A stretch of 64,000 bases of DNA from Bosea sp. NBC_00550 (GTDB lineage: Bacteria; Pseudomonadota; Alphaproteobacteria; Rhizobiales; Beijerinckiaceae): NCBI RefSeq assembly GCF_026020075.1, contig NZ_CP102772.1, positions 2,728,001 through 2,792,000 on the forward strand, given 5' to 3'. Of this stretch, positions 1 to 64,000 are shown one piece after another. Position 1 is the first letter of the stretch. Each line of letters begins with the position of its first letter. Below the pieces are notes generated by a model. That model searched no databases. It was not told the origin of the DNA and was given only the letters and a program-made list of their open reading frames with translations. The position numbers and the translations under genes were made by a program.

Positions 1-462
1 GGCCTGGCCCGTCAGATAGGCATTGGCGTAGCCGTCGACCTTACAATGCGCGGCGAGCAGGACGCCCTCGCCGAGTCCCGGTTCGACCGCGCGCGCTGCT
101 GTTGCCGTGACCAAGTCGATTGGTGCGCCCGCCTCACGACGCTTGCCCGCGCGGAAGCTGAGCAGTTCGACCTCGCGCTGCGTGAAGGCGAGCGAGAGCC
201 CATCGCAGACGACGACGCCGGCATCGTGCCCCAGCCACTCGCGCGCCGAGGCCCACATCGCATGGGCCTGCAGCGCGTAGGGGATCAGCGCCACCCGCGT
301 CATCTGCATGGTCAGCGTGCCCGCGTTCACGCCCGAGGCCTCGCGGCAGAGGCTGCCGCGCTCGAACAGCACGGTCCTCATGCCGGCGCGGGCGCAAAAC
401 AGCGCCACCGTCGCGCCATGAATTCCGCCGCCGACGATGGCGAGATCGAAAGGTGTGCTCAT
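1..462 (-). CDS. FAD-dependent oxidoreductase, DAO family (N-terminal part, runs off the window)
   Basis: Likely the catalytic FAD subunit of a three-part amino-acid or opine oxidase, similar to HcnC or D-hydroxyproline dehydrogenase beta. Read on the minus strand from ATG at 462, it begins MSTPFDLAIVGGGIHGA, an N-terminal dinucleotide-binding fold with GxGxxG spacing, followed by an E in VLFERG that would contact the FAD ribose. Only the first ~154 residues are inside the window. The ATG overlaps the TGA of the upstream subunit (ATGA), so the two are translationally coupled. Substrate cannot be read from the sequence; proline derivatives, octopine-type opines and glycine are all possible. 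Confidence 0.85.
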   Translation of the reverse strand, partial: MSTPFDLAIVGGGIHGATVALFCARAGMRTVLFERGSLCREASGVNAGTLTMQMTRVALIPYALQAHAMWASAREWLGHDAGVVVCDGLSLAFTQREVELLSFRAGKRREAGAPIDLVTATAARAVEPGLGEGVLLAAHCKVDGYANAYLTGQA

Positions 463-1886
463 AGCGGGGCCGGATTCGGCACGGGGATGTCGCCATAGTC
501 GAACTCGCCGAGCAGATCTGCCAGCGGAACAGGCCGCAGCGGCGGCCGCCCGGTCCAGTAGCCCGCCGCCTCGCGCGAACCGACATGGCGGGCGAGCAGC
601 GTCGCCGCCGTCTCGCCGCACATTCGCCCCTGGCAGGGGCCCATGCCGCAGCGGGTGAAATGCTTGAGCTGGTTGATCTCGCGCGCGCCCGCCGAGATAG
701 CGGCCTCGATCTCGCCACGGCGAACATCTTCGCAGCGACAGATCACCGTGTCCTTGGCAATCTCCTCGACCATCGCCGGCCGTGCGCGCATTAGCCGGTT
801 GATCGCGCCGGCGAAGACCAGCGCCTTGTCGAGCGCAGCACGCGCCTCCCCCGCCTCGCGGGCGGAGACATGAGCCGGCAGCCGCCCCGCATCCTGCGCC
901 GCCGCCAGCCCGGCGAGCCGACCCGAGAGCCGCGCCGGCTCGGCACCCGCCACCGCCGCCCCGTCCCCAACCGTATAGAGACCCGCGACCGAACAGCGCC
1001 CGAAAGCATCGCGCACCGGCGCCCAGCCGCCCGCCTCCGGCTCGAAGCGATGCTCCGCCCGCAGCAGCTTCGGAATCTCGCTGCCCGGCACCAGTCCATG
1101 GCCGATGGCAAGCGCATCCGCCGCAAAGACGCGCGAGCGGCCGCCCGTCGGCCGTCCCTCCGCATCAACAGGCGCGACCGTCACCGCCTCGCAGGCCTCA
1201 CCGCCGGAGACGGCCGTGACCGTATGGCGAAACAGCACCGGCACGCATGCCGCGCCCAGCTTCAGTGCCCAGCCGAGGCCCTGCCGCAGCAGATCCGGCC
1301 GGCTCGCCATCGCCGGCAGCGCCTTCAGCCAGTCGCCCGGCCCCGACAGATCGATGATCGCCGCGACCGCCCCGCCCCCCGCGACGATCTTGGCCGCGAC
1401 CGCAGCGAGCAGCGGCCCGCAGCCGGCCACCACCGTGCGGCGGCCCGGCACCATCCCCTGCGATTTCAAGAGGATCGTCGCGGCCGCGAGCCCGATTACG
1501 CCGGGCGTCGTCCAGCCCGGAAAGGGCACCAGCCGCTCATGCGCACCGGTGGCGGCGACCAGCCGCGGCGCGGTGAAGCTCTCGCTGCCGGCCGCCGTCA
1601 CCGCATCGACTCGAAACGCACCCGAGATCGACCAGACGCGCGCCCCGCCCTTCCAGACCACGGCCGAGGCAGCAACCGCCTCGCGCAGCGCATCCCCAGC
1701 CCGCTCGTCGGCGCCCCGCGTGTCCGGCGCGACCGAGAGGCCCGCCGGCGGCGCACGGTAGACCTGCCCGCCGGGAGAGGCGTCCTCGTCCAGCAGCACA
1801 ACCAACAGCCCGGCCTCGCTCGCGGCCAGCGCGGCGGCCGCGCCGGCCGGGCCTGCTCCGATGACGATGAGATCGGCCTGCATCAT
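459..1886 (-). CDS. NAD(P)/FAD-dependent oxidoreductase subunit with C-terminal BFD-like [2Fe-2S] domain
   Basis: Large flavoprotein subunit of the HcnB / opine oxidase A type, 475 residues. It starts MMQADLIVIGAGPAGAA with a classic GxGxxG nucleotide fold, has a second nucleotide-binding region in the middle (VVAGCGPLLAAVAAK), and ends with a cysteine-rich domain: VICRCEDV near residue 380, then CGMGPCQGRMCG, the four-cysteine BFD-like [2Fe-2S] pattern. The start is at 1886 (or the next ATG, 1883), one base after the stop of the 2Fe-2S protein gene. The gene ends by overlapping the start of the DAO subunit. The three genes form one tight operon and together should channel electrons from an amino-acid-like substrate. 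Confidence 0.88.
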   Translation of the reverse strand: MMQADLIVIGAGPAGAAAALAASEAGLLVVLLDEDASPGGQVYRAPPAGLSVAPDTRGADERAGDALREAVAASAVVWKGGARVWSISGAFRVDAVTAAGSESFTAPRLVAATGAHERLVPFPGWTTPGVIGLAAATILLKSQGMVPGRRTVVAGCGPLLAAVAAKIVAGGGAVAAIIDLSGPGDWLKALPAMASRPDLLRQGLGWALKLGAACVPVLFRHTVTAVSGGEACEAVTVAPVDAEGRPTGGRSRVFAADALAIGHGLVPGSEIPKLLRAEHRFEPEAGGWAPVRDAFGRCSVAGLYTVGDGAAVAGAEPARLSGRLAGLAAAQDAGRLPAHVSAREAGEARAALDKALVFAGAINRLMRARPAMVEEIAKDTVICRCEDVRRGEIEAAISAGAREINQLKHFTRCGMGPCQGRMCGETAATLLARHVGSREAAGYWTGRPPLRPVPLADLLGEFDYGDIPVPNPAPL

Positions 1887-1887
1887 C

Positions 1888-2175
1888 TCAGAGCGAGCCC
1901 TTGAGTCCAACGACCAGCCCATCCTCGACCGGCACCTGGCAGGACTGGCGCAGCACGCCGCCGACCTGCACCACGCATTCCTGGCAGGCGCCCATGAAGC
2001 AGTAGGCGCCGCGCGGCGAAAAATCGCGGGGGCTATGTCGCAGCCGGGCGAATCCGGCCGCCAGCAGCGCCGCCGCCAGTGTCTCGCCGCGATGGCCGAC
2101 GACGGCCACGCCGTCGACGTCAAAGGTGACGGCGGCACCCCGCCGGAACCCGTCCGCAATCCGCAGAGCCGTCAT
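1888..2175 (-). CDS. (2Fe-2S)-binding protein, HcnA-like small subunit
   Basis: Small ferredoxin-like subunit of the three-part oxidase, about 95 residues. It carries the plant-type cluster motif C-x4-C-x2-C (AYCFMGACQEC) with a fourth cysteine in RQSCQVPV. The frame stays open upstream to 2301, but the ATG at 2175 (MTALRIADGF) fits the family length. It leads the minus-strand operon and is divergent from a solute-binding protein gene, with a TGTATACA palindrome between them. This is the usual subunit order for hydrogen-cyanide-synthase-like and hydroxyproline dehydrogenase-like sets. Confidence 0.85.
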   Translation of the reverse strand: MTALRIADGFRRGAAVTFDVDGVAVVGHRGETLAAALLAAGFARLRHSPRDFSPRGAYCFMGACQECVVQVGGVLRQSCQVPVEDGLVVGLKGSL

Positions 2176-2223
2176 CCGTTCGTCCGATTCCCCGCCCGCC
2201 GCCGCTTTACAAGGGCGACGCAG

Positions 2224-2231
2224 TGTATACA
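2224..2231. promoter_or_regulatory. candidate GntR-type operator between divergent operons
   Basis: A perfect TGTATACA palindrome lies about 50 bp upstream of the 2Fe-2S gene start and about 90 bp upstream of the divergent solute-binding protein start. Eight-base palindromes of this kind are typical of FCD-type GntR regulators. No regulator gene is adjacent here, so the assignment is inference. Confidence 0.35.
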
Positions 2232-2322
2232 GTCCGTAGACAATCGGTGCAACATGAGCGGCCGTCAAGAGCGGGCCATGACCGCAGCCGAGGCGTTTCA
2301 ACCTGCATGTCCGAGGGGACCC

Positions 2323-3135
2323 ATGCTCAATAAATTAGCGCTCGGCCTTGCCGCGCTGCTCGGCCTCGCCACCGCCGCCCTGCCGATGACGGCCGGCGCG
2401 CGCACGCTCGACGAAATCCTGAAATCCGGCACGCTGAAAGTCGGCGTCAATCCGACGCTGCCGCCGCTGGCCAAGTTCGACGAGAAGAACGAGGTCGTCG
2501 GCTTCGACGTCGATTTCGCCACCGAGATCGCCAAGATGCTGGGCGTGAAGCTCGAGGTCGTGCAGACCGGCTCGCCCGACCGCATTCCCTTCGTCGCCTC
2601 GGGCAAGATCGATCTCGTCATGGGCGCGATGACGCGCAATCCCGAGCGCGCCAAGGTCATCGACTTCACCGTGCCTGTTCATACCGAGGTCTTCGGCGTG
2701 CTGACGACCGAAGCCAAGTCCTACAAGGACTGGAAGGAGCTCGACAGCCCAAGCGTTACCCTGATCCAGGTGCGCGGCACCACGCCGGTCAAGTTCATCG
2801 AGGACAATCTCAAGCAGGCCCAGGTCACGCTGCTCGACAATTATCCCGACGCGGTGCGGGCGTTAGCGCAGGGCCGCGGCGATGCGATGATCGACGTGAT
2901 CGACTTCGTCGGGGAGCAAATGAACCGCTTCAAGGACGTGAAGTGGAAGGTGGTCGAGACGCCGGTCGACGTCTACTATTGCAGCTTCGGCCTCGCCAAG
3001 AACGCGACCGGCCTGAAGGACTGGCTCAACGTCGCGATCTTCGAGATGCACCGCCGCGGCAAGACCGACGCGCTCTGGGTCAAGTGGTTCGGCATCAAGA
3101 TGCTCAACCCGACCGGCTTCACGCCCTACTTCTGA
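2323..3135 (+). CDS. amino-acid ABC transporter periplasmic substrate-binding protein (family 3)
   Basis: Periplasmic binding protein of the SBP_bac_3 type, 270 residues. The first ~26 residues form a signal peptide (MLNKLALGLAALLG, then an Ala-rich stretch ending TAGA-R). The mature part opens with the family hallmark SGTLKVGV, then GFDVDFATEIAKMLG and the domain-closing MGAMTRNPERAKVIDF. The ATG at 2323 follows a GAGGGG ribosome-binding site, and longer upstream extensions of the frame are not supported. No permease or ATPase gene is next to it, so it works with components elsewhere or was left alone after rearrangement. Pairing with the divergent oxidase suggests uptake of the oxidase substrate. 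Confidence 0.9.
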   Translation: MLNKLALGLAALLGLATAALPMTAGARTLDEILKSGTLKVGVNPTLPPLAKFDEKNEVVGFDVDFATEIAKMLGVKLEVVQTGSPDRIPFVASGKIDLVMGAMTRNPERAKVIDFTVPVHTEVFGVLTTEAKSYKDWKELDSPSVTLIQVRGTTPVKFIEDNLKQAQVTLLDNYPDAVRALAQGRGDAMIDVIDFVGEQMNRFKDVKWKVVETPVDVYYCSFGLAKNATGLKDWLNVAIFEMHRRGKTDALWVKWFGIKMLNPTGFTPYF

Positions 3136-3141
3136 TCGCTC

Positions 3142-3220
3142 CGCCGTCATTGCGAGCGCAGCGAAGCAATCCAGAGGCCTCAACGTTCCCCTGGATTGCT
3201 TCGTCCTCGCAATGACGGCG
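3142..3220. repeat. palindromic intergenic element (type CGTCATTGCGAG)
   Basis: Two arms face each other: 3142-3174 and 3191-3220, sharing CGTCATTGCGAG and AGCGAAGCAATCCAG in inverted order around a ~16-base centre. Its position right after the binding-protein stop suggests a folded mRNA 3' end as well as a mobile REP-like origin. Related but different palindromes occur elsewhere in the window. Confidence 0.8.
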
Positions 3221-3251
3221 TGCCTGCCCTCCGACCCGACTGACAGCGCCC

Positions 3252-4298
3252 GTGACCGCGCCGAACCGACCCGCCGCCCCAGGCGAGATCCAGACCGTCT
3301 GCGGCCCGATCGCGCCGGCCGATCTCGGCCCGACCCTGATGCACGAGCATCTGCTCTGTGACGTCACGCCACCCGAACTCGCCGCGCAGGGCCTTCCGGA
3401 AGTCGAGATCACGCCCTGGAACGCGGCCGAAATCCGCTATCACTGGTGCCGGCATTACGGGAACCACATCCTCTCGGACGTGGCTGAGATGACGGAAGAG
3501 GTGCGGCTCTTCCGCGAGAGCGGCGGCCGCGCCATCGTCGAGCTGACGATCGAGGGCATCCGGCCCGATCCGCTCGGGCTGCGCGCAATTTCGCAGGCGA
3601 CCGGCGTCGCGATCGTCGCGGGATGCGGGGTCTATATCGAGAGCTTCGCCGGTGAGGCGGTCACCGCGCGCTCGACTGACGACCTCGCCGCCCTGATGAT
3701 CGCCAGCGTCCGCGACGGCCTCCACAGCACCGATATCCGCGCCGGCATCATCGGCGAGATCGGCATCAGCGATCCGCCGACGGAGGGCGAGTTGCGTGCC
3801 CTCACGGCCGCAGCCATCGCCCAGCGCGAGACCGGCGCCAGCATCAACGTCCATCCCGGTCGCGACCCCGCCTCGCCGCTGCAGGTGATCGAGCACGTCC
3901 GTGCGGCAGGGGGCGACGTCACGCGCCTGATCATCAGCCATCTCGACCGGACCTTCGCGACGCTCGACCAGGCGCTGGCGCTGGTCGCGACGGGGGCCGT
4001 CGCGGAGTGGGATTTCTTCGGTATCGAATCCTCGCACTACCCCTTCGCGCCGATCGACCTGCCCAATGACGGCATGCGGCTGAACTGGATCGCCGGGCTC
4101 GTCGCGCGCGGCCATGGCGCGCAGGTGACGATCTCGCAGGACATCTGCACGAAGACGCGGCTCAAGCGTCATGGCGGCCATGGCTATGGTCATCTGATCG
4201 AGAATTTGGTGCCGATGATGCGCCGCAAGGGATTCGACGAGGCCATGATCGACCAGTTGGTGATCGGAACGCCGCGCCGGCTGCTCACCCTTGTCTGA
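3252..4298 (+). CDS. phosphotriesterase-family metal-dependent hydrolase
   Basis: TIM-barrel amidohydrolase of the phosphotriesterase family, 348 residues. The metal-binding HxH is in LMHEHLLCD near residue 30. Further ligands are expected in the strand ending VELTIEG (bridging acid), at INVHPGRD and ISHLDRT (two histidines), and at the Asp in ISQDICTKT. Most relatives are lactonases or esterases rather than true phosphotriesterases, so the substrate is open. The GTG at 3252 is the only start that keeps the conserved N-terminus. Its stop overlaps the TTG start of the following exporter gene by 8 bases. Confidence 0.85.
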   Translation: MTAPNRPAAPGEIQTVCGPIAPADLGPTLMHEHLLCDVTPPELAAQGLPEVEITPWNAAEIRYHWCRHYGNHILSDVAEMTEEVRLFRESGGRAIVELTIEGIRPDPLGLRAISQATGVAIVAGCGVYIESFAGEAVTARSTDDLAALMIASVRDGLHSTDIRAGIIGEIGISDPPTEGELRALTAAAIAQRETGASINVHPGRDPASPLQVIEHVRAAGGDVTRLIISHLDRTFATLDQALALVATGAVAEWDFFGIESSHYPFAPIDLPNDGMRLNWIAGLVARGHGAQVTISQDICTKTRLKRHGGHGYGHLIENLVPMMRRKGFDEAMIDQLVIGTPRRLLTLV

Positions 4299-5172
4299 GG
4301 CCGGCGCGGAGGCCCTGCGGCGCGGCCGGCGCGATATCGTCATCGGCGCGCTGCTGATGGTGGTGGCAACCTTTTGTTTCGTCAGCCTCGATTCGATCCT
4401 GAAGGCGCTGGCCGCGCGCCATGACGTGCTGTTCCTGGCCTGGGGCCGCAACCTGTTCCAGGTAGTCTACCTCATCGCCGCGATGCCGTTTCTCGGCGCG
4501 CGGCGCATGCTTGTGACGCGACACCCCTTCATTCAGCTCTGTCGCGGCGCGGCGCTGGTGGGCACCACCGTTTTCATCGTGCTGGCGCTGAAGACGATGC
4601 CGCTGGCGCAGACCTATGCGATCACCTTCTCGGCCCCGCTGATCGCCACCGTCCTGGCGATGATCTTCCTGAAGGAGCAGCCTTCGCTGCGGCGCTGGGC
4701 CTGCATTCTCGCCGGTTTCGCTGGCGTCATGGTCGCCTTGCAGCCGCAGGCGCCGGGTGCCGGCGGCTTTCTCGTCTTTCCCCTCGCCATGGCGCTGGCC
4801 AATGCCGGCTATCATGTGCTGACCCGCGCGATCGCCAGCGATGAAGACCCGCTGGCGATGCTGTTCCATGTCGGCTTCTTCGCGCTTTTGATCACCTCGC
4901 TCGCTCTGCCCTGGTCCTGGTCTTGGATGGCACAGTGGGAATGGGGCCTGCTGGCGCTCGGCGGCGCCTTCGGCACGCTGGCCCATCTGCTGCTGATCGA
5001 GGCCTTCCGGCGCGCGCCGACCGCCGTGATCTCGCCGATGATCTATTCGCAAATCATCGCCGCCTGCCTGATCGGCTATCTCGTCTTCGGGGAGGTGCCG
5101 ACGCTGGCGACGCTGTTGGGCGCGGCCATCGTCATCGCCAGCGGCGTGGCACTGATCCGTTCTCGGGGCTGA
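4291..5172 (+). CDS. EamA/DMT-family permease
   Basis: Inner-membrane transporter of the drug/metabolite superfamily, 293 residues with about ten hydrophobic segments in two EamA repeats (for example VIGALLMVVATFCFVSLDSI near residue 20 and LATLLGAAIVIASGVALI at the C-terminus). It begins at a TTG inside the end of the phosphotriesterase-like gene, so translation is coupled. Family members export amino acids, purines or other small metabolites; the cargo here is unknown, perhaps a product of the coupled hydrolase. Confidence 0.85.
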   Translation: MSEAGAEALRRGRRDIVIGALLMVVATFCFVSLDSILKALAARHDVLFLAWGRNLFQVVYLIAAMPFLGARRMLVTRHPFIQLCRGAALVGTTVFIVLALKTMPLAQTYAITFSAPLIATVLAMIFLKEQPSLRRWACILAGFAGVMVALQPQAPGAGGFLVFPLAMALANAGYHVLTRAIASDEDPLAMLFHVGFFALLITSLALPWSWSWMAQWEWGLLALGGAFGTLAHLLLIEAFRRAPTAVISPMIYSQIIAACLIGYLVFGEVPTLATLLGAAIVIASGVALIRSRG

Positions 5173-5196
5173 GCGGGGCGTAGCCCGCCTGCCTCT

Positions 5197-5850
5197 TCAG
5201 GAGATATTGTCGAGCGAGAAGCGCGACAGGCTCTTGATATGCGCCTGGGCGGCCTTGCGGGCGCGCTTGGCATCCTCGGCCTCGAGCGCCACCACAATTT
5301 CGAGATGCTCGACCGCGTCCTGCCCGACCCGGTCGGCGAGGCGGGCGATCTCGAACAGTCGCGTGGTGACGCGCAGCGAGCGGATCATCTGGCCCATCAC
5401 CGCATTGCCGCAGCCGTCGATATAGAGGCCGTGGACATTGTCGTCCGAGCGCCAATGCGCGTCGGTGTGATAGGTCGTCGCCGCCATCAGCTCGTCGATC
5501 TCGCGATGGACCATGCCGAGCTTGGCCTGCGAGAGCCGCCCGGCCGCCAGGAACGCCGCCTCGCCTTCCAGCAGCTCGCGCACCTTCAGGCTCTGCAGAT
5601 ACTCGCCGAGATCGACATTGCGGACCATGAAGGAGCGGTTGGCGGCCTTGACCACCAGCCCTTCGCCTTCGAGCCGCTGCAGCGCCTCGCGCAGCGGCGT
5701 GCGCGAGATGCCGAGGATTTCGGCAAGCTTCGCCTCGACGATGACCTCGCCTCCCTTGAGGCGGCGGCCGCGCACCATGTCCGACACCGCCTTGTAGGCG
5801 AGGTTGGAGAGGTTGTAACCGTGAGCGTCGCTCGGCTCGGTCAGGGTCAT
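5197..5850 (-). CDS. GntR-family transcriptional regulator with FCD domain
   Basis: Regulator of 217 residues: an N-terminal winged helix (residues ~12-75, with AEILGISRTPLREALQRLEGEGLV, the textbook GntR recognition segment) and a C-terminal all-helical FCD ligand and metal-binding domain containing the expected histidines (HREIDEL, HGLYIDGCGN). It closes the minus-strand operon behind the hydantoinase and probably controls this cluster and the divergent TRAP genes by binding the GTGCAC palindromes at 8263-8277. The effector is probably a pathway substrate. Confidence 0.9.
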   Translation of the reverse strand: MTLTEPSDAHGYNLSNLAYKAVSDMVRGRRLKGGEVIVEAKLAEILGISRTPLREALQRLEGEGLVVKAANRSFMVRNVDLGEYLQSLKVRELLEGEAAFLAAGRLSQAKLGMVHREIDELMAATTYHTDAHWRSDDNVHGLYIDGCGNAVMGQMIRSLRVTTRLFEIARLADRVGQDAVEHLEIVVALEAEDAKRARKAAQAHIKSLSRFSLDNIS

Positions 5851-5932
5851 ACTGTCGTCTTCGTGTTCAGGTTGCAGGACCGCTTTTGGACGAGGCGGCG
5901 CCGGCCATCAAGACCGGACGCCGCGATCGTCC

Positions 5933-7381
5933 TCATCCGTATCGCCCCGCCGGCTCGACCCCTGTCGGCAACTGGCCTGCCGGCGCCGCCAGCACCGACC
6001 GTTCGCGCGCGACATGGCCGCCCTGGCCGGGCTTGCCGACGAGGTTGCCGTCGCGGATTACGACTTGCCCGCGCAGGATGGTGGTCACCGGCCAGCCCGT
6101 CACCGTGATGCCCTCATAGGGGGTGTAGTCGCTGCCGTGATGCAGCAGGGACTGGCTGATCGTGACCTCGCGCTTGGGGTCCCAGATCGCGATGTCGGCA
6201 TCCATGCCGAGCGCAATCGAGCCCTTTTTAGTCAGCCCATAGGTCTTGGCGTGATTGGTCGCGGAAAGGGCGACGAACTGGTTCAGCGTGATTCGGCCCT
6301 TGCCGACGCCCTCCGAGAACAGGATCGGTAGCCTTGTCTCGACGCCGGGAATGCCGTTGGGCACCCAGCGGAACGAGGTGCGCCCCTTCGGCGTCAGCTT
6401 GCCGGCGGGGTCATCGTAGCGGAACGGGCAGTGGTCGGAGGAGAAGACGTTGAAGGTGCCATTGGCGAGCCCCTCCCAGCAGGCCTGCTGGCTGGCGGTA
6501 TCGCGCGGCGGCGGCGAACAGACATATTTCGCGCCCTCCATGTTGAGGCCGTCCATGTCGGCCTCGGTCAGCACGAGATATTGCGGGCAGGTCTCGCCAT
6601 AGACCTTCAGGCCGCGCGAACGAGCGCGGGCGATCTCCTCCATCGCCTCGCGGTTGGAGACGTGGACGATCATCACGGGCACATCAACGAGTTCGGCGAG
6701 CGAGATCGCGCGATGCGTCGCCTCGCGCTCGACGGGGATCGGCCGCGAGGTGCCGTGGAATTTCGGCGCGACATGGCCGCCGCGTTCGAGCCGGTCGGTC
6801 AGGAAGCGGATCGCGTCGTCATTCTCGGCATGGACCATGACGAGCGCGCCGGTCTCGCGCGCCACCGACATCACTTCGAGCATCTGCCGGTCGTTCAAAG
6901 CGAGCCCGTCATAGGTCATGAAGACCTTGAAGGAGGTGTAGCCGTCCTCGATCAGCGCCGGCAGGTCCTGCCCCAGCACCTGCTCGGTCGGCTCGGAGAT
7001 GACGAGATGGAAGGAGACGTCGGTGTAGCAGCGGCCCTCCGCCAGTCTGTGATAATCCTTCACCGTCTCGCGCAGGCTCGTGCCTTTCTCCTGCATGCAG
7101 AACGGCATCACGGTGGTGTTGCCGCCGAAGGCCGCCGAGAGCGTGCCCGAGGCGAAATCATCCGCCATAACGATGCCCTCACCGCTCGGCTGGGCGATGT
7201 GGACATGGCTGTCGATGCCGCCGGGCAGGACGAGGTGGCCGGAGGCGTCGATCGTCTCGCTTGCTTCGCCGAGATCATGGCCGAGCGCGACGATGACGCC
7301 GTCGCGGATGCCGACATCGCAGGAAAACACGTCCGATGCGGTGGCGATCGTGCCATTAGCGATGATTAGGTCGTAAGCCAT
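5933..7381 (-). CDS. D-hydantoinase / dihydropyrimidinase
   Basis: Cyclic amidohydrolase of 482 residues that opens hydantoin or dihydropyrimidine rings. Features seen: the HxH metal motif in GGIDSHVHIAQPSG (~residue 58), the lysine expected to be carboxylated in TSFKVFMTYDG (~150), later histidines in MVHAEND and IVHVSNREAM, and the Asp in FSSDHCPFRYDD (~315). Length and motif order fit bacterial dihydropyrimidinases. It sits between an HpcH/HpaI aldolase gene upstream and the GntR gene downstream, all on one strand. No carbamoylase gene is in the window, so the pathway is incomplete here. Confidence 0.9.
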   Translation of the reverse strand: MAYDLIIANGTIATASDVFSCDVGIRDGVIVALGHDLGEASETIDASGHLVLPGGIDSHVHIAQPSGEGIVMADDFASGTLSAAFGGNTTVMPFCMQEKGTSLRETVKDYHRLAEGRCYTDVSFHLVISEPTEQVLGQDLPALIEDGYTSFKVFMTYDGLALNDRQMLEVMSVARETGALVMVHAENDDAIRFLTDRLERGGHVAPKFHGTSRPIPVEREATHRAISLAELVDVPVMIVHVSNREAMEEIARARSRGLKVYGETCPQYLVLTEADMDGLNMEGAKYVCSPPPRDTASQQACWEGLANGTFNVFSSDHCPFRYDDPAGKLTPKGRTSFRWVPNGIPGVETRLPILFSEGVGKGRITLNQFVALSATNHAKTYGLTKKGSIALGMDADIAIWDPKREVTISQSLLHHGSDYTPYEGITVTGWPVTTILRGQVVIRDGNLVGKPGQGGHVARERSVLAAPAGQLPTGVEPAGRYG

Positions 7382-7437
7382 GCCCGGTCTCCAGAGTGAT
7401 TGTCCGGCCGCTTGGACGGCCCTTGCCTGCGATGCCG

Positions 7438-8211
7438 TCAGGCCAGCCCGCGCACCCGCGCTGCAACCTCCAGGCCGCGGTCGATCAGGAGGTTGATGTC
7501 GTTGGTGGCGACGATCAGCTTTGCGCCGAGATCATAGGCATGGCTGCGCAAAAGCGCCTCCCCGACTCCGATGACGCCGAAGGCCTTGCCATGCGCCGCA
7601 GCCGCGCCCGCGATGCGCGCAAAGGCTGCCTGAATGGCCGGATGCTCGACGGCGCCGACATGGCCCATATCCGCGGCGAGGTCGTTGGCCCCGATCATCA
7701 GCATGTCGACGCCATCAACCGAGGCAATCGCCTCGGCATTGGCGACACCGAGCGCGCTCTCGATCATCAGGACGACGAAGGTGTCCTTCTCGATCTCGGC
7801 CATCATCTGCGCGGCGGGCGGCACGCGAAAGCCCAGCCGCGCCAGCGGACTCGGCAAGGAGCGCTTGCCGACGGGCAGGTAGCGGCATTTCTCAACGACG
7901 AGGCGGGCTTCATCGGCGGTTTCGACATGGGGCACGACCACCCCCTCGGCGCCGCAGTCGAGAACGCGGGCGAGGTCGGGCGCATATGGCGCGCCGACCC
8001 GCACCAGACAGGGCAGCCCAGCCTCGCAGGCGGTGACGCTGATCGAGGCGGCGTCACCGATCGCGATCGGGCCATGCTCCATGTCGACGAGCAGAAGATC
8101 GAAGCCGCAGCTGCGCGCGATGGTGACGATCTCGACCGTGCGGACCACGCAGGCGGCGAGCCCGATCGGCGTGCGGCCGTCGTCAATCTGCCGGCGCAAG
8201 GTGTTTCGCAT
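7438..8211 (-). CDS. HpcH/HpaI-family aldolase
   Basis: Class II (metal-dependent) 2-keto-3-deoxy-acid aldolase of 257 residues. It shows the family signature DLLLVDMEHGPI near residue 38, the arginine in CLVRVG, and the metal-binding Glu and Asp in VLMIESALGVAN and MLMIGANDLAADMG. It would cleave a 4-hydroxy-2-oxo acid to pyruvate plus an aldehyde. It is the first gene of the minus-strand operon with the hydantoinase and GntR genes. The shared divergent promoter region with the TRAP transporter suggests it degrades something that transporter imports. Confidence 0.88.
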   Translation of the reverse strand: MRNTLRRQIDDGRTPIGLAACVVRTVEIVTIARSCGFDLLLVDMEHGPIAIGDAASISVTACEAGLPCLVRVGAPYAPDLARVLDCGAEGVVVPHVETADEARLVVEKCRYLPVGKRSLPSPLARLGFRVPPAAQMMAEIEKDTFVVLMIESALGVANAEAIASVDGVDMLMIGANDLAADMGHVGAVEHPAIQAAFARIAGAAAAHGKAFGVIGVGEALLRSHAYDLGAKLIVATNDINLLIDRGLEVAARVRGLA

Positions 8212-8262
8212 GGCACGTTGTCTCCCGTCGCGGCCTGCGACCGACTACCACATGCATAGTGC

Positions 8263-8277
8263 GTGCACAATGTGCAC
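8263..8277. promoter_or_regulatory. paired GTGCAC palindromes, candidate GntR operator
   Basis: Two self-complementary GTGCAC hexamers three bases apart lie about 55 bp upstream of the aldolase gene and about 160 bp upstream of dctP, in the only divergent promoter region of the cluster. TTGTGCACA-like sites suit FCD-type GntR proteins, and such a gene lies in this operon. Confidence 0.45.
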
Positions 8278-8435
8278 AAGATGCGAACAATCACGCTCGT
8301 CTTCTGCATGCATTTGAGGCGCTATCGCCCGGGAACGGCGGCTTTCGGCTGGCATGTCGCTTGCTGTGAAAATCGCCGGACGCGAGCGGCCGGATCGGGC
8401 GCCGATGCAGCGCCGCAGCAAGGCGAGAGACGGGA

Positions 8436-9434
8436 ATGACAGTGACGATCAAGGCCTCGATGCCCCGCAGCCTGCTGGCGGCTCTCGCCGCAGCGGCCCT
8501 GTCGCTGGTCGCCCTTCCCGCACAGGCCCAGACCACTGTGAAATGGGCCTATGTCTACGAACCCGCCGAGCCGCACCACAAGGGCGCGGTCAAGGCCGCC
8601 GAACTGATCGAGCAGCGTACCGGCGGGCGCTACAAGATCCAGCTCTACCCCTCGGCGACGCTGGGCAAGGAATCGGACCTCAACCAGGGCCTCTCGCTTG
8701 GCACGGTCGACATCATCATCAGCGCGGCGAGCTTCCAGGCGCAGGTCTCCAAGCCGCTCGGCGTGACCTATTTCCCCTTCGCCTTCCGCGATTTCGACCA
8801 TGTCCAGGCCTATGCCAAGAGCGACCTCTACAAGCGCCTTGGCGACGGCTACGAGAAGGCCACCGGTAACCGCATCGTCGCGCTGACCTATGCGGCCGAG
8901 CGGCACGTCACCTCCAGCCGGCCGATCCTGACGCCCGCCGACATGAAGGGCCTGAAGATCCGCGTGCCCGACGCCGCCGCCTACATGGCCTTTCCGAAGG
9001 CGCTCTCGGCCAACCCGACGCCGATCTCGCTGGCCGAGGTCTACACCGCCCTGCAGAGCGGCGTCGTCGATGCGCAGGAGAACGCCTTCAACACGATCTG
9101 GTCGAAGAAATTCCATGAGGTGCAGAAGCACATCATGCTCACGGGCCATGTCATCGATGTGCTCAACACCGTGATCGGCGGCGGCACCTGGAAGAAACTC
9201 TCCGACGCAGACAAGGCGATTTTCGTGGCCGCAATGCTGGAGGGCAGCCTCCTCGCCTCGACACTGATCCGCGATGAGGACGACAAGCTGCGCCAGGAAA
9301 TCGTCAAGGCGGGCACCAGCACGATCCACACGGTCGACAAGGCTGCGTTCCAGAAGGCCGTGCTGGCGAGCTCCAAGCCGGCGGATTTCGGCTTCGTCCA
9401 GGCCGATTTCGACGAGTTGGTGGCGCTGAAGTAA
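8436..9434 (+). CDS. dctP: TRAP transporter substrate-binding protein, DctP family
   Basis: Periplasmic TRAP binding protein of 332 residues. A signal peptide covers residues 1-32 (Ala/Leu-rich core ending PAQAQ). The mature protein shows the DctP features: GKESDLNQGLSLGTVD, the carboxylate-binding arginine in MKGLKIRVPD (~residue 175), and NPTPISLAEVYTALQSGVVDAQEN. The upstream ATG at 8436 gives a long n-region; an internal ATG at 8460 is also possible. First gene of the plus-strand TRAP operon, divergent from the aldolase-hydantoinase genes. Organic-acid ligands are typical for the family. Confidence 0.9.
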   Translation: MTVTIKASMPRSLLAALAAAALSLVALPAQAQTTVKWAYVYEPAEPHHKGAVKAAELIEQRTGGRYKIQLYPSATLGKESDLNQGLSLGTVDIIISAASFQAQVSKPLGVTYFPFAFRDFDHVQAYAKSDLYKRLGDGYEKATGNRIVALTYAAERHVTSSRPILTPADMKGLKIRVPDAAAYMAFPKALSANPTPISLAEVYTALQSGVVDAQENAFNTIWSKKFHEVQKHIMLTGHVIDVLNTVIGGGTWKKLSDADKAIFVAAMLEGSLLASTLIRDEDDKLRQEIVKAGTSTIHTVDKAAFQKAVLASSKPADFGFVQADFDELVALK

Positions 9435-9455
9435 GCGCCCGCCACGGGCCTCATC

Positions 9456-9481
9456 CGGCGCGGCCGCGACCGGCCGCGCCG
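9456..9481 (+). terminator. GC hairpin between dctP and dctQ
   Basis: A strong stem (GGCGCGGCC at 9457-9465 pairing with GGCCGCGCC at 9472-9480) starts 22 bases after the dctP stop and has no T-tract. This is the usual position for an mRNA-stabilising or attenuating hairpin that gives more binding protein than permease. Confidence 0.5.
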
Positions 9482-9552
9482 CGTGCTTTGCTCCGGGCTG
9501 CCAGCGACGCACAACATCGACCCGAAGCCACGGCCCAGCCCACGGATTTCCC

Positions 9553-10128
9553 ATGACCAAGCCTGACAGCCTCGACGCCATGCCCGCCGCCCTCAACGCC
9601 AAGGGTGAGTTCGAGGTGCAGGACGAGGCCATCGACCTCTCGGTCTACGCGATCGAGGAGTGGGTCGGCTTCGGGGTGTTCTGCGTGCTGGGCGCAACCG
9701 TCTTCCACCAGTTCTTCACGCGCTACGCGCTGAACGATTCCGCCGCCTGGACGGAGGAGATCGCGCGTTATCTGCTGGTCTGCACGGTGTTCATCGGCAT
9801 CGTCGGCTCGGTGCGCAAGAACAGCCATATCCATGTCGATTTCTTCTATCACTGGCTGCCGCGCTGGATCACGCGGCCGCTCTCGACGATGGTCGATCTC
9901 GGGCGCATCGCCTTTTTCGGCTATTGCATTTGGCTGACCTGGCAGCTGATCTCCCGCATCGGCGGCCAACCCATGTCGGTGGCACCGATCGCGATCGGCT
10001 GGGTCTACGGCGTGGTCATGCTGAGCTTCGCGGCGATGACGCTGCGAGCGGTCCAGGTCGCGATCCGCAACTGGACGAACGGCTACAGCGTGCTCGAACG
10101 GCCCGGCACGACGGGAGCCAGCTCGTGA
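9553..10128 (+). CDS. dctQ: TRAP transporter small permease, DctQ family
   Basis: Membrane subunit of 191 residues with four hydrophobic helices (around residues 37-58, 75-95, 115-138 and 152-172). WTEEIARYLLVCTVFIG is the conserved DctQ stretch at helix 2. It holds the large subunit in the TRAP complex. Its stop overlaps the GTG start of dctM at 10125, indicating coupling. The N-terminal ~35 residues are a soluble extension of unclear role. Confidence 0.9.
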   Translation: MTKPDSLDAMPAALNAKGEFEVQDEAIDLSVYAIEEWVGFGVFCVLGATVFHQFFTRYALNDSAAWTEEIARYLLVCTVFIGIVGSVRKNSHIHVDFFYHWLPRWITRPLSTMVDLGRIAFFGYCIWLTWQLISRIGGQPMSVAPIAIGWVYGVVMLSFAAMTLRAVQVAIRNWTNGYSVLERPGTTGASS

Positions 10129-11526
10129 GCGCGCTGTCCTTCAAGCTGCTGTTTCTCGCCCTGATGGGCTCAGGGATCCCGGTCGCTATCGCGATGGCGG
10201 GCTCGTCGCTGATCTACATCCTGGCGACCGGCATCGCGCCGGATTTCGTCGTCATCCACCGGATGTTCGCCGGGCTCGACTCCTTCCCGCTGCTGGCGGT
10301 GCCGTTCTTCATCCTGGCCGGCAACCTGATGAACTCGGCCGGCATCACCAACCGGATCTACAATTTCGCGCTCGCTCGTCGGCTGGATGCGCGGCGGGCT
10401 CGGACACGTCAACATCGTCGGCTCGGTGATCTTCTCGGGCATGTCGGGCACGGCGGTCGCGGATGCGGCGGGGCTCGGCACCATCGAGATCAAGGCGATG
10501 CGCGAGCATGGCTACGATGTCGAATTCGCCGTCGGCATCACGGCCGCCTCGGCGACGCTGGGGCCGATCATCCCGCCATCCCTGCCCTTCGTCGTCTACG
10601 GCATGATGGCCAATGTCTCGATCGGCAAGCTGTTCCTAGCCGGCATCGTGCCCGGCATGGTCATGGCGCTGCTGATGATGGCGACGGTGAGCTTCTACGC
10701 GCACAGGAACAAATGGGGCGGCGACGTGCCCTTCGAATGGCCGCGTATTCTCGGCGTGTCGGGCGAACTGGCTGTCGTCGCCGGCTTTCCCCTGGCGATC
10801 TGGCTTGCGGTCGAAGCCGGCGTCTCACTGCGCATCGCCGTCATCGCCGGTTTCGTCCTGCTACTGGCCGCCGACCTCGTGTTCCGCTTCGCCGCCGTGC
10901 TGCCGCTGATGACCCCGGTGCTGCTGATCGGTGGCATGACGTCGGGCCTGTTCACCGCAACGGAAGGGGCGATCGCAGCTTGCGTCTGGGCGATCTTCCT
11001 CGGCATCGTCTGGTACCGCACACTGGACTGGAAAATGCTGATCCGCGCCTCGATGGAAACCGTCGAACTGACGGCGACGGTGCTGTTCATCGTCTCGGCG
11101 GCCTCGGTCTTCGGCTGGGTGCTCGCGGTCTCGCGGACGACGGAGATGATCGCCGGCTGGGTCTTGGCCTTCACCGCGGACCCGGCGATGTTCCTGTTGC
11201 TGGCGAACGCCCTGATGCTGTTCGTCGGCTGCTTCCTGGAGCCCACCGCCGCGATCACCATCCTGACGCCGATCCTGCTCCCGATCGTCCTCAAGCTCGG
11301 CATCGACCCGGTGCATTTCGGTCTGGTGATGGTGCTGAACCTGATGATCGGTCTGCTGCATCCACCGATGGGGCTCGTGCTGTTCGTGCTCGCCCGCGTC
11401 GCCAATCTCAGCTTCCAGCGCACGACCATGGCAATCCTGCCTTGGCTCATTCCGCTGCTGCTCAGCCTGGCGCTGATTACCTACGTGCCGGCCATCAGCC
11501 TCTGGTTGCCTAAGGCGCTGCAATGA
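10125..11526 (+). pseudogene. dctM: TRAP transporter large permease DctM, frameshifted as read
   Basis: The DctM permease should read continuously from the GTG at 10125, but the match changes frame between about 10366 and 10386. The first ~82 codons (FKLLFLALMGSGIPVAIAMA to NRIYNFAL) are in one frame, and the rest (MRGGLGHVNIVGSVIFSG onward, to the stop at 11526) is in another. The expected joint is FAxALVGWMRGG; the DNA around GCGCTCGCTCGTCGG is two bases short of encoding it. All other DctM features are intact, including GxIIPPS-like GPIIPPSLPF and NLMIGLLHPPMGLVLF. Either a recent inactivating 2-base loss in a CG repeat or an assembly error; the lack of further decay favours a recent or artificial event. 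Confidence 0.8.
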
Positions 11527-12057
11527 CGCGGCCTTAAGCAGGCCTATTGGCAAAACGCCCGCCCGTGGGGCAAGGCTTTCTGGTGGCGCGGTCACGTTTT
11601 GAAGCGCGCTGTAGATTTCGGTGCATCGACGACACGACGAGGGCGGCGAGTATACCTATGCCGCCGATGCATCGCGCTGCGAAGATGAGAGCCGACATAA
11701 CCAGAGACCAAGATAAGGCATCTCCCGTGGTGCAGGAGCCAACAACCGACGAGTGACCCCTTTCGCGGGACCGCATTTACGAATTAGCTCCAGCGCACCA
11801 CCCGGAACCAGACGCTGCCAGAGCCGGGAATGGGCCAACTCCGGAAGCGATTGCGCCTGTTTTTTCAGCAAGTCGGGCAATCCCGCACCGCGCGCCGATT
11901 GCGCCCACATTCGACTGGACTTCGTTCGCACGGCACGCATTGGTGTCGAAGGCGCGGAGATACGCGTCGATCTTCTAAGCTAACCCTGCCGGCGTCGCGC
12001 CGAGGCGGGGTCGCGGTGGTGCGGGGATGGCCCCGCTGCAACCGCGAGGAGATCGCC
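11527..12057. other. 531-base intergenic region at the left edge of the accessory block
   Basis: No convincing gene. Base composition is slightly less GC-rich than its neighbours and codon patterns are poor in all frames. The best candidate is an 80-codon minus-strand frame (11534-11776) with a hydrophobic middle, which lacks a clear ribosome-binding site. The region probably marks the junction of the ancestral dctM 3' end with acquired DNA, but no direct repeat could be matched to the right side. Confidence 0.5.
12011..12046 (+). promoter_or_regulatory. leader hairpin before the DUF3489 gene
   Basis: GCGGGG at 12021-12026 pairs with CCCCGC at 12031-12036 around ATGG. An outer GCGGT / ACCGC pair extends the stem across a small internal loop. 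It ends just before the GAGGAG ribosome-binding site at about 12045-12051, so it could limit access of ribosomes or mark an attenuation point. Confidence 0.4.
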
Positions 12058-12387
12058 ATGACACGCCGAAGCCGCAAGGCCGACACCACTCCTGCGATCG
12101 ACACATCGTCCGCTTCTGAGAGCGAAGCCATCTCAGCGGTGGTCTACGGATCGCCTTTGCCGCCCCGTCCCGGCAGTAAGCTCGGCATTGTCTTGGGCCT
12201 GCTGCAGGCCGCCGAGGGGGTGAGTCTCGCCAAGCTCGCAGCCGTGACGGACTGGCAGCCACACACGACGCGCGCCGCCCTGACCGGCCTGCGAAAGCGC
12301 GGCTACGTCATCTCGCATGAGAATGTCGGCGCTGCCGATGGAGCGAAGTGCTCGGTCTACCGCATCACCGCGGGCCAGGCACAATGA
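12058..12387 (+). CDS. DUF3489 domain-containing protein
   Basis: Small basic protein of 109 residues. After a polar N-terminus (MTRRSRKADT), residues ~40-105 form a winged-helix-like unit: GSKLGIVLGLLQAAEGVSLA, then an HTH-like WQPHTTRAALTGLRKRGYVI, the DUF3489 signature. The family is presumed DNA-binding, with unknown function, and nearly always precedes DUF2924 and a serine recombinase. The start at 12058 has a GAGGAG ribosome-binding site. The stop overlaps the next ATG. Confidence 0.85.
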   Translation: MTRRSRKADTTPAIDTSSASESEAISAVVYGSPLPPRPGSKLGIVLGLLQAAEGVSLAKLAAVTDWQPHTTRAALTGLRKRGYVISHENVGAADGAKCSVYRITAGQAQ

Positions 12388-12848
12388 GCAGGGCCTCACG
12401 CGATAACATGGCCCAGCCCTCAGCGTCGGGCCTGGCCGACGAGGTGGCCACCTTGGCGAGCCTCGGCTTCGATGAGCTGCGGGCCCGCTTTCGCCGGCTG
12501 TATCGCACGGCCGCTCCGGCCGGCCTGTCGCGCGATCTGATCGCGCGGCTGGTCGCCCATCGGCTGCAGGAGCAGCAGCTCGGCAAGCTTGATGATGAAC
12601 TGGCGCGACACCTGGCGAAGCTGGCGCGGGGCCAGGAAACCCGACGACGCATCAAGACCGGCTCAGTCCTGGTCCGCGAGCACGACGGCGTCAACCATGA
12701 GGTCGTGATCGTGCCCGGCGGCTTCCTCTGGAATGGCGAGACACATCGCAGTCTCTCGACACTGGCCAAGCGGATTACAGGGACCACCTGGAACGGACCA
12801 CGCTTCTTCGGATTGCGGCAGCGGCAGGCCGCGAGGGCCACCCCATGA
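12384..12848 (+). CDS. DUF2924 domain-containing protein
   Basis: Protein of 154 residues. The family pattern is visible: an N-terminal helical part (LGFDELRARFRRLYRTAAPAG, then SRDLIARLVAHRLQE) and a C-terminal half with GSVLVREHDGVNHEVVIV, GGFLWNGETHRSLSTLAKRI and TGTTWNGPRFFGL. The latter resembles a small strand-rich DNA-associated fold (RAMA-like). Translation is coupled to both neighbours by 4-base overlaps. Role unknown; probably an accessory or regulator of the recombinase. Confidence 0.85.
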   Translation: MSRASRDNMAQPSASGLADEVATLASLGFDELRARFRRLYRTAAPAGLSRDLIARLVAHRLQEQQLGKLDDELARHLAKLARGQETRRRIKTGSVLVREHDGVNHEVVIVPGGFLWNGETHRSLSTLAKRITGTTWNGPRFFGLRQRQAARATP

Positions 12849-14335
12849 TCCGCGAGCCGGCAACAAGGCCGCAGCGCTGCGCGATCTACACGCGCAAGTC
12901 GACCGAGCATAATCTCGATCTCGCCTTTAACTCGCTCGATGCCCAAAGAGAGGCCTGCGAGGCCTATATCAAGAGCCAGGCCCATGAAGGCTGGAGCCTC
13001 ATCGGTGATCGCTATGACGATGGCGGCTTGTCTGGCGCATCCTTGCAGCGCCCTGCCCTGCAGCAGCTGCTCGATGCGGTCCGCGCAAGGCGCATCGACA
13101 TCATCGTCGTCTACAAGGTCGATCGCCTGACGCGCTCGCTCGCTGACTTCGCCAAGCTGGTCGAGCTCTTCGATGAGCACGGCGTCTCCTTCGTCTCGGT
13201 CACCCAGTCCTTCAACACGACAACGAGCATGGGCAGGCTGACGCTCAACGTCCTGCTCTCCTTCGCCCAGTTCGAACGCGAGGTCATCGGCGAGCGCGTT
13301 CGCGACAAGATCGCGGCGTCCAAGACCAAAGGGCTTTGGGTCGGCGGACCGGTCCCGCTGGGCTATCGCAGCGAGAAGAAGCAACTCGTCATCGTCGAGC
13401 AGGAGGCTGCGCTGGTGCGTCGCATCTTCCAGCTTTATCTCGATCTCGGCTCGGTCGGAGCGGTGGCCGAGACCCTGGGTCGTGAGGGCATCGTCACCAG
13501 ACTGGGTCATCGCTTCCGTGTCGGCATGCTCGCCCATCTGCTCAAGAACCGCTTCTATCTCGGCGAGATCGTCTGGCACGGCGTCTCACATCGTGGTGCC
13601 CATGTACCGATTGTCACGGTCGAGATCTTCGACGCCGTTCAACGGCACCTCGCTGCGGCCGCCATCGAGCGCAAGGGACGATCGGCGAACTCAGCCTTTA
13701 CGCTTGCGGGTCTGCTGCATGACGATGCGGGCAACCGGATGAGCCCGAGCCATGCCCGCAAGAACGGGGCGCGGTATCGCTACTATGTCTCGCAGGCGCT
13801 GATCCAGCATCGCAAGGCTCAAGCCGGATCCATTGCCCGGATCTCGGCTCCCGAGATCGAAGCCGCTGTGTTGGCCGCAACTCCCAATCCTGCTCAGATC
13901 GCGCGCGTCACCCTGCACCGAGATTGTCTGATCATCGCGCTCCAGTCTCCCGATGATGCTGGCGAGCCCAGCACGACAAAGATTCCCTTCGCCTGGCAGC
14001 CTCAGGGTCGGCGCAAGGGCGTCGCGCATGAGCCCACGCAGAAGCCCCGGCTCGATCATGATTCCGCGGAGGCGATCCTGACCATGATTGCTCAGGCGAG
14101 ACGCTGGATGGCGCAGCTGATCGATGGCTCGATGGCCTCGACCGATGAGATCGCGATCCGCGAAGGTGTGGGCGAACGCAATATCCGCAAGCTGCTGCCG
14201 CTGGCCTGCCTCTCGCCAAACATCATCCGCGCCATCGCCGATGGCACTGCGCCCGCCAATCTGACGATCAGTCGGCTCTCCGCAGCCCTGCCTCACGACT
14301 GGGCGAGCCAGGAGCACCGCATCCTCGTTCACTGA
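12845..14335 (+). CDS. large serine recombinase (site-specific resolvase/integrase)
   Basis: Recombinase of 496 residues. The N-terminal catalytic domain has the nucleophile Ser19 in AIYTRKSTE and the arginines in VYKVDRLTRSLADF and FEREVIGERVRDKI. The recombinase domain follows (WVGGPVPLGYR near residue 172). The C-terminal part carries a helix-rich DNA-binding region but an incomplete cysteine-type zinc ribbon. Length fits large serine integrases. It overlaps the DUF2924 stop and is followed by a terminator at 14362. Likely acts on a nearby attachment site, possibly connected with the tRNA genes 300-500 bp downstream. Confidence 0.92.
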   Translation: MIREPATRPQRCAIYTRKSTEHNLDLAFNSLDAQREACEAYIKSQAHEGWSLIGDRYDDGGLSGASLQRPALQQLLDAVRARRIDIIVVYKVDRLTRSLADFAKLVELFDEHGVSFVSVTQSFNTTTSMGRLTLNVLLSFAQFEREVIGERVRDKIAASKTKGLWVGGPVPLGYRSEKKQLVIVEQEAALVRRIFQLYLDLGSVGAVAETLGREGIVTRLGHRFRVGMLAHLLKNRFYLGEIVWHGVSHRGAHVPIVTVEIFDAVQRHLAAAAIERKGRSANSAFTLAGLLHDDAGNRMSPSHARKNGARYRYYVSQALIQHRKAQAGSIARISAPEIEAAVLAATPNPAQIARVTLHRDCLIIALQSPDDAGEPSTTKIPFAWQPQGRRKGVAHEPTQKPRLDHDSAEAILTMIAQARRWMAQLIDGSMASTDEIAIREGVGERNIRKLLPLACLSPNIIRAIADGTAPANLTISRLSAALPHDWASQEHRILVH

Positions 14336-14359
14336 GCACCGCGATCAGCTATCGATTTG

Positions 14360-14386
14360 AGCCCGCCTCCAAGGCGGGTTTTTTCT
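14360..14386 (+). terminator. rho-independent terminator of the recombinase operon
   Basis: CCCGCC (14362-14367) pairs with GGCGGG (14373-14378), followed at once by six T residues. Confidence 0.88.
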
Positions 14387-14403
14387 CGTCCAGCGAATCT
14401 GTC

Positions 14404-14455
14404 GAACCAGTCTCGCCAAAAGCTGCCGCGAACCGGTCTCAGCCAAAATCCCGCG
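14404..14455. repeat. two tandem 26-base direct repeats downstream of the recombinase
   Basis: Units at 14404-14429 and 14430-14455 share GAACC(A/G)GTCTC and GCCAAAA with the same spacing and end in CCGC or CCGCG; a partial third copy (GGAACACAAAAACCGG) follows. Direct repeats next to a serine recombinase gene can be binding sites or attachment-site remnants. Confidence 0.5.
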
Positions 14456-14616
14456 GAACACAAAAACCGGCCTGCCCAGACCGAGCCTCAGAAACCGGCC
14501 CGATAGCATGGGTTCTGGAGCTTGGATGGCGCGGCGAGACCGCCTCCGCCTGCTAACCCCCCACACCGTCGCAGTAACTGCTCACCCGTCCAAATCTGGC
14601 GGTTGGACAATATGCG

Positions 14617-14691
<75 letters not shown>

Positions 14692-14837
14692 ATGTGTCGC
14701 GCGTTCTAGAACGCGTCGTCGTCATGTGCAACCGTCTCGCGGTGGCTCCCTGGAACCTCGGAAGAAATCATCCCCAGGCTGCAAACGAGCTGTTGCGCCG
14801 GGGCCGCGTGCTGGCTATAAGCCGGCCACCAGTTGAT

Positions 14838-14914
14838 CGGAGTGTGGCTCAGCCTGGTAGAGCACCTCGTTCGGGACGAGGGGGTCGCAGGTTCAAATCC
14901 TGCCACTCCGACCA
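14838..14914 (+). tRNA. tRNA-Pro (anticodon CGG)
   Basis: A 77-base gene with CCA encoded. Acceptor CGGAGTG pairs with CACTCCG. The anticodon stem CCTCG/CGAGG frames the loop TTCGGGA, anticodon CGG. The T-arm contains GGTTCAAATCC. A TTCG-loop terminator follows 36 bases downstream. Confidence 0.97.
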
Positions 14915-14949
14915 AAAATTTCCCGCGATAAATCAAGACGTCAAAAGAT

Positions 14950-14972
14950 AACCCTTCGGGGTTTTTCTTTTT
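14950..14972 (+). terminator. terminator of tRNA-Pro
   Basis: AACCC (14950-14954), TTCG tetraloop, GGGTT (14959-14963), then a T-rich run TTTCTTTTTT. Confidence 0.8.
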
Positions 14973-15135
14973 TGCGATCGAAATACCTGACAGTTTTGTC
15001 ATCTCCACTCGTCTTCTGCGCTCGGCCGACGCGCACGTGGTTGGAGGTATCTGCAGCCTGCCGCGTCCAACCGATGCAGGCGGCTTGCCTTGATCGCCGA
15101 TCGCGGTCGCATCGACGCAGCCACTTTCCTGCTGT

Positions 15136-15702
15136 TTACGTCGCCCCCTCGAGGGCAGACATGAGATCCCAGATTCGCCGGTTGAGCGCGTGAAGCTCGC
15201 GGATGGTGCGGGAGATTTCCTCGAGCCTCGCATCGTCGACGGCTCGGCGGACACCGAAGCGCAGGTTCCCCCGGCTTTCCTCCACCTTCATGTGCTGCGT
15301 ATGGGTGATCTCGCCCTCCGCATCGATGACGAAGGTGGCGTGGCTGAGGTCGTTGCGCAGCCGCGTCGCCGCCGAGAAGCGCTCTACGATCTCGTTGAGC
15401 TCGCCGCGGACGACCTTGTCTGCCACGCCGATCTTGGCCAGCCGCTGCACCAGATCGAGACGCGCGCGTGTCGTATTCAGCGTGGCGAAGACGATCGCCG
15501 CCGACTTGTCATCCGTGCCGAGCAAAACCATCAGCACATAGATGAACAGGCTCTCGTTGTTGGACCAGGCGAGATTCAGATCGCCTACGAGGTTCATGAA
15601 GGCTACTCTGCGGCTGGAGGATCGGCGCGCGGCGACAACCTCCAGGACATCGAAATCCGGCCTGGGCGGCAAGGCCGTTCGTCCTCGGGAGGGCTTGGGC
15701 AT
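15136..15702 (-). CDS. hypothetical protein with an R-x4-H (HEPN-like) motif
   Basis: Unrecognised protein of 188 residues, soluble, mostly helical. Residues ~110-125 contain TRLRNDLSHATF, an R-x4-H arrangement in a helical setting, as in HEPN-fold RNases and related proteins; this is a pattern match only. The first ~30 residues are basic and Pro/Arg-rich, so translation may instead start at the ATG for MNLVGDLN (~15597). It stands alone, divergent from another orphan gene 44 bp away, downstream of the tRNA genes. Likely cargo of the accessory region. Confidence 0.7.
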   Translation of the reverse strand: MPKPSRGRTALPPRPDFDVLEVVAARRSSSRRVAFMNLVGDLNLAWSNNESLFIYVLMVLLGTDDKSAAIVFATLNTTRARLDLVQRLAKIGVADKVVRGELNEIVERFSAATRLRNDLSHATFVIDAEGEITHTQHMKVEESRGNLRFGVRRAVDDARLEEISRTIRELHALNRRIWDLMSALEGAT

Positions 15703-15746
15703 CGGCGCTTCCTCGGAGGCTAGGCTTCGCTCAGCGCGGGGGCGCC

Positions 15747-16208
15747 ATGTTCGAATGGCTCAAGATTCGCAAGGCGCGCCGCATGGCCCATGCCGCGATC
15801 GACCCCTTCCTGCATCGCGATCCCAGCGGGACCGCGACATGCCAGGCCGGTGACTGGCTTCATCCCCAGATCATCGGCTTCCTCGCAACGCTTGTCACGC
15901 TGATTGCCCAGCGTCATTGCGGCCCGATGCGCACGCATGCCCTCGCAGCGGTTCAATCCGATGTCCTGAACGCCGTCACGGGAATTGGCCCAGAGCTCAT
16001 CGGCGAGGAAATCTGCCTGCTCAGCAGCCGCGAGGATCCGGCCTTTGCAGCCGGCGCCCGCGGTGCCGTCGCCTTCCTCGAAGCGCTGCGCCCAGCCAGC
16101 CAGCTTGACGAGATCGACGAGCCCGTACTGCAGGCCGATCCCTCGCTTCAGCGGCTTTGGGAAGAACATGTCGATCAATGCCTCCGCCGCAGTCCCCGGC
16201 CCCTATAG
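15747..16208 (+). CDS. hypothetical protein
   Basis: Unrecognised protein of 153 residues without membrane segments or signal peptide. It starts MFEWLKIRKARRMAHAA (ATG 15747, behind a G-rich stretch) and looks helical, with a cysteine-containing middle. The gene is divergent from the R-x4-H protein and convergent with the broken IS1595-like gene. No partner or function can be inferred beyond its place in an accessory block. Confidence 0.6.
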   Translation: MFEWLKIRKARRMAHAAIDPFLHRDPSGTATCQAGDWLHPQIIGFLATLVTLIAQRHCGPMRTHALAAVQSDVLNAVTGIGPELIGEEICLLSSREDPAFAAGARGAVAFLEALRPASQLDEIDEPVLQADPSLQRLWEEHVDQCLRRSPRPL

Positions 16209-16862
16209 GCAACGGCGCCGAAGTATGGCGCGCCGTCCCTCTGCCAGTGGAGGCCACCCTCTTCCCATCAGCCGTCAGCGCAATCCATCGTCGTCAGCAG
16301 TCCTTTTTCGCTCCGCAGGCTGATCGAACAGGCCCAACTCGAGCTGTTGCTCGAACCTGCCCTCCTCCGGCTCGGTGTCCACGCCGGAACTCCGCAGCAA
16401 CCGGTTCAAAGCCTGGAGGAAGACAGTGTCATCGAGACGGTGCGTCGCGCTCGCGGTAACCGCAAGGAAACGCTCGTAGCGCGCCTTGCAGACGGCCTGC
16501 CCCGGCCGGGGCGGCGCGGAGCTACTCGGAAAGGGCTCTCGCACGACGCGGTCGACAACGCTTTCGCCAGGCCATGAATTCGGCAGATCCTTCGCGGTTT
16601 CCAGGCCGGCCGCGATCTTCGTCTTGAGATGCCAGGCGGTCCGGACGGACACGCCGAGTATCTGGCCCAGCCTCTGCGAACCGATACGCTCGCCGGTCGC
16701 GGTCAGCAGATAGAGCGCCTGCAGCCAGACATGCATCGGCACATGGCTGTTCTGAAAGATCGTGCCATGCCTCACGGTGAAGGGCTTGCGACAGGCATAG
16801 CACTTCCACATTCCGACGGGTGTGCTCAGCCCGCTCAGGCGGCCAAGCCGACAGCTTTCGCT

Positions 16863-18089
16863 GGCGGGCTCAACTGATCGCCGCAACACACTCGGCGAAC
16901 CTCTCGGCTGGGGTTTGATAGAGCAAGGTCTTTCTGGGCCGTTCGTTGAGCTGACGGGCGATGGCGCTGAGCTGGGCCTGGCTTTGCAGGGACAGGTCGG
17001 TTCCGTGGGGAAGATACTGGCGCAGGAGCCGGTTGGTGTTCTCGTTCGAGCCACGTTGCCAGGGTGACCTGGGATCGCAGAAGTAGACCTCGACGTTCGA
17101 AGCGAGGGCCAGCCGCTTGTGGTCGGCCAACTCCTTGCCTCGGTCCCAGGTCAGGGACTGATAGAGTTCGCCGGGCAGTTTCTTCGACTGTTTGATCAGG
17201 GCGGTGATGACGCTCCCGGTGTCTTTGTTGGCGACCTTGACCAGCATCACGTAGCGCGAATGCCGCTCGACCAGCGTGGCGACGTAGCTGTTCCGGGAGC
17301 CGCCGATCAGGTCGCCTTCCCAGTGACCAGGGACCGCACGATCCTCGACGGAGGCCGGCCTTTCGCTGATGGAGACGGCGTCCCTGATCTGGCCCAGGCC
17401 GTTCCGCTTCAGGCTGGCGTGCCGGGAGCGGCGGATCGTTCGCCGGGCCCTCAGGTGGTCCAGCAGTTCCTTCTTCAGCACCCCACGGGTCTGGATGAAC
17501 AGGCTGCGGTAGATCGTCTCGTGCGACACTTGATTGTGTGGCTCCCGGGGGCAGGTGCGCTTGAGCCAGCCGGCGATCTGCTCGGGCGACCAGTTCCGCT
17601 GCAGCTTGCCGGATACTGTCCGGGCCAGACCGGGTCGGCAAGCCAGCTTGCACGGCTTGGGACGCAAGGCCCGGTCCCAGGCCGCCTGATCGGAGCGCGC
17701 CGCGCGGTAGCGATCCGGCCCGCCGTTGCGCTGAACCTCGCGACTGACCGTGGACGGTGATCGGCCCAATTGCCGAGCGATCACGCGCAGCGACCGGCGG
17801 GTGCTGAGCCCTCGGGAGATTTCCTCCCGCTCGCTGAGAGTGAGCGCCCGCGGCGCCCGCCGCCGGTCTGGAGGCCGAATGCCGCCCGTCGGCGAAAGCA
17901 CCGAGAACACCGAAGAGGACTCCCGATCGAACCGCCGCCCAATCGAACTCATCGACTCGCCGGCCTTCCAGCGATCCCAGATCTCAGCCCGCTGGGCCGC
18001 CGAATAGTAGATCCGCCGCCGCTGCATCATCACCCACGCTCCATCTCCAAAGGAAAAGTAGCGTGTTGCGATTACCGATTGAGACCACC
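16863..18089 (-). mobile_element. IS30-family insertion sequence, complete (~1227 bp)
   Basis: Ends are marked by imperfect inverted repeats: GGCGGGCTCAA...CGCAACACACT entering from 16863 and, on the opposite strand, GGTGGTCTCAA...CGCAACACGCT entering from 18089. The same dinucleotide CT lies outside each end (16861-16862 and 18090-18091), matching the short target duplication typical of the family. One intact transposase fills the element. Excising it restores the interrupted host frame, which fixes the boundaries well. Confidence 0.88.
16870..18030 (-). CDS. IS30-family transposase
   Basis: Transposase of 386 residues, start at ATG 18030 (MMQRRRIYYSAAQRAEIWDR). The N-terminus has an IS30-type HTH followed by LTLSEREEISRGLS and SLRVIARQLGRSPSTVSREV. 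The DDE core shows HWEGDLIGG (first D), LTWDRGKEL (second D) and the E in RGSNENTNRLLRQYLP, all in register. It appears intact and possibly active. The stop lies just inside the left inverted repeat. Confidence 0.95.
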   Translation of the reverse strand: MMQRRRIYYSAAQRAEIWDRWKAGESMSSIGRRFDRESSSVFSVLSPTGGIRPPDRRRAPRALTLSEREEISRGLSTRRSLRVIARQLGRSPSTVSREVQRNGGPDRYRAARSDQAAWDRALRPKPCKLACRPGLARTVSGKLQRNWSPEQIAGWLKRTCPREPHNQVSHETIYRSLFIQTRGVLKKELLDHLRARRTIRRSRHASLKRNGLGQIRDAVSISERPASVEDRAVPGHWEGDLIGGSRNSYVATLVERHSRYVMLVKVANKDTGSVITALIKQSKKLPGELYQSLTWDRGKELADHKRLALASNVEVYFCDPRSPWQRGSNENTNRLLRQYLPHGTDLSLQSQAQLSAIARQLNERPRKTLLYQTPAERFAECVAAIS

Positions 18090-18184
18090 CTGCAATGCGG
18101 ACAGACAGGTCCGTCGCGCCAGACCAACGTCTCGAGCGAGAGGAAGGCGGCCTGTTCGTCGTGCATGCGGACGGCGTTGGGCAT

Positions 18185-18745
18185 AGCCAATCTCCGGCGC
18201 ACAGGGCACCAGCCTTTACCAAGCCACCTCCTGGGTCATGAAAAATCAATGAACCGGTTAACGCAGGGTAACGATTCAGCACATTGACCCAACAGCCCCT
18301 TCGTGGCTGTTTATAGACACCAAGCAGCATTCAGGAAAGAAAAAATACTGAACTCGAATTTGCCTGCTTAGATTCATAGAGCGATCGAATTCAGCAATCC
18401 GATGGAATCGGATTTCCATAATATCGGATAATTATAGAATTAATCCTTCAACGCGACATTTCTCGCGAACGATAACTATTGAATTCAACAAACTTTAATC
18501 GTCAAAATACATAAAATACTTCTTAAAATCCAAACTTATTACCGAAATAACAACTACATAGGAGGCATAAATGGATTAAATCAGATCGGATAACATCGAA
18601 AATTGGATGTATATCGTTACGCTAGACGGTATCCATCCTTGTAAACCGCATAAAACCAATCGACATCGCTGAAACCGGACCGCGCACCGCAGAAGAGAGG
18701 CGCACCGGACCGCATCGATGTCTCCTGAACGCACAGGAGCGTGTC
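18185..18745. other. AT-rich leader upstream of the secretion locus
   Basis: About 560 bases without a gene. From 18240 on, the DNA becomes far more AT-rich than the rest of the window, with many TTAA, AATT and TATA tracts. Within it are a hairpin (AACAGCC at 18291 with GGCTGTT to 18311), a perfect palindrome at 18396-18414, and at about 18560 a good AGGAGG followed by ATG GAT TAA, a two-codon mini-frame. It ends in an AGGAGCG ribosome-binding site for the repeat protein at 18746. The composition suggests acquired DNA, and a silencing or regulatory role. Confidence 0.7.
18396..18414. promoter_or_regulatory. perfect inverted repeat in the AT-rich leader
   Basis: AATCCGAT and ATCGGATT are exact reverse complements separated by GGA. 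It could be a dimeric operator about 330 bp upstream of the repeat-protein gene; no protein can be assigned. Confidence 0.4.
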
Positions 18746-19618
18746 ATGGGTAGCCACAACAATCCGCAGCCTTCGCACCACGACGACGACAACGACCCGA
18801 CACAGGGCCAGTTGCAGGGCCAGGCCGAGTTGCAGGGTCAGCTCCAGGGTCAGGCCGAGCTTCAGGGCCAGGGACAGGGTCAAGGCCAGGGACAGGGCCA
18901 AGGTCAAGGCCAGGGTCAGTCCCAGGGTCAGTCGCAGTATGCCGGCCAGGTCGCCGCGCAGGCCGTCGACACCGACGTCTGGAATTCCGCCAGCAACGCC
19001 AATGAAAACGGCAACCTGAACGGCAACGGAAATCTCAACGCCAACGGCAACCTGAACGGCAACGTCAACTATAACGAGCTGGACAATCAGGTTACCAACC
19101 AGGTCGACAACTGCGTGAATGTCTCCGTCAACGTCGACCTCAGCCTCGAAGGTGCAATCACCGGGCCGCAGGACAACGAAGCGATCGACATCGACTCGAT
19201 CTACGGCATCACCGATTCCATCGTGATGCCCGACGTGGTCACTCAGAACGTCTATGAGGGCAACAACTTCAATATCGATCAGATCAACAACCTGACCGAT
19301 AACGACACCCTCAGCGGCGCCTCGGTGAGCTACAGCTCCGGCGGTGTCTCCGATGCGTGCTGCTGGGATCCGTGCGGCTCCGACGCGAACTCGGTCGGCG
19401 ACTTCACCATGACCGCGACCGCCACCGGCGGCAGCGCGAGCTCCAGCCTCGGCGCGCTTACCAGCGACGATGGCGACTTCGGCGGCGCCGGCGCGGCTTC
19501 GGCTGCAGCCTCGCTCACGCAGGAAGCCTTCACCCAGTCGATCGTTCAGGGTGCGAACATCCAGTTCAACTCGATCGAGATGACTGTGGGCAGCGGGGAC
19601 GCTCTCGACTCCCTGTAA
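18746..19618 (+). CDS. Gln-Gly repeat protein, putative type I secretion substrate
   Basis: Acidic, low-complexity protein of 290 residues, not recognised from any named family. Residues ~20-65 are a Q-G repeat (LQGQ, AELQGQ, then a run of GQ pairs). Residues ~88-115 are an Asn-rich stretch (GNLNGN, NANGN). Then come Val/Asn/Asp-rich beta-type sequence and a Ser/Gly/Ala-rich tail. NFNIDQINNLTDNDTL near residue 175 matches the Q-x-N-x-L-x-D-x-D module of the next gene. Four cysteines occur. No N-terminal signal peptide and no RTX nonapeptides. The ATG has an AGGAGCG ribosome-binding site. The position upstream of a type I secretion system suggests export and a surface or matrix role (inference). 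Confidence 0.75.
   Translation: MGSHNNPQPSHHDDDNDPTQGQLQGQAELQGQLQGQAELQGQGQGQGQGQGQGQGQGQSQGQSQYAGQVAAQAVDTDVWNSASNANENGNLNGNGNLNANGNLNGNVNYNELDNQVTNQVDNCVNVSVNVDLSLEGAITGPQDNEAIDIDSIYGITDSIVMPDVVTQNVYEGNNFNIDQINNLTDNDTLSGASVSYSSGGVSDACCWDPCGSDANSVGDFTMTATATGGSASSSLGALTSDDGDFGGAGAASAAASLTQEAFTQSIVQGANIQFNSIEMTVGSGDALDSL
18800..18940 (+). repeat. hexanucleotide CAGGGY tandem array encoding (QG)n
   Basis: About twenty copies of CAGGGC, CAGGGT, CAAGGC or GGACAG-type hexamers in one frame encode Gln-Gly dipeptides, interspersed early on with GCCGAGCTT or GAGTTG (AEL). Synonymous third-base variation shows selection on the dipeptide. The array could change length in units of two residues by slippage. 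Confidence 0.85.
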
Positions 19619-19638
19619 GCACTGTCCGAAGCGAAGCG

Positions 19639-19664
19639 ACCGCGCGGGGCCCTCCCCGCGCGGT
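19639..19664 (+). terminator. strong hairpin between the two repeat-protein genes
   Basis: ACCGCGCGGGG (19639-19649) pairs perfectly with CCCCGCGCGGT (19654-19664) around a CCCT loop, followed by only TTT. It lies 20 bases after the first stop codon. It may act as a partial terminator or 3' stabiliser so that the first protein is made in excess. Confidence 0.65.
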
Positions 19665-19750
19665 TTCCGCTCCCGCCTTCCCCTTTCTGCGCGCCATGCG
19701 TTTGAAGTGTTCCCGTCCGGTGCGAGCTGGACGCGGCGGAGGATCGTGCC

Positions 19751-21745
19751 ATGCAGCCCGGCGGCTTCACCGAAACGATCTGGCAATTCATCGGCTATCT
19801 GGATCTGTCCGACTCCGTCGCCCGGACGCCGGTGTTCTATGACGGTGAGGCGCCACCGCCGTTTATACCCGAGGACCTCGATCCGTTCCGGGAGCCGCTC
19901 CGCGGGCTTGCCTTCGACGAACTCGTTTCGGTTCCAACGACGGTTCGCGAAATGCCGGCACCGGACCCGCACAGCAGTTTTACACCTTTATCGATGCCGG
20001 CCAGATTCGGCGTGCCCAGCAAGATTCTGCCCGTCGTTCCACAGCCCCTGAAGCCGATCCCGCATAATGCCGAGGACATCGGATCTTCGGTGGGCTTCCG
20101 CTCCGCTCAGCGCGAAATCACCGTCGAGTATCGCGACGCCGACGGCGAGGGTCTGTATCAGATCAAGCAGATCAACGTCGCGAGCGACCAGGATCTCATA
20201 ACATCCGATGCGATCACCTATGCCGACGGCAGCGTCGTGATCCCGGCTGAACTGCATCTGGAGGGCGAATTCGCTTCGCTCATCGATCGGGCCGACGATA
20301 TCGCCCCCGCCGGCATCCCCGACATGACCGCGGCGCTCCAGATCGGAACCGACGACGTCATCGCCATGGTGTCGGCTCGCGACGCGCTCTGGGCCGAGAC
20401 GGGCAACCCGAATCCGGACGGCAGCCCCGCTGAGACCGCCCCGCAAGGCCGCATTATCGATGGCGTTGCCGGCGCGCCCGAACCTTACGCGCCGACCTTG
20501 CTGGACAGCGCACCCTGGCGCCCGGACGAGCCGCCGGCCCAGACCAGCACAACGGCGACGCTCGATGCCGCGGGGCCCACCGGCGGCGTGGCGACGCTCG
20601 CCGAGACCGGTCTCAACAAACAGATCAATGCCGCGGAGATCGTCGACCTCAACGAGGGGGTCGGCTCCATGATGGTCGGCGGGGACTACTTCTACAGCCG
20701 CGGCATCGTGCAGGCGAACATCCTGGTCGACAATGACCATGTCGACATCGCCGTCTCCGGCACTCTCGACCCCGTCGTGAAGACGCAGGGCAACGAGGTT
20801 CACAACATCGCGGAGTTCATCACGCATCAATCGACGATCGACGTGCGCGGTGCGGCCGGGACGTCTCACTGGGTCGTCGATGTCCTGTCGGGCGATTTCT
20901 ACGACGTGAAAGCGATCGTCCAGTTCAACGGTCTCGACGACAACGATCGGACGGTTCAAAGCGAGTCCGGCGTCTATTACAATCTCGGGACCGGCGGAAA
21001 CGAGCAGATCAATCTGACGAAGATTTACGGCATAGCCGATTACGACATCATCATCATCGGCGGAAACTACCATCGCGCCGACTGGATCTACCAGTACAAC
21101 ATCATGCTGGATCCCGATTCAGCCAAGCTCTACAGCACCGGCGGCGAAGAAGACGGCACGACCGTCACGACCGGTTTCAACAGCCTGACCAACAAGGCCA
21201 CGATCGCGAGCTACGACGCGCCGGCCTTCAAGCCGATGCTCGACGCCCATCACGAACTGATCGATCAGCTTGCCGGCGGCGCAACCATCCTCGCCCCGGA
21301 CGCCGACTGGCACTTCTACGGTGGTGCCTCGGGCACGCTGAAGATTCTCTACGTCGCGGGCGATTACTACGACGCCAACGTCATCACGCAGGTCAACTTC
21401 CTCATCGACGGCGATCAGAGCATTCAGGCCAGCGCGCATGCGGACACCGAACAAGGTGTGGCCGCAGGCGGCAACAGCGCGCTCAACGAAGCCTACATCG
21501 TCGACCCCGGGCTGCTGTCGACCTCCAATTATCTCGGCGGCGAGGCCTATGAAGAATCCGTGCTGATCCAGGTCAACATCGTCACCGACAGCGACACGGT
21601 GAAGATTCATGACACCAGCACGCTCGTCCCCGAGCTCGTCGCCTTCGCTGAACAGGCCACCAATGAGCCTGAGCCCGAATGCCGGCACGTCAATGTGCCG
21701 GACCCGGCACAGCACGACCATCTGACGTCGAACATCATGGTTTGA
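19751..21745 (+). CDS. large modular repeat protein, putative type I secretion exoprotein
   Basis: Protein of 664 residues, not recognised. The start at 19751 follows GGAGG. There is no signal peptide and no membrane segment. From residue ~310 on, a module repeats about every 60-100 residues: GGDYFYSRGIVQANIL-DND (~310), SGDFYDVKAIVQFNGL-DND (~379), GGNYHRADWIYQYNIM-DPD (~437), AGDYYDANVITQVNFL-DGD (~536), GGEAYEESVLIQVNIV-DSD (~596). A diverged copy, YQIKQINVASDQD, lies near 140. Asn-containing linkers such as GNEQINLTKI recur between modules. The regular Asp/Asn positions suggest a beta-solenoid or calcium-binding surface array (inference). It directly precedes the ABC exporter. Confidence 0.8.
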   Translation: MQPGGFTETIWQFIGYLDLSDSVARTPVFYDGEAPPPFIPEDLDPFREPLRGLAFDELVSVPTTVREMPAPDPHSSFTPLSMPARFGVPSKILPVVPQPLKPIPHNAEDIGSSVGFRSAQREITVEYRDADGEGLYQIKQINVASDQDLITSDAITYADGSVVIPAELHLEGEFASLIDRADDIAPAGIPDMTAALQIGTDDVIAMVSARDALWAETGNPNPDGSPAETAPQGRIIDGVAGAPEPYAPTLLDSAPWRPDEPPAQTSTTATLDAAGPTGGVATLAETGLNKQINAAEIVDLNEGVGSMMVGGDYFYSRGIVQANILVDNDHVDIAVSGTLDPVVKTQGNEVHNIAEFITHQSTIDVRGAAGTSHWVVDVLSGDFYDVKAIVQFNGLDDNDRTVQSESGVYYNLGTGGNEQINLTKIYGIADYDIIIIGGNYHRADWIYQYNIMLDPDSAKLYSTGGEEDGTTVTTGFNSLTNKATIASYDAPAFKPMLDAHHELIDQLAGGATILAPDADWHFYGGASGTLKILYVAGDYYDANVITQVNFLIDGDQSIQASAHADTEQGVAAGGNSALNEAYIVDPGLLSTSNYLGGEAYEESVLIQVNIVTDSDTVKIHDTSTLVPELVAFAEQATNEPEPECRHVNVPDPAQHDHLTSNIMV

Positions 21746-21774
21746 AGCAAGAAGAACGAGACGGGGTAAGGGGC

Positions 21775-23895
21775 ATGAGCGAGAAGAACGAAGCATCGCC
21801 ATCCGCGGCGCCCCTGGCCGGCCCTGCCTCGGTGCGGATGGTCGGCTTGCCGCAGGCTGTCGGGCTGGCCGCCGTCAAGGTCGAGGGCACCGCCAATGCC
21901 AACAGCCGGATTTCTCTGGTCCCGGCCGGCGCGCCCGCATCGCTGCCGCAGCCGGCCGCTCCCCACGACCCGACTCTCCCCCAGGAAACCGCGCCCCAAA
22001 GCCGCGCAGAACACAGCGAAGCCCGCATCGACGGACAGCCGGCATCCGATGTCGTCACGCTGCGTCCGAAAGTGGATTCACAGCCTCCGAAAACGGCCCT
22101 CGAGGGCGGCCGCGGCAGCAAGGGGCCAGGCGGCGGAGGAGGCGGTGGCGGATCGGGAGGTGGAACGCCTATCGAGCAACGGCTCGGTGATCGCGACTTC
22201 AAGCAGGTTCTCGGCGCGGGCCTCGGCGGCACACGGCACAACCTGACGGTCGTCGCGCTGTTCTCGATCGTGGTGAACACGCTCGTCCTCGCCGTGCCGA
22301 TCTATCTCTTCCAGATGTCGGACCGCGTGCTGACGAGCCGCAGCGTCGATACGCTGGTGATGCTCTCGGTCATCGTCATGGTGGCGATCGGAGCCCATGT
22401 GCTGCTCGACATGGTGCGCCGCTTCATGCTGATGCGCGTCGCGGTCGATGTCGAAACCCGGCTTGGCGGGCCGGTGCTCGCGGCCGCCGCCAAGGCCGCC
22501 CAGACGGGCTCCAGCCGCGAATTCCAGACGCTCGCCGATCTGCAGCAGATCCGCAGCTTCCTGACCGGTCCGGTCATCCTCACCATGCTCGATGCACCGA
22601 CCGCGCCGATCTATCTGCTGGCGGTCTACCTGATCCATCCGCATCTCGGCTACATCGTGACCGTCGCGTCGGTCGTGCTGTTCCTGGTCGCCTATCTCAA
22701 CCAGCAGATCACGGCCGCGCCCTTCGCACGAGCCAGTGCGTTTTCGACCCGCGCGAATCTGCAATCGGAAGCGATGTCCCGCAACGCGCAGGTCATCAAC
22801 GCCATGGGCATGATCCCGGAGGGCGTCGTGATGTGGGGGCGCGAGACGGCGGAATCCCTCAAGGCGCAGGTCAGCGCGCAGGATCGCAACATCCTGATGA
22901 CCGGTACCTCCAAGTTCTTCCGCCTGGGAACGCAGGTGGCGATGCTGGGCTGGGGCGCGATGCTCTCGCTCGAAGGCCAGTTGACGGGCGGCATGGTGGT
23001 CGCGTCCTCCGTCGTCGCCGGCCGCGCCCTTGCCCCGCTGGAAGGCACCATCGAAGGCTGGCGCAGCTTCATCCATGCGCGCGCCGCCTATCAGCGCGTC
23101 AAGGCGCTGCTCCAGGCCTCGCCGCTCAACCTCGACCGGCTGAAGCTGCCGAACCCCAAGGGCCGGCTCGATGTCGAGCGCGTTCTCTACGTTCCGCCGC
23201 CGAACAAGAAGGTCATCCTCAACGGCATCAGCTTCAGCCTGGAGCCGGGGGATTCCCTCGCCATCGTCGGCGCTTCCGGCTGCGGCAAGTCGACCCTGGC
23301 GCGCATGCTGGTCGGCTCGATCAACCCGACCGCCGGCACCGTCCGGCTAGACCGGATGGAGCAGCGCAACTGGGATCCGCGCCAGTTCGGCGAAAGCGTC
23401 GGCTACCTGCCGCAGGACGTTCAGCTCTTTCCGGCCTCGATCAAGGCCAACATCGCCCGCATGCGCGACGATGTCGCCGACGCGGATGTCTTCGAAGCCG
23501 CAGAGATCGCCGACATCCACGAGATGATCGCCCAGTTCGCCCATGGCTACGAGACACAGATCGGCATCGACGGCGCTCCCCTCTCGGGCGGGCAGAAGCA
23601 GAGGCTGGGCCTGGCGCGGGCCTTCTTCGGCAATCCGCGGCTCGTGGTGCTCGACGAGCCCAACTCCAATCTCGACGCACTGGGCGAGGCCGCCCTCGCT
23701 CGCGCTTTCGAGCGGGCCAAGTCTCGCGGCATGACGGTGGTCGCCGTGACGCAGCGCCCTGCCCTGCTCCGCAGCGTGGACAAGATCATGATGATCAAGG
23801 ACGGCGCGGTTCAGGCCATCGGGGCACGCGACGAAATCCTGCCGATGATCGTTGGACAGCGCAGCATCGATGGCGGCGCGCCCAAGCCACACTGA
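21775..23895 (+). CDS. type I secretion system permease/ATPase (PrtD family)
   Basis: Inner-membrane ABC exporter of 706 residues. Residues 1-135 are an unusual Pro/Ala/Gly-rich extension ending in a poly-Gly stretch. The membrane domain follows (hydrophobic helices from ~150, for example TVVALFSIVVNTLVLAVPIY). The nucleotide-binding domain has Walker A GASGCGKST (~499), signature LSGGQKQR (~603) and Walker B LVVLDEP with catalytic Glu (~623). At the switch position it reads AVTQRP: Gln660 replaces the usual histidine. It starts 29 bases after the exoprotein stop with a TAAGGGG ribosome-binding site. The partner adaptor gene follows; the outer-membrane TolC-like channel is not in the window. 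Confidence 0.92.
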   Translation: MSEKNEASPSAAPLAGPASVRMVGLPQAVGLAAVKVEGTANANSRISLVPAGAPASLPQPAAPHDPTLPQETAPQSRAEHSEARIDGQPASDVVTLRPKVDSQPPKTALEGGRGSKGPGGGGGGGGSGGGTPIEQRLGDRDFKQVLGAGLGGTRHNLTVVALFSIVVNTLVLAVPIYLFQMSDRVLTSRSVDTLVMLSVIVMVAIGAHVLLDMVRRFMLMRVAVDVETRLGGPVLAAAAKAAQTGSSREFQTLADLQQIRSFLTGPVILTMLDAPTAPIYLLAVYLIHPHLGYIVTVASVVLFLVAYLNQQITAAPFARASAFSTRANLQSEAMSRNAQVINAMGMIPEGVVMWGRETAESLKAQVSAQDRNILMTGTSKFFRLGTQVAMLGWGAMLSLEGQLTGGMVVASSVVAGRALAPLEGTIEGWRSFIHARAAYQRVKALLQASPLNLDRLKLPNPKGRLDVERVLYVPPPNKKVILNGISFSLEPGDSLAIVGASGCGKSTLARMLVGSINPTAGTVRLDRMEQRNWDPRQFGESVGYLPQDVQLFPASIKANIARMRDDVADADVFEAAEIADIHEMIAQFAHGYETQIGIDGAPLSGGQKQRLGLARAFFGNPRLVVLDEPNSNLDALGEAALARAFERAKSRGMTVVAVTQRPALLRSVDKIMMIKDGAVQAIGARDEILPMIVGQRSIDGGAPKPH

Positions 23896-23943
23896 CAAAA
23901 CCGGCATTCGAAGCCGGGGGCGACGAGGGAACGGAGTGGGGAA

Positions 23944-25284
23944 ATGGCAGGGCAGCTGATATCGCAAACCTGGTATGCCGACGTGCCGCGCAGTACCCGC
24001 ACGGCGACGCTGAGCGGCGTCGTCATCGTCGTCGCGACGGTCATGGGCTTCGGCGTCTGGGGCAACACGGCCCCGATCGCCGGCGCGGTCATCGCGACGG
24101 GCGTGTTCGTCACCACCGGCCAGAACAAGACGATCCAGCATCTGGAAGGCGGGGTGATCCGCGAGATCCTCGTCCATGAGGGCGACGTGGTCCATGTCGG
24201 CCAACCCCTGGTCAAGCTCGAAGACACCTCCTCCCGCGCCGAATTGCGCCGCCACGAGCTCAAGCTCTTCCGTCTGGAGGCGATCGAGGCGCGGCTCCGG
24301 GCGGAGGTCGTCGGCCGAACCGACTTCTCCTTCCCCCAGCATCTGGTCGACAGAGCCAACGACCCCGACATCGCCGTGCTTATCGCGGCGCAGCGGATCG
24401 CCTTCCGGGCGCGGCAGAACAATATCGCGAGCGAAATCGCCGCCCATCAGAAGAGCATCGACGCGCTTGAGGAGAAAGTCACCGGCAGCAAGGTGCAGCT
24501 CGCGGGAGTCCATCAGCAATCGCTGCTGCTGAAGGAGGAACTCGAAGGCAAGCAGGCGCTGCTTCAGCGCGGCTACATCCGCAAGCCCGACGTGCTCTCG
24601 CTCCAGCGTCTTGCCGCGAACCTCACCGGCGAGGCCGGGCGCATCACCGGCGATATCGGCGATTCCCGCGAGCGGATCGCCCGCTCGCTGGAGCAGATCG
24701 ACGGCGTCCGCAAGAACGCCCAGAAGATCGCCTCCGACCAGTTGCAGGAGATCAGCGCCGAACTCAACGACGTGCGCGAGCGCATCCACACCGTGAAAGG
24801 TATCCTGGACCGCTCGAACATCGTCGCTCCGGTCAAGGGAACGGTCGTCAAGCTGCGCTATCACACGGCCGGCGGCGTCATCGAAGCCGGCAAGAACATC
24901 ATGGAGATCGTTTCGCTGCAGGATGAGCTCATCATCGAGGCGCGCGTGCGTCCGCAGGACATCGACAAGATCAAGCACAGCCAGCTCGCCACGGTTCGGC
25001 TCACCGCCCTCAATCAGCGCACCACCCCGATGGTCAGCGGCCGCGTCATCTACATCTCCGCCGACGCGCTGCCGGACGAGAAGCAGCGCGCCTATCCCGG
25101 CGTACCGGATCTCTATGTCGTGCGCGCCCGCCTCGACCCGAAGAGCTTGGCCGGCGTCCACGACTTCCAGCCGACCGCGGGCATGCCTGCCGACGTCTAC
25201 ATCCAGACGACCGAGAGGACCTTCTTCGAGTATCTTCTGCAGCCGCTCAAGGACAGCATGGCGCGCGCCTTCCGCGAAACCTGA
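23944..25284 (+). CDS. type I secretion periplasmic adaptor (HlyD family)
   Basis: Membrane-fusion protein of 446 residues linking the ABC exporter to an outer-membrane channel. It has a single transmembrane helix near residues 21-42, a lipoyl half-motif (QHLEGGVIREILVHEGDVVH) at ~64-85, a long coiled coil between ~95 and 290, the second lipoyl half (NIVAPVKGTVVKLRYHT) near 296, and a C-terminal beta-barrel domain ending YLLQPLKDSM. The HlyD/PrtE signature fits well. It starts 48 bases after the exporter stop and is the last gene of the locus. Confidence 0.92.
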   Translation: MAGQLISQTWYADVPRSTRTATLSGVVIVVATVMGFGVWGNTAPIAGAVIATGVFVTTGQNKTIQHLEGGVIREILVHEGDVVHVGQPLVKLEDTSSRAELRRHELKLFRLEAIEARLRAEVVGRTDFSFPQHLVDRANDPDIAVLIAAQRIAFRARQNNIASEIAAHQKSIDALEEKVTGSKVQLAGVHQQSLLLKEELEGKQALLQRGYIRKPDVLSLQRLAANLTGEAGRITGDIGDSRERIARSLEQIDGVRKNAQKIASDQLQEISAELNDVRERIHTVKGILDRSNIVAPVKGTVVKLRYHTAGGVIEAGKNIMEIVSLQDELIIEARVRPQDIDKIKHSQLATVRLTALNQRTTPMVSGRVIYISADALPDEKQRAYPGVPDLYVVRARLDPKSLAGVHDFQPTAGMPADVYIQTTERTFFEYLLQPLKDSMARAFRET

Positions 25285-25330
25285 TCTCGCAACATCGACC
25301 TGCGGCATCGCCTCTGCTGGTCGCGACGGC

Positions 25331-25364
25331 GGTTTCTCCGAGCTTCCCAGGCCTCGGGGAAACC
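25331..25364 (+). terminator. hairpin after the adaptor gene
   Basis: GGTTTC-t-CCGAG (25331-25342) pairs with CTCGG-g-GAAACC (25353-25364) with one mismatch. There is no T-tract, so it is a possible 3' stabiliser or factor-dependent stop for the secretion operon. Confidence 0.45.
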
Positions 25365-25381
25365 GTCACCCACCTGTCAAA

Positions 25382-25396
25382 TGGCACGACTATTGC
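25382..25396 (+). promoter_or_regulatory. sigma-54-type promoter (-24/-12)
   Basis: TGGCACGACTATTGC matches the RpoN consensus TGGCAC-N5-TTGC exactly. The transcript would begin about 11 bases later (~25407), followed by a GGAGA ribosome-binding site and an ATG at 25423 opening a 32-codon frame. Confidence 0.6.
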
Positions 25397-25422
25397 GACG
25401 GCTCCCGCAACGGAGACGAAGC

Positions 25423-25521
25423 ATGCTGCGCCATTGGCCGAACGACGCGAAAGCCACGATCGCCCTGATCGCCGTCTCGGCGATCTGCATACTGGGCTGG
25501 CTCGCGGATATCGGTCTCTGA
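25423..25521 (+). CDS. 32-residue putative membrane peptide
   Basis: A short frame, MLRHWPNDAKATIAL and then a hydrophobic stretch IAVSAICILGWLADIGL, predicted to be one transmembrane helix with a basic, cytoplasmic N-terminus. It begins just after a sigma-54-type promoter, with GGAGA 7 bases upstream of the ATG. An in-frame ATG at 25381 would add 14 Arg-rich residues but overlaps the promoter. Function unknown; the promoter suggests nitrogen or stress-linked expression. Confidence 0.5.
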   Translation: MLRHWPNDAKATIALIAVSAICILGWLADIGL

Positions 25522-25607
25522 GCGCCTGCCTTCGCTTCTCGACACCCCTGTCGCGCGCCGCCGGCACGTTCTAGATTACGGCCCGCATCGAATCGAACGG
25601 TTGGGCC

Positions 25608-25745
25608 ATGAAGCGCATCATTCTCCTCGCCGGCCTTTTGGGGCTGGCTCTCTCGCTTTCGGGCTGCGACAAATGCGGGAATTTCGGCCCACTCTTCGGC
25701 CCCTATGACGGCAAAAGCTGCGGTGGCGGCCAGTCGACCAGCTAA
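25608..25745 (+). CDS. small lipoprotein
   Basis: A 45-residue protein with a textbook lipoprotein signal: MKRIILLAGLLGLALSLSGC, lipobox LSGC with lipidated Cys20, then a short mature part of ~26 residues with two further cysteines and many glycines. No known domain. It stands alone between the secretion locus and the convergent bioY gene, and is followed by a bidirectional terminator. Confidence 0.72.
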   Translation: MKRIILLAGLLGLALSLSGCDKCGNFGPLFGPYDGKSCGGGQSTS

Positions 25746-25772
25746 CGGGATTGCGCAAGCGCATACGGGAAT

Positions 25773-25803
25773 CAAAAAAGGCCGGGGGCGACCCCGGCCT
25801 TTG
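25773..25803. terminator. bidirectional terminator between the lipoprotein gene and bioY
   Basis: AGGCCGGGG (25779-25787) pairs with CCCCGGCCT (25792-25800). A-tract before it and TTTG after it serve both strands, with the longer T-run on the bioY side. Confidence 0.85.
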
Positions 25804-25831
25804 TGCTTGAAGGCGCTGTTTAAGCGAAGGC

Positions 25832-26455
25832 TCAGCCGCGCCGGCCGATCAGCGACCAGCCCGCCCCGGCGATGCAAGCCGTGAGCGCGATCTTCAGCGC
25901 CTCGCCGAGAAGGAAGGGCTGCACGCCATAGGCGAAGGCCTTTGCTAGACCGACCCCGGTCGCGCCGCCCGTCATCTGGGCGCCGAAGGCGAGCCACAGG
26001 CAGCCGATGGCCAGGAGCGCGAGATCGGCGAGGACCAGCCCGCCGACCAGCCGCAGCAGCGACGCACCGCGCTGGGCCGCCCAGCCGGCGATCGCCGCCG
26101 CGACGATGAAGCCGACCAGGAAGCCGCCGGTCGGACCGACGAGATAGAGCGGGCCGGCAACGACCGGCGGCGTGTTGGTGAAGACCGGCAGCCCCACAAG
26201 TCCGTAGACGATGTAGAGCGCCATGGTCGCAGCACCGAGGCGGGCGCCATAGGCGGCCCCGAGGCCCAGCACCGCCAGCGTCTGCAGCGTCATCGGCACG
26301 GGCCAGAACGGAACCTTGATCTTGGCCGCCGCGATCAGGAGCAGGCTGCCGGCGAAGGCCAGCGCGACGTTGCGCAGCATGGCCGAGCGCGTGTCCGCTG
26401 CGGGAAGGAGCGTACCGGCGAGCGTCGGCGCTTGCATGGGGATGGTATCGGCCAT
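25832..26455 (-). CDS. bioY: biotin transporter BioY
   Basis: Substrate-binding membrane protein (S component) for biotin uptake, 207 residues with about six hydrophobic helices. Conserved BioY stretches are present: KIKVPFWPVPMTLQTLAVL (~46-64), YIVYGLVGLPVF (~100) and GPTGGFLVGF (~127). No bioMN genes are adjacent; solitary BioY proteins can work alone or with shared ECF parts. A terminator lies just beyond the stop. Confidence 0.93.
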   Translation of the reverse strand: MADTIPMQAPTLAGTLLPAADTRSAMLRNVALAFAGSLLLIAAAKIKVPFWPVPMTLQTLAVLGLGAAYGARLGAATMALYIVYGLVGLPVFTNTPPVVAGPLYLVGPTGGFLVGFIVAAAIAGWAAQRGASLLRLVGGLVLADLALLAIGCLWLAFGAQMTGGATGVGLAKAFAYGVQPFLLGEALKIALTACIAGAGWSLIGRRG

Positions 26456-26566
26456 GGGCTTGTCGTCCTTTCCCGAAAAGGCCGCGCGACGCGGCCGCTT
26501 TTGCGTCTATAGGAAATGCGGCAGGGCCTCACAAGCGGACAGGCTTTGCGCGGATAGGCAGCCGGT

Positions 26567-27520
26567 TTGACGGAATCGGCACAGGCTCGGACGAGGCGTG
26601 CAGAGATGGCGGACGAGATCGAATTCGACAGGAGCGCGACCACGCCGCCCGGCGAGGTCGCGACGCTTTCGCCGCTCGTGCGCCGGGTCATCGCCGGCAA
26701 TAGCGGGCCGATGACCTTCACCGGCACCTGCACCTATATCGTCGGCCACGGCACTGTGGCGGTCATCGATCCCGGTCCCGATGATCCCTCCCATGTCGAA
26801 CACCTGCTGGCCGCTCTCCGCGGCGAGACGGTCAGTCATATCGTCGTGACGCACACGCACCGCGACCACTCCCCGGCCGTTCCGGCGCTCAAGGCAGCCA
26901 CCGGCGCGCGCGTGGTCGGCTGCGGGCCGCATCGCCTCTCCCGCGAGCTCGGCCCGGGCGAGGAGCGTGTCCTCGATGCCGCCGCCGACACCGCCTACGT
27001 GCCGGAATGGCTGATGCGGGACGGCGACGCCGTTTCCGGTCCCGGCTGGAGCCTCGCCGCGGTCGAGACGCCCGGTCACACCGCCAATCACCTGGCCTTC
27101 ACCCTCGCCGAAGAGGAAACGCTGTTCTCGGGCGACCATGTCATGGCCTGGTCGACCTCGGTCGTCGCACCGCCCGACGGTTCGATGGCCGCCTATATGG
27201 CCTCGATCGAGAAACTGCGCGGTCTCGAGCATGCCCGCTATTGGCCGGGCCATGGCGGCACTGTCACCGAACCGCAGCGTTTCCTGCGTGGCCTCGTCCA
27301 GCATCGCCGCCAGCGCGAGGCCGCGATTCTCAGCCGCCTGGGGCAAGGCGACGAGACGATCGCGGCCATGGTGACCGCGATCTATCAGGGCTTGGCGCCG
27401 GCGCTGCACGGAGCGGCGGCGCTCTCGGTACTGGCGCAGCTCGAGGATCTGGTGCTACGAGGCGCCGTCCAGGCCAGCGATGCCGTGCCTGCCCTGACGA
27501 GCCGCTACCGTCTCACCTGA
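26567..27520 (+). CDS. MBL-fold metallohydrolase (LACTB2-like)
   Basis: Zinc hydrolase of 317 residues. The metal motif is THTHRDHS (~101-108), followed by PGHTANH and the Asp of FSGDHVMAW. A C-terminal winged-helix-like region (MVTAIYQGLAP, AALSVLAQLEDL) is typical of the LACTB2/RNase-like subgroup. The frame opens at a TTG (26567); the ATG at 26606 (MADEIEFDRS) would give a more usual N-terminus, 304 residues. Its substrate may be RNA or a thioester; unresolved. Confidence 0.88.
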   Translation: MTESAQARTRRAEMADEIEFDRSATTPPGEVATLSPLVRRVIAGNSGPMTFTGTCTYIVGHGTVAVIDPGPDDPSHVEHLLAALRGETVSHIVVTHTHRDHSPAVPALKAATGARVVGCGPHRLSRELGPGEERVLDAAADTAYVPEWLMRDGDAVSGPGWSLAAVETPGHTANHLAFTLAEEETLFSGDHVMAWSTSVVAPPDGSMAAYMASIEKLRGLEHARYWPGHGGTVTEPQRFLRGLVQHRRQREAAILSRLGQGDETIAAMVTAIYQGLAPALHGAAALSVLAQLEDLVLRGAVQASDAVPALTSRYRLT

Positions 27521-27529
27521 ACCGCCTGT

Positions 27530-28306
27530 TCAGCGATTCTCCATCAGCAGCTCGATCTCGTCGGAGAATGCGGCGATGCGCGTCGCGTTGACTCCGAGAT
27601 CGTGGCTGCCCAGCCGTGAAGCCGAGCGAATGTCGATCCGGCTGCCGTCGACGCGCGGCCTGACCCGGATCGTGATGTCCTCCGAGAAATGCAGCATGCG
27701 GCCGCGCGCGACCGCCTCGATCCGCCCGGCCCCGCTGCGCCCGCCCGGCCGGGTCGTTTCCAGCACCTGCCAGCCGAGCCCGGTCGCGGCGCGGCGCGCG
27801 ACGTCGAAGGCGATCTCGGCCGGAACCTCCAGGAGAATGGGCACCGCCTTGGGATAGGCTTGGCGCTGCAGGCGCCTGCGCTCGGCCGGCACATCCGGTG
27901 GCACGCGCCCGGCCCTTGCCGTCTGCGCTATCTGCGACCGACTGAAGGCAGGCGGGTCGTCGATATCGGTCGAGATATCAGCCAGGGCGGGCCTGGTCAC
28001 GAGCTTCACCGCGACATAGCCCAACGGCACCAGCAGGACCAGCGACAGCAGCATCGCCCAGGCCGCCTTGCCGACGCCGCGATGGCCGGACTGCCAGATG
28101 CGGATGAAGGCGAGGATCGCCAGCCCGAGCGCCGCAAAGACGAAGACATAGGCACCGGCGACCGGCGCGAGCCCTTCGATGCTCGGCTCCCGCAGCCGGA
28201 CGAGCAGCAGCGACAGCAGCAGCACCGCGAGCGAGAACCAGGCCAGCCGCCGGCTCCAGATGGCCGCGCGTGAAACCGGTTCCTCGAAGACGAGACGGCG
28301 ATGCAT
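27530..28306 (-). CDS. DUF1499 domain-containing membrane protein
   Basis: Protein of 258 residues with three hydrophobic helices in the first ~110 residues (LAWFSLAVLLLSLLLV, VFVFAALGLAILAFI, AMLLSLVLLVPLGYVAVKLV) and a C-terminal DUF1499 domain (~115-256; features DIDDPPAF, AYPKAVP, GRIEAVARG, DIRSASRLGSHDLGVN). The domain is of unknown function and probably faces the periplasm. It converges on the MBL hydrolase gene and diverges from the chemoreceptor gene. Confidence 0.85.
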   Translation of the reverse strand: MHRRLVFEEPVSRAAIWSRRLAWFSLAVLLLSLLLVRLREPSIEGLAPVAGAYVFVFAALGLAILAFIRIWQSGHRGVGKAAWAMLLSLVLLVPLGYVAVKLVTRPALADISTDIDDPPAFSRSQIAQTARAGRVPPDVPAERRRLQRQAYPKAVPILLEVPAEIAFDVARRAATGLGWQVLETTRPGGRSGAGRIEAVARGRMLHFSEDITIRVRPRVDGSRIDIRSASRLGSHDLGVNATRIAAFSDEIELLMENR

Positions 28307-28473
28307 CGTTCTTAGGTGACGCCGCTACGAGCGGAAGGCAAGCGGCAGAGGCAGCTAAGCGCAATCTTAATCAAATCGGCCGTAACTGGGCGGGAAAGAG
28401 GCATCGGCCGCGCCGGGTCGCCTCTTCCGCCTGCGCCACCGCCTTCCAGCCGCACGCCTCTTCGAGCCTCGCC

Positions 28474-31035
28474 GTGAAATTCTTCCCCTCTTCGATCCAG
28501 AACTACCTCGTGGCCACCATGGCCTGTCTTTGCGTGCCCGGCATCGGTGCGCTGGCCTACATGGCGGAGCAGTCCATCATGGAGGTGAGGACCAACATGC
28601 GGCTGGCCGAGCTGGTCGAGGCCGACAAGGCGCTGCTTCTCACCGGCAACATGATCCGCACCGCGCGCGGCCAGGCTCAGACCAGCATCCAGGTCGCGGA
28701 TGATCCGGCCCCGATGCTGAAGCAGATCGAGCAGGCCAATCGCGCCCAGATCGCCGAAGCGGTCGCTCAGCTCCAGGAAACCGATCTGCCGAACCGCAAG
28801 GAGCTGATCGCCGGCATCCAGCAGGAGCAGAAGCTCACCGACGCCAGGATGGCTGACCTCTATGCCGAGGCCGGCAAGCCGAAGGCGCAGCGCAGCCTGG
28901 CCGCGACCATGCCCTGGTACAACGGTATCGGCGCGATCGAGGGTGCGATCGTCAAGGCTTCCGACGAGACCTCCACTGCGGCCCGGCTGGCCGACCCCGT
29001 GCTCGCCGACCTGCAGGGCTTCAAGTCCGCCGGCTGGGACGTGCGCTCGAACTACGGAACGCAATGCTCGGTGCTGCGCCCGGCCTTCAGCTCGAACAAG
29101 GCGATGGATGCGGCACAGCTACGTCGCATAGGCGAGTTGCGCGGTGTTTCCAACGCTTCCAGGGACACCCTCAAGCAGCTGGCGTCCCGCCCCGGCGTCG
29201 GCAGCGAACTCGTCCGGAAGATCGGTGTCATGTCGGCCGAGGTCGATGCCTCGAATCGCAAGATGGACGAGTTGATCGGCAAGCTCGGTCAGGGCTCTGG
29301 CCCGGTCATCGCGGCCGAGGAATGGACAAAGCAGTGCAACGCCCCCTTTGAGGCGATCATATCGGCCGTGACCCAGTCGCTCGACGACATGATCACGCGC
29401 ACGAACCAGAAGCTCAATCAGGCCTGGGTCAAGTTTGGCATCGTCGGCTCCCTGCTTGCCGCTTTGCTTGTGATTTGCGTCCTGAGCTGGCGCGGCGTGC
29501 AGCGTCGCGTAGCCCGGCCGCTGATCTCGCTGAAGTCGGCGCTCGACGGCATGCAGCAGGGCGATTTCGCGCAGGCCATTCCGCCGGCCCCCTCGCCCGA
29601 CGAGATCGGAGCGCTGAGCCGCGCGCTCGAAACCTATCGCGAGAACGCATTGGCGCTCGAGCAGAACCGGCGCGATCGCGATCTCGCCATGCTGGCCGAC
29701 GCCGAACAGGCTGCCCATGTCCAGAAGCTTCTCGGCGAAGTCGCGACCATCGTCGCCGATGCCCGCGACGGCAATTTCTCCGGCCAGGCGCAGGTCGGCG
29801 GCATGGAAGGTCCGCTCAAGGAGCTCGTCGAGGGCATCAACGAGATCAACATAGTTGTTGATTCTGCGACGACGGAGTTTGCGCAGGCTTTGTCGGCGAT
29901 TGCGGGCGGGGATCTGACCAACCGGGTGGAGACCGCCTATCGCGGCCGCTTCGCCGATCTCAAGGGCGCGATCAACGAGACGGTCGACCGGCTCTCGGCC
30001 ACGGTCGCGACGATCCAGACCACCTCGGCCGATGTCGGGCTCGCGGCGCGCGAGATCAACATGGGCGCCGACGACCTCTCCAAGCGCACTGAGGAGCAGG
30101 CGAGCTCGCTCGAGCAGACCGCCGCCACCACCGAGGAGCTCGCAGCCTCGGTCAAGGCCTCGGCCCAGGCCTCGAAGGATGCCGCCCGCATCGCCGACGA
30201 GGCCATGCAGGCCGCCCAGTCCGGCGGCGCCATCGCCGGCCAGGCCGTCGATGCCATGGCCCGCATCGAGAGCGCCTCGCAGAAGATCTCCGACATCATC
30301 CGGGTGATCGACGACATCGCCTTCCAGACCAACCTGCTGGCGCTGAACGCCGCGGTCGAGGCGGCCCGCGCCGGCGAGGCCGGCAAGGGCTTCGCCGTCG
30401 TCGCCTCCGAGGTGCGCACCCTGGCGCAGCGCTCGGGCGAGGCGGCCAAGGACATCTCCGGGCTGATCTCCTCCTCGAACACCGAGGTCGGCGAGGGCGT
30501 GAAGCTGGTGCGCCAGGCCGGCGACCAGCTCGCGCGCATCCTCGCCGCCTCGCAGAAGGTGGCGGCCACCATCGCCGACATCTCGGCCGCTTCGGGCGAG
30601 CAGGCCAACGGCATCGACGAGATGAGCCAGGCGGTGGCGCATCTCGACGAGATGACCCAGCAGAACGCGGCGCTGGCCGAGGAGAGCGCGGCCTCCGCCA
30701 ATGCGCTGACCGGCCGGATCGGCCAGCTCAACGAGCTGGTCGCGGCCTTCCGCACCGGCCGCGAGGCGGTCGGCCAGAGCGGCTATCCCCAGCCGGTCAT
30801 GGCCGCCTCCTCCGCGGCGCGCACCCTGAAAACCGTGGCGCCGGCGCGCGCCCCGGCCCGGCCGGTCGCGGTTGCGGCAGCGTCCGCGGCGGCATCCGCC
30901 CGGGCTCCGGCCGGCGCCGAGCCCGAGCGCCTGCGCCAGCTCGCCGAAGCCGCCTTCGCCCAGTCCAAGGCCACCCCCGCCCCGCGCAAGGTCGCCAATG
31001 GACGCGCCCAGGATGCCGGATGGGAAGAGTTCTGA
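28474..31035 (+). CDS. methyl-accepting chemotaxis protein
   Basis: Chemoreceptor of 853 residues. Two membrane helices (residues ~10-28 and ~322-340) bracket a large helical periplasmic sensor. They are followed by a HAMP domain (~342-395), a second HAMP-like unit (~460-515), and the signalling hairpin with the conserved tip DIAFQTNLLALNAAVEAARA and GKGFAVVASEVRTLAQRS. The protein ends GWEEF, a match to the xWxxF pentapeptide that tethers CheR/CheB. The GTG at 28474 is chosen because it places the first helix at the N-terminus. The ligand is unknown. Confidence 0.93.
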   Translation: MKFFPSSIQNYLVATMACLCVPGIGALAYMAEQSIMEVRTNMRLAELVEADKALLLTGNMIRTARGQAQTSIQVADDPAPMLKQIEQANRAQIAEAVAQLQETDLPNRKELIAGIQQEQKLTDARMADLYAEAGKPKAQRSLAATMPWYNGIGAIEGAIVKASDETSTAARLADPVLADLQGFKSAGWDVRSNYGTQCSVLRPAFSSNKAMDAAQLRRIGELRGVSNASRDTLKQLASRPGVGSELVRKIGVMSAEVDASNRKMDELIGKLGQGSGPVIAAEEWTKQCNAPFEAIISAVTQSLDDMITRTNQKLNQAWVKFGIVGSLLAALLVICVLSWRGVQRRVARPLISLKSALDGMQQGDFAQAIPPAPSPDEIGALSRALETYRENALALEQNRRDRDLAMLADAEQAAHVQKLLGEVATIVADARDGNFSGQAQVGGMEGPLKELVEGINEINIVVDSATTEFAQALSAIAGGDLTNRVETAYRGRFADLKGAINETVDRLSATVATIQTTSADVGLAAREINMGADDLSKRTEEQASSLEQTAATTEELAASVKASAQASKDAARIADEAMQAAQSGGAIAGQAVDAMARIESASQKISDIIRVIDDIAFQTNLLALNAAVEAARAGEAGKGFAVVASEVRTLAQRSGEAAKDISGLISSSNTEVGEGVKLVRQAGDQLARILAASQKVAATIADISAASGEQANGIDEMSQAVAHLDEMTQQNAALAEESAASANALTGRIGQLNELVAAFRTGREAVGQSGYPQPVMAASSAARTLKTVAPARAPARPVAVAAASAAASARAPAGAEPERLRQLAEAAFAQSKATPAPRKVANGRAQDAGWEEF

Positions 31036-31075
31036 GACGGACAGCCTCCGCACTCGCGCTCGACCAAGACACACG

Positions 31076-31108
31076 AACGGCGCCCCGAAAGGGCGCCGTT
31101 TGCGTTTT
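31076..31108 (+). terminator. terminator of the chemoreceptor gene
   Basis: AACGGCGCCC (31076-31085), CGAAA loop, GGGCGCCGTT (31091-31100), then TTGCGTTTT, 40 bases after the stop. Confidence 0.82.
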
Positions 31109-31139
31109 GGCGCCAGCTGGCAACGTCGAATCCCTTTGC

Positions 31140-31229
31140 CGTCATCCCGGGCTTGCCCCGGGATCCATCGAGAAGCACCGCGCTCTGCGATGGATCCCGG
31201 ATCTCCGCTTCGCTGCGTCCGGGATGACG
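31140..31229. repeat. palindromic intergenic element (type CGTCATCCCGG)
   Basis: Outer arms CGTCATCCCGG and CCGGGATGACG, plus inner complementary GGGATCCATCG and CGATGGATCCC. Same family as 61258-61381, with which it shares the CCGCTTCGCTGCGTCCGGGATGACG-type right arm. Confidence 0.82.
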
Positions 31230-31270
31230 TGGCTCTTCTGGAGACTTTGAGAACGGCCCCTGCCCGGATG

Positions 31271-32896
31271 TCACCCAAGCCGATAATCCTTGAACATCTC
31301 GCGCAGCGCCGTCTTCTGGATCTTGCCGGTCGCCGTGTGCGGGATGGCCTCGACCAGCACGACATCATCAGGCAGCCACCATTTCGCGATCTTGCCGGCC
31401 ATGAAGGCGAGCATCTCGTCCTTGCCGGGCGTGCGGCCGGGTTTCGGCACGATGACGAGCAATGGCCGCTCGTCCCATTTCGGATGGGCAACGCCGATCA
31501 CTGCCGCTTCCGCCACGTCGGGATGGCCGACCGCGAGATTTTCCAGATCGATCGAGGAGATCCACTCCCCGCCGGACTTGATCACGTCCTTCGAACGATC
31601 GGTGACCTGCATGTAGCCGGCGGGGTCGATGGTGGCGACGTCGCCGGTATCGAAGAAGCCGTGTTCGTCGAGGATGTCCTCGTCCGCGCGCCGGTAATAG
31701 GCACCGGCCACCGCCGGCCCGCGCACCTTGAGGCGGCCGAAGGTCCGTCCATCCCAGGGCAGGTCCCGGCCCTCGTCATCCGTGAGCCGGAATTCCACCG
31801 TGAAGGGCGGGTGGCCCTGTTTGACCTTGAGGTCGTAGAGCGCCTCGCCTTCGAGGCCACCATAGACCGGCTTCATCGAGCAGAAGGAACCGAGCGGGCT
31901 CATCTCGGTCATGCCCCAGGCATGCGCGACGGTGACGCCGTATTTGCGCTCGAAGGCTTCGGTCATCGCGCGCGGGCAGGCCGAGCCGCCGATCACGACG
32001 CGTTGCAGCGTCGAGAGCCTGCCGCCGGTCGCCTCCAGTTGCTGCAGCAGGCCGAGCCAGACCGTCGGCACCGCCGCCGTCATGGTGACGCCCTCGCCTT
32101 CGAGCAATTCGTGCAGCGACGCGCCATCGAGCTTCGCGCCGGGCATCACCAGCTTGGCGCCCGTCATCGGCGCCGAATAGGCGAGCGACCAGCTATTGGC
32201 GTGGAACAGCGGCACGACCGGCATCACCGTGTCGCGCGAGGACAGCCCCATATAGTCCGGCGCAGCGCAGGCCAGCGCATGCAGCACGTTCGAGCGATGC
32301 GAGTAGAGCACGCCCTTCGGCCCTCCGGTCGTGCCGGAGGTGTAGCAAAGCCCCGCCGCCGTATTCTCGTCGAGACGGGCCCAGGCGAAATCGTCGTCGG
32401 CCTCGGCCAGCCAGTCCTCATAGGCGACGGCACCCTTGAGGCTCGTCTGCGGCATATGCGCGGCATCGGTCAGCACGACATAGCGCTCGATGCTCGGGAG
32501 CTTCTCCTGCAGCTGCTCGATCAGCGGCACGAAGGTCAGGTCGAGGAACATCAGCCTGTCCTCGGCATGATCGACGATCCAGGCGATCTGCTCCGGGAAC
32601 AGCCGCGGATTGACCGTGTGCGTGATCGCGCCGATGCCGCTGATGCCATACCAGAGCTCGAGATGGCGGTCCGTGTTCCAGGCCAGCGTCGCCACCCGGT
32701 CGCCGAGCGCGACACCCTCTCGCTTCAGTCGCTTGGCGACCTTGAGCGCCCGGCTCCTGATCTCGGCATAGCTGCGACGGCGCAGGCTGCTATCCTCGAC
32801 GGCCCGGCTGACGACCTCGCGCGTGCCGTGCTGGATGGCGGCATGATCGATGATCCGATGGAGCAGAAGGGGCCAGTCCTGCATCAGGCCGAGCAT
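31271..32896 (-). CDS. acyl-CoA ligase (AMP-forming), medium/long-chain type
   Basis: Adenylate-forming ligase of 541 residues that activates a fatty acid to its CoA ester. It shows the P-loop [17 protein letters not shown] (~185-201), the A5 region [12 protein letters not shown] (~330), the adenylate motif [13 protein letters not shown] (~410) and the C-terminal catalytic lysine in [14 protein letters not shown] (~525). The start at 32896 ([15 protein letters not shown]) fits the family; upstream extension is not supported. It is divergent from a MarR gene 134 bp away that may control it. Confidence 0.92.
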
Positions 32897-33030
32897 GCGC
32901 GTTTCTCCCGGAGTCTTGTCTTTCCCGGAGGATAGCGACGAGCTTCCGCGAAAGGAAAGCTGCACCATCGAAGGCTCGCCTGTGCGCGCGAGATGGTTTA
33001 GGTCTGATCGTTCAAGAGGGGGAACGCGCG

Positions 33031-33495
33031 ATGACCGCACCGAAGACCGTGCCACACGCGGCGACGGAGCCTGATCGCGTCTGGTTCCGCTTCATGCGAT
33101 TGCACCAGCGTATGCTCATTCAGATGACGGCGCGCATCCGCACGCTCGGCCTCTCGGTCCCGCAATTCGACCTGCTTTCGACGCTGACCGAGCAGGAAGG
33201 CATCAGTCAGAGCGAGCTGGCCGAGCGGCTCTATGTCACCAAGGGCAACGTCTCCGGGCTGGTCGACCGCCTCGTGCAGGCCGGGCTCGTCGAGCGCCGC
33301 GCCATTGCGGGCGACCGGCGCTCCTACGCCATGCACCTGACGCCGGAAGGCCGCCGGCTGGCCGAGGCCGGCATCGCCGCCCAGCGCGATTTCGTCGCCA
33401 GCACGCTAGGCAAGCTCGGATCGGACGATCTCGCCGAGCTCGATCGCCTCGTGCTGCTCTGGCGCGATCTTGCCCGCGCCGTCGATGCCGAGTGA
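33031..33495 (+). CDS. MarR-family transcriptional regulator
   Basis: Winged-helix regulator of 154 residues with the MarR core at ~40-130: QFDLLSTLTEQEGISQSELAE, the recognition helix region YVTKGNVSGLVDRL, and the wing ERRAIAGDRRSYAMHLTPEG. It is divergent from the acyl-CoA ligase gene and overlaps or abuts the amidase gene downstream, so either could be its target. Confidence 0.92.
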   Translation: MTAPKTVPHAATEPDRVWFRFMRLHQRMLIQMTARIRTLGLSVPQFDLLSTLTEQEGISQSELAERLYVTKGNVSGLVDRLVQAGLVERRAIAGDRRSYAMHLTPEGRRLAEAGIAAQRDFVASTLGKLGSDDLAELDRLVLLWRDLARAVDAE

Positions 33496-33502
33496 CGGCA
33501 CG

Positions 33503-34972
33503 ATGGCTGCCGGCATCGATCTCACCGCCTCCGCCACGGTCTTGCGCGCGGCGCTGCTCGCCCGCCGCTTCAGCGCCACCGAGCTTCTGGAAGCGACCTT
33601 CGCCCGCATCGACTCGCTGAACCCGCGCCTCAACGCCATCGTCACGCAGGATCGCGACGCCGCCCGCGCCATTGCCCTCGCCAGCGATGCGCGGATCGCC
33701 GCGGGCACGGCCCGCCCGCTCGAGGGCCTGCCGATCACGATCAAGGATGCCTTCGACGTCGCCGGCCTGCCCTCCTCCGGCGGCCTGCCGGCCTATCGCG
33801 AGCGCGTGCCGGCCGAGGATGCCGCAGCCGTGGCGCGGCTGCGTGCGGCAGGCGCGGTCATCATCGGCAAGACCAACGCCCCCGTGTTCTCGGGCGACTT
33901 CCAGAGCTACAACCCGGCCCATGGCGTGACCAACAATCCCTGGGACGAGGCGCGCTCGCCGGGCGGCTCATCGGGCGGAGCGGCCGTGGCCGTCGCGACC
34001 GGCATGAGCGCCTTCGAGCTCGGCTCCGATCTCGGTAGCTCGATCCGTTGGCCGGCCCATGCCTGCGGCGTCTTCGGCCTCAAGACGAGCTGGGGGCTGG
34101 TCTCGACCTGGGGGGCGATCCCGCCGCCGCCGGAACGGCGCACACCGCGCAATGCCGACCTGATGGTCGCCGGTCCGATCACCCGCGCCGCCGAGGATCT
34201 CGACCTGATCCTGCCGGTCATCGCCGGTCCGCGCGATGTAGCGCACGCCTCTGCGCCTTTGCCGGAGCCGCGCTTCATCGACGCGAAGGGCCTGCGCGTC
34301 GCGCTCTGGGCCGACGATCCCTTCGCCCCCGTCGACAGCCAGGTGTCGGCCGTCGTGCGCGAGGCTGCGCGTCGTCTCGCCGAGGCCGGCGCCATCGTCG
34401 ACGAGACCGCCCGCCCTTCCGTCAGCTTCGCCGATGCCTTCGAGGTCTATGCTCTGCTGAACCATGCCGTCGTCGCCTATGGCCTGCCGCCCAAGGTGCG
34501 CGCCCGCATCCAGGCGCAGGCCTCGCGCTTCAGCCCGAACGACCTGTCGCACCAGGCGTTGCAGGCGCGCGGCGCGCGGATGACGCCCGGCCTCTATCAG
34601 CAGATCGCGCATCGCCGCTTGGCCCAGAAGCGGCAATGGGCACGTTTCTTCGGGCGCTACGACGTCGTGCTCTGCCCGCCGGCGCCGGTCGCGGCGATCC
34701 CGCACGACCACACGCCCGATATCCACGCCCGCCGGCTCCTCGTGAACGGCGAGCCGCGCCCCTATCTCGATTTCCTGCACTGGGCCGCGCTCGCGACCGG
34801 CTCGGACCTGCCGGCCCTGTCGGCGCCGGTCATGCTGTCGCGCGAGGGCTTGCCGCTCGGCGTGCAGATCATCGCGCCTTTCGGGGAAGACCGGACGGCC
34901 ATCGCGGTCGGCGCCATGCTGGAACGCGCCGGGAGCGGTTTCGCCGTGCCGCCGCTCAGTTCGTCGCCCTGA
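33503..34972 (+). CDS. amidase (amidase signature family)
   Basis: Ser-cisSer-Lys hydrolase of 489 residues. The catalytic lysine is in GLPITIKDAFDVAG (~residue 80). The serine-rich signature SPGGSSGGAAVAVATG (~152-167) is followed by the nucleophile in DLGSSIRWPAHACGVFGLK. The start is at ATG 33503; an in-frame ATG at 33485 overlaps the MarR stop and is also possible. It hydrolyses an unknown amide; the coupling to MarR suggests inducible catabolism. Confidence 0.9.
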   Translation: MAAGIDLTASATVLRAALLARRFSATELLEATFARIDSLNPRLNAIVTQDRDAARAIALASDARIAAGTARPLEGLPITIKDAFDVAGLPSSGGLPAYRERVPAEDAAAVARLRAAGAVIIGKTNAPVFSGDFQSYNPAHGVTNNPWDEARSPGGSSGGAAVAVATGMSAFELGSDLGSSIRWPAHACGVFGLKTSWGLVSTWGAIPPPPERRTPRNADLMVAGPITRAAEDLDLILPVIAGPRDVAHASAPLPEPRFIDAKGLRVALWADDPFAPVDSQVSAVVREAARRLAEAGAIVDETARPSVSFADAFEVYALLNHAVVAYGLPPKVRARIQAQASRFSPNDLSHQALQARGARMTPGLYQQIAHRRLAQKRQWARFFGRYDVVLCPPAPVAAIPHDHTPDIHARRLLVNGEPRPYLDFLHWAALATGSDLPALSAPVMLSREGLPLGVQIIAPFGEDRTAIAVGAMLERAGSGFAVPPLSSSP

Positions 34973-35477
34973 CCTTCTCGACGGTCTGGCGTCCGCCCGG
35001 CAGATCGCGCAGGACGATGCGCTCATCCGCCGCGAGCTGCCCGAGAACAGTCTCGCCGCTCGCCGTCACCGCGGTCGCGGTCTTGCCGACGAAGACGATC
35101 ACCGGCCGGCTGCCGGCGGCCGCCCAGCGTCTGAACTGCGAGAGATAGGGCTCCTTGCGCCAGGCCTGTGCCGCGCCGGGGTCGACCTGCGCATAGAGCA
35201 GCCGGCTCGCGCCATCCATGGTCAGGACGAAGCGGCTGCGCTCCGGCTTCCACTCCGGGCCGAGGAAATCCTGGCTGATCCAGAGGCAATGGAAGTCGCG
35301 GCACTGCTGCGGGCGGGTGTCGTAGATGCGGCAGCCGCGCCCGGGCTGGCAATTCCGGCACCAGGTGCCGGCCGTCATCGGCACGGCCGGGACATCGTAG
35401 ACCTTGCAGCACAGCGCGCAGCTGCCGCAGCTGCGGCCGGGCGCCGGCCGGTTTGTCGAAAATGACGGGTCGAGCAT
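34956..35477 (-). CDS. YkgJ-family cysteine-cluster protein
   Basis: Small protein of 173 residues with the zinc/iron-chelating cysteine cluster: CGSCALCCKVYDVP near residue 20, then CRNCQPGRGCRIYDTRPQQC and CLWI. This matches the YkgJ (CxxCxxCC...) family of putative metal-binding proteins. The start ATG at 35477 puts the cluster at the usual distance from the N-terminus. The 3' end overlaps that of the convergent amidase gene by 17 bases. Function unknown. Confidence 0.88.
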   Translation of the reverse strand: MLDPSFSTNRPAPGRSCGSCALCCKVYDVPAVPMTAGTWCRNCQPGRGCRIYDTRPQQCRDFHCLWISQDFLGPEWKPERSRFVLTMDGASRLLYAQVDPGAAQAWRKEPYLSQFRRWAAAGSRPVIVFVGKTATAVTASGETVLGQLAADERIVLRDLPGGRQTVEKVRATN

Positions 35478-35667
35478 CAGCCTTGGCCAGTCCGGAACGA
35501 TTCCAGATTGGAAGATTGCCCACCTGTGCCAAGCCTGACAAGTGCGCGGCTTTGCGCCATCGGCCGCCTTGCAGCAGAGTATGGCGTCCCCTGCGCCAAA
35601 ATCGCTCAACATTTGCGGTCAGTTCGGCTTATGGTGGCAAGAATTTTTAACAGGCCGGGAGCCCATC

Positions 35668-37047
35668 ATGCTGTCGAATGTCGCCGTCAGGGATATCGAG
35701 ACGCTCGTCCATCCCTATACGAACCTTGCCGCCCACCGGCAGAACGGGCCGCTGGTGCTGGAAAGCGGCAAGGGCATCTTCGTCTACGATTCAGCCGGCA
35801 AGGAATATATCGAGGGCATGGCGGGGCTCTGGTGCACCGCGCTCGGCTACTCCAACCAAGAGCTGATCGAGACCGCCTACGAGCAGATGAAGAAGCTGCC
35901 CTTCACCCACATCTTCGGCGGGCGCAGCCATGACCCGGCGATCGAGCTCGCCGAGAAGCTGAAGGAGATCGCGCCGGTTCCGATTTCGAAGGTGTTCTAC
36001 GGCGCCTCCGGCTCGGACGCCAACGACACCCAGGTCAAGATCGTCTGGTACATGAACAATGCGCTCGGCCGGCCGCAGAAGAAGAAGATCATCTCCCGGC
36101 TGAAAGGCTATCACGGCGTCACCGTCGCCTCGGCGTCGCTGACCGGCCTGCCCAACAACCATATCGACTTCGACCTGCCGCTGCCCGGCATCCTCCACAC
36201 CTCCTGTCCGCACCATTACCGCTTCGCCGAGCCCGGCGAGAGCGAGCAGGACTATTCGACGCGCCTTGCAGCCGAACTCGAGGAAATGATCCTGCACGAG
36301 GGGCCGGACACGGTCGCCGCCTTCATCGCCGAGCCAGTGATGGGCGCCGGTGGCGCGATCACCCCGCCGGCCGGTTATTTCGAGAAGGTCAACGCCGTCC
36401 TCGCCAAGTACGACATCCTCTTCATCTCGGACGAGGTCATCACCGGCTTCGGCCGCACCGGCAAGATGTTCGGCACCGAGACCTACGGCATGAACGCCGA
36501 CACGATCTCGCTCGCCAAGCAGATCACCTCCGCCTATTTCCCGCTCAGCGCCGTCATGATGAACGAGAAGGTCTATGAGGTCCTGGTCGACCAGAGCCGC
36601 AAGATCGGCACCTTCGGCCATGGCAACACCTATGCCGGCCACCCCGTCGGCTGCGCCATCGCGGTGAAGACGCTGGAGATCTATCAGCGCGAGAAGATCG
36701 TCGATCACGTCAACAAGGTTTCGCCGGCCTTCATCCGGCGCCTCGACAAGCTCGCCGAGCATCCGCTCGTCGGCGAAGCCCGCGGTGTCGGCCTGATCGG
36801 CGGCGCCGAGCTGGTCAAGGACAAGCAGACCAAGGCCTCCTTCGAGACCAAGAAGGGCGTCGGCGCCAAGGCCGTGACCTACGCGCTGGAAGAGGGCCTC
36901 ATCACCCGCGCCATGGGTGACCGTCTCGCCTTCTGCCCGCCGCTGGTCATCAGCGAGGCCGAGATCAACGAGATGTTCGACCGCTGCGAGCGCGCGCTCG
37001 ACAAGACGCTGAACTGGGCCAAGGCGGAAGGCCTGTTCGCCGCCTGA
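35668..37047 (+). CDS. class III aminotransferase (omega-amino acid:pyruvate type)
   Basis: PLP enzyme of 459 residues. Family motifs: GKEYIEGMAGLWCTALGY (~50), GSDANDTQVKIVWYMNN (~115), the cofactor Asp in LFISDEVITGFGRTGKMF (~255), the Schiff-base lysine in ISLAKQITSAYFPLSA (~288), and FGHGNTYAGHPVG. The start at ATG 35668 fits the family N-terminus; the frame remains open upstream. Likely acts on omega-amino acids, polyamines or beta-alanine; specificity not readable. A strong terminator follows. Confidence 0.92.
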   Translation: MLSNVAVRDIETLVHPYTNLAAHRQNGPLVLESGKGIFVYDSAGKEYIEGMAGLWCTALGYSNQELIETAYEQMKKLPFTHIFGGRSHDPAIELAEKLKEIAPVPISKVFYGASGSDANDTQVKIVWYMNNALGRPQKKKIISRLKGYHGVTVASASLTGLPNNHIDFDLPLPGILHTSCPHHYRFAEPGESEQDYSTRLAAELEEMILHEGPDTVAAFIAEPVMGAGGAITPPAGYFEKVNAVLAKYDILFISDEVITGFGRTGKMFGTETYGMNADTISLAKQITSAYFPLSAVMMNEKVYEVLVDQSRKIGTFGHGNTYAGHPVGCAIAVKTLEIYQREKIVDHVNKVSPAFIRRLDKLAEHPLVGEARGVGLIGGAELVKDKQTKASFETKKGVGAKAVTYALEEGLITRAMGDRLAFCPPLVISEAEINEMFDRCERALDKTLNWAKAEGLFAA

Positions 37048-37070
37048 GGGCCGGACGCACGAGGGATACG

Positions 37071-37106
37071 AAGGGCCGGGCGGCGATCGCCCGGCCCTTT
37101 TTCTTT
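37071..37106 (+). terminator. terminator of the aminotransferase gene
   Basis: GGGCCGGGCG pairs with CGCCCGGCCC around GCGAT, followed by TTTTTCTTTT. Confidence 0.9.
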
Positions 37107-37149
37107 TGTTCATCAATGTGGCCGAAGCTGCCGCGGGCCACAGATCGCC

Positions 37150-37464
37150 ATGAACAAATCACAGACGCGCCCCGGCCCCGACCTGATCGGCGGTCAGGTT
37201 GCAGGGGTCGGGAGCGAGAGCTCCCGGCACGAGGTCATCAGAAAGTCAGGAGCCATGCTTCAACACGACGCCCGTCCCAAGATGCAGGATCGCAGGGGTT
37301 TTCACGATGCCAAGGCACGCGAGACCTACGCTTCCCAATTCCGCCCGATCGCGATTCAGGCGGTCGCTGCGGGAACCAGACAGATGTCGGGCGCGTTGAG
37401 GAAGCACGGCGAGACACGCAAGGCCGATTTGCCCGGTGCGCTTCGCCACGGTTTCGCCGACTGA
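37150..37464 (+). CDS. small basic hypothetical protein
   Basis: A 104-residue frame (ATG 37150) with many Arg, Gln and Lys residues and no membrane segment, signal or recognised domain. A shorter version could start at the ATG near 37255 (MLQHDARPKMQDRRG). It sits alone between two strong terminators (37071 and 37492), which shows that an independent transcript is made here. Whether it works as mRNA or as a small RNA is not decided by the sequence. Confidence 0.45.
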   Translation: MNKSQTRPGPDLIGGQVAGVGSESSRHEVIRKSGAMLQHDARPKMQDRRGFHDAKARETYASQFRPIAIQAVAAGTRQMSGALRKHGETRKADLPGALRHGFAD

Positions 37465-37491
37465 AACCTCCCCTTCGAGACCCAAACGACT

Positions 37492-37527
37492 GGCCGGTGC
37501 GGAGTTTGCTCCCACCGGCCTTTTTTT
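37492..37527 (+). terminator. terminator after the small basic ORF
   Basis: GGCCGGTG (37492-37499) pairs with CACCGGCC (37513-37520), followed by seven T residues. Confidence 0.9.
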
Positions 37528-37612
37528 GTCCGTCGTCCGAACGAGCGGTACTCGCAAACGAAAACGGGCGGCCCGAGGCCGCCCGCTGAAACACTAAAAC
37601 CGGCCTGAAACG

Positions 37613-38218
37613 TCAGACGACGACGACCTTCGCGCCCGCCGGCACGCGGTTGAAGAGATCGATCACGTCGATGTTGCGCATCCGGATGCAGCCGGACGAA
37701 GCCGAGCGGCCGATCGTCTCCGGCTCGTTGGTGCCGTGAATGCGATAGAGCGTGTCCTGTCCGTTCTGGTAGAGATAGAGCGCCCGTGCGCCGAGCGGGT
37801 TGTCGGGGCCGCCAGCCAGGCCGCCAGCGACCGGCTTCAGATGCGGCCAGCGCTTGATCATCTCGGCCGGAGGCGTCCAGCGCGGCCATTCGGCCTTGCG
37901 CTGCACCACGGCCTCGCCGGTCCAGCCATAGGCCTCTTCGCCGGTCGCGACGCCGTAGCGGATCGCCTTCTTGTTCGGCAGCACGAGGTAGAGGAACTTC
38001 TCCTTCGTATCGACATAGATCGTGCCGGGCGGCTGACCGGTGGGATCGGCGATCTCATACGGGAGATAGGGAAGGTAGGTGTCGAACTTGGGGACGAGCG
38101 CGATATATTCCGCGTCCCGGGCTGACAGCTCAGGCGCAGCTACGCTCTTGTACTGGCAGGCGCCAAGGAGGGCCGACAGCGCCAAGGCAACGAAAACGGT
38201 TTTCTTCATAGCTTCCAC
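37613..38218 (-). CDS. L,D-transpeptidase (YkuD domain), lipoprotein
   Basis: Cell-wall enzyme of 201 residues that makes 3-3 peptidoglycan cross-links or anchors proteins to peptidoglycan. The lipobox LLGAC follows a hydrophobic signal (MKKTVFVALALSALLGAC, start at MKK 38209 or the ATG at 38218). The YkuD domain starts at TIYVDTKEKFLYLVLPN, and the catalytic motif is HGTNEP followed by SASSGCIRMRN with the nucleophilic cysteine (~residue 176). Typical length for ErfK/YbiS-type proteins. Confidence 0.93.
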   Translation of the reverse strand: MEAMKKTVFVALALSALLGACQYKSVAAPELSARDAEYIALVPKFDTYLPYLPYEIADPTGQPPGTIYVDTKEKFLYLVLPNKKAIRYGVATGEEAYGWTGEAVVQRKAEWPRWTPPAEMIKRWPHLKPVAGGLAGGPDNPLGARALYLYQNGQDTLYRIHGTNEPETIGRSASSGCIRMRNIDVIDLFNRVPAGAKVVVV

Positions 38219-38431
38219 CAGAGCGACCCGCAGGCAGCCTTTATGATGAATCGAACGTTAACGCTTCGTATCGCCCGAGACTTGCCCGAAGGGCGTTGGT
38301 CTGGCGAAGCACTAGGCCCCAAACCGGCAAGGTGCAATCTAGTTCCCTTTGTGACTCCCGGATGGCGCCTCGGCGTGGCAAAGCAGCCACGCTTCCCGCT
38401 GCTCAAGCCCTGTTCTCTCGGATAATCGCGC

Positions 38432-39361
38432 TTGACCACGCTTCTTATCACGCACCCGGCGGGCCTCGACCACGTCATGCCGCCCGGCCACCCCGAAAGC
38501 GCCGAGCGCCTGAAAGCCGTCGACCAGGCGCTGGAGGCGGAACGCTTCGCCTCGCTGATTCGGATCGAGGCGCCGCTGGGCACGCTCGATCAGGTGGCGC
38601 TCTGCCACCCCGCCGACCACGCGCAGGCGCTGATCGATTCGAGCCCGGCCTCAGGCTTCGTCCAGGTCGATGGCGACACCTTCATGTCGCCCGGCACGAT
38701 CGAGGCTGCGCTGCGCGCCGTCGGCGGCGCGGTGCTGGCCGTGGACGAGGTCATGGCCGGCAAGGCGCGCAATGCCTTCGTCGCGATGCGCCCGCCCGGC
38801 CACCATGCCGAGCGCGACCGCGCCATGGGCTTCTGCTTCTTCAACCATGCCGCCGTCGCTGCCCGCCACGCGCAGAAGGCGCACGGCGCCGAGCGTGTCG
38901 CCATCGTCGACTGGGACGTGCATCACGGCAACGGCACGCAGGACATCTTCTGGGACGATGCCAGCGTGCTCTACGCATCGTCGCACGAGATGCCGCTCTA
39001 CCCCGGCACCGGCGCCGCCTCGGAGCGCGGCACACATGGCACGATCGTCAATGTGCCCCTGCGTCCCGGCGAAGGCTCCGACGAGTTCCGCGAGGCTTTC
39101 GAGGTCGCGATCCTGCCGCGCCTCGATGCCTTCCGCCCCGATCTCGTCGTGATCTCCGCCGGTTTCGATGCGCATTGGCGCGATCCGCTCGCCAGCCTCA
39201 ACCTGCGCGAGGCCGACTTCGCCTGGGCGACGCAGAAGCTGATGGAGCTGGCCGACAGGCACGCTGGCGGCCGCATCGTCTCGGTGCTGGAAGGCGGCTA
39301 CGATCTCGATGCGCTGGCAACCTCCACCGCCGCCCATGTCGCGGCGCTGATGGGCAGCTGA
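38432..39361 (+). CDS. histone deacetylase-family hydrolase
   Basis: Zinc deacetylase-like enzyme of 309 residues. Conserved motifs are present: HPESAERLKAV (~20), RPPGHHAERDRAMGFCFFN (~120), the zinc ligands in VDWDVHHGNGTQ (~160) and SAGFDAHWRDP (~245), and the late GGYD. Bacterial members deacetylate acetoin-utilisation proteins, polyamines or unknown amides. A TTG start at 38432 is used; no ATG lies nearby. Confidence 0.9.
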   Translation: MTTLLITHPAGLDHVMPPGHPESAERLKAVDQALEAERFASLIRIEAPLGTLDQVALCHPADHAQALIDSSPASGFVQVDGDTFMSPGTIEAALRAVGGAVLAVDEVMAGKARNAFVAMRPPGHHAERDRAMGFCFFNHAAVAARHAQKAHGAERVAIVDWDVHHGNGTQDIFWDDASVLYASSHEMPLYPGTGAASERGTHGTIVNVPLRPGEGSDEFREAFEVAILPRLDAFRPDLVVISAGFDAHWRDPLASLNLREADFAWATQKLMELADRHAGGRIVSVLEGGYDLDALATSTAAHVAALMGS

Positions 39362-39389
39362 CGGCGTGCCCCCAAGGGATCAGACCCAG

Positions 39390-39497
39390 CCGTCATTCTC
39401 GGGCCGCGCAGCGGACCCGAGAATCTCTCGCCGCAAGCTGCGCCGGTACAGGAGCCTTCTCGTCACGAGATGCTCGGGTCAGGCCCGAGCATGACGG
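39390..39497. repeat. palindromic intergenic element (type CCGTCATTCTCGGG), copy 1
   Basis: Contains CCGTCATTCTCGGG...CCCGAGAATCTC on one side and GCTCGGGTCAGGCCCGAGCATGACGG-type sequence on the other. The same parts occur in reverse order and orientation at 40882-40983, so the two copies face each other across the ribB gene. Confidence 0.78.
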
Positions 39498-39516
39498 CCT
39501 GTTGGCTGCGCGCCGC

Positions 39517-40797
39517 CTACTCCAGCGGCGAAGTCCCGGCGATCTCGATGCCGAAGCCGCTCAGGCCCACGAAGGAGCGCGGCGAGGATGCGAGGTTCAC
39601 GATCGAGCTGACGCCGAGATCGCGCAGGATCTGCGCGCCGAGCCCGACCTCGCGCCATTGCTGGCTGCGCAGGGCGTCGGCGCCTTCATCCTCGACGCTC
39701 TTGATCGGCACGCCGGCGCTGCCGTCGCGCAGATAGACGAGGACGCCCTTGCCCTCCTGCTGGAAGCGCTTGAGCACGCACTGGATCGAGCTGGCTCCGC
39801 CGAGCACGTCGGCGACGACATCGGCCCGGTGCAGGCGCGCCGGCACCTTCTCGCCATCCCCGAGCTTGCCCATGACGAAGGCGAAGTGCTGCGTATCGTC
39901 GAAGGGCGTGATGTAGACATGGCCGGTCATCTCGCCGAACGCGGTCTTGACCGGGAAGGAATGCACACGCTCGACCAGCTTCTCGCGCAACTGGCGATAG
40001 GCGATGAGATCCGCGACGGTGATCTGCTTGAGCCCGTGCTTCTCGGCGAAGGCGGCTATCTGCGCGCCCTTCATCACGGTGCCGTCGTCATTGGCGAGTT
40101 CGCAGATCACGCCGACCGGCGGCAGGTCGGCGAGCTTGCACAGGTCGACGGCGGCCTCCGTATGGCCGGAGCGCATCAGCACGCCGCCATCCTTGGCGAT
40201 CAGCGGGAAGACATGGCCGGGCCGGACGAAATCCGCCGCGCCCATATTGCCGTTGGCGAGCGCGCGGACCGTGTTGTTGCGCTGCTCGGCCGAGATGCCG
40301 GTGGTCAAGCCGTGCTTGACGTCGACCGTGATGGTAAAGGCGGTGCCGAGCGGGGCATCGTTCGACGACACCATCGGGTCGAGCCGCAAACGGCGCGCCT
40401 CGGCCGAGGTCAGCGGCGCGCAGACGATGCCGCAGGTGTTGCGGATGATGAAGGCCATCTTCTCCGGCGTGCAGAGCGAGGCGGCGACGATGAGATCGCC
40501 CTCGTTCTCGCGGTCGTCGTCATCGGTGACGATGACGATCTCGCCGCGGGCGAAGACTTCGATGGTCTCTGCGACATTGTTGGACATGGCAGCCTCGCGC
40601 GGCCCGGACAGGCCGAGGAAATCATTGGGGGTGACGGAGCCGCTCGTGGCGGCGGCGATGCGCTCGGCGCTTTCGCGGGAGATCCAGGCGGTCTGGTCGT
40701 TGCACAGCGCCGTCACGCTGGCCGGCGACAAGCCGACCTGCTTGGCAAAGGCGCTGCGCGCGATCTTATGCTGTCGGAGCCAGGCGTCGAGCTTCAT
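39517..40797 (-). CDS. ribB: HTH-RibB fusion: 3,4-dihydroxy-2-butanone 4-phosphate synthase with degenerate GTP-cyclohydrolase-like domain (RibBX type)
   Basis: Riboflavin-pathway protein of 426 residues with three parts. Residues 1-60 are a Cro/XRE-like helix-turn-helix (FAKQVGLSPASVTALCND). Residues ~73-280 are DHBP synthase with RENEGDLIVAA and RSGHTEAAVDL, complete in catalytic residues. Residues ~285-426 resemble GTP cyclohydrolase II but lack its zinc cysteines: RLHRADVVADVLGGASSIQC stands where C-x2-GD...CDC should be. This matches RibBX proteins. The HTH part is in frame; an internal ATG at 40587 could give the enzyme alone. A palindrome upstream may be its own operator. No FMN riboswitch is visible. 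Confidence 0.88.
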   Translation of the reverse strand: MKLDAWLRQHKIARSAFAKQVGLSPASVTALCNDQTAWISRESAERIAAATSGSVTPNDFLGLSGPREAAMSNNVAETIEVFARGEIVIVTDDDDRENEGDLIVAASLCTPEKMAFIIRNTCGIVCAPLTSAEARRLRLDPMVSSNDAPLGTAFTITVDVKHGLTTGISAEQRNNTVRALANGNMGAADFVRPGHVFPLIAKDGGVLMRSGHTEAAVDLCKLADLPPVGVICELANDDGTVMKGAQIAAFAEKHGLKQITVADLIAYRQLREKLVERVHSFPVKTAFGEMTGHVYITPFDDTQHFAFVMGKLGDGEKVPARLHRADVVADVLGGASSIQCVLKRFQQEGKGVLVYLRDGSAGVPIKSVEDEGADALRSQQWREVGLGAQILRDLGVSSIVNLASSPRSFVGLSGFGIEIAGTSPLE

Positions 40798-40843
40798 GCG
40801 ACCAAGCTAATACGGCAGCGTTTCATCCGCAATGAAGAGACGA

Positions 40844-40869
40844 TGCATTTTCAGTATTGCTGAAATGCA
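40844..40869. promoter_or_regulatory. palindrome upstream of the HTH-ribB gene, candidate autoregulatory operator
   Basis: TGCATTT and AATGCA frame TCAGTATTGCTGA, giving two half-sites TTTCAG and CTGAAA separated by TATTG. The site lies 47-72 bases upstream of the start codon, in the promoter. The adjacent gene has its own DNA-binding domain, which makes self-control plausible. Confidence 0.5.
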
Positions 40870-40881
40870 AGGTGCCCCGAG

Positions 40882-40983
40882 CCGTCATGCTCGGGCTTGC
40901 CCCCATGACGAGAAGGCTCCTTACCAGAGCCTCTTCCGGCCGGAGATTCTCGGATCCGCTTCGCGGCCCGAGAATGACGCGGC
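40882..40983. repeat. palindromic intergenic element (type CCGTCATTCTCGGG), copy 2, inverted
   Basis: Reads CCGTCATGCTCGGG, then GACGAGAAGGCTCC, then GGAGATTCTCGG and CCCGAGAATGACG: the parts of copy 1 (39390-39497) in opposite orientation. It fills the space between the ribB promoter region and the aroC stop. Confidence 0.78.
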
Positions 40984-42102
40984 CTACTCCTGAAACGGCC
41001 AGCGCGTCTCCACCACGCCCACCTGCCCGCGATGGCGCAGATACTGGTCCGCCAGCACGCAGGCGACCATCGCCTCGCCAACCGGCACCGCGCGGATGCC
41101 GACGCAGGGGTCGTGCCGCCCCTTGGTGAACATCTCGGCCTCGCCGCCCGTGCGGGTCACGGTGGCGCGCGTCGCCAGAATAGAGGAGGTCGGCTTCACC
41201 GCGAAGCGCGCCACGATCGGCTGCCCCGTCGAGATGCCGCCGAGGATGCCGCCGGCATGGTTGGAGAGGAAGAGCGGGCGCCCGTCATTGCCGGCGCGCA
41301 TCTCGTCGGCATTCTCCTCGCCGGAGAGTTCCGCCGCACCGAAGCCCTCGCCGATCTCGACGCCCTTCACCGCATTGATGCTCATCAGCGCCGCCGCGAT
41401 CTCGGCATCGAGCTTGCCGTAGATCGGGGCGCCAAGCCCGGCCGGCACGCCCTCGGCGACGATCTCCAGCACCGCGCCGATCGACGAGCCCGACTTCCTG
41501 ATACCGTCGAGATAGCCCTCGAAGAAGGCGGCAGCCTTGGCATCCGGGCAGAAGAAGGGATTGCGGCCGACCTCGTCCCAATCCCAGTTGCCGCGATCGA
41601 TCCTGTGCGGCCCCATCTGGACCAGCGCGCCGCGCACGACCATGCCGGGCACGACCTTGCGGGCGATGGCGCCCGCCGCGACCCGCATCGCCGTCTCGCG
41701 CGCTGAGGAGCGCCCGCCGCCGCGATAGTCGCGGATGCCGTATTTCACATCATAGGTGAAATCGGCATGGCCCGGCCGGTATTTGTCCTTGATCTCGGAA
41801 TAGTCCTTCGAGCGCTGGTCGACATTGTCGATCAGGAGCCCGATCGAGGTGCCCGTCGTCACCTGAACGCCGTCGCTCTCGCGGGCGAAGACGCCGGAGA
41901 CGATGCGAACCTGGTCCGGCTCCTGGCGCTGCGTGGTGAAGCGCGACTGGCCCGGCCGGCGCCGGTCGAGATCGCCCTGGATGTCGGGCTCGGTCAGCGG
42001 GATCAGCGGCGGGCAGCCATCGACCACGCAGCCGATGGCCGGGCCATGGCTCTCGCCGAAGGTGGTGACGCGGAAGAGGTGGCCGAAGCTGTTATGCGAC
42101 AT
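40984..42102 (-). CDS. aroC: chorismate synthase
   Basis: Last enzyme of the shikimate pathway, converting EPSP to chorismate with reduced FMN, 372 residues. The N-terminal signature [36 protein letters not shown] and the second signature with [17 protein letters not shown] (~130) are all present; ends ...[11 protein letters not shown]. Full length. It lies downstream of the NRPS gene on the same strand with 66 bases between. Confidence 0.98.
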
Positions 42103-42168
42103 GGGTGCCTGCGCGAAATCCTGCGCAGGCTCTTAGTCCCCATGGTGACCGGTGGTCAAACCGCGTGC

Positions 42169-45100
42169 TCAATGCCCGGCCGGCGCCTTCGCCGGCACCG
42201 CGGGCGCCCCCTCCCAGCGCGTATGCGCCGGCAGGTTCTCGCCCTTCATGATGACCGTGAGCAAGCCGATCTGGGCGTAGTCGCCGACATGGGTGTCGTA
42301 GAGCACGGTCGCGCCTGCGCCGACGCAGACGCCCTTGCCCAGCTTCACCCTGCCGACCTTCATCACCCGGTCCTCGTAGAGATGCGTCTGCAGCGCCGAA
42401 TGGGCGTTCACCGTGCAGAAATCGCCGACCCTGATGCAGTCGAATTCGGTGATATCCGTCGAGTCGAGCCAGACGCCCTTGCCGTATTTCGCGCCGAACA
42501 GCGTCAGGAACCAGGGCAGGAACGGCGTGCCGCGCAGATAATCGAACAGCACCTTGCCGCCGAGGCCCCAGTACATGACGGCGACGGCCTCGGTGCGCAT
42601 CGCCCACCACGACCACATCGGCTTCATCACCGGCTTGTAGGCGCCCATCATCAGCCATTTCACGGCCGCGCAGATCAGCGCCTGCACCACGGCGATCGCG
42701 ACCGCGACCCCCATGAAGGACAGCACGAGGCCGAGCCAGTCGCCCTCGTTGATTTTCTGCTGCAGCACCATGTCGACGGCGATGGTGCCGAAGGTGATGA
42801 ACAGCATCGACGGGAAGGAGGTGTGCAGCGCCTCGAAGACGCCGCGCCCGAACTGCTTGCCGAAGGAGGGCTTGTAGGTCCAGTCCGCGCCGAGATCGAC
42901 CTTCTGCCGCGTCGGCAGCTTGATCGGCGGCGAGCCGAACCAGGTGTCGCCGGGCTGCATGCGGTCATTGGCGGGGGGTTTCGACTTGATGCCGATCAGC
43001 ACGCGGTCGGGAATGACGGCGCCCGGCGGCACCACCGCATCGTTGCCGATGAAGACCTGCTCGCCGGTGCGCGTCGAATCGAGGCGCATATAGCCGCGGC
43101 GCATGTCTTCGTCGCCGAAGACCACCTCGTCGGCGATGAAGTTGCCGGCGCCGATGCCGGTGAGGTCGTAGCGGCCGGAGAGATTGGTCGAGATCTCCGC
43201 CCCCTTGCCGATGCTGGCGCCCATCAGCCGGTACCAGGCCCGCATGTAGATGGTCGCGAAGAGCGAGGAGAGCGTCTCCAGCGTTACTTCCGTCGCCAGC
43301 GCTACCGTCCATTTGCGCGCGTAGAAGCCGGAATGGATCGAATAGGAGCCGGAGGTGACGCGCGGCAGGATCGCCCAGCGCAGCCCGGCCATCAGCAGCA
43401 CGGTGAAGGCGATGAGCCCGATCGCCGTCGGCCAGGTCAGGATCGGCAGGAACCAGAGATAGCTGATCTCGGTCCAGCCGGCGATCCAGTAGTCGATCTT
43501 GTCGAACAGCCAGAAGGCCGGGAAGATCGGCAGCAGGCTGACCGGCGGCAGCACGATCAGCATCAGGATGTGGAAGGCCGTCATCAGCGTGCGCCGTGCG
43601 GGCGAAGCTTCCGCCTGCGGCGGCAGGGCGGCGAGATCGACCGTGCCGATCTTGCGCGCCGGCGTGCCGTCCCAGATCTCGCCTACCCCGACCCGGGCGC
43701 CGGGCGGGATCGCGGTCAGGTCGCCGATCTCGGCATGGTCGCCGATCGCCGAGCCGTGGCCGAGCACCACGGACGCGCCGGCCGAGACGTCCTTACCGAT
43801 CTTGATGCGGCCGATGACGAGCTTGTCGCCGATCGCCTCGCCATTGGCGAAGGTGGTCTTGGAGCCGAAGCTCGTGCCTTCGCCGATCTCGATCAGGTCG
43901 ATCGCGCCGGCCTCGTAGTCGGAGATGATGACGTCGCGCCCGACCTTGGCGCCGAGCAGCCGCCAATAGAAGCGCATAACCGGCGTGCCCTGCAGCCATT
44001 TGATGTGGACGAGCCCGGCGACGCGCGCCGCGAACCACCAGCGGAAGTAGTAGACGCCCCAGAGCGGATAGATTCCGGGCTTGGTCCGGCCGAGCACGAC
44101 CCATTTCAGCGCGATGGCGATGAGGCCGGTGACCAGGATGATCGCGATGTAGACGCCGAGCAGCGCGCCGATCTGGCCGAGCAGCGGCAGATCCTCGCCG
44201 GAGAGGATCATGTAGGTGACGAAGACGCCGAGCCATTGCGCCGTCGCGAGACCGATGACGACCGGCAGCACCACAGCCTGGGCCAGCCCGCAGAAGAAGC
44301 GGCGCAGGAATGGCGGCGGCGTGAAGGACAGGTCCTCGGTCGCGGCGATACCGCGCTCGTCGAGCAGTTCGGCCATCGCGCGCAACGTGCGTGCGCCGTA
44401 GACGTCCTGCAGCGTGATGCCGGCATAGGCCGGCGTTTCCCGCACGATCGAGATGAAGCGCGCCGCCAGCAGCGAATGGCCGCCGAGATCGACGAAGAAG
44501 TCCGCCTCCAGCGGCAGGCAGGCAGCGCCGAGCACGCGCCGGGCGGCGTCGAGCAGTGCGGCTTCGGTGGCGTTGCGCGGCGGCTCCTGCTCGCCATCGG
44601 CGCTGGGCGCCGTCAGCGGCGCCGCCTTGAGCATCTTGCGGTCGACCTTGCCGGAGACCATGCGCGGCAGCGATCCGACCGCCTCGAAATGTGCCGGCAC
44701 CATATAGGGCGGCAGCTTTTCGCGCAGTGCCGCGCGGAGCGCGCCCCCGTCGACGGCTACGCCCGGCTCGGCCACGACAAAGGCGACGAGCCGCTCGATG
44801 CCATCGTCGGTGCGCAGCACGACGGCGGCCTGCGCCACGCCGGGCTCGTCGGCGAGCTTGGATTCGATCTCGCCGAGTTCGACACGGAAGCCGCGGATCT
44901 TGATCTGGTCGTCGATGCGGCCGTGGAAGACGATGTTGCCGTTGTCATCGAGGCTGACCGCATCGCCGGAGCGGTAGAGCACCGGGTCGCCCTCTCCCGC
45001 CAGGCCGGCGAAGGGGTTGGCGATGAACTTTTCGGCCGTCAGCTCCGGCCGGCCGTGATAGCCCTTGGCGACGCCCGGCCCGCCGATCAGCAACTCGCCC

Positions 45101-46191
45101 TGCTCGCCCGGGTGGACGAGGCGCAGCTCCTCGCTGACGACATAGGCGGTGTAGTTCGGGATCGGCTTGCCGATGGTGACGGTCTCGCCGGGCACGACCT
45201 CCGCGGCGGTCGCAACGACGGTCGCCTCGGTGGGCCCGTAGGTGTTGAGGATGCGCCGGCCCGGCTTCGACCATTTCTGCACGATCGCCGGCGGCAGCGC
45301 CTCGCCGCCGAGCAGGATCAGCTTCAGCGAGGGCACGTCGGCAGGCAGGATGCCGAGCAGCGTCGGCACGGTGTCGATCACGGTGACGCCGGCCTCCTCG
45401 AGGATGGCGGGCAGCTTCTCCGCATCGCCCATCATCTCCGGCGAGGCGACGAACAGCGTCGCGCCGACGAGATAGGGCGTCCAGATCTCCTCCATCGAAA
45501 GGTCGAAGGCGACCGATGCGCCCTGGAAGACGACGTCGTCCGGCCCGATGCCGTAGAGCGCGTTACCTGAGCGCAGGAAATGGCAGATGTTGCGATGGCT
45601 GATGACGATCGCCTTCGGCGTGCCTGTCGAGCCGGAGGTGTAGATCAGATAGGCCGGATGGTCCTTGGTCAGCCCGGCGGGCCGTGCCGCAGGCTCAATC
45701 CCGTCGGAATGTGCGGCCAGCCCCTCGGGCGACCAGACGGTCAGCTCGATCGCCTCCGCCCGACCGGCCCAGCCGGCGCAGGTGACGATGCCCTTGGCCG
45801 CCGCATCGTTCAGGCATGTCGCGATGCGCTCGACAGGCGCTTCCGCATCGAAGGGCACCCAGGCCGCGCCTGCGCGCGTGATCGCGATCTGCGCGACGAG
45901 CAGGTCGATGCCGCGCGGCATCCACAGCCCGACCATGTCGCCGGGCCCGACGCCAGCAAGTTGCAGCCCGCGCGCCTGCCGCCCGGCTTCCGCCCAGACT
46001 TCGGCATAGCCCAGGCGCCGCTCGCGATCGACGAGGACGGGATGATCAGGGCGAACGGCGACGGTCGCCGCGAAGATTTCGGCCAGCACCTCGTCACGGA
46101 TCAGGTCAGGGCGCTTCTCGCCCGCCATCATGGCAAGGGGATTAGCGCCGGTCGCGTCCGACGCCGCCGACAGCTTCGTCATATCGTTCAT
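42169..46191 (-). CDS. Pls/PosA-family single-module non-ribosomal peptide synthetase
   Basis: Membrane-bound synthetase of 1340 residues. Order of parts: adenylation domain (1-~525; A3 YTSGSTGTPKAIV ~185; substrate Asp in VAFDLSMEEIW; A8 GRIDDQIKIRGFRVELGEIE; A10 lysine in SGKVDRKML), carrier domain (LGGHSLLAARF ~567, Ser for phosphopantetheine), then three blocks of membrane helices alternating with three left-handed beta-helix domains (~752-850, ~997-1063, ~1237-1330), each with hexapeptide rungs. This is the layout of epsilon-poly-L-lysine synthetase (A-T-membrane with three tandem C-terminal domains). Product is inferred to be a cationic homopolymer or a modified amino acid. No thioesterase. 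Start at ATG 46191. Confidence 0.88.
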   Translation of the reverse strand: MNDMTKLSAASDATGANPLAMMAGEKRPDLIRDEVLAEIFAATVAVRPDHPVLVDRERRLGYAEVWAEAGRQARGLQLAGVGPGDMVGLWMPRGIDLLVAQIAITRAGAAWVPFDAEAPVERIATCLNDAAAKGIVTCAGWAGRAEAIELTVWSPEGLAAHSDGIEPAARPAGLTKDHPAYLIYTSGSTGTPKAIVISHRNICHFLRSGNALYGIGPDDVVFQGASVAFDLSMEEIWTPYLVGATLFVASPEMMGDAEKLPAILEEAGVTVIDTVPTLLGILPADVPSLKLILLGGEALPPAIVQKWSKPGRRILNTYGPTEATVVATAAEVVPGETVTIGKPIPNYTAYVVSEELRLVHPGEQGELLIGGPGVAKGYHGRPELTAEKFIANPFAGLAGEGDPVLYRSGDAVSLDDNGNIVFHGRIDDQIKIRGFRVELGEIESKLADEPGVAQAAVVLRTDDGIERLVAFVVAEPGVAVDGGALRAALREKLPPYMVPAHFEAVGSLPRMVSGKVDRKMLKAAPLTAPSADGEQEPPRNATEAALLDAARRVLGAACLPLEADFFVDLGGHSLLAARFISIVRETPAYAGITLQDVYGARTLRAMAELLDERGIAATEDLSFTPPPFLRRFFCGLAQAVVLPVVIGLATAQWLGVFVTYMILSGEDLPLLGQIGALLGVYIAIILVTGLIAIALKWVVLGRTKPGIYPLWGVYYFRWWFAARVAGLVHIKWLQGTPVMRFYWRLLGAKVGRDVIISDYEAGAIDLIEIGEGTSFGSKTTFANGEAIGDKLVIGRIKIGKDVSAGASVVLGHGSAIGDHAEIGDLTAIPPGARVGVGEIWDGTPARKIGTVDLAALPPQAEASPARRTLMTAFHILMLIVLPPVSLLPIFPAFWLFDKIDYWIAGWTEISYLWFLPILTWPTAIGLIAFTVLLMAGLRWAILPRVTSGSYSIHSGFYARKWTVALATEVTLETLSSLFATIYMRAWYRLMGASIGKGAEISTNLSGRYDLTGIGAGNFIADEVVFGDEDMRRGYMRLDSTRTGEQVFIGNDAVVPPGAVIPDRVLIGIKSKPPANDRMQPGDTWFGSPPIKLPTRQKVDLGADWTYKPSFGKQFGRGVFEALHTSFPSMLFITFGTIAVDMVLQQKINEGDWLGLVLSFMGVAVAIAVVQALICAAVKWLMMGAYKPVMKPMWSWWAMRTEAVAVMYWGLGGKVLFDYLRGTPFLPWFLTLFGAKYGKGVWLDSTDITEFDCIRVGDFCTVNAHSALQTHLYEDRVMKVGRVKLGKGVCVGAGATVLYDTHVGDYAQIGLLTVIMKGENLPAHTRWEGAPAVPAKAPAGH

Positions 46192-46436
46192 CGCGCCCCG
46201 TTGCGCTGAAAGGCCCGTCGCTGTCGCCGCGGCAAACCAAGCCTGCGGCAGCACGGTGCCCTACCACGCACCCTATGAAGAAAACCGGAATCGTCGCAAC
46301 GCGCCGCGACATCCGCGTGAGCCCCCCGGCCGGGCGGGCCGCCGCTTCACGACGTTTTGCTAGCACATTACTCCTGCGGAATCACGCGTGAACCGGTGAT
46401 GAATGCCATGCGGTTGCGGAGGCCGATCAGGGCGGA

Positions 46437-47033
46437 TCAGAGCCAATCGGCCTTGTTACCGGTCACGACGAGCAGCTTGCCCTGCCAGATCTCGACCATG
46501 GACGCCTCCCGCGGCGCCACCGCGCCGACCAGCGCCAGGACAGCGCGCGCCACCCCGCCATGGCTGACGATCACCGTCTCGCGCTGCAAGCCTTCGAGCA
46601 CCGGCCGCACCCGCTCGGCCAGCATGCGGTAGCTTTCGCCGCCGGGCGGCACGAAGCCCCATTTGTCGCGCTCGCGCAGATGCGCCTGCTCGCGCTCGGC
46701 CTTGCGGATGTCGCGCCAGGTGAAGCCTTCCCACTCGCCGAAGGTCAGTTCCCGCAGCCGGTCGTCGATCGTGTAGGCGCCTGCCGGCAGCGCGAGCTCG
46801 TGCCGCAGGATGTCCATCGTCTCCCGCGCCCGCAGCATGGGCGAGCCGATATAGTCGAGCCCGGCATAGGCCGGCTCCAGCGCCTTGAGGCGCCCGGCCG
46901 CCTCGGCAGCCTGTCTGCGACCGAGTTCGTTGAGCGGGATGTCCTGTCCGCCCTGCAGCCGGCCCTCCCGATTCCAGTCGGTCTCGCCATGGCGGACGAG
47001 GATGAGCCGGTGCGGAAGCGATAGCGGGACCAT
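46437..47033 (-). CDS. histidine phosphatase family protein (phosphoglycerate-mutase-like)
   Basis: Phosphatase of 198 residues. The catalytic histidine is in RLILVRHGETDWN (~15), the second conserved region is SPMLRARETMDILR, Glu is in LRELTFGEWEGF, and the second histidine is in VIVSHGGVARAVL (~155). The start ATG at 47033 gives the usual N-terminus; in-frame ATGs further upstream are unlikely. It is divergent from folP. Substrate unknown; members act on phosphoglycerate, alpha-ribazole phosphate or others. Confidence 0.9.
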   Translation of the reverse strand: MVPLSLPHRLILVRHGETDWNREGRLQGGQDIPLNELGRRQAAEAAGRLKALEPAYAGLDYIGSPMLRARETMDILRHELALPAGAYTIDDRLRELTFGEWEGFTWRDIRKAEREQAHLRERDKWGFVPPGGESYRMLAERVRPVLEGLQRETVIVSHGGVARAVLALVGAVAPREASMVEIWQGKLLVVTGNKADWL

Positions 47034-47173
47034 GTGGCGCTTCTGCACGCTGGCACCCGCACCGTCAAAGCCCGGAGCGATGCTTCCTGCCCATGGCGAC
47101 AATTGGCCGCTTTCTGTGGCCCAATCCACACGGCGTGTGTATAGCGCCCTTGCCCTGTCACTGGCGGACCCGC

Positions 47174-48016
47174 ATGCCCCTCGCCCTCACCTTGCCCGAT
47201 GGCCGCAGCCTGGCGCTCGATGCGCTGCCGCTCGTCATGGGCATCGTCAACGTCACGCCCGATTCCTTCTCGGATGGCGGCCTGCTCGCGAGCACCGAGG
47301 CTGCCGTGGCCCATGGCGAGCGCCTGGCCGCCGAGGGCGCCGCGATCGTCGATGTCGGCGGCGAGTCGACCCGCCCCGGCCATGCCACCGTCGATGCCGC
47401 GACGGAACTGGCCCGCGTGCTGCCGGTGATCGCCGGGCTGAAGGCACGGACCGACACGCCGATCTCGATCGACAGCTACAAGGCCGAGGTGGCCGAGGCC
47501 GCGCTCGCCGCCGGCGCCGCGATCGTCAACGATGTCTGGGGCGCCCAGCGCGATCCGCGCATCGCCGAGGTCGCCGCCCGCGCCGGCGCGCCGATCATCC
47601 TGATGCACAACCGGGAGACGATCGACGCCTCGCTCGACATCTTCGACGACGTCAGGCGCTTCCTCGATCGCTCGATCGCCATCGCGACGCAGGCCGGCGT
47701 GCCCCGCGGCCAGATCGTCGTCGACCCCGGCATCGGCTTCGGCAAGACCATCAGCCAGAACCTCGACCTGATCCGCCATCTCGACCGGCTGAACGAACTC
47801 GGCTGCCCGATCCTGCTAGGCGCCTCGCGCAAATCGACGCTCGGCCGCATCACGGGCCGGGAGATTCCGGCCGAACGGCTCGCCGCCAGCATCGCCGCCC
47901 ATCTCTATGGCGTGAGCCGCGGCGCCGCCATCATCCGCGCCCATGACGTCGCGCCCCATATCGATGCGCTCAAGACCTGGGCCGCGATCGAGGACAGCAT
48001 GAAGGTAGTCCCGTGA
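47174..48016 (+). CDS. folP: dihydropteroate synthase
   Basis: Folate-pathway enzyme of 280 residues that joins dihydropterin pyrophosphate with p-aminobenzoate; the sulfonamide target. Signatures: VMGIVNVTPDSFSDGG (~22-37), GGESTRPGH (~62), the substrate-site regions ISIDSYKAEVAEAAL and NDVWG, DPGIGFGKT (~180), and GASRKSTLGRITG (~215). The start is at ATG 47174. It overlaps folB by four bases (GTGA), and folK follows, forming a folP-folB-folK operon. Confidence 0.97.
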   Translation: MPLALTLPDGRSLALDALPLVMGIVNVTPDSFSDGGLLASTEAAVAHGERLAAEGAAIVDVGGESTRPGHATVDAATELARVLPVIAGLKARTDTPISIDSYKAEVAEAALAAGAAIVNDVWGAQRDPRIAEVAARAGAPIILMHNRETIDASLDIFDDVRRFLDRSIAIATQAGVPRGQIVVDPGIGFGKTISQNLDLIRHLDRLNELGCPILLGASRKSTLGRITGREIPAERLAASIAAHLYGVSRGAAIIRAHDVAPHIDALKTWAAIEDSMKVVP

Positions 48017-48387
48017 GCGAAACCGGCTCCATCCTGATCGAAAAGCTCGATATCTACGCCTATCACGGCTTCTTCTCGGAGGAGGAGCGCCTGGGCCAGC
48101 GCTTCGTGCTCGACATCCTGCTGGCCGTCGACATCCGCGCCTCCGCGATCAGCGACAAGCTCGCCGACACCGTCGACTACGGCAACGTCGTCGCCGTCGC
48201 GATCGAGGCGTTCACGGCGCGCCGCTACAATCTGCTCGAGGCGGCGGCGCGCGCCGTGGCCTTCGCCATCCTCGAGCGCTTCCCGCCGGTCGGCCGGGTC
48301 GAGGTCACGCTGCGCAAGCCCGGCCCGCCGATCCCGGCGACGCTCGGCTCGGTCGGAATCAAGCTGGATTTCCGGCGTGAGGACTGA
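48013..48387 (+). CDS. folB: dihydroneopterin aldolase
   Basis: Enzyme of 124 residues that converts dihydroneopterin to hydroxymethyl-dihydropterin. The family pattern is present: ILIEKLDIYAYHGFFSEEER with catalytic Glu, QRFVLDILLAVDI, DTVDYGNV, LLEAAARAVA and VTLRKPGPPI with the catalytic Lys. GTG start overlapping the folP stop; its own end overlaps the folK GTG by 11 bases. Confidence 0.96.
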   Translation: MSETGSILIEKLDIYAYHGFFSEEERLGQRFVLDILLAVDIRASAISDKLADTVDYGNVVAVAIEAFTARRYNLLEAAARAVAFAILERFPPVGRVEVTLRKPGPPIPATLGSVGIKLDFRRED

Positions 48388-48901
48388 GGCCGCCCTCGCC
48401 TTCGGCGGCAATCTCGGAGATCCCGTCGCAGCCTTCGCCTCCGCCCTGCGGAGCCTGCGCGGCCATTCCGCCGTCACGCTCGGGCGGCTCTCATCCGTGT
48501 ACCGCACGGCGCCCTGGGGCAAGACGGACCAGCCCGAATTCCTCAACATGGCAGCGCTCGTCGAAACCTCGCTCGCGCCCGCTGAGCTGCTCGCACTCTG
48601 CCTGGAGCTGGAGCGGGCCGGCGGACGCGAACGCCGCGAGCGCTGGGGGCCGCGCACCCTCGACATCGACATCCTGACTTATGGCGACGAACTCATCGAC
48701 CAGCCCGGCCTGCAGATCCCCCATCCGCGCATCGCCGAGCGCGCCTTCGTGCTGGCGCCGCTGGCGGAGGTTCTGCCGCGACGAGTGATCGGAAGCGAGA
48801 CGGTCGCCGGCCTGCTTGGGGCTCTCGCCGACGAAACGATCCGCCGCGACGATGCCGCGACGGACCGGTTGAGAGCGCTGCTTGCAACACCCCTGCCCTG
48901 A
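48377..48901 (+). CDS. folK: 2-amino-4-hydroxy-6-hydroxymethyldihydropteridine pyrophosphokinase
   Basis: HPPK of 174 residues that activates hydroxymethyl-dihydropterin with ATP for folP. Motifs: FGGNLGDP (~11), YRTAPWGKTDQPEFLNM (~40), RERWGPRTLDIDILTYGD (~80-97, magnesium aspartates) and IPHPRIAERAFVLAPLAE (~112). GTG start within the end of folB. Last gene of the operon. Confidence 0.96.
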   Translation: MRTEAALAFGGNLGDPVAAFASALRSLRGHSAVTLGRLSSVYRTAPWGKTDQPEFLNMAALVETSLAPAELLALCLELERAGGRERRERWGPRTLDIDILTYGDELIDQPGLQIPHPRIAERAFVLAPLAEVLPRRVIGSETVAGLLGALADETIRRDDAATDRLRALLATPLP

Positions 48902-48919
48902 CTCGCCCAGCGACCTCGG

Positions 48920-49240
48920 CTACTCTTCGTAGAGTTCGCGCAGAACAGCCAAGGCCCGGCTGAGAGTGGATGGTGGAGCCGCGCCCAGGCGTCGGATCAG
49001 TCTTTTCTTGTCGAGCGCCCTGCTCTGTTCGAGCAGGACTAGCCCGTCGATGCCCTGGAACGAGATCGGTACGCGAAAGCCCGCCGCCCGGCTTTTCGAG
49101 GTCATCGGCGCAACGATGACCGTACGAAGATGGTCATGAATCTCGGCAGGCGAGATGATGAGGCACGGTCGCGTCTTCTGGATCTCGCTGCCGATCGTCG
49201 GGTCCAGCGCCGCGAGCCAGATCTCGCCGCGCTTCACCAT
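48920..49240 (-). CDS. mazF: type II toxin, MazF/PemK family mRNA interferase
   Basis: Toxin of 106 residues with the MazF fold: MVKRGEIWLAALDPTIGSEIQKTRPCLIIS (positions 1-30, read in parts) includes the catalytic arginine in KTRPCLI; later TVIVAPMTSK and LVLLEQSRALDKKRL. It cleaves mRNA at short sequences when released from its antitoxin. The ATG overlaps the antitoxin stop (ATGGTGA), the usual coupled arrangement. Confidence 0.92.
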   Translation of the reverse strand: MVKRGEIWLAALDPTIGSEIQKTRPCLIISPAEIHDHLRTVIVAPMTSKSRAAGFRVPISFQGIDGLVLLEQSRALDKKRLIRRLGAAPPSTLSRALAVLRELYEE

Positions 49241-49488
49241 GCCAACTCGGTATCGTCCGCATTGCCGAATTCGGGCCAGGCCAACGCGTCGTCGCCCACC
49301 GCCGCGAGGCTTTGGGCATCTTGCGCCCAACCTGCACGGGCCTGCTCCTGCACGCGCTGGATGACGATGCGGCCCTGCTCCACCGTGAGCTCGACACCAT
49401 CGCCTGCCTTCGCCCCGATTTCAGCCAGAAGGGGTTTTGGGATGACGACGCCGGCGGAATTTCCGAACTTCTTGACGGCGCTGCGCAT
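49234..49488 (-). CDS. mazE: type II antitoxin, MazE/AbrB family
   Basis: Antitoxin of 84 residues. The N-terminal AbrB-type swapped-hairpin DNA-binding domain is seen in AVKKFGNSAGVVIPKPLL and AGDGVELTVEQGRIVI. The C-terminal acidic tail would wrap the toxin. The ATG at 49488 is preferred over the upstream one at 49521 because MRSAVKKFGN is the family start. Likely binds the paired GTTAYAAC boxes upstream to repress the operon. Confidence 0.92.
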   Translation of the reverse strand: MRSAVKKFGNSAGVVIPKPLLAEIGAKAGDGVELTVEQGRIVIQRVQEQARAGWAQDAQSLAAVGDDALAWPEFGNADDTELAW

Positions 49489-49532
49489 GGCCTCCTCCAA
49501 CGAGGAAAACAACATACGCACAACCGAACGCC

Positions 49533-49551
49533 GTTACAACAATGTTATAAC
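49533..49551. promoter_or_regulatory. paired GTTAYAAC boxes upstream of mazEF
   Basis: GTTACAAC (49533-49540) and GTTATAAC (49544-49551) are separated by AAT, 45-63 bases upstream of the mazE start. The second is a perfect palindrome. Position and form fit an autoregulatory MazE site. Confidence 0.5.
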
Positions 49552-49562
49552 AAAAACTGGCG

Positions 49563-50402
49563 TCACTCGCCCTTTTCGAGGCTGATGTCCGGCGCGGTCG
49601 GCACCTTCATGCCGACGACATGGTAGCCGGCGTCGACATGCAGGATTTCGCCGGTGATGCCGCGCGACATGTCGGAAACGAGGAAGACCGCGGTCTCCCC
49701 GACCTCCTCGATCGTGACCGTGCGGCGCAGCGGCGAGTTGTACTCGTTCCAGCGCAGGATATAGCGGAAATCGCCGATGCCGGAGGCGGCGAGCGTCTTG
49801 ATCGGCCCGGCCGAGATGGCGTTGACGCGGATCTTCGAGGGGCCGAGATCGGCTGCAAGGTACTGCACGCTCGATTCGAGCGCGGCCTTGGCGATGCCCA
49901 TGACGTTGTAGTGCGGCATCCACTTCTCGGCGCCATAATAGGTCAGCGTCAGCAGCGAGCCGCCATCGGTCATCAGCTTCTCGGCGCGCTGGGTGATGGC
50001 TGTGAAGGAATAGCAGGAGATCAACAGGGACTTGGAGAAGTTCGCCTCGCTGGTGTCCACATAGCGGCCGGTCAGCTCGTCCTTGTCGGAAAAGGCGATG
50101 CAATGAACGACGAAATCGAGCTTGCCCCAGAGCTTCTCGACCTCGGCGAAGACCGCATCGATCGTCGCTCCGTCGGTGACGTCGCAATGGCCGACGACAT
50201 GGCCGCCGAGCTGCGTCGCCAGCGGCTCGACCCGCTTCTTCAGCGCATCGCCCTGATAGGTGAAGGCGAGTTCCGCGCCGGCATCGGCAGCCGCCTTGGC
50301 GATGCCCCAGGCGATGGAGCGATTGTTCGCGACGCCCATCACGAGCCCGCGCTTGCCCTTGAGGAGATTGGCGGTCGGCGAAACGGCGTTGGAATCAGGC
50401 AT
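49563..50402 (-). CDS. fabI: enoyl-[acyl-carrier-protein] reductase (NADH)
   Basis: Fatty-acid synthesis enzyme of 279 residues, an SDR that reduces trans-2-enoyl-ACP; target of triclosan. FabI features: GKRGLVMGVANNRSIAWGIA (~15-35), CDVTDGATIDAVF, HCIAFSDKDELTGRYVD, the catalytic Tyr and Lys in TYYGAEKWMPHYNVMGIAKAALE (Y...K spacing of FabI), and NAISAGPIKTLAASGI. Convergence with nothing; single gene between mazEF and the DnaJ gene. Confidence 0.97.
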   Translation of the reverse strand: MPDSNAVSPTANLLKGKRGLVMGVANNRSIAWGIAKAAADAGAELAFTYQGDALKKRVEPLATQLGGHVVGHCDVTDGATIDAVFAEVEKLWGKLDFVVHCIAFSDKDELTGRYVDTSEANFSKSLLISCYSFTAITQRAEKLMTDGGSLLTLTYYGAEKWMPHYNVMGIAKAALESSVQYLAADLGPSKIRVNAISAGPIKTLAASGIGDFRYILRWNEYNSPLRRTVTIEEVGETAVFLVSDMSRGITGEILHVDAGYHVVGMKVPTAPDISLEKGE

Positions 50403-50561
50403 GGGAAACCCGCGAACTGAACGATGAAGGACGGTCTCTTAGAACAGTCGCGGGGAAGTGGGAACCGCTTTTGATGCCGGCCTCCACGGATGATTCGCGC
50501 ATCCGGGCCCGATTGGCGGCACTTGTCCGCCGTTTCGCGCCAAAACCCAAAACGCGCCGGC

Positions 50562-51485
50562 TTAGTCGCCGCGCGCCTTCATCAGGGCCGTCAGCTCCGC
50601 ATCTTCGGCCGGCATCTCGATGTCGATCGCGACGAACAGATCGCCGACCGCGCCCTTCTCGCCCTTGAGCCCCTTGCCGCGCAGGCGGAACTGCTTGGCG
50701 CTGCCCGTCATCGGCGGGATGGTCATCTCCACCGCCCCCGTCAGCGTCGGCACATGCAGCGGCCCGCCGAGAACCGCCTTGGCGAGCGGCACCGCGACGC
50801 GGGTGCGCAGGTCCTTGCCGTCGATCGTGAAGCGCGGGTCCGGCTTGACCTTGATCGTCATCATCACGTCGCCGGCCTCGCCGGAGAACGGGTCGGTCTG
50901 GCCGAGCCCACGCAGGCGCATCACCTTGCCGTCGCTGACGCCTTCGGGAATCGTGATCTCGACCTCGCGCCCGCCGGGCAGCTTGACTCGGCGCGTCCCG
51001 CCAGTCGCGGCCTGGACCAGCGTGACCTCGAGCGTGAAGCTCTGCTCCGGTGGCTTCTGCGGCTCGGGCTTGCCGCGGGCGCGCCGGCTCGCCTCGCCAA
51101 ACAGCGAGGAGAAGATGTCAGACGCGTCGAAGCCGGCATCGCCGCCGCTGCCGCCGGCACTGCCCCGGCCGAAGGGCGCGCCGCCCTGGCCGAAATTGAA
51201 CTCGAAGCCGCCGCTGCGCCCGCCCCTGCCGGCGCCCATGCCCTCGAAACCCTGGAATTTCGGCTTGCCCTCGGCGTCGATCTCGCCGCGGTCGAACTGC
51301 TTGCGCTTGGTCTCGTCGCCGACGATCTCATAGGCGGTGTTGAGCTCGGAGAAGCGGTCCTGCGCCTTCGGATCCTCCCGATTGCGGTCCGGGTGCAGCT
51401 CCTTGGCGCGGCGGCGGAAGGCTTTCTTGATTTCCGCATCGCTCGCGCCGCGGGCGACGCCCAGAACCTGATAGGGATCGCGCAT
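50562..51485 (-). CDS. DnaJ-family co-chaperone, CbpA-like
   Basis: Hsp40 of 307 residues with an N-terminal J domain (DPYQVLGVARGASDAEIKKAF, HPDRN at ~31), a Gly/Phe-rich linker (~80-125), and a C-terminal substrate-binding domain (LPGGREVEITIPEGVSDGKVMRLRGLG, then GDVMMTIKV). It lacks the zinc-finger cysteines of DnaJ proper, so it belongs to the type II/CbpA group. The ATG at 51483-51485 is the usual start. Confidence 0.93.
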   Translation of the reverse strand: MRDPYQVLGVARGASDAEIKKAFRRRAKELHPDRNREDPKAQDRFSELNTAYEIVGDETKRKQFDRGEIDAEGKPKFQGFEGMGAGRGGRSGGFEFNFGQGGAPFGRGSAGGSGGDAGFDASDIFSSLFGEASRRARGKPEPQKPPEQSFTLEVTLVQAATGGTRRVKLPGGREVEITIPEGVSDGKVMRLRGLGQTDPFSGEAGDVMMTIKVKPDPRFTIDGKDLRTRVAVPLAKAVLGGPLHVPTLTGAVEMTIPPMTGSAKQFRLRGKGLKGEKGAVGDLFVAIDIEMPAEDAELTALMKARGD

Positions 51486-51639
51486 CCAAAACCTCGTTTC
51501 CACGCAAAGTCGGACAGCCGGCGCCAACCGCGCCAGCTACCCGCTTCGCTCTATCTGGGTATGGTGTGGCGCGAGCGCAACACCCTTCAAGCGCCCTTCT
51601 GCACCCGCCGTCAAGGCGAGGCAAGCGATAGCTGGGCGG

Positions 51640-52095
51640 TCAGCCCAGGTCCTTCCAGGGGCCGACATCCTTCACCGCCCATTCGCCGCCGGAGGGGCGG
51701 CAGGCCGTTCCCTGCAGCTTGACCGGCCGGGTCTGCGTCTGGACGCTGGCGATGAAGGCGCGGCAGATCTCATCCGAGCGCAGGAACGGCCCGCCGACCG
51801 GCACGAAGGAGCCCTTGATGCCGTTCTGGGGATTGTCCCAGGAGACGGCGGCGCCATTGCCCTGCGGATCGAGCGCAACGCCCATCGCGCCATCGGCGCG
51901 GCGCATGTCTTCCGGCCCGAGCTCTGACGAAAGGCTGGCCAATGCGGCAGGCCTGTTGCCGCCTCGCGCGGGCAGGATGGCGGACGTCGTCGCCACCTCG
52001 TCCTCGCTCTTGCTCGACAGGCCGAGGATCGGGAACGACACCGAGCAGCCGGCAGAGAGCAGCGCCAGCGCCATGGCGGCAACCAGCGGGCGCAT
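51640..52095 (-). CDS. RT0821/Lpp0805-family surface lipoprotein
   Basis: Envelope protein of 151 residues. A lipoprotein signal covers residues 1-17 (MRPLVAAMALALLSAGC, lipobox LSAGC). The mature part ends with the family core: WDNPQNGIKGSFVPVG, EICRAFIASVQTQ, LQGTACRPSGGEWAV. The family is named for rickettsial and Legionella surface antigens of unknown function. The start at 52095 is chosen for the signal; longer frame upstream is spurious. Divergent from pdxH. Confidence 0.85.
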   Translation of the reverse strand: MRPLVAAMALALLSAGCSVSFPILGLSSKSEDEVATTSAILPARGGNRPAALASLSSELGPEDMRRADGAMGVALDPQGNGAAVSWDNPQNGIKGSFVPVGGPFLRSDEICRAFIASVQTQTRPVKLQGTACRPSGGEWAVKDVGPWKDLG

Positions 52096-52220
52096 GGGGG
52101 CTGCGCAATCAGGAAGGCTTTGGAACGCCTCGGCCCCTGCCCTATATAAACCAGCCGTCCGAAACCGGATCACTTCGCGCTCGCCCAAACGCCCACACTC
52201 CACTGACCGAGGATTAGAAC

Positions 52221-52835
52221 GTGCAACCGTTAACGAGCGGTGACTTCACCGAGGAAAACGAGCCTTTCGCGTTGTTCCAGAAGTGGTTGGACGAGGCGGC
52301 GAAATCCGAGCCGAACGACCCGACCGGCATGGCGCTCTCCACCGTCGATGCCGAAGGCCTGCCCAACAGCCGCATGGTTCTGCTGAAGGGCCATGGACCC
52401 GACGGATTCGTCTTCTACACCAACACCGAGAGCCAGAAGGGCCAGGAACTGCTCGGCCAGCCCAAGGCCGCCGCGCTGTTCCACTGGAAGAGCCTGCGCC
52501 GGCAGGTGCGCATCCGTGGCACGGTCGCCCTCGTCACCGACGCCGAATCCGACGCCTATTTCCAGTCGCGCCCGCGCGACAGCCGCATCGGCGCCTGGGC
52601 TTCGCAGCAATCGCGCCCGCTGGAGAGCCGTTTCGCGCTGGAGAAGGCGGTGGCGAGCTACACGGTGAAGTTCGGCCTCGGCGAGATTCCGCGCCCGCCC
52701 TATTGGCGTGGCTTTCGCATCACCCCGGTCTATATCGAGTTCTGGCGTGACGGCGCCTTCCGCTTGCACGATCGCGTCGTCTTCCGCCGCGGCACGGCCG
52801 GCGAGCCGTGGACCAAGACGCGCTTCTACCCTTAA
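52221..52835 (+). CDS. pdxH: pyridoxamine 5'-phosphate oxidase
   Basis: FMN enzyme of 204 residues that makes PLP from pyridoxine or pyridoxamine phosphate. Key segments: [21 protein letters not shown] (~37-57), [29 protein letters not shown] (~85-100), [11 protein letters not shown] and the C-terminal [11 protein letters not shown] start at 52221. Leads a run of plus-strand housekeeping genes. Confidence 0.97.
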
Positions 52836-52848
52836 GGACTCCAGTTCT

Positions 52849-53625
52849 ATGGCGATGCCGACGTTCGATTTTCCGAAGACCGAGGCTGGCAAACGCCCGG
52901 TCATGCTGCTGACCGGGGCGAGCCGCGGCATCGGCCATGCCACGGTGATGCAGTTCGCCATGGCGGGCTGGCGCATCCTGTCCTGCTCGCGTCAGGCCTT
53001 TTCCGAGAAATGCCCCTGGCCCTCCGGCGCCGACGACCACATCCAGATCGATCTCGGCGACCCCGAGGACACGATGCGCGGCATCGCCGAGATCAAGAAG
53101 CGCTTGGCCGCCGAGGGCGGCAAGCTCAACGCGCTCGTCAACAATGCCGGCATCTCGCCGAAGGGGCCGAAAGGCGAGCGCCTGGGCGCCGCAACGACCT
53201 CCTTCAACGACTGGCACAAGGTCTTCCAGGTCAATTTCTTCGCGCCGATCATGCTCGCCCGCGGCCTGCTCGACGAGCTGACCACGGCGAAGGGCGCCAT
53301 CGTCAACGTCACCTCGATCGCCGGCTCGCGCGTCCACCCCTTCGCCGGCGCGGCCTACGCTACTTCCAAGGCCGCTCTCGCCAGCCTGACCCGCGAGATG
53401 GCCGCCGATTTCGGACCCCTCGGCATCCGCGTGAACTCGATCTCGCCGGGCGAGATCGACACCGCCATCCTCTCGCCGGGCACCGAGAAGATCGTCGCGA
53501 CCCTGCCGATGAAGCGGCTCGGCAAGACCGACGAGGTCGCCAAGGCGATCTATTTCCTCTGCACGGACTCTTCGAGCTACGTCACCGGCTCGGAACTGCA
53601 CATCAACGGCGGGCAGCACGTTTGA
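52849..53625 (+). CDS. SDR-family NAD(P)-dependent oxidoreductase
   Basis: Classical short-chain dehydrogenase of 258 residues: TGASRGIGHATV (cofactor loop, ~24), LVNNAGISP (~100), catalytic Ser in NVTSIAGSRVHP (~148), and Tyr/Lys in AAYATSKAAL (~167-171), then NSISPGEIDTAIL. It lies 13 bases after pdxH and 16 bases before the NUDIX gene, likely one transcript. Substrate unknown. Confidence 0.92.
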   Translation: MAMPTFDFPKTEAGKRPVMLLTGASRGIGHATVMQFAMAGWRILSCSRQAFSEKCPWPSGADDHIQIDLGDPEDTMRGIAEIKKRLAAEGGKLNALVNNAGISPKGPKGERLGAATTSFNDWHKVFQVNFFAPIMLARGLLDELTTAKGAIVNVTSIAGSRVHPFAGAAYATSKAALASLTREMAADFGPLGIRVNSISPGEIDTAILSPGTEKIVATLPMKRLGKTDEVAKAIYFLCTDSSSYVTGSELHINGGQHV

Positions 53626-53641
53626 CGCAGGGCGCAGCAGC

Positions 53642-54121
53642 ATGACCGCCGAAGGCGGGCAGGTCATCCGCTTCCCGGCCGCCGGCCGCGCGGCGGCAAG
53701 ACCGGTTCTGGCAGCCTCTGTCGCGGTCTTCCGCGACGGCAAGGTGCTGCTGGCGACCCGCACCAAACCGCCAGCCGACCAGCTCTGGTCCCTGCCCGGC
53801 GGCAAGGTCGAGGCCGGCGAGACGCTCGAGGAGGCCGCGCTGCGCGAGCTGGAGGAGGAGGTTGGCGTCACCGCCCGCATCCTCGGCTTCAACCGCCATG
53901 TCGAGATCTTCGGCCGCGATGCGAAGGGCGAGGTGACGCATCATTTCGTGGTCGCCTCCTTCGTCGGCGCATGGCTCTCCGGCGAGCCGCGGCCGGGACC
54001 CGAAGCCGGCGCCGTGATGTGGGCCGATCCGCTCAAGCTCGGCGGCCTCGCCACGACCCGCGAGCTCGGCGATGTGCTGCGCCGCGCGCACGACATCTTT
54101 GCGGCCAGTGGTTTGGCATGA
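53642..54121 (+). CDS. NUDIX hydrolase
   Basis: Pyrophosphohydrolase of 159 residues with a full Nudix box, GGKVEAGETLEEAALRELEEEVGV (positions ~57-80; key residues G, E, R-E-x2-E-E). The fold's other parts precede and follow it (AASVAVFRDGKVLLATR, HHFVVASFVGAWLSGEPR). MutT-like; may clean oxidised nucleotides or act on ADP-ribose-type compounds. The stop overlaps the next ATG. Confidence 0.93.
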   Translation: MTAEGGQVIRFPAAGRAAARPVLAASVAVFRDGKVLLATRTKPPADQLWSLPGGKVEAGETLEEAALRELEEEVGVTARILGFNRHVEIFGRDAKGEVTHHFVVASFVGAWLSGEPRPGPEAGAVMWADPLKLGGLATTRELGDVLRRAHDIFAASGLA

Positions 54122-54564
54122 GGCGCGCGGCGCCCGCCCTCGCCGTTCTGGCCGCCCTGCTGATGCTGGCGCCCGTGGCCACGGATGCCCAGCAACGCAC
54201 GCAACCGGCGGCCAAGCCCCCGGCTTCCAAGCCCGCCGAGCAGCCCGCCCCCGAACCGACCGGCCCGCCCTACGAGCCGCAGCTGCTTCAGCTGGCCGAG
54301 ATCATGGGGTCGCTCGCCTATCTGCGCACGCTCTGCGGCGGCAAGGAGGCGCAGGACTGGCGCGCCCGGATGACCGCGCTCGTCGAAGCCGAAGGCCGGA
54401 CGCCGCAGCGGCGCGAGCGCCTGACCACCGCCTTCAACCGTGGCTTCCGGGCCTATTCGCTGACACATCGTTCCTGTACCGAGGCGAGCCAGGAAGCCTC
54501 CGCGCGCCTGGCGAGCGAAGGCGAGGCGCTGTCGCGTGCGCTCGCCGGCCGCTATGGCGGATAG
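54118..54564 (+). CDS. TIGR02301-family periplasmic protein
   Basis: Exported protein of 148 residues: signal peptide 1-24 (MRRAAPALAVLAALLMLAP, cleavage after TDA), a Pro/Ala-rich linker (~25-50), and the conserved helical domain with LAEIMGSLAYLRTLC, WRARMTALVEAEG, RRERLTTAFNRGFRAYS and a second conserved cysteine (RSCTEAS). The two cysteines probably form a disulfide. Function unknown; the family is widespread in Hyphomicrobiales and typically next to a NUDIX gene. ATGA overlap with the gene before it. Confidence 0.88.
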   Translation: MRRAAPALAVLAALLMLAPVATDAQQRTQPAAKPPASKPAEQPAPEPTGPPYEPQLLQLAEIMGSLAYLRTLCGGKEAQDWRARMTALVEAEGRTPQRRERLTTAFNRGFRAYSLTHRSCTEASQEASARLASEGEALSRALAGRYGG

Positions 54565-54746
54565 GCAACAGCTGTGGCCCGAATGCGATCTTCGGTGGAA
54601 TTCTCCCGGTCGCATTAACCTTTCTTAAACGCCGCGGTAGCGTGCCGCTCTGGCACGGCCTATGACTTGAGCATCGCCCAACCGTCGCGATCCGGGGCAC
54701 AACCGGCGCGTTTCGCATCAGATAAAGGCTGAAGAGTCCAATTTCG

Positions 54747-55016
54747 ATGCCAATCCAGCCCGAAGACACGATGCTCGACCCGAATCTCGCCGACGATCAC
54801 GGCGATGCCCGCCGCGTCGCCTATGGCTATGTCGAGGACGCCTTCGCCGAAGGGCAGCAGGACGGGCTCGATTCGGACGCCATGGCCCACGCCGCGCTTT
54901 TCGCCGCGCTGCGCACGCTGGTCGAGACCTATGGCGAGGAGGCGACCGCCGTCTTCACCGAGGCCCTGCCGGAAAAGGTGCGCTGCGGCGCCTTCACCAG
55001 CGGCACGCGCCACTAG
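54747..55016 (+). CDS. conserved small hypothetical protein
   Basis: Acidic protein of 89 residues, start at ATG 54747. The middle is a helical pair (ARRVAYGYVEDAFAEGQQDG, ALFAALRTLVETYGEEATA); no signal peptide or membrane helix. Not recognised. The upstream region holds a small CGTGCC/GGCACG hairpin at ~54640-54656, and a large palindromic element follows directly after the stop, so it is a single-gene transcript. Confidence 0.7.
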   Translation: MPIQPEDTMLDPNLADDHGDARRVAYGYVEDAFAEGQQDGLDSDAMAHAALFAALRTLVETYGEEATAVFTEALPEKVRCGAFTSGTRH

Positions 55017-55032
55017 AACTTGCCGGGTTTTG

Positions 55033-55200
55033 ACGGAACCACGCCGTCATTCCGGGGCTTCGCGTCAGCGAAGAGCCCGGAACCCATGAACACGGAGTTA
55101 GACGAGAACACCCGTCGGATCGGCCCATTTTTGGGCCGTGGTGTTCATGGGTTCCGGGCTCGGGCCTGCGGCCCGCCCCGGAATGACGGCGTGGTTCCGT
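55033..55200. repeat. 168-bp nested palindromic element
   Basis: Outer arms 55033-55058 and 55175-55200 are perfect reverse complements (starting ACGGAACCACGCC and ending GGCGTGGTTCCGT). Inner arms GAGCCCGGAACCCATGAACAC-type at ~55073-55093 and ~55140-55161 pair as well. It fills nearly the whole space between two convergent genes and would form a very long hairpin on either transcript. Confidence 0.85.
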
Positions 55201-55216
55201 GTAAAATCAACGCACT

Positions 55217-56488
55217 CTAATCGGCGGCACTCCGCGCCGTCGCGGCGCGCTCTTCCAGCAGCACCCGCTCCTTGACGTTGCCGGTCAGTGCGACGGCCTG
55301 ATCGAACGCCTCGGCCGCTTCCCGATGTCGTCCGAGCTTTGACAACAGGTCGCCGCGCACACTCGGCAGGAGATGGTAGAGCTTCAGCGCCGGCTCGGCG
55401 TCCAGCGTCTCGACAATCTCCAGCCCCGCAGCCGGCCCCTCCGCCATGCTGACCGCCACCGCCCGGTTCAATTCGACGATCGGTGACGGCGCGACGCGCC
55501 CGAGCACCCCGTAGAGCGCCGCGATCCGGCTCCAGTCGGTCTCCTCGGGCGTGCGAGCACGGGCATGGCAGGCAGCCAGTGCTGCCTGCAGCAGGTAGGG
55601 CCCCGGTACATTTCCGGCGAGCCGCTGCGCCCGTTCCAGCGCAGCGAGTCCGCGACCGATCAGGAGCCGGTCCCAGCGCGCGCGGTTCTGGTCGAGCAGC
55701 AGGATCGGCTCGCCGGCCGGGCCGACGCGCGCACGCAATCGCGACGCCTGCAGTTCCATCAGCGCGACCAGGCCATGCACCTCCGGCTCCTGGGGTGCGC
55801 GCGCCGCCAGGATGCGCCCGAGCCGGAGCGCCTCCTCGCACAGCGCTGGCCGGACCCAGTCCTGACCGGCGGTCGCGGCATAGCCCTCGTTGAAGATCAG
55901 GTAGACCACCTCCAGCACCGAGGCGAGCCGCTCTCCGAGTTCGGCTCCGCCCGGCACTTCATAGGGAATCTTGGCATCGCTCAGTGTCTTCTTGGCGCGC
56001 ACGATGCGCTGCGCCATCGTCGGCTCCGGGACCAGGAAGGCCCGCGCGATCTCCTCGGTCGTCAGCCCGCCGATAAGCCTCAGCGTCAGCGCCAGCCGCG
56101 CCTCCTTCGAGAGCACCGGATGGCAGGCGGTGAAGATCAGCCGGAGCAGATCGTCGCCGACCTCGTCGTCAAGAGCCGCATCGAGATCGGGCATCGCCGC
56201 GCCGTCGCTTTCGATGTCGTGGCCCAGCTCCTCCTGCTTGCGGCGGGCCATCATCTCGTGGCGGGCGGCGTCGAGCGCACGGTGCTTGGCGACCTGCATC
56301 AGCCAGGCCGCCGGATTGCGCGGCACGCCTTCTTCGGGCCACTGCTTCAGCGCGGCGACCAGCGCGTCCTGCGCCAATTCCTCGGCGCGGCCGACATCGC
56401 GGGTCAGCCGCGCGAGCCCCGCGATCAGCTTCGGCGCCTCCATGCGCCAGACCGTCTCGACGGTTCGGTGTGCATCGCTTGCCGACAT
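55217..56488 (-). CDS. ECF sigma factor with C-terminal TPR-like extension (ECF42 type)
   Basis: Sigma factor of 423 residues. The sigma-2 region (~15-85: LARLTRDVGRAEELAQDALVAAL, NPAAWLMQVAKHRALD) and sigma-4 region (~125-180: LTLRLIGGLTTEEIARAFLV, TMAQRIVRAKK) are followed by ~230 residues of helical repeats containing VYLIFNEGYAA, the hallmark of this group (DUF6596/TPR). ECF42 factors have no anti-sigma factor and sit beside DGPF (YciI-like) proteins, exactly as here: two lie immediately upstream. The extension probably controls activity. Confidence 0.92.
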   Translation of the reverse strand: MSASDAHRTVETVWRMEAPKLIAGLARLTRDVGRAEELAQDALVAALKQWPEEGVPRNPAAWLMQVAKHRALDAARHEMMARRKQEELGHDIESDGAAMPDLDAALDDEVGDDLLRLIFTACHPVLSKEARLALTLRLIGGLTTEEIARAFLVPEPTMAQRIVRAKKTLSDAKIPYEVPGGAELGERLASVLEVVYLIFNEGYAATAGQDWVRPALCEEALRLGRILAARAPQEPEVHGLVALMELQASRLRARVGPAGEPILLLDQNRARWDRLLIGRGLAALERAQRLAGNVPGPYLLQAALAACHARARTPEETDWSRIAALYGVLGRVAPSPIVELNRAVAVSMAEGPAAGLEIVETLDAEPALKLYHLLPSVRGDLLSKLGRHREAAEAFDQAVALTGNVKERVLLEERAATARSAAD

Positions 56489-56544
56489 GGGGAGCGATAC
56501 ACACCATCAGCACCTCGGCTGGCAAGCGGCTCGGGCCCGATCGT

Positions 56545-56967
56545 TCAGGCCTGACCGACCTCGGCTTTGAGGCGATCCCAGGCCGCCGCGGCTTCAGGCG
56601 TGACCACCTCGCCGAAATCCGCCAGTTCGAAGAGCGGCCGGATCTCGATCTCGGACGGGCCAGGCATCGGATTGGGGCAGCGCTTGACCCAGGCGATCGC
56701 CTCGTCGAGCGAAGCGCATTCCCAGAGCCAGTAGCCCGCCACCAGCTCCTTGGTCTCGGTGAACGGCCCGTCGACGACGGAGCGCTTGCTGCCGTCGAAC
56801 TGCACGCGCGCGCCCTTGGAACTCGGCTGCAGGCCGTCGCCGCCCTTCATGATGCCGGCTTTCACCAGCTCCTCGTTATAGGCCATCATCGCCTCGAGCA
56901 GCTCCCGCGTCGGCGGGGCACCGGCTTCGCTGTCCTTGGTCGCCTTGACCATCACCATGAAACGCAT
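56545..56967 (-). CDS. YciI/DGPF-family protein, copy 1
   Basis: Small ferredoxin-like-fold protein of 140 residues: MRFMVMVKATKDSEAG, YNEELVKAGIMKGGDGLQPS, and the DGPF motif in VVDGPFTETKELVAGYWLW (~63). It lies 56 bases upstream of the ECF42 sigma gene and ~85 bases downstream of its paralogue. The family is genomically tied to ECF42; biochemical role unknown. It and the next copy share about half their residues, suggesting local duplication. Confidence 0.92.
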   Translation of the reverse strand: MRFMVMVKATKDSEAGAPPTRELLEAMMAYNEELVKAGIMKGGDGLQPSSKGARVQFDGSKRSVVDGPFTETKELVAGYWLWECASLDEAIAWVKRCPNPMPGPSEIEIRPLFELADFGEVVTPEAAAAWDRLKAEVGQA

Positions 56968-57051
56968 CGGTCTTCTCCGTTTGCAACGAAGGCGGTGGAG
57001 ACGTTCCCCCGCGCCTTCCGAAATCGAATGGGTTGGTTTCCAGGCTTCCGA

Positions 57052-57474
57052 TCAGCCGGCGCGCTTCGCCGCCTCGGCGCGGAGGCGATCTTCCTGCTCG
57101 CGCAGCTCCGGCGTCAGCGCCTCGCCGAAATCCTCCATCTCGAAGACGGGGCGCAGCTCGATCTCGGTGCCGCCGTCGAAGGGCGCGCGCTTCAGCCACT
57201 CCACCGCCTCGGCGAAGGATTTGACCTGCCAGAGCCAGAAACCGCAGAGCAGTTCCTTGGTCTCTGCAAAAGGCCCGTCCGTGATCGTCCGCTCCGAACC
57301 GGAAAAGCGCATCCGCAACCCCTTCGAGGTCGGGTGCAGCCCCTCGCCCGCCAGCATGACGCCCGCCTTCACCAGTTCCTCGTTATACGCCCCCATCTTG
57401 GTGAGGATGTCCTCGCTCGGCATGATGCCGGCTTCGCTGTCCTTGTCGGCCTTGACCAGAACCATCACGCGCAT
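57052..57474 (-). CDS. YciI/DGPF-family protein, copy 2
   Basis: Paralogue of 140 residues: MRVMVLVKADKDSEAG, YNEELVKAGVMLAGEGLHPTS and TITDGPFAETKELLCGFWLW. Same length and motif spacing as its neighbour, including GTEIELRP and the DFGEALTPE tail. The start at 57474 is set by alignment with copy 1. Together with copy 1, the ECF42 gene and the upstream reductase it forms a four-gene minus-strand run. Confidence 0.92.
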   Translation of the reverse strand: MRVMVLVKADKDSEAGIMPSEDILTKMGAYNEELVKAGVMLAGEGLHPTSKGLRMRFSGSERTITDGPFAETKELLCGFWLWQVKSFAEAVEWLKRAPFDGGTEIELRPVFEMEDFGEALTPELREQEDRLRAEAAKRAG

Positions 57475-57602
57475 CGGTGTCTCCTTGGTTTTCAGCTTCG
57501 GGAGGCAGGCCGGCAACGTTCACCGCCACCGTCGAAACCCGCTCTCTGACATCACGTCGAACGGGGCGCGCCCGGATCGACAGACCTGAGGAAATATTTT
57601 CG

Positions 57603-58265
57603 CTAGGCTTTGCTCGCCATGCGCTCGCGGCGCGCAAGCTCTGCCCGGCTCGGCTCCGCCTGCGCGAAGGAACCCGTCCTGATCGCGCCGGCGCGCCGGA
57701 AGCTCGCGATCACCACGCCTGTCGATGAGACCTTGCTGTCGACCAGCTCGAACGCCGCAGGCAGGGCCCCCTCGTCGAACATCCGCTTGCCCCGGCCGAG
57801 TACGATCGGGAAGATCAGCAGGGTGATCTCATCGATCAGGTCATGCTTGAGCAGCGAATGGATGAGCACGCTGCTGCCCTGGATCAACAGCATCGGCCCG
57901 TCCTGCTGCTTCAGCCGGGCTAGATCGGCGGGCATGTCGTGCAGGGCCACCGAATTCTGCCAGCTGAGCGGCTCCCTCGACGAGGTCACGACATATTTGG
58001 TGGTGCTGTTGAAAGCCTTGGCGATGGGATGGTCCTCCCCCGCATAAGGCCAGTAGGCGGCGAAAATGTCGTAGGTCGTGCGGCCGAGCAGGAGGTCGAA
58101 GGGCTGATCGAAGAGCTTGCCGATATGCTGACCCGTGACGTCGTCCGAATAAGGAAAGACCCAACCGCCGAACTCGAAACCGCCGGTCGGGTCCTCCTCG
58201 GGCCCACCCGGCGCCTGCATCACGCCGTCGAGCGACAGGAAGGTCGATGCAACGATCTTTCTCAT
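57603..58265 (-). CDS. dihydrofolate reductase-family (RibD C-terminal domain) protein
   Basis: Reductase-like protein of 220 residues: STFLSLDGVMQAPGGPEEDP (~8-27), LLLGRTTYDIFAAYWP (~58), YVVTSSREPL, LLIQGSSVLIHSLLKHDLIDEI and PIVLGRGKRMF. This YwjB/RibD-C type is unlike true FolA. The last ~30 residues (Arg/Ala-rich) extend beyond the usual end. Often found near ECF sigma/YciI genes; substrate unknown. Confidence 0.88.
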   Translation of the reverse strand: MRKIVASTFLSLDGVMQAPGGPEEDPTGGFEFGGWVFPYSDDVTGQHIGKLFDQPFDLLLGRTTYDIFAAYWPYAGEDHPIAKAFNSTTKYVVTSSREPLSWQNSVALHDMPADLARLKQQDGPMLLIQGSSVLIHSLLKHDLIDEITLLIFPIVLGRGKRMFDEGALPAAFELVDSKVSSTGVVIASFRRAGAIRTGSFAQAEPSRAELARRERMASKA

Positions 58266-58405
58266 CTCGGTTCTCCTATCCGGGGAGATCGGCAATCGCG
58301 GACCGCTCCGCACTCACTGCCGCTTCCCTGCCGACGCGTCGAACGGGCATCGACCAGATCGATAGATGCGCGACGATTTCCATCATCCTGCGCCGCGCTT
58401 TCGCC

Positions 58406-59824
58406 TCATGGGTTCGAGCATGCGCGCCAGGCCGCCCGGATCGCAGCGACGGAGGCGCCGATGTCCTGCGCCGTGGTCGCCCAGCCGATGATCGAGATGC
58501 GCATGACCCACTGACCGCGCCAGCGCGCTCCCCCGGCAAAGCAGGTCCCATCGGCCTGCATGCGCGCAATCACCGCCCGGGTCAGCGCATCGGCCTCCTC
58601 GACAGGCCTGTCGGCGCCGAACCGGACTAGGACCTGATTCAGGAAGACCTCGTTCAGGATCGCGATGCCGGCCTCGTTCCGCAGGCCGTCCGCCATCTGG
58701 CGCGCCAGCCGGCAATGCCGCTCGACCATCTCCACGATGCCCTCGCGGCCGAGATGGCGGATCATCGCCCAGGTCGCGAAGCCGCGCGCGCGTCGCGACA
58801 GCTCCGGCACGAAATGACTCGGGTCGCGCTCGCCCTCTGCGGTCTCCGGCAGGTAGCTCGCGCTCGCCGTCATCGCCTTGCGATGGGCGCGGGCATCGCG
58901 AACGATCGCGTAGCCGCTGTCATACGGCGTCTGCAGCCATTTATGCCCATCGGTCGCCCAGGAATCGGCCTGCTCTGCGCCCTCTGCCAAGCCGGCCAGC
59001 GACGGGCAGGCGCGCGCCCACAATCCGAAGGCGCCATCGACATGCACCCAGGCCCCGCGCGCATGCGCAAGCGCGATCAGCTCCGCGAAAGGGTCGAAGG
59101 CGCCGGTGTTGAGCTGCCCGGCCTGTAGCACCGCGATGGTCGGCCCGTCGCAACCGGAGATGGCAGCAGTGAAGCCCTCGACCGTGACGCGCCCCATTTC
59201 GTCGGTCGGCACGCGGATGACGCGATCATGGCCGAGCCCCAGCACCTGCAGCGCGGCGAACACCGTCGTATGGGCATCGTCGCCAATCACGACATGGATC
59301 GGCGGCGCGCCGAAAAGGCCGTCGGTCTCGACGTCCCAGCCGGCGCGCTGCAGCACCGCACTTCGCGCCGCGGCCAGGCAGACGAGATTGGCGACCGTCG
59401 CGCCAGTGACGAAACCGACCGAACAATCTGCGGGAAGCCCCAAGAGATCGAGCAGCCATGATGCAGCAACGCTTTCGGCCGCTGCAGCTGCCGGCGCCGC
59501 CTGGTGGTTGCCGGCATTCTGGCCCCAGGCGCTGGTCAGCCAGTCGGCGGCGACGCCGACGGGATGCGATGCGCCGATGACCCAGCCGAAGAAGCGCGGC
59601 CCGGTCGTCGCGTGCAATCCGGCCGCGGCCTTGTCCATGAGATCGGCGATCACCGCCTCGGCGGCAAGCCCGGTCTCGGGCGTCTTCTCCGCGAAGACCT
59701 CGACCATCTCGCGATAATCGCGCAGGGGCCGTTGCGGGCCATCGCCGATCGCGCCACGGAAAGCCGCCGCGCGCCCGGCGACTTCGTGGAACAGAGCCGC
59801 GAGATCCAGATCCCGTTCTGCCAT
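58406..59824 (-). CDS. PLP-dependent group II decarboxylase-family protein
   Basis: PLP enzyme of 472 residues related to aromatic-L-amino-acid/glutamate decarboxylases: GPRFFGWVIGASHPVG (~75), GFVTGATVANLVCLAAAR (~138), the cofactor Asp in WVHVDGAFGLWARA (~265), and the Schiff-base Lys in SWATDGHKWLQTPYDSG (~293). The C-terminal domain has FATWAMIRHLGREG. The exact reaction (decarboxylase or lyase) cannot be deduced. Separate from the ECF cluster, 60 bases downstream of the dihydroorotase gene. Confidence 0.87.
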   Translation of the reverse strand: MAERDLDLAALFHEVAGRAAAFRGAIGDGPQRPLRDYREMVEVFAEKTPETGLAAEAVIADLMDKAAAGLHATTGPRFFGWVIGASHPVGVAADWLTSAWGQNAGNHQAAPAAAAAESVAASWLLDLLGLPADCSVGFVTGATVANLVCLAAARSAVLQRAGWDVETDGLFGAPPIHVVIGDDAHTTVFAALQVLGLGHDRVIRVPTDEMGRVTVEGFTAAISGCDGPTIAVLQAGQLNTGAFDPFAELIALAHARGAWVHVDGAFGLWARACPSLAGLAEGAEQADSWATDGHKWLQTPYDSGYAIVRDARAHRKAMTASASYLPETAEGERDPSHFVPELSRRARGFATWAMIRHLGREGIVEMVERHCRLARQMADGLRNEAGIAILNEVFLNQVLVRFGADRPVEEADALTRAVIARMQADGTCFAGGARWRGQWVMRISIIGWATTAQDIGASVAAIRAAWRACSNP

Positions 59825-59884
59825 GGTCGCCCCCTGAAAGAGGAGGGCCGACCTTAGGATATCAAGCTGGCGGTTGCGAGCCGC

Positions 59885-61225
59885 TCAGGCGCCGCGCGGC
59901 AGCGCCTCCAGGAAGCGCGCCGGCTCGCCCTGCGACGGGTTCGTCAGCTCGCCCTCCCACATCACCTTGAGGCCGCGCACGAAGGTGCCGACCGGCCAGC
60001 CGGTGACGGTGACGCCGTCATAGGGCGTCCAGCCGCATTTCGAGGCGCTCCAGTCGTTGGTGATCGTCTGCCTGCGCTTGAGATCGACGATGGTGAAGTC
60101 GGCATCGTAGCCGACCGCGATGCGCCCCTTGCCCTCCAGCCCGAAGATGCGCTGCGGCCCGGCGCTGCTGAGGTCGACGAAGCGCTCCAGCGAGAGGCGC
60201 CCGGCATTCACATGGTCGAGCATGATCGGCACCAGCGTCTGCACGCCCGGCATGCCGGAATGGCTCGCCGGATAGGGATGGTGCTTCTCCTCATGCGTAT
60301 GCGGCGCGTGATCGGAACCGAGCACGTCGACGATGCCCTGCTCCACGCCCCACCAGATGCGCTGTCGATGGCTGTCGTCGCGGATCGGCGGGTTCATCTG
60401 GGCGTAGGTGCCGAGCCGCTCGTAGCAATCCGGCGCGACCAGCGTCAGATGGTTCGGCAGCACCTCGACGGTCGCGACATCCTTGTGGTCCTTGAGGAAG
60501 ACCATCTCGTCCCCGGTCGAGATGTGCAGGATATGCACGCGCGCCCCGGTCTCGCGCGCGATCCGCACCAGCCGCTTCGTGCAGGTCAGCGCCACCTCGG
60601 GCGAGCGCCAGACCGGATGGCTCGACGGGTCGCCCTCGACGCGCAAGCCCATGCGCTCGCGCAGCATCGTCTCGTCCTCGGAGTGGAAGGCCGCGCGCCG
60701 GCGCGTCCGCTTCAGGATCTCGGCGACGCCCTTGTCGTCCTCCACCAGCAGGTCGCCGGTGGACGAGCCCATGAACACCTTGATGCCGGCCGCGCCCGGC
60801 AAACGCTCCAGCTCCGGCACGTCGGCAGCATTCTCATGCGTGCCGCCGACCCAGAACGCGAAATCGCAATGCATGCGATGGCGCCCGCGCCTGATCTTGT
60901 CTGCCAGAGCCTCCGGCGTCGTCGTCTGCGGGATCGTGTTCGGCATCTCGAAGACGCAGGTCACGCCACCGAGCGCCGCGGCGCGCGAACCGGTCTCGAG
61001 ATCCTCCTTGTGGTCGAGCCCTGGCTCGCGGAAATGCACCTGGCTGTCGATCACGCCGGGCAGGATGTGGAGGCCCGTGCAATCGACCGCCTCGCCGGCC
61101 GAAGCCCGCGAGAGATCGCCGAGCGCCACGATCTTGCCGCCGGTGATGCCGATGTCGCGGCTGGTGCGGCCATCTTGGTTCACCACGGTGCCGCCCTTGA
61201 GGATGACGTCGTAGGTCTGCGGCAT
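59885..61225 (-). CDS. dihydroorotase
   Basis: Zinc amidohydrolase of 446 residues, class I dihydroorotase/allantoinase type: LPGVIDSQVHFREPG (HxH, ~60), IKVFMGSSTGDLL (the lysine expected to be carboxylated, ~148), AFHSEDE, HILHISTGDE (His ligands), and VLGSDHAPHTHEEK (Asp, ~305). It closes the ring of carbamoyl-aspartate in pyrimidine synthesis, or hydrolyses a related ureide. A second similar enzyme, the hydantoinase, is at 5933-7381. The start at 61225 fits the family. Confidence 0.9.
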   Translation of the reverse strand: MPQTYDVILKGGTVVNQDGRTSRDIGITGGKIVALGDLSRASAGEAVDCTGLHILPGVIDSQVHFREPGLDHKEDLETGSRAAALGGVTCVFEMPNTIPQTTTPEALADKIRRGRHRMHCDFAFWVGGTHENAADVPELERLPGAAGIKVFMGSSTGDLLVEDDKGVAEILKRTRRRAAFHSEDETMLRERMGLRVEGDPSSHPVWRSPEVALTCTKRLVRIARETGARVHILHISTGDEMVFLKDHKDVATVEVLPNHLTLVAPDCYERLGTYAQMNPPIRDDSHRQRIWWGVEQGIVDVLGSDHAPHTHEEKHHPYPASHSGMPGVQTLVPIMLDHVNAGRLSLERFVDLSSAGPQRIFGLEGKGRIAVGYDADFTIVDLKRRQTITNDWSASKCGWTPYDGVTVTGWPVGTFVRGLKVMWEGELTNPSQGEPARFLEALPRGA

Positions 61226-61257
61226 GGCTTGTCTCCGGGTGCAAGTTTCGTGGTGAG

Positions 61258-61381
61258 AACCTCCGCCGTCATCCCGGACAAGCCGCGAAGCGGCGCCGAT
61301 CCGGGATCCATCGAAGGGCCGCTCGCTCTACGATGGATCCCGGATCTCCGCTTCGCTGCGTCCGGGATGACGGCGGAGGTT
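61258..61381. repeat. palindromic intergenic element (type CGTCATCCCGG), 124 bp
   Basis: Perfect outer arms of 21 bases (starting AACCTCCGCCG and ending CGGCGGAGGTT), with inner GGGATCCATCG / CGATGGATCCC. Same family as 31140-31229. Located between the dihydroorotase start and the ygfZ promoter. Confidence 0.85.
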
Positions 61382-61483
61382 GGAAGGCGGATAGAGGGAG
61401 TTAGCTTAAACTTCCTGGATAGGCGAGTTGAGAACGTGGGCGAAGCCGCCTACCTATCGGCTCGGTCCGCAGGAGCAGCAGCC

Positions 61484-62383
61484 ATGTCCGCAACCCGATT
61501 GATCGACCGTGGCGTCATCCGCGTCAGCGGCGAGGATGCCCGCGATTTCCTGCAGAACCTCGTGACCAACGATCTCGATCCGGTCACGCCGGGCCGGGCC
61601 GGCTATGGCGCGCTGCTGACACCGCAGGGCAAGATCATCTGCGATTTCTTCATCCTCGCGTTGTCGCCGGAAGACGGCGGCGGCTTCCTGCTCGACACCC
61701 CGCTGCTCCAGACCGCAGACCTGATGAAACGCCTGAAGCTCTATAAGCTGCGCGCCAAGGTTGTGCTGGAAGACCTGACCGAGAAGAGCGCGATCCTCGT
61801 CTCGGCTGACGGCGCCCCGCTGCCTGTGGAGGCCGGCTTCGTCTATGACGACCCGCGCCTGCCCGCCCTCGGCCAGCGTGCCATCGCCGATGCCGAAGGG
61901 ATCGAGGCGCTCGTGATGGCCGAGCCGGATGCCTATCACGCCCGCCGCATCACGCTCGGAATCCCCGCCGGCGGCCGTGATTTCCCCTATGGCGACACCT
62001 TCCCGCACGAGGCGCTGCTCGACCAACTCGGCGGCGTCTCCTTCAAGAAGGGCTGCTATATCGGCCAGGAAGTGGTCTCCCGCATGCAGCATCGCGGCAC
62101 CGCCCGCACCCGCGTCGTGCCGGTCGTCTTCGACGAAGGCATCGCCACCGAGACTGGCGCCGAGGCGACCGCCGGCGGTAAGCCGCTCGGCACCATCGGC
62201 TCGGGCACCGATGGCCGGGCGCTCGCCATGCTCCGCCTCGACAGGCTGGCCGACGCGCTCGCCGCCGGCACGGCACCGCTCGGCGGCGGCCTCGCCTTCC
62301 ATCTCGCGGAGAAGCCCACCTTCATCCGTTTCCCCTTCCCCGGCGAGCCGGGCTTCGGAGCCGCCGCAGGGGTCGCCCTATGA
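61484..62383 (+). CDS. ygfZ: folate-binding protein YgfZ
   Basis: Tetrahydrofolate-dependent protein for iron-sulfur cluster maintenance, 299 residues, GcvT-like fold. Motifs: IRVSGEDARDFLQNLVTNDL (~12-31), YGALLTPQGKIICDFFI (~41), and the signature KKGCYIGQEVVSRMQHRG (~187-204) with the conserved Cys. The start is at ATG 61484; the frame extends upstream through the palindromic element without sense. Stop overlaps the tag gene start. Confidence 0.95.
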   Translation: MSATRLIDRGVIRVSGEDARDFLQNLVTNDLDPVTPGRAGYGALLTPQGKIICDFFILALSPEDGGGFLLDTPLLQTADLMKRLKLYKLRAKVVLEDLTEKSAILVSADGAPLPVEAGFVYDDPRLPALGQRAIADAEGIEALVMAEPDAYHARRITLGIPAGGRDFPYGDTFPHEALLDQLGGVSFKKGCYIGQEVVSRMQHRGTARTRVVPVVFDEGIATETGAEATAGGKPLGTIGSGTDGRALAMLRLDRLADALAAGTAPLGGGLAFHLAEKPTFIRFPFPGEPGFGAAAGVAL

Positions 62384-63039
62384 GCCAGGCCAATGCCTTG
62401 AGCGAGGCCAAGCCTTCGAGCGAGGAACGCATCGCGATCGAGGGGGCGGACGGCAAGTTCCGCTGCCGCTGGCCGGGCACGGACCCGCTCTACCTCGCCT
62501 ATCACGACACCGAATGGGGCGTGCCGGAATATGATTCCCGCGCGCTCTGGGAGAAGCTGATCCTCGACGGCTTCCAGGCCGGCCTGTCCTGGATCACCAT
62601 CCTGCGCAAGCGCGATGCCTTCCGCGCCGGCTTCGCCGGTTTCGAGCCCGAGACCGTCGCCCGCTTCACCGAGGCCGATGTACAGCGCCTGCTTGCCGAT
62701 CCCGGCATCATCCGCCACCGCGGCAAGATCGAGGGCACGATCAAGAGCGCCCAGGCTTATCTAAAGCTCAGCGAACGCGAGCCCTTCGCCGATTTCCTCT
62801 GGAAGCACCTCGACGGGCGCGTGCTGCAGAACGGCTTCCGCGCCCAAGGAGAAGTCCCGACCCAGACAAAGCTGTCCGAGGCGATCTCGAAGGAGCTCAA
62901 GAAGGCCGGCTTCACCTTCTGCGGCCCGACCATCGTCTACGCCTTCATGGAGGCGTGCGGGCTGGTCAACGACCACCTGACCGGCTGCTTCCGCTATACC
63001 GAATGCGCGGCGCTCGCCCGCGAAAGCCGTGCGGCATGA
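62380..63039 (+). CDS. tag: DNA-3-methyladenine glycosylase I
   Basis: Base-excision repair enzyme of 219 residues that removes 3-methyladenine. Family sequence is clear: CRWPGTDPLYLAYHDTEWGVP (~29-49, with zinc-site Cys/His), WEKLILDGFQAGLSWITILRKR (~58), HRGKIEGTIKSAQAYL, and the C-terminal CGLVNDHLTGCFRY with the zinc His/Cys. It overlaps the ygfZ stop by four bases. Confidence 0.96.
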   Translation: MSQANALSEAKPSSEERIAIEGADGKFRCRWPGTDPLYLAYHDTEWGVPEYDSRALWEKLILDGFQAGLSWITILRKRDAFRAGFAGFEPETVARFTEADVQRLLADPGIIRHRGKIEGTIKSAQAYLKLSEREPFADFLWKHLDGRVLQNGFRAQGEVPTQTKLSEAISKELKKAGFTFCGPTIVYAFMEACGLVNDHLTGCFRYTECAALARESRAA

Positions 63040-63049
63040 TGATGGGGGA

Positions 63050-63120
63050 CGGCTCCCTCTCAGCCCTCATCCTGAGAAGCCGCGAAGCGGCGTCTCATGG
63101 AGCCCTCGCCAGGATAAAAG
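63050..63120. repeat. partial palindromic element
   Basis: CCCTCATCCTGAGAAGCCGCGAAGCGGCGTCTC contains a perfect AGCCGC/GCGGC-type hairpin and begins like common CTCATCCTGAG elements, but the matching closing arm is weak. Probably a decayed copy. Confidence 0.45.
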
Positions 63121-63156
63121 CTCGTGAGGCGGGCTCTGCGGTGGCAGGTTTCTGAC

Positions 63157-63783
63157 ATGGCCCGCAAGCCCGAACCGCCGCGCGCCTGGCAGCGCATGCT
63201 CTCGGGCCGACGGCTCGATCTGCTCGATCCCTCTCCGCTCGACATCGAGATCGAGGACATCGCCCATGGCCTTGCCCGCGTCGCGCGCTGGAACGGCCAG
63301 ACGCATGGAGCGCATTCTTTTTCGGTCGCGCAGCATTGCCTCCTGGTCGAGGCGATCGCCGGCCACCTCAACCCGGATTGGAGCAATGTCTGGCGCCTGA
63401 TGGCGCTGCTGCACGATGCGCCGGAATATGTGATCGGCGACATGATCTCGCCGTTCAAGGTGGTGATGGGCGATGCCTACAAAAGCGTGGAGCTGCGCCT
63501 GCTCGCGGCCATCCACCTGCGCTTCGGCCTGCCCGCGACGACGCCAGTGGTCCAGAAGCGCAAGACGAAGGAAGCCGACACGATCGCCGCCTTCTTCGAA
63601 GCCACGCGGCTCGCAGGCTTCGCCCGCGAGGAGGCGCTGAAATTCTTCGGCCGGCCGCAGGCGCTGCCTGCCGAAATCCTTGCCTGGCTCGATCCGCTCG
63701 ACACCGAGACGGCGCAGGCGCGCTTCCTGGCGCGCTTCGCCGAACTCGGCAGCGGGCTCAATGCGTCAGACGCACCGCGCTGA
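63157..63783 (+). CDS. HD-domain hydrolase (YfbR-like)
   Basis: Metal-dependent phosphohydrolase of 208 residues. HD motifs: FSVAQHCLLVEAIAG (first His, ~53), LMALLHDAPEYVIGDM (HD pair, ~80), the Asp in EADTIAAFFEA, and FKVVMGD. Members are 5'-deoxynucleotidases or related. The ATG at 63157 is preferred; the one at 63124 lies in the repeat. Its 3' end overlaps the convergent TadG-like gene by 26 bases. Confidence 0.88.
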   Translation: MARKPEPPRAWQRMLSGRRLDLLDPSPLDIEIEDIAHGLARVARWNGQTHGAHSFSVAQHCLLVEAIAGHLNPDWSNVWRLMALLHDAPEYVIGDMISPFKVVMGDAYKSVELRLLAAIHLRFGLPATTPVVQKRKTKEADTIAAFFEATRLAGFAREEALKFFGRPQALPAEILAWLDPLDTETAQARFLARFAELGSGLNASDAPR

Positions 63784-64000
63784 TCTCATTGGCGATCGTC
63801 CTGAAGACGGGATCGAGCTGCGAGGCGCTCGTCACCTCGTAGTACATCTCCGGCTTGCTGGCGCATTCCTTCAGTAGCGCGGCATCGCCGTCGATCACGC
63901 GGATCGTGTAGAGATTGATGCCCGCGGACTTGGCATTCGCGCAGGCCAACCTGGTGCGATCATCGATAGCGTTGCCGGACTTCGTGAAGCGGTTTTCCGT
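63758..64000 (-). CDS. C-terminal part of a TadG/VWA-domain protein (runs off the window)
   Basis: The last ~80 residues of a larger minus-strand protein. Readable as TENRFTKSGNAIDDRT, LACANAKSAGINLYTIRVI, LKECASKPEMYYEV and a final FRTIANEIS: the end of a von Willebrand A domain as found in TadG-like Flp-pilus assembly proteins. The start lies beyond 64000. Confidence 0.8.
   Translation of the reverse strand, partial: TENRFTKSGNAIDDRTRLACANAKSAGINLYTIRVIDGDAALLKECASKPEMYYEVTSASQLDPVFRTIANEISAVRLTH

Follow-up and report, generated by a model that had tools for sequence, protein, structure and literature searches.

A putative dedicated type I secretion locus of Alphaproteobacteria with two candidate structural substrates and a co-inherited small protein

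The window analysed here, a stretch of DNA of 64,000 nucleotides, contains a conserved operon that encodes a PrtD-type ABC exporter, a HlyD-type adaptor, a low-complexity protein (P1) and a repeat protein (P2). P1, P2 and a third, small protein (P0) are co-inherited across genomes, the exporters of the operon form a group of their own, and P2 is built of internal repeats. The locus is probably (at a probability of about 0.6) a dedicated type I secretion locus, through which two structural proteins would be exported to form a surface coat or matrix, with P0 as a helper. This reading draws on the order P2-PrtD-HlyD, the co-occurrence of P1 and P2, the exporter group, the C-termini of both proteins, the beta repeats and the lack of an enzyme domain. 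Literature searches in open-licence papers returned no published function or description of the locus. Should it form a surface matrix, Alphaproteobacteria would have a widespread matrix or adhesion system that has gone unstudied, and the type I export of self-assembling proteins would gain a test case.

Gene order, distribution and the exporter group

A previous, sequence-only reading described four genes in a row. The ORF list places the same four ORFs on one strand, at the positions and in the order then given: P1, P2, ABC exporter and adaptor (Table 1). The extent had to be revised, as the locus is larger and reaches back to approximately position 15136, taking in P0, a small ORF and a split regulator gene. 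Script gene calls are mechanical longest ORFs. For the exporter the longest ORF opens at 21679 and overlaps P2; the ATG at 21775 (706 aa) was judged the likelier of the two starts. Ribosome-binding-like, purine-rich stretches are visible by eye upstream of all four gene starts.

Table 1. Features of the locus, in positions of the window
Feature	Positions	Strand	Description
P0	15136..15702	-	188 aa co-inherited small protein; TLNTTRAR and RNxxxH motifs; possibly HEPN-like
Small conserved ORF	15747..16208	+	153 aa; relatives in 49 of 75 P2 loci
3' part of putative zinc-ribbon regulator gene	16275..16860	-	IS1595-type zinc ribbon and helix-turn-helix-like region (by eye)
IS30-type insertion splitting the zinc-ribbon gene	16860..18087 (ends approximate)	transposase on -	HTH_38 and rve domains
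5' part of split zinc-ribbon gene	18088..18202 (approximate)	-	
P1	18746..19618	+	290 aa; Gln/Gly-rich, then Asn/Gly-rich low-complexity N-terminal part; conserved C-terminal module with TQEAFTQSIVQGANIQFNS
P2	19751..21745	+	664 aa repeat protein; C-terminus DHLTSNIMV
PrtD-type ABC exporter	21775..23895	+	TIGR01842; Gly-rich N-terminal extension; operon group in the tree
HlyD-type periplasmic adaptor	23944..25284	+	TIGR01843

A profile of P2 found matches in 30 of 297 genomes of the order, distributed over 20 of 117 genera. Among genomes sampled from the class 4 of 387 matched, and among those sampled from the phylum 8 of 328, the host genome being counted in both; all eight lie inside the class. 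In a six-frame search the P1 module was present in 25 of the 297 genomes, every one of them among the 30 with P2 (hypergeometric 9.5e-32, uncorrected for relatedness). P0 occurs in 29, of which 27 are common to P2 (hypergeometric 1.0e-32, again uncorrected for relatedness). P2 without P0 is confined to G099, G242 and G262, all weak P2 matches, and P0 without P2 to G238 and G292, the latter a weak match.

The 33 loci found by the P2 profile come from 28 P2-positive genomes, from four plasmid records and from the window; of the 30 positives, the two left out of the refetch were G093, where the locus is split over contigs, and G000, which is the window itself. Every one of the 33 has PrtD and HlyD after P2. 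The P1 profile identified a P1-type gene in 26 of them. For two of the other seven, L061 and L071, the six-frame search shows a P1-module match beside P2 in the genome, and inspection of L012 by eye reveals a P1-like C-terminus. Relatives with annotation, from Shinella, Sinorhizobium and Rhodobacter, have the same gene order with an upstream LuxR-type regulator; in Sinorhizobium the PrtD gene is present as an ORF, though unannotated.

The locus is common: 526 places encoding a P0 relative came up when one genome per species was scanned, and 79 loci were fetched. These come from the best 80 of the 526 matches and are no random sample, and some of the genomes are also in the 33-locus set (e.g. 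L067/L211). They span Bosea, Bradyrhizobium, Afipia, Nitrobacter, Microvirga, Methylorubrum, Aureimonas, Pseudovibrio and others; Methylorubrum aminovorans and Bosea thiooxidans are among the species that have the locus. A P2 match is found in 75, the P1 module in 74 and the full set of P0, P1, P2, PrtD and HlyD in 64. Three of the 75 P2 matches are fragments: L158 and L200, both at the end of the fetched DNA, and L188, a remnant. The four loci with no P2 match are L149, L150 (a 4.2-kb contig), L197 (near a contig end) and L202. P2, PrtD and HlyD lie on one strand in 66 loci, and 63 of these pass a gap test, with median gaps of 30 and 28 bases; the three that do not pass have the same order, and over-long ORF calls alone account for their failure. 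In the 33-locus set, L059 has its P2 split among three ORFs. In Pseudovibrio exalbescens the system is present twice per genome (L192 and L206; L195 and L209), one copy having a long modular P1 of 1525-1567 aa.

The exporter passes the TIGR01842 (PrtD) cut-off with 695.7 against 510.15 bits and the adaptor that of TIGR01843 with 365.2 against 208.65 bits. The 6.27-Mb host genome, that of a Bosea-like alphaproteobacterium, has one P2 match and five PrtD proteins above the cut-off. In a maximum-likelihood tree of 54 PrtD proteins, a branch supported at 100/100 separates all 35 operon copies from 19 paralogues. Several of these paralogues have long branches; 15 were taken from fetched non-operon loci and four from the host genome. 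A Gly-rich linker precedes the membrane domain in 27 of 47 scorable operon PrtD proteins vs 0 of 18 paralogues; scoring was impossible for 22 of the 69 operon proteins and for 1 of the 19 paralogues. The earliest branches in the operon group are L068-L070, divergent P2-PrtD-HlyD loci whose fetched flanks contain no P0.

The link of P1 and P2 to the exporter, which had been proposed from proximity, is now well supported by the invariant gene order, by the close co-occurrence of P1, P2 and P0 in genomes and by the single exporter group in the tree. Orthologues lying mostly away from type I secretion genes were looked for and not found. Only one long flank with a trace of P2 has no operon-type exporter, that of the short remnant in L188 (Afipia birgiae). 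This locus keeps P0 and P1, its P2 is reduced to 75 aa and no operon-type exporter is present in 20.5 kb; it is a decaying copy of the locus.

The candidate substrates P1 and P2

Both candidate substrates, unrecognised in the sequence-only reading, match no known family, and neither passes a curated cut-off in Pfam or NCBIfam. For P1 these scans gave low-complexity matches far below cut-off only (EBNA2_Core, E 0.2; ser_rich_anae_1, E 0.57), and three P1 relatives matched no Pfam family, curlin included, at E <= 10. P2 matched nothing in Pfam at E <= 10 or in NCBIfam at E <= 1. No known enzyme domain was matched for either protein in the same scans, and no signal peptide was seen by eye. A fold search against viral models gave a best E of 0.0031.

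P1 has 288 relatives, the best 120 of which were listed. The C-terminal module is kept across the relatives and the rest of the protein varies. Such a conserved C-terminus with a variable remainder is expected of type I substrates. The length of P1 ranges from 227 to 1610 aa across loci, and the gene is duplicated in six (L063, L065, L066, L183, L185, L204). In Pseudovibrio P1 is 1198-1610 aa long and has 7-11 copies of the core motif of the module, so the module is not just terminal but structural too; the spacing is mostly ~130-142 residues in the one Pseudovibrio P1 examined. P1 alone gave no confident predicted fold. Searches with a long P1 and with the P1 profile against the sequences of solved structures found nothing credible, and the profile matched neither FapC nor CsgA; tblastn of P1 against plasmids gave no matches.

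P2 has 90 relatives, of which the named ones are mostly Bosea. A motif around I.Q.N....D.D is repeated six times, with the Gln at residues 140, 321, 391, 448, 547 and 607, and none of these six columns varies among the 17 relatives aligned. The motif patterns were composed after the sequences had been inspected; the main pattern occurs 3-7 times per protein in each of 73 P2 proteins (shuffled mean 0.50, maximum 4), and a second pattern, GxNxxxNxAxI, 1-5 times per protein vs 0.016 in shuffled copies. Asn follows the patterned Gln in 87% of the copies of the main motif, though the pattern did not demand it. The predicted model of P2 has a mean pLDDT of 71.6 and a pTM of 0.70, with 453 of 664 residues at >= 70, and consists mostly of beta strands with few helices. 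The repetitive, non-enzymatic character ascribed earlier to these proteins fits both the above-chance repeats of P2 and its predicted beta fold. A stretch resembling I.Q.N....D.D is common to P1 and P2. Homology of the two was considered and is not claimed, given an hhalign probability of 2.8 (E 0.016) and a P2 repeat model that matched a single P1 among 8274 ORFs, at E 3.5.

We infer the following mechanism from these features. PrtD and HlyD, together with a TolC-type outer-membrane protein whose gene presumably lies elsewhere, would export P1 and P2 in one step, and the conserved C-termini of the two proteins would serve as export signals. Outside the cell P2, the constant beta-repeat protein, would act as a scaffold or nucleator. 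P1, the fast-changing, low-complexity modular protein, would form the bulk of the surface coat or matrix.

The exported set might be smaller. P1 would then be the sole exported polymer, and P2 would remain at the exporter or envelope as a cap, a nucleator or a partner in export. The near-constant length of P2 in most loci, set beside the size range and duplications of P1, agrees with this explanation. We nevertheless consider it unlikely, as the C-termini of P2 mostly retain Asp followed by hydrophobic residues and its repeats are of a type seen in extracellular structural proteins. An acidic-hydrophobic C-terminus of this kind resembles PrtD-type export signals.

Export of both proteins agrees with known PrtD/HlyD systems in that the exporter and adaptor pass curated cut-offs and the candidate substrate genes adjoin the exporter. 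It differs from them in that the candidate substrates are non-RTX and of no known family and the exporters are a separate group. PrtD-type exporters serve S-layer and RTX proteins, and P2 has recurring Asp positions, so that an S-layer-like or calcium-binding coat of the RTX kind has to be weighed. This is very unlikely: in agreement with the sequence-only reading, neither P1 nor P2 has RTX nonapeptides (no match to GGxGxD), and P2 is without a Pfam match.

A further comparison is offered by PrsD-PrsE of Rhizobium, an alphaproteobacterial type I exporter that serves adhesion or matrix proteins, the Rap adhesins (PMC4018554). The likeness lies in the exporter. On the substrate side, P2 has no Pfam match and P1 has low-complexity matches only.

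The functional amyloids of the curli (CsgA) and Fap (FapC) systems share with P2 short repeats with Gln and Asn. When the P2 model was compared with solved structures in Foldseek, FapC and CsgA chains were the top two of 46 matches and four of the first 11, none of them significant, and chains of SufB/SufD, endoglin, ice-binding proteins and pectate lyase were intermixed. On the other hand, P2 has no curlin match in Pfam at E <= 10, its sequence and profile found nothing credible among PDB sequences, and the profile hit neither FapC nor CsgA. The curli and Fap export route also differs from the type I route. As a speculative extension, the locus could represent an as yet undescribed class of amyloid-like fibres outside the cells of Alphaproteobacteria, in which a beta-solenoid P2 and a modular Q/N-rich P1 leave the cell in one step through a dedicated type I exporter rather than a curli/Fap pore, and a co-inherited HEPN-like protein ties assembly or expression to the cytoplasm.

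The co-inherited protein P0

P0 has 2937 relatives at E <= 1e-5 among 7997 candidates scored, the best 120 of which were listed; in the scan of one genome per species the nearest P0 relatives are from Bosea. P0 passes no curated family cut-off. RNxxxH, a motif of HEPN proteins, is present in all 79 P0 ORFs, and R116, N117 and H121 are invariant in 28 of 28 aligned sequences. P0 is possibly HEPN-like. The match to HEPN_Cthe2314 is weak (E 0.036, 1 of 12 members), and the unrelated WD40_alt gives a stronger, equally sub-threshold one (E 0.00053, 2 of 12). A scan with PADLOC gave a marginal match to Csx1 (E 0.012, 1 of 3). In the dedicated-export reading P0 would be a cytoplasmic helper.

Also very unlikely is a competition or defence locus in which an exported, variable P1 acts on other cells and a HEPN-like P0 is an RNase or protective partner: the RNxxxH motif and the high variability of P1 agree with it, but the HEPN and Csx1 matches are weak or marginal, P0 is conserved (mean column identity 45%) and the relatives of P1 matched no known effector domain in Pfam.

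Reyranella soli (L201, L202) has three P0 genes, one of which (L202) is without P2 in the fetched flank.

Regulators, the insertion and neighbouring genes

Expression of the locus may be controlled by a LuxR-type or a zinc-ribbon protein. Among 75 loci, 21 have the zinc-ribbon protein only, 35 the LuxR-type only, one both and 18 neither, some of these being truncated. This mostly exclusive distribution suggests that the two are alternative regulators. Relatives of the zinc-ribbon protein are 127-261 aa long, and Zn_ribbon_IS1595 was found in three of four scanned; the zinc-ribbon part in the window matches NF033547 below cut-off (E 9.1e-06). In the host genome the gene is split by an element of approximately 1.2 kb of the IS30 type, for which no terminal repeats were found. 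Bosea-group loci (L137, L139-L141) align across the insertion site with the flanks adjoining. Because the putative regulator gene is split, regulation of the locus may be altered in the host strain.

The 153-aa ORF, whose relatives were sought with jackhmmer or else phmmer, matched no Pfam family at E 0.001 and no NCBIfam family at E 1. The largest cluster of conserved neighbours was set aside, having the look of an antisense artefact. Upstream of the locus, at 12845-14335, is a large serine recombinase with Resolvase and Recombinase domains. A frequent neighbour elsewhere is a GNAT (Acetyltransf_6) and TPR protein (L046:13161-14717), scanned with Pfam in L046 and L050; its relatives are found in L012, L050, L051, L057, L058 and L059.
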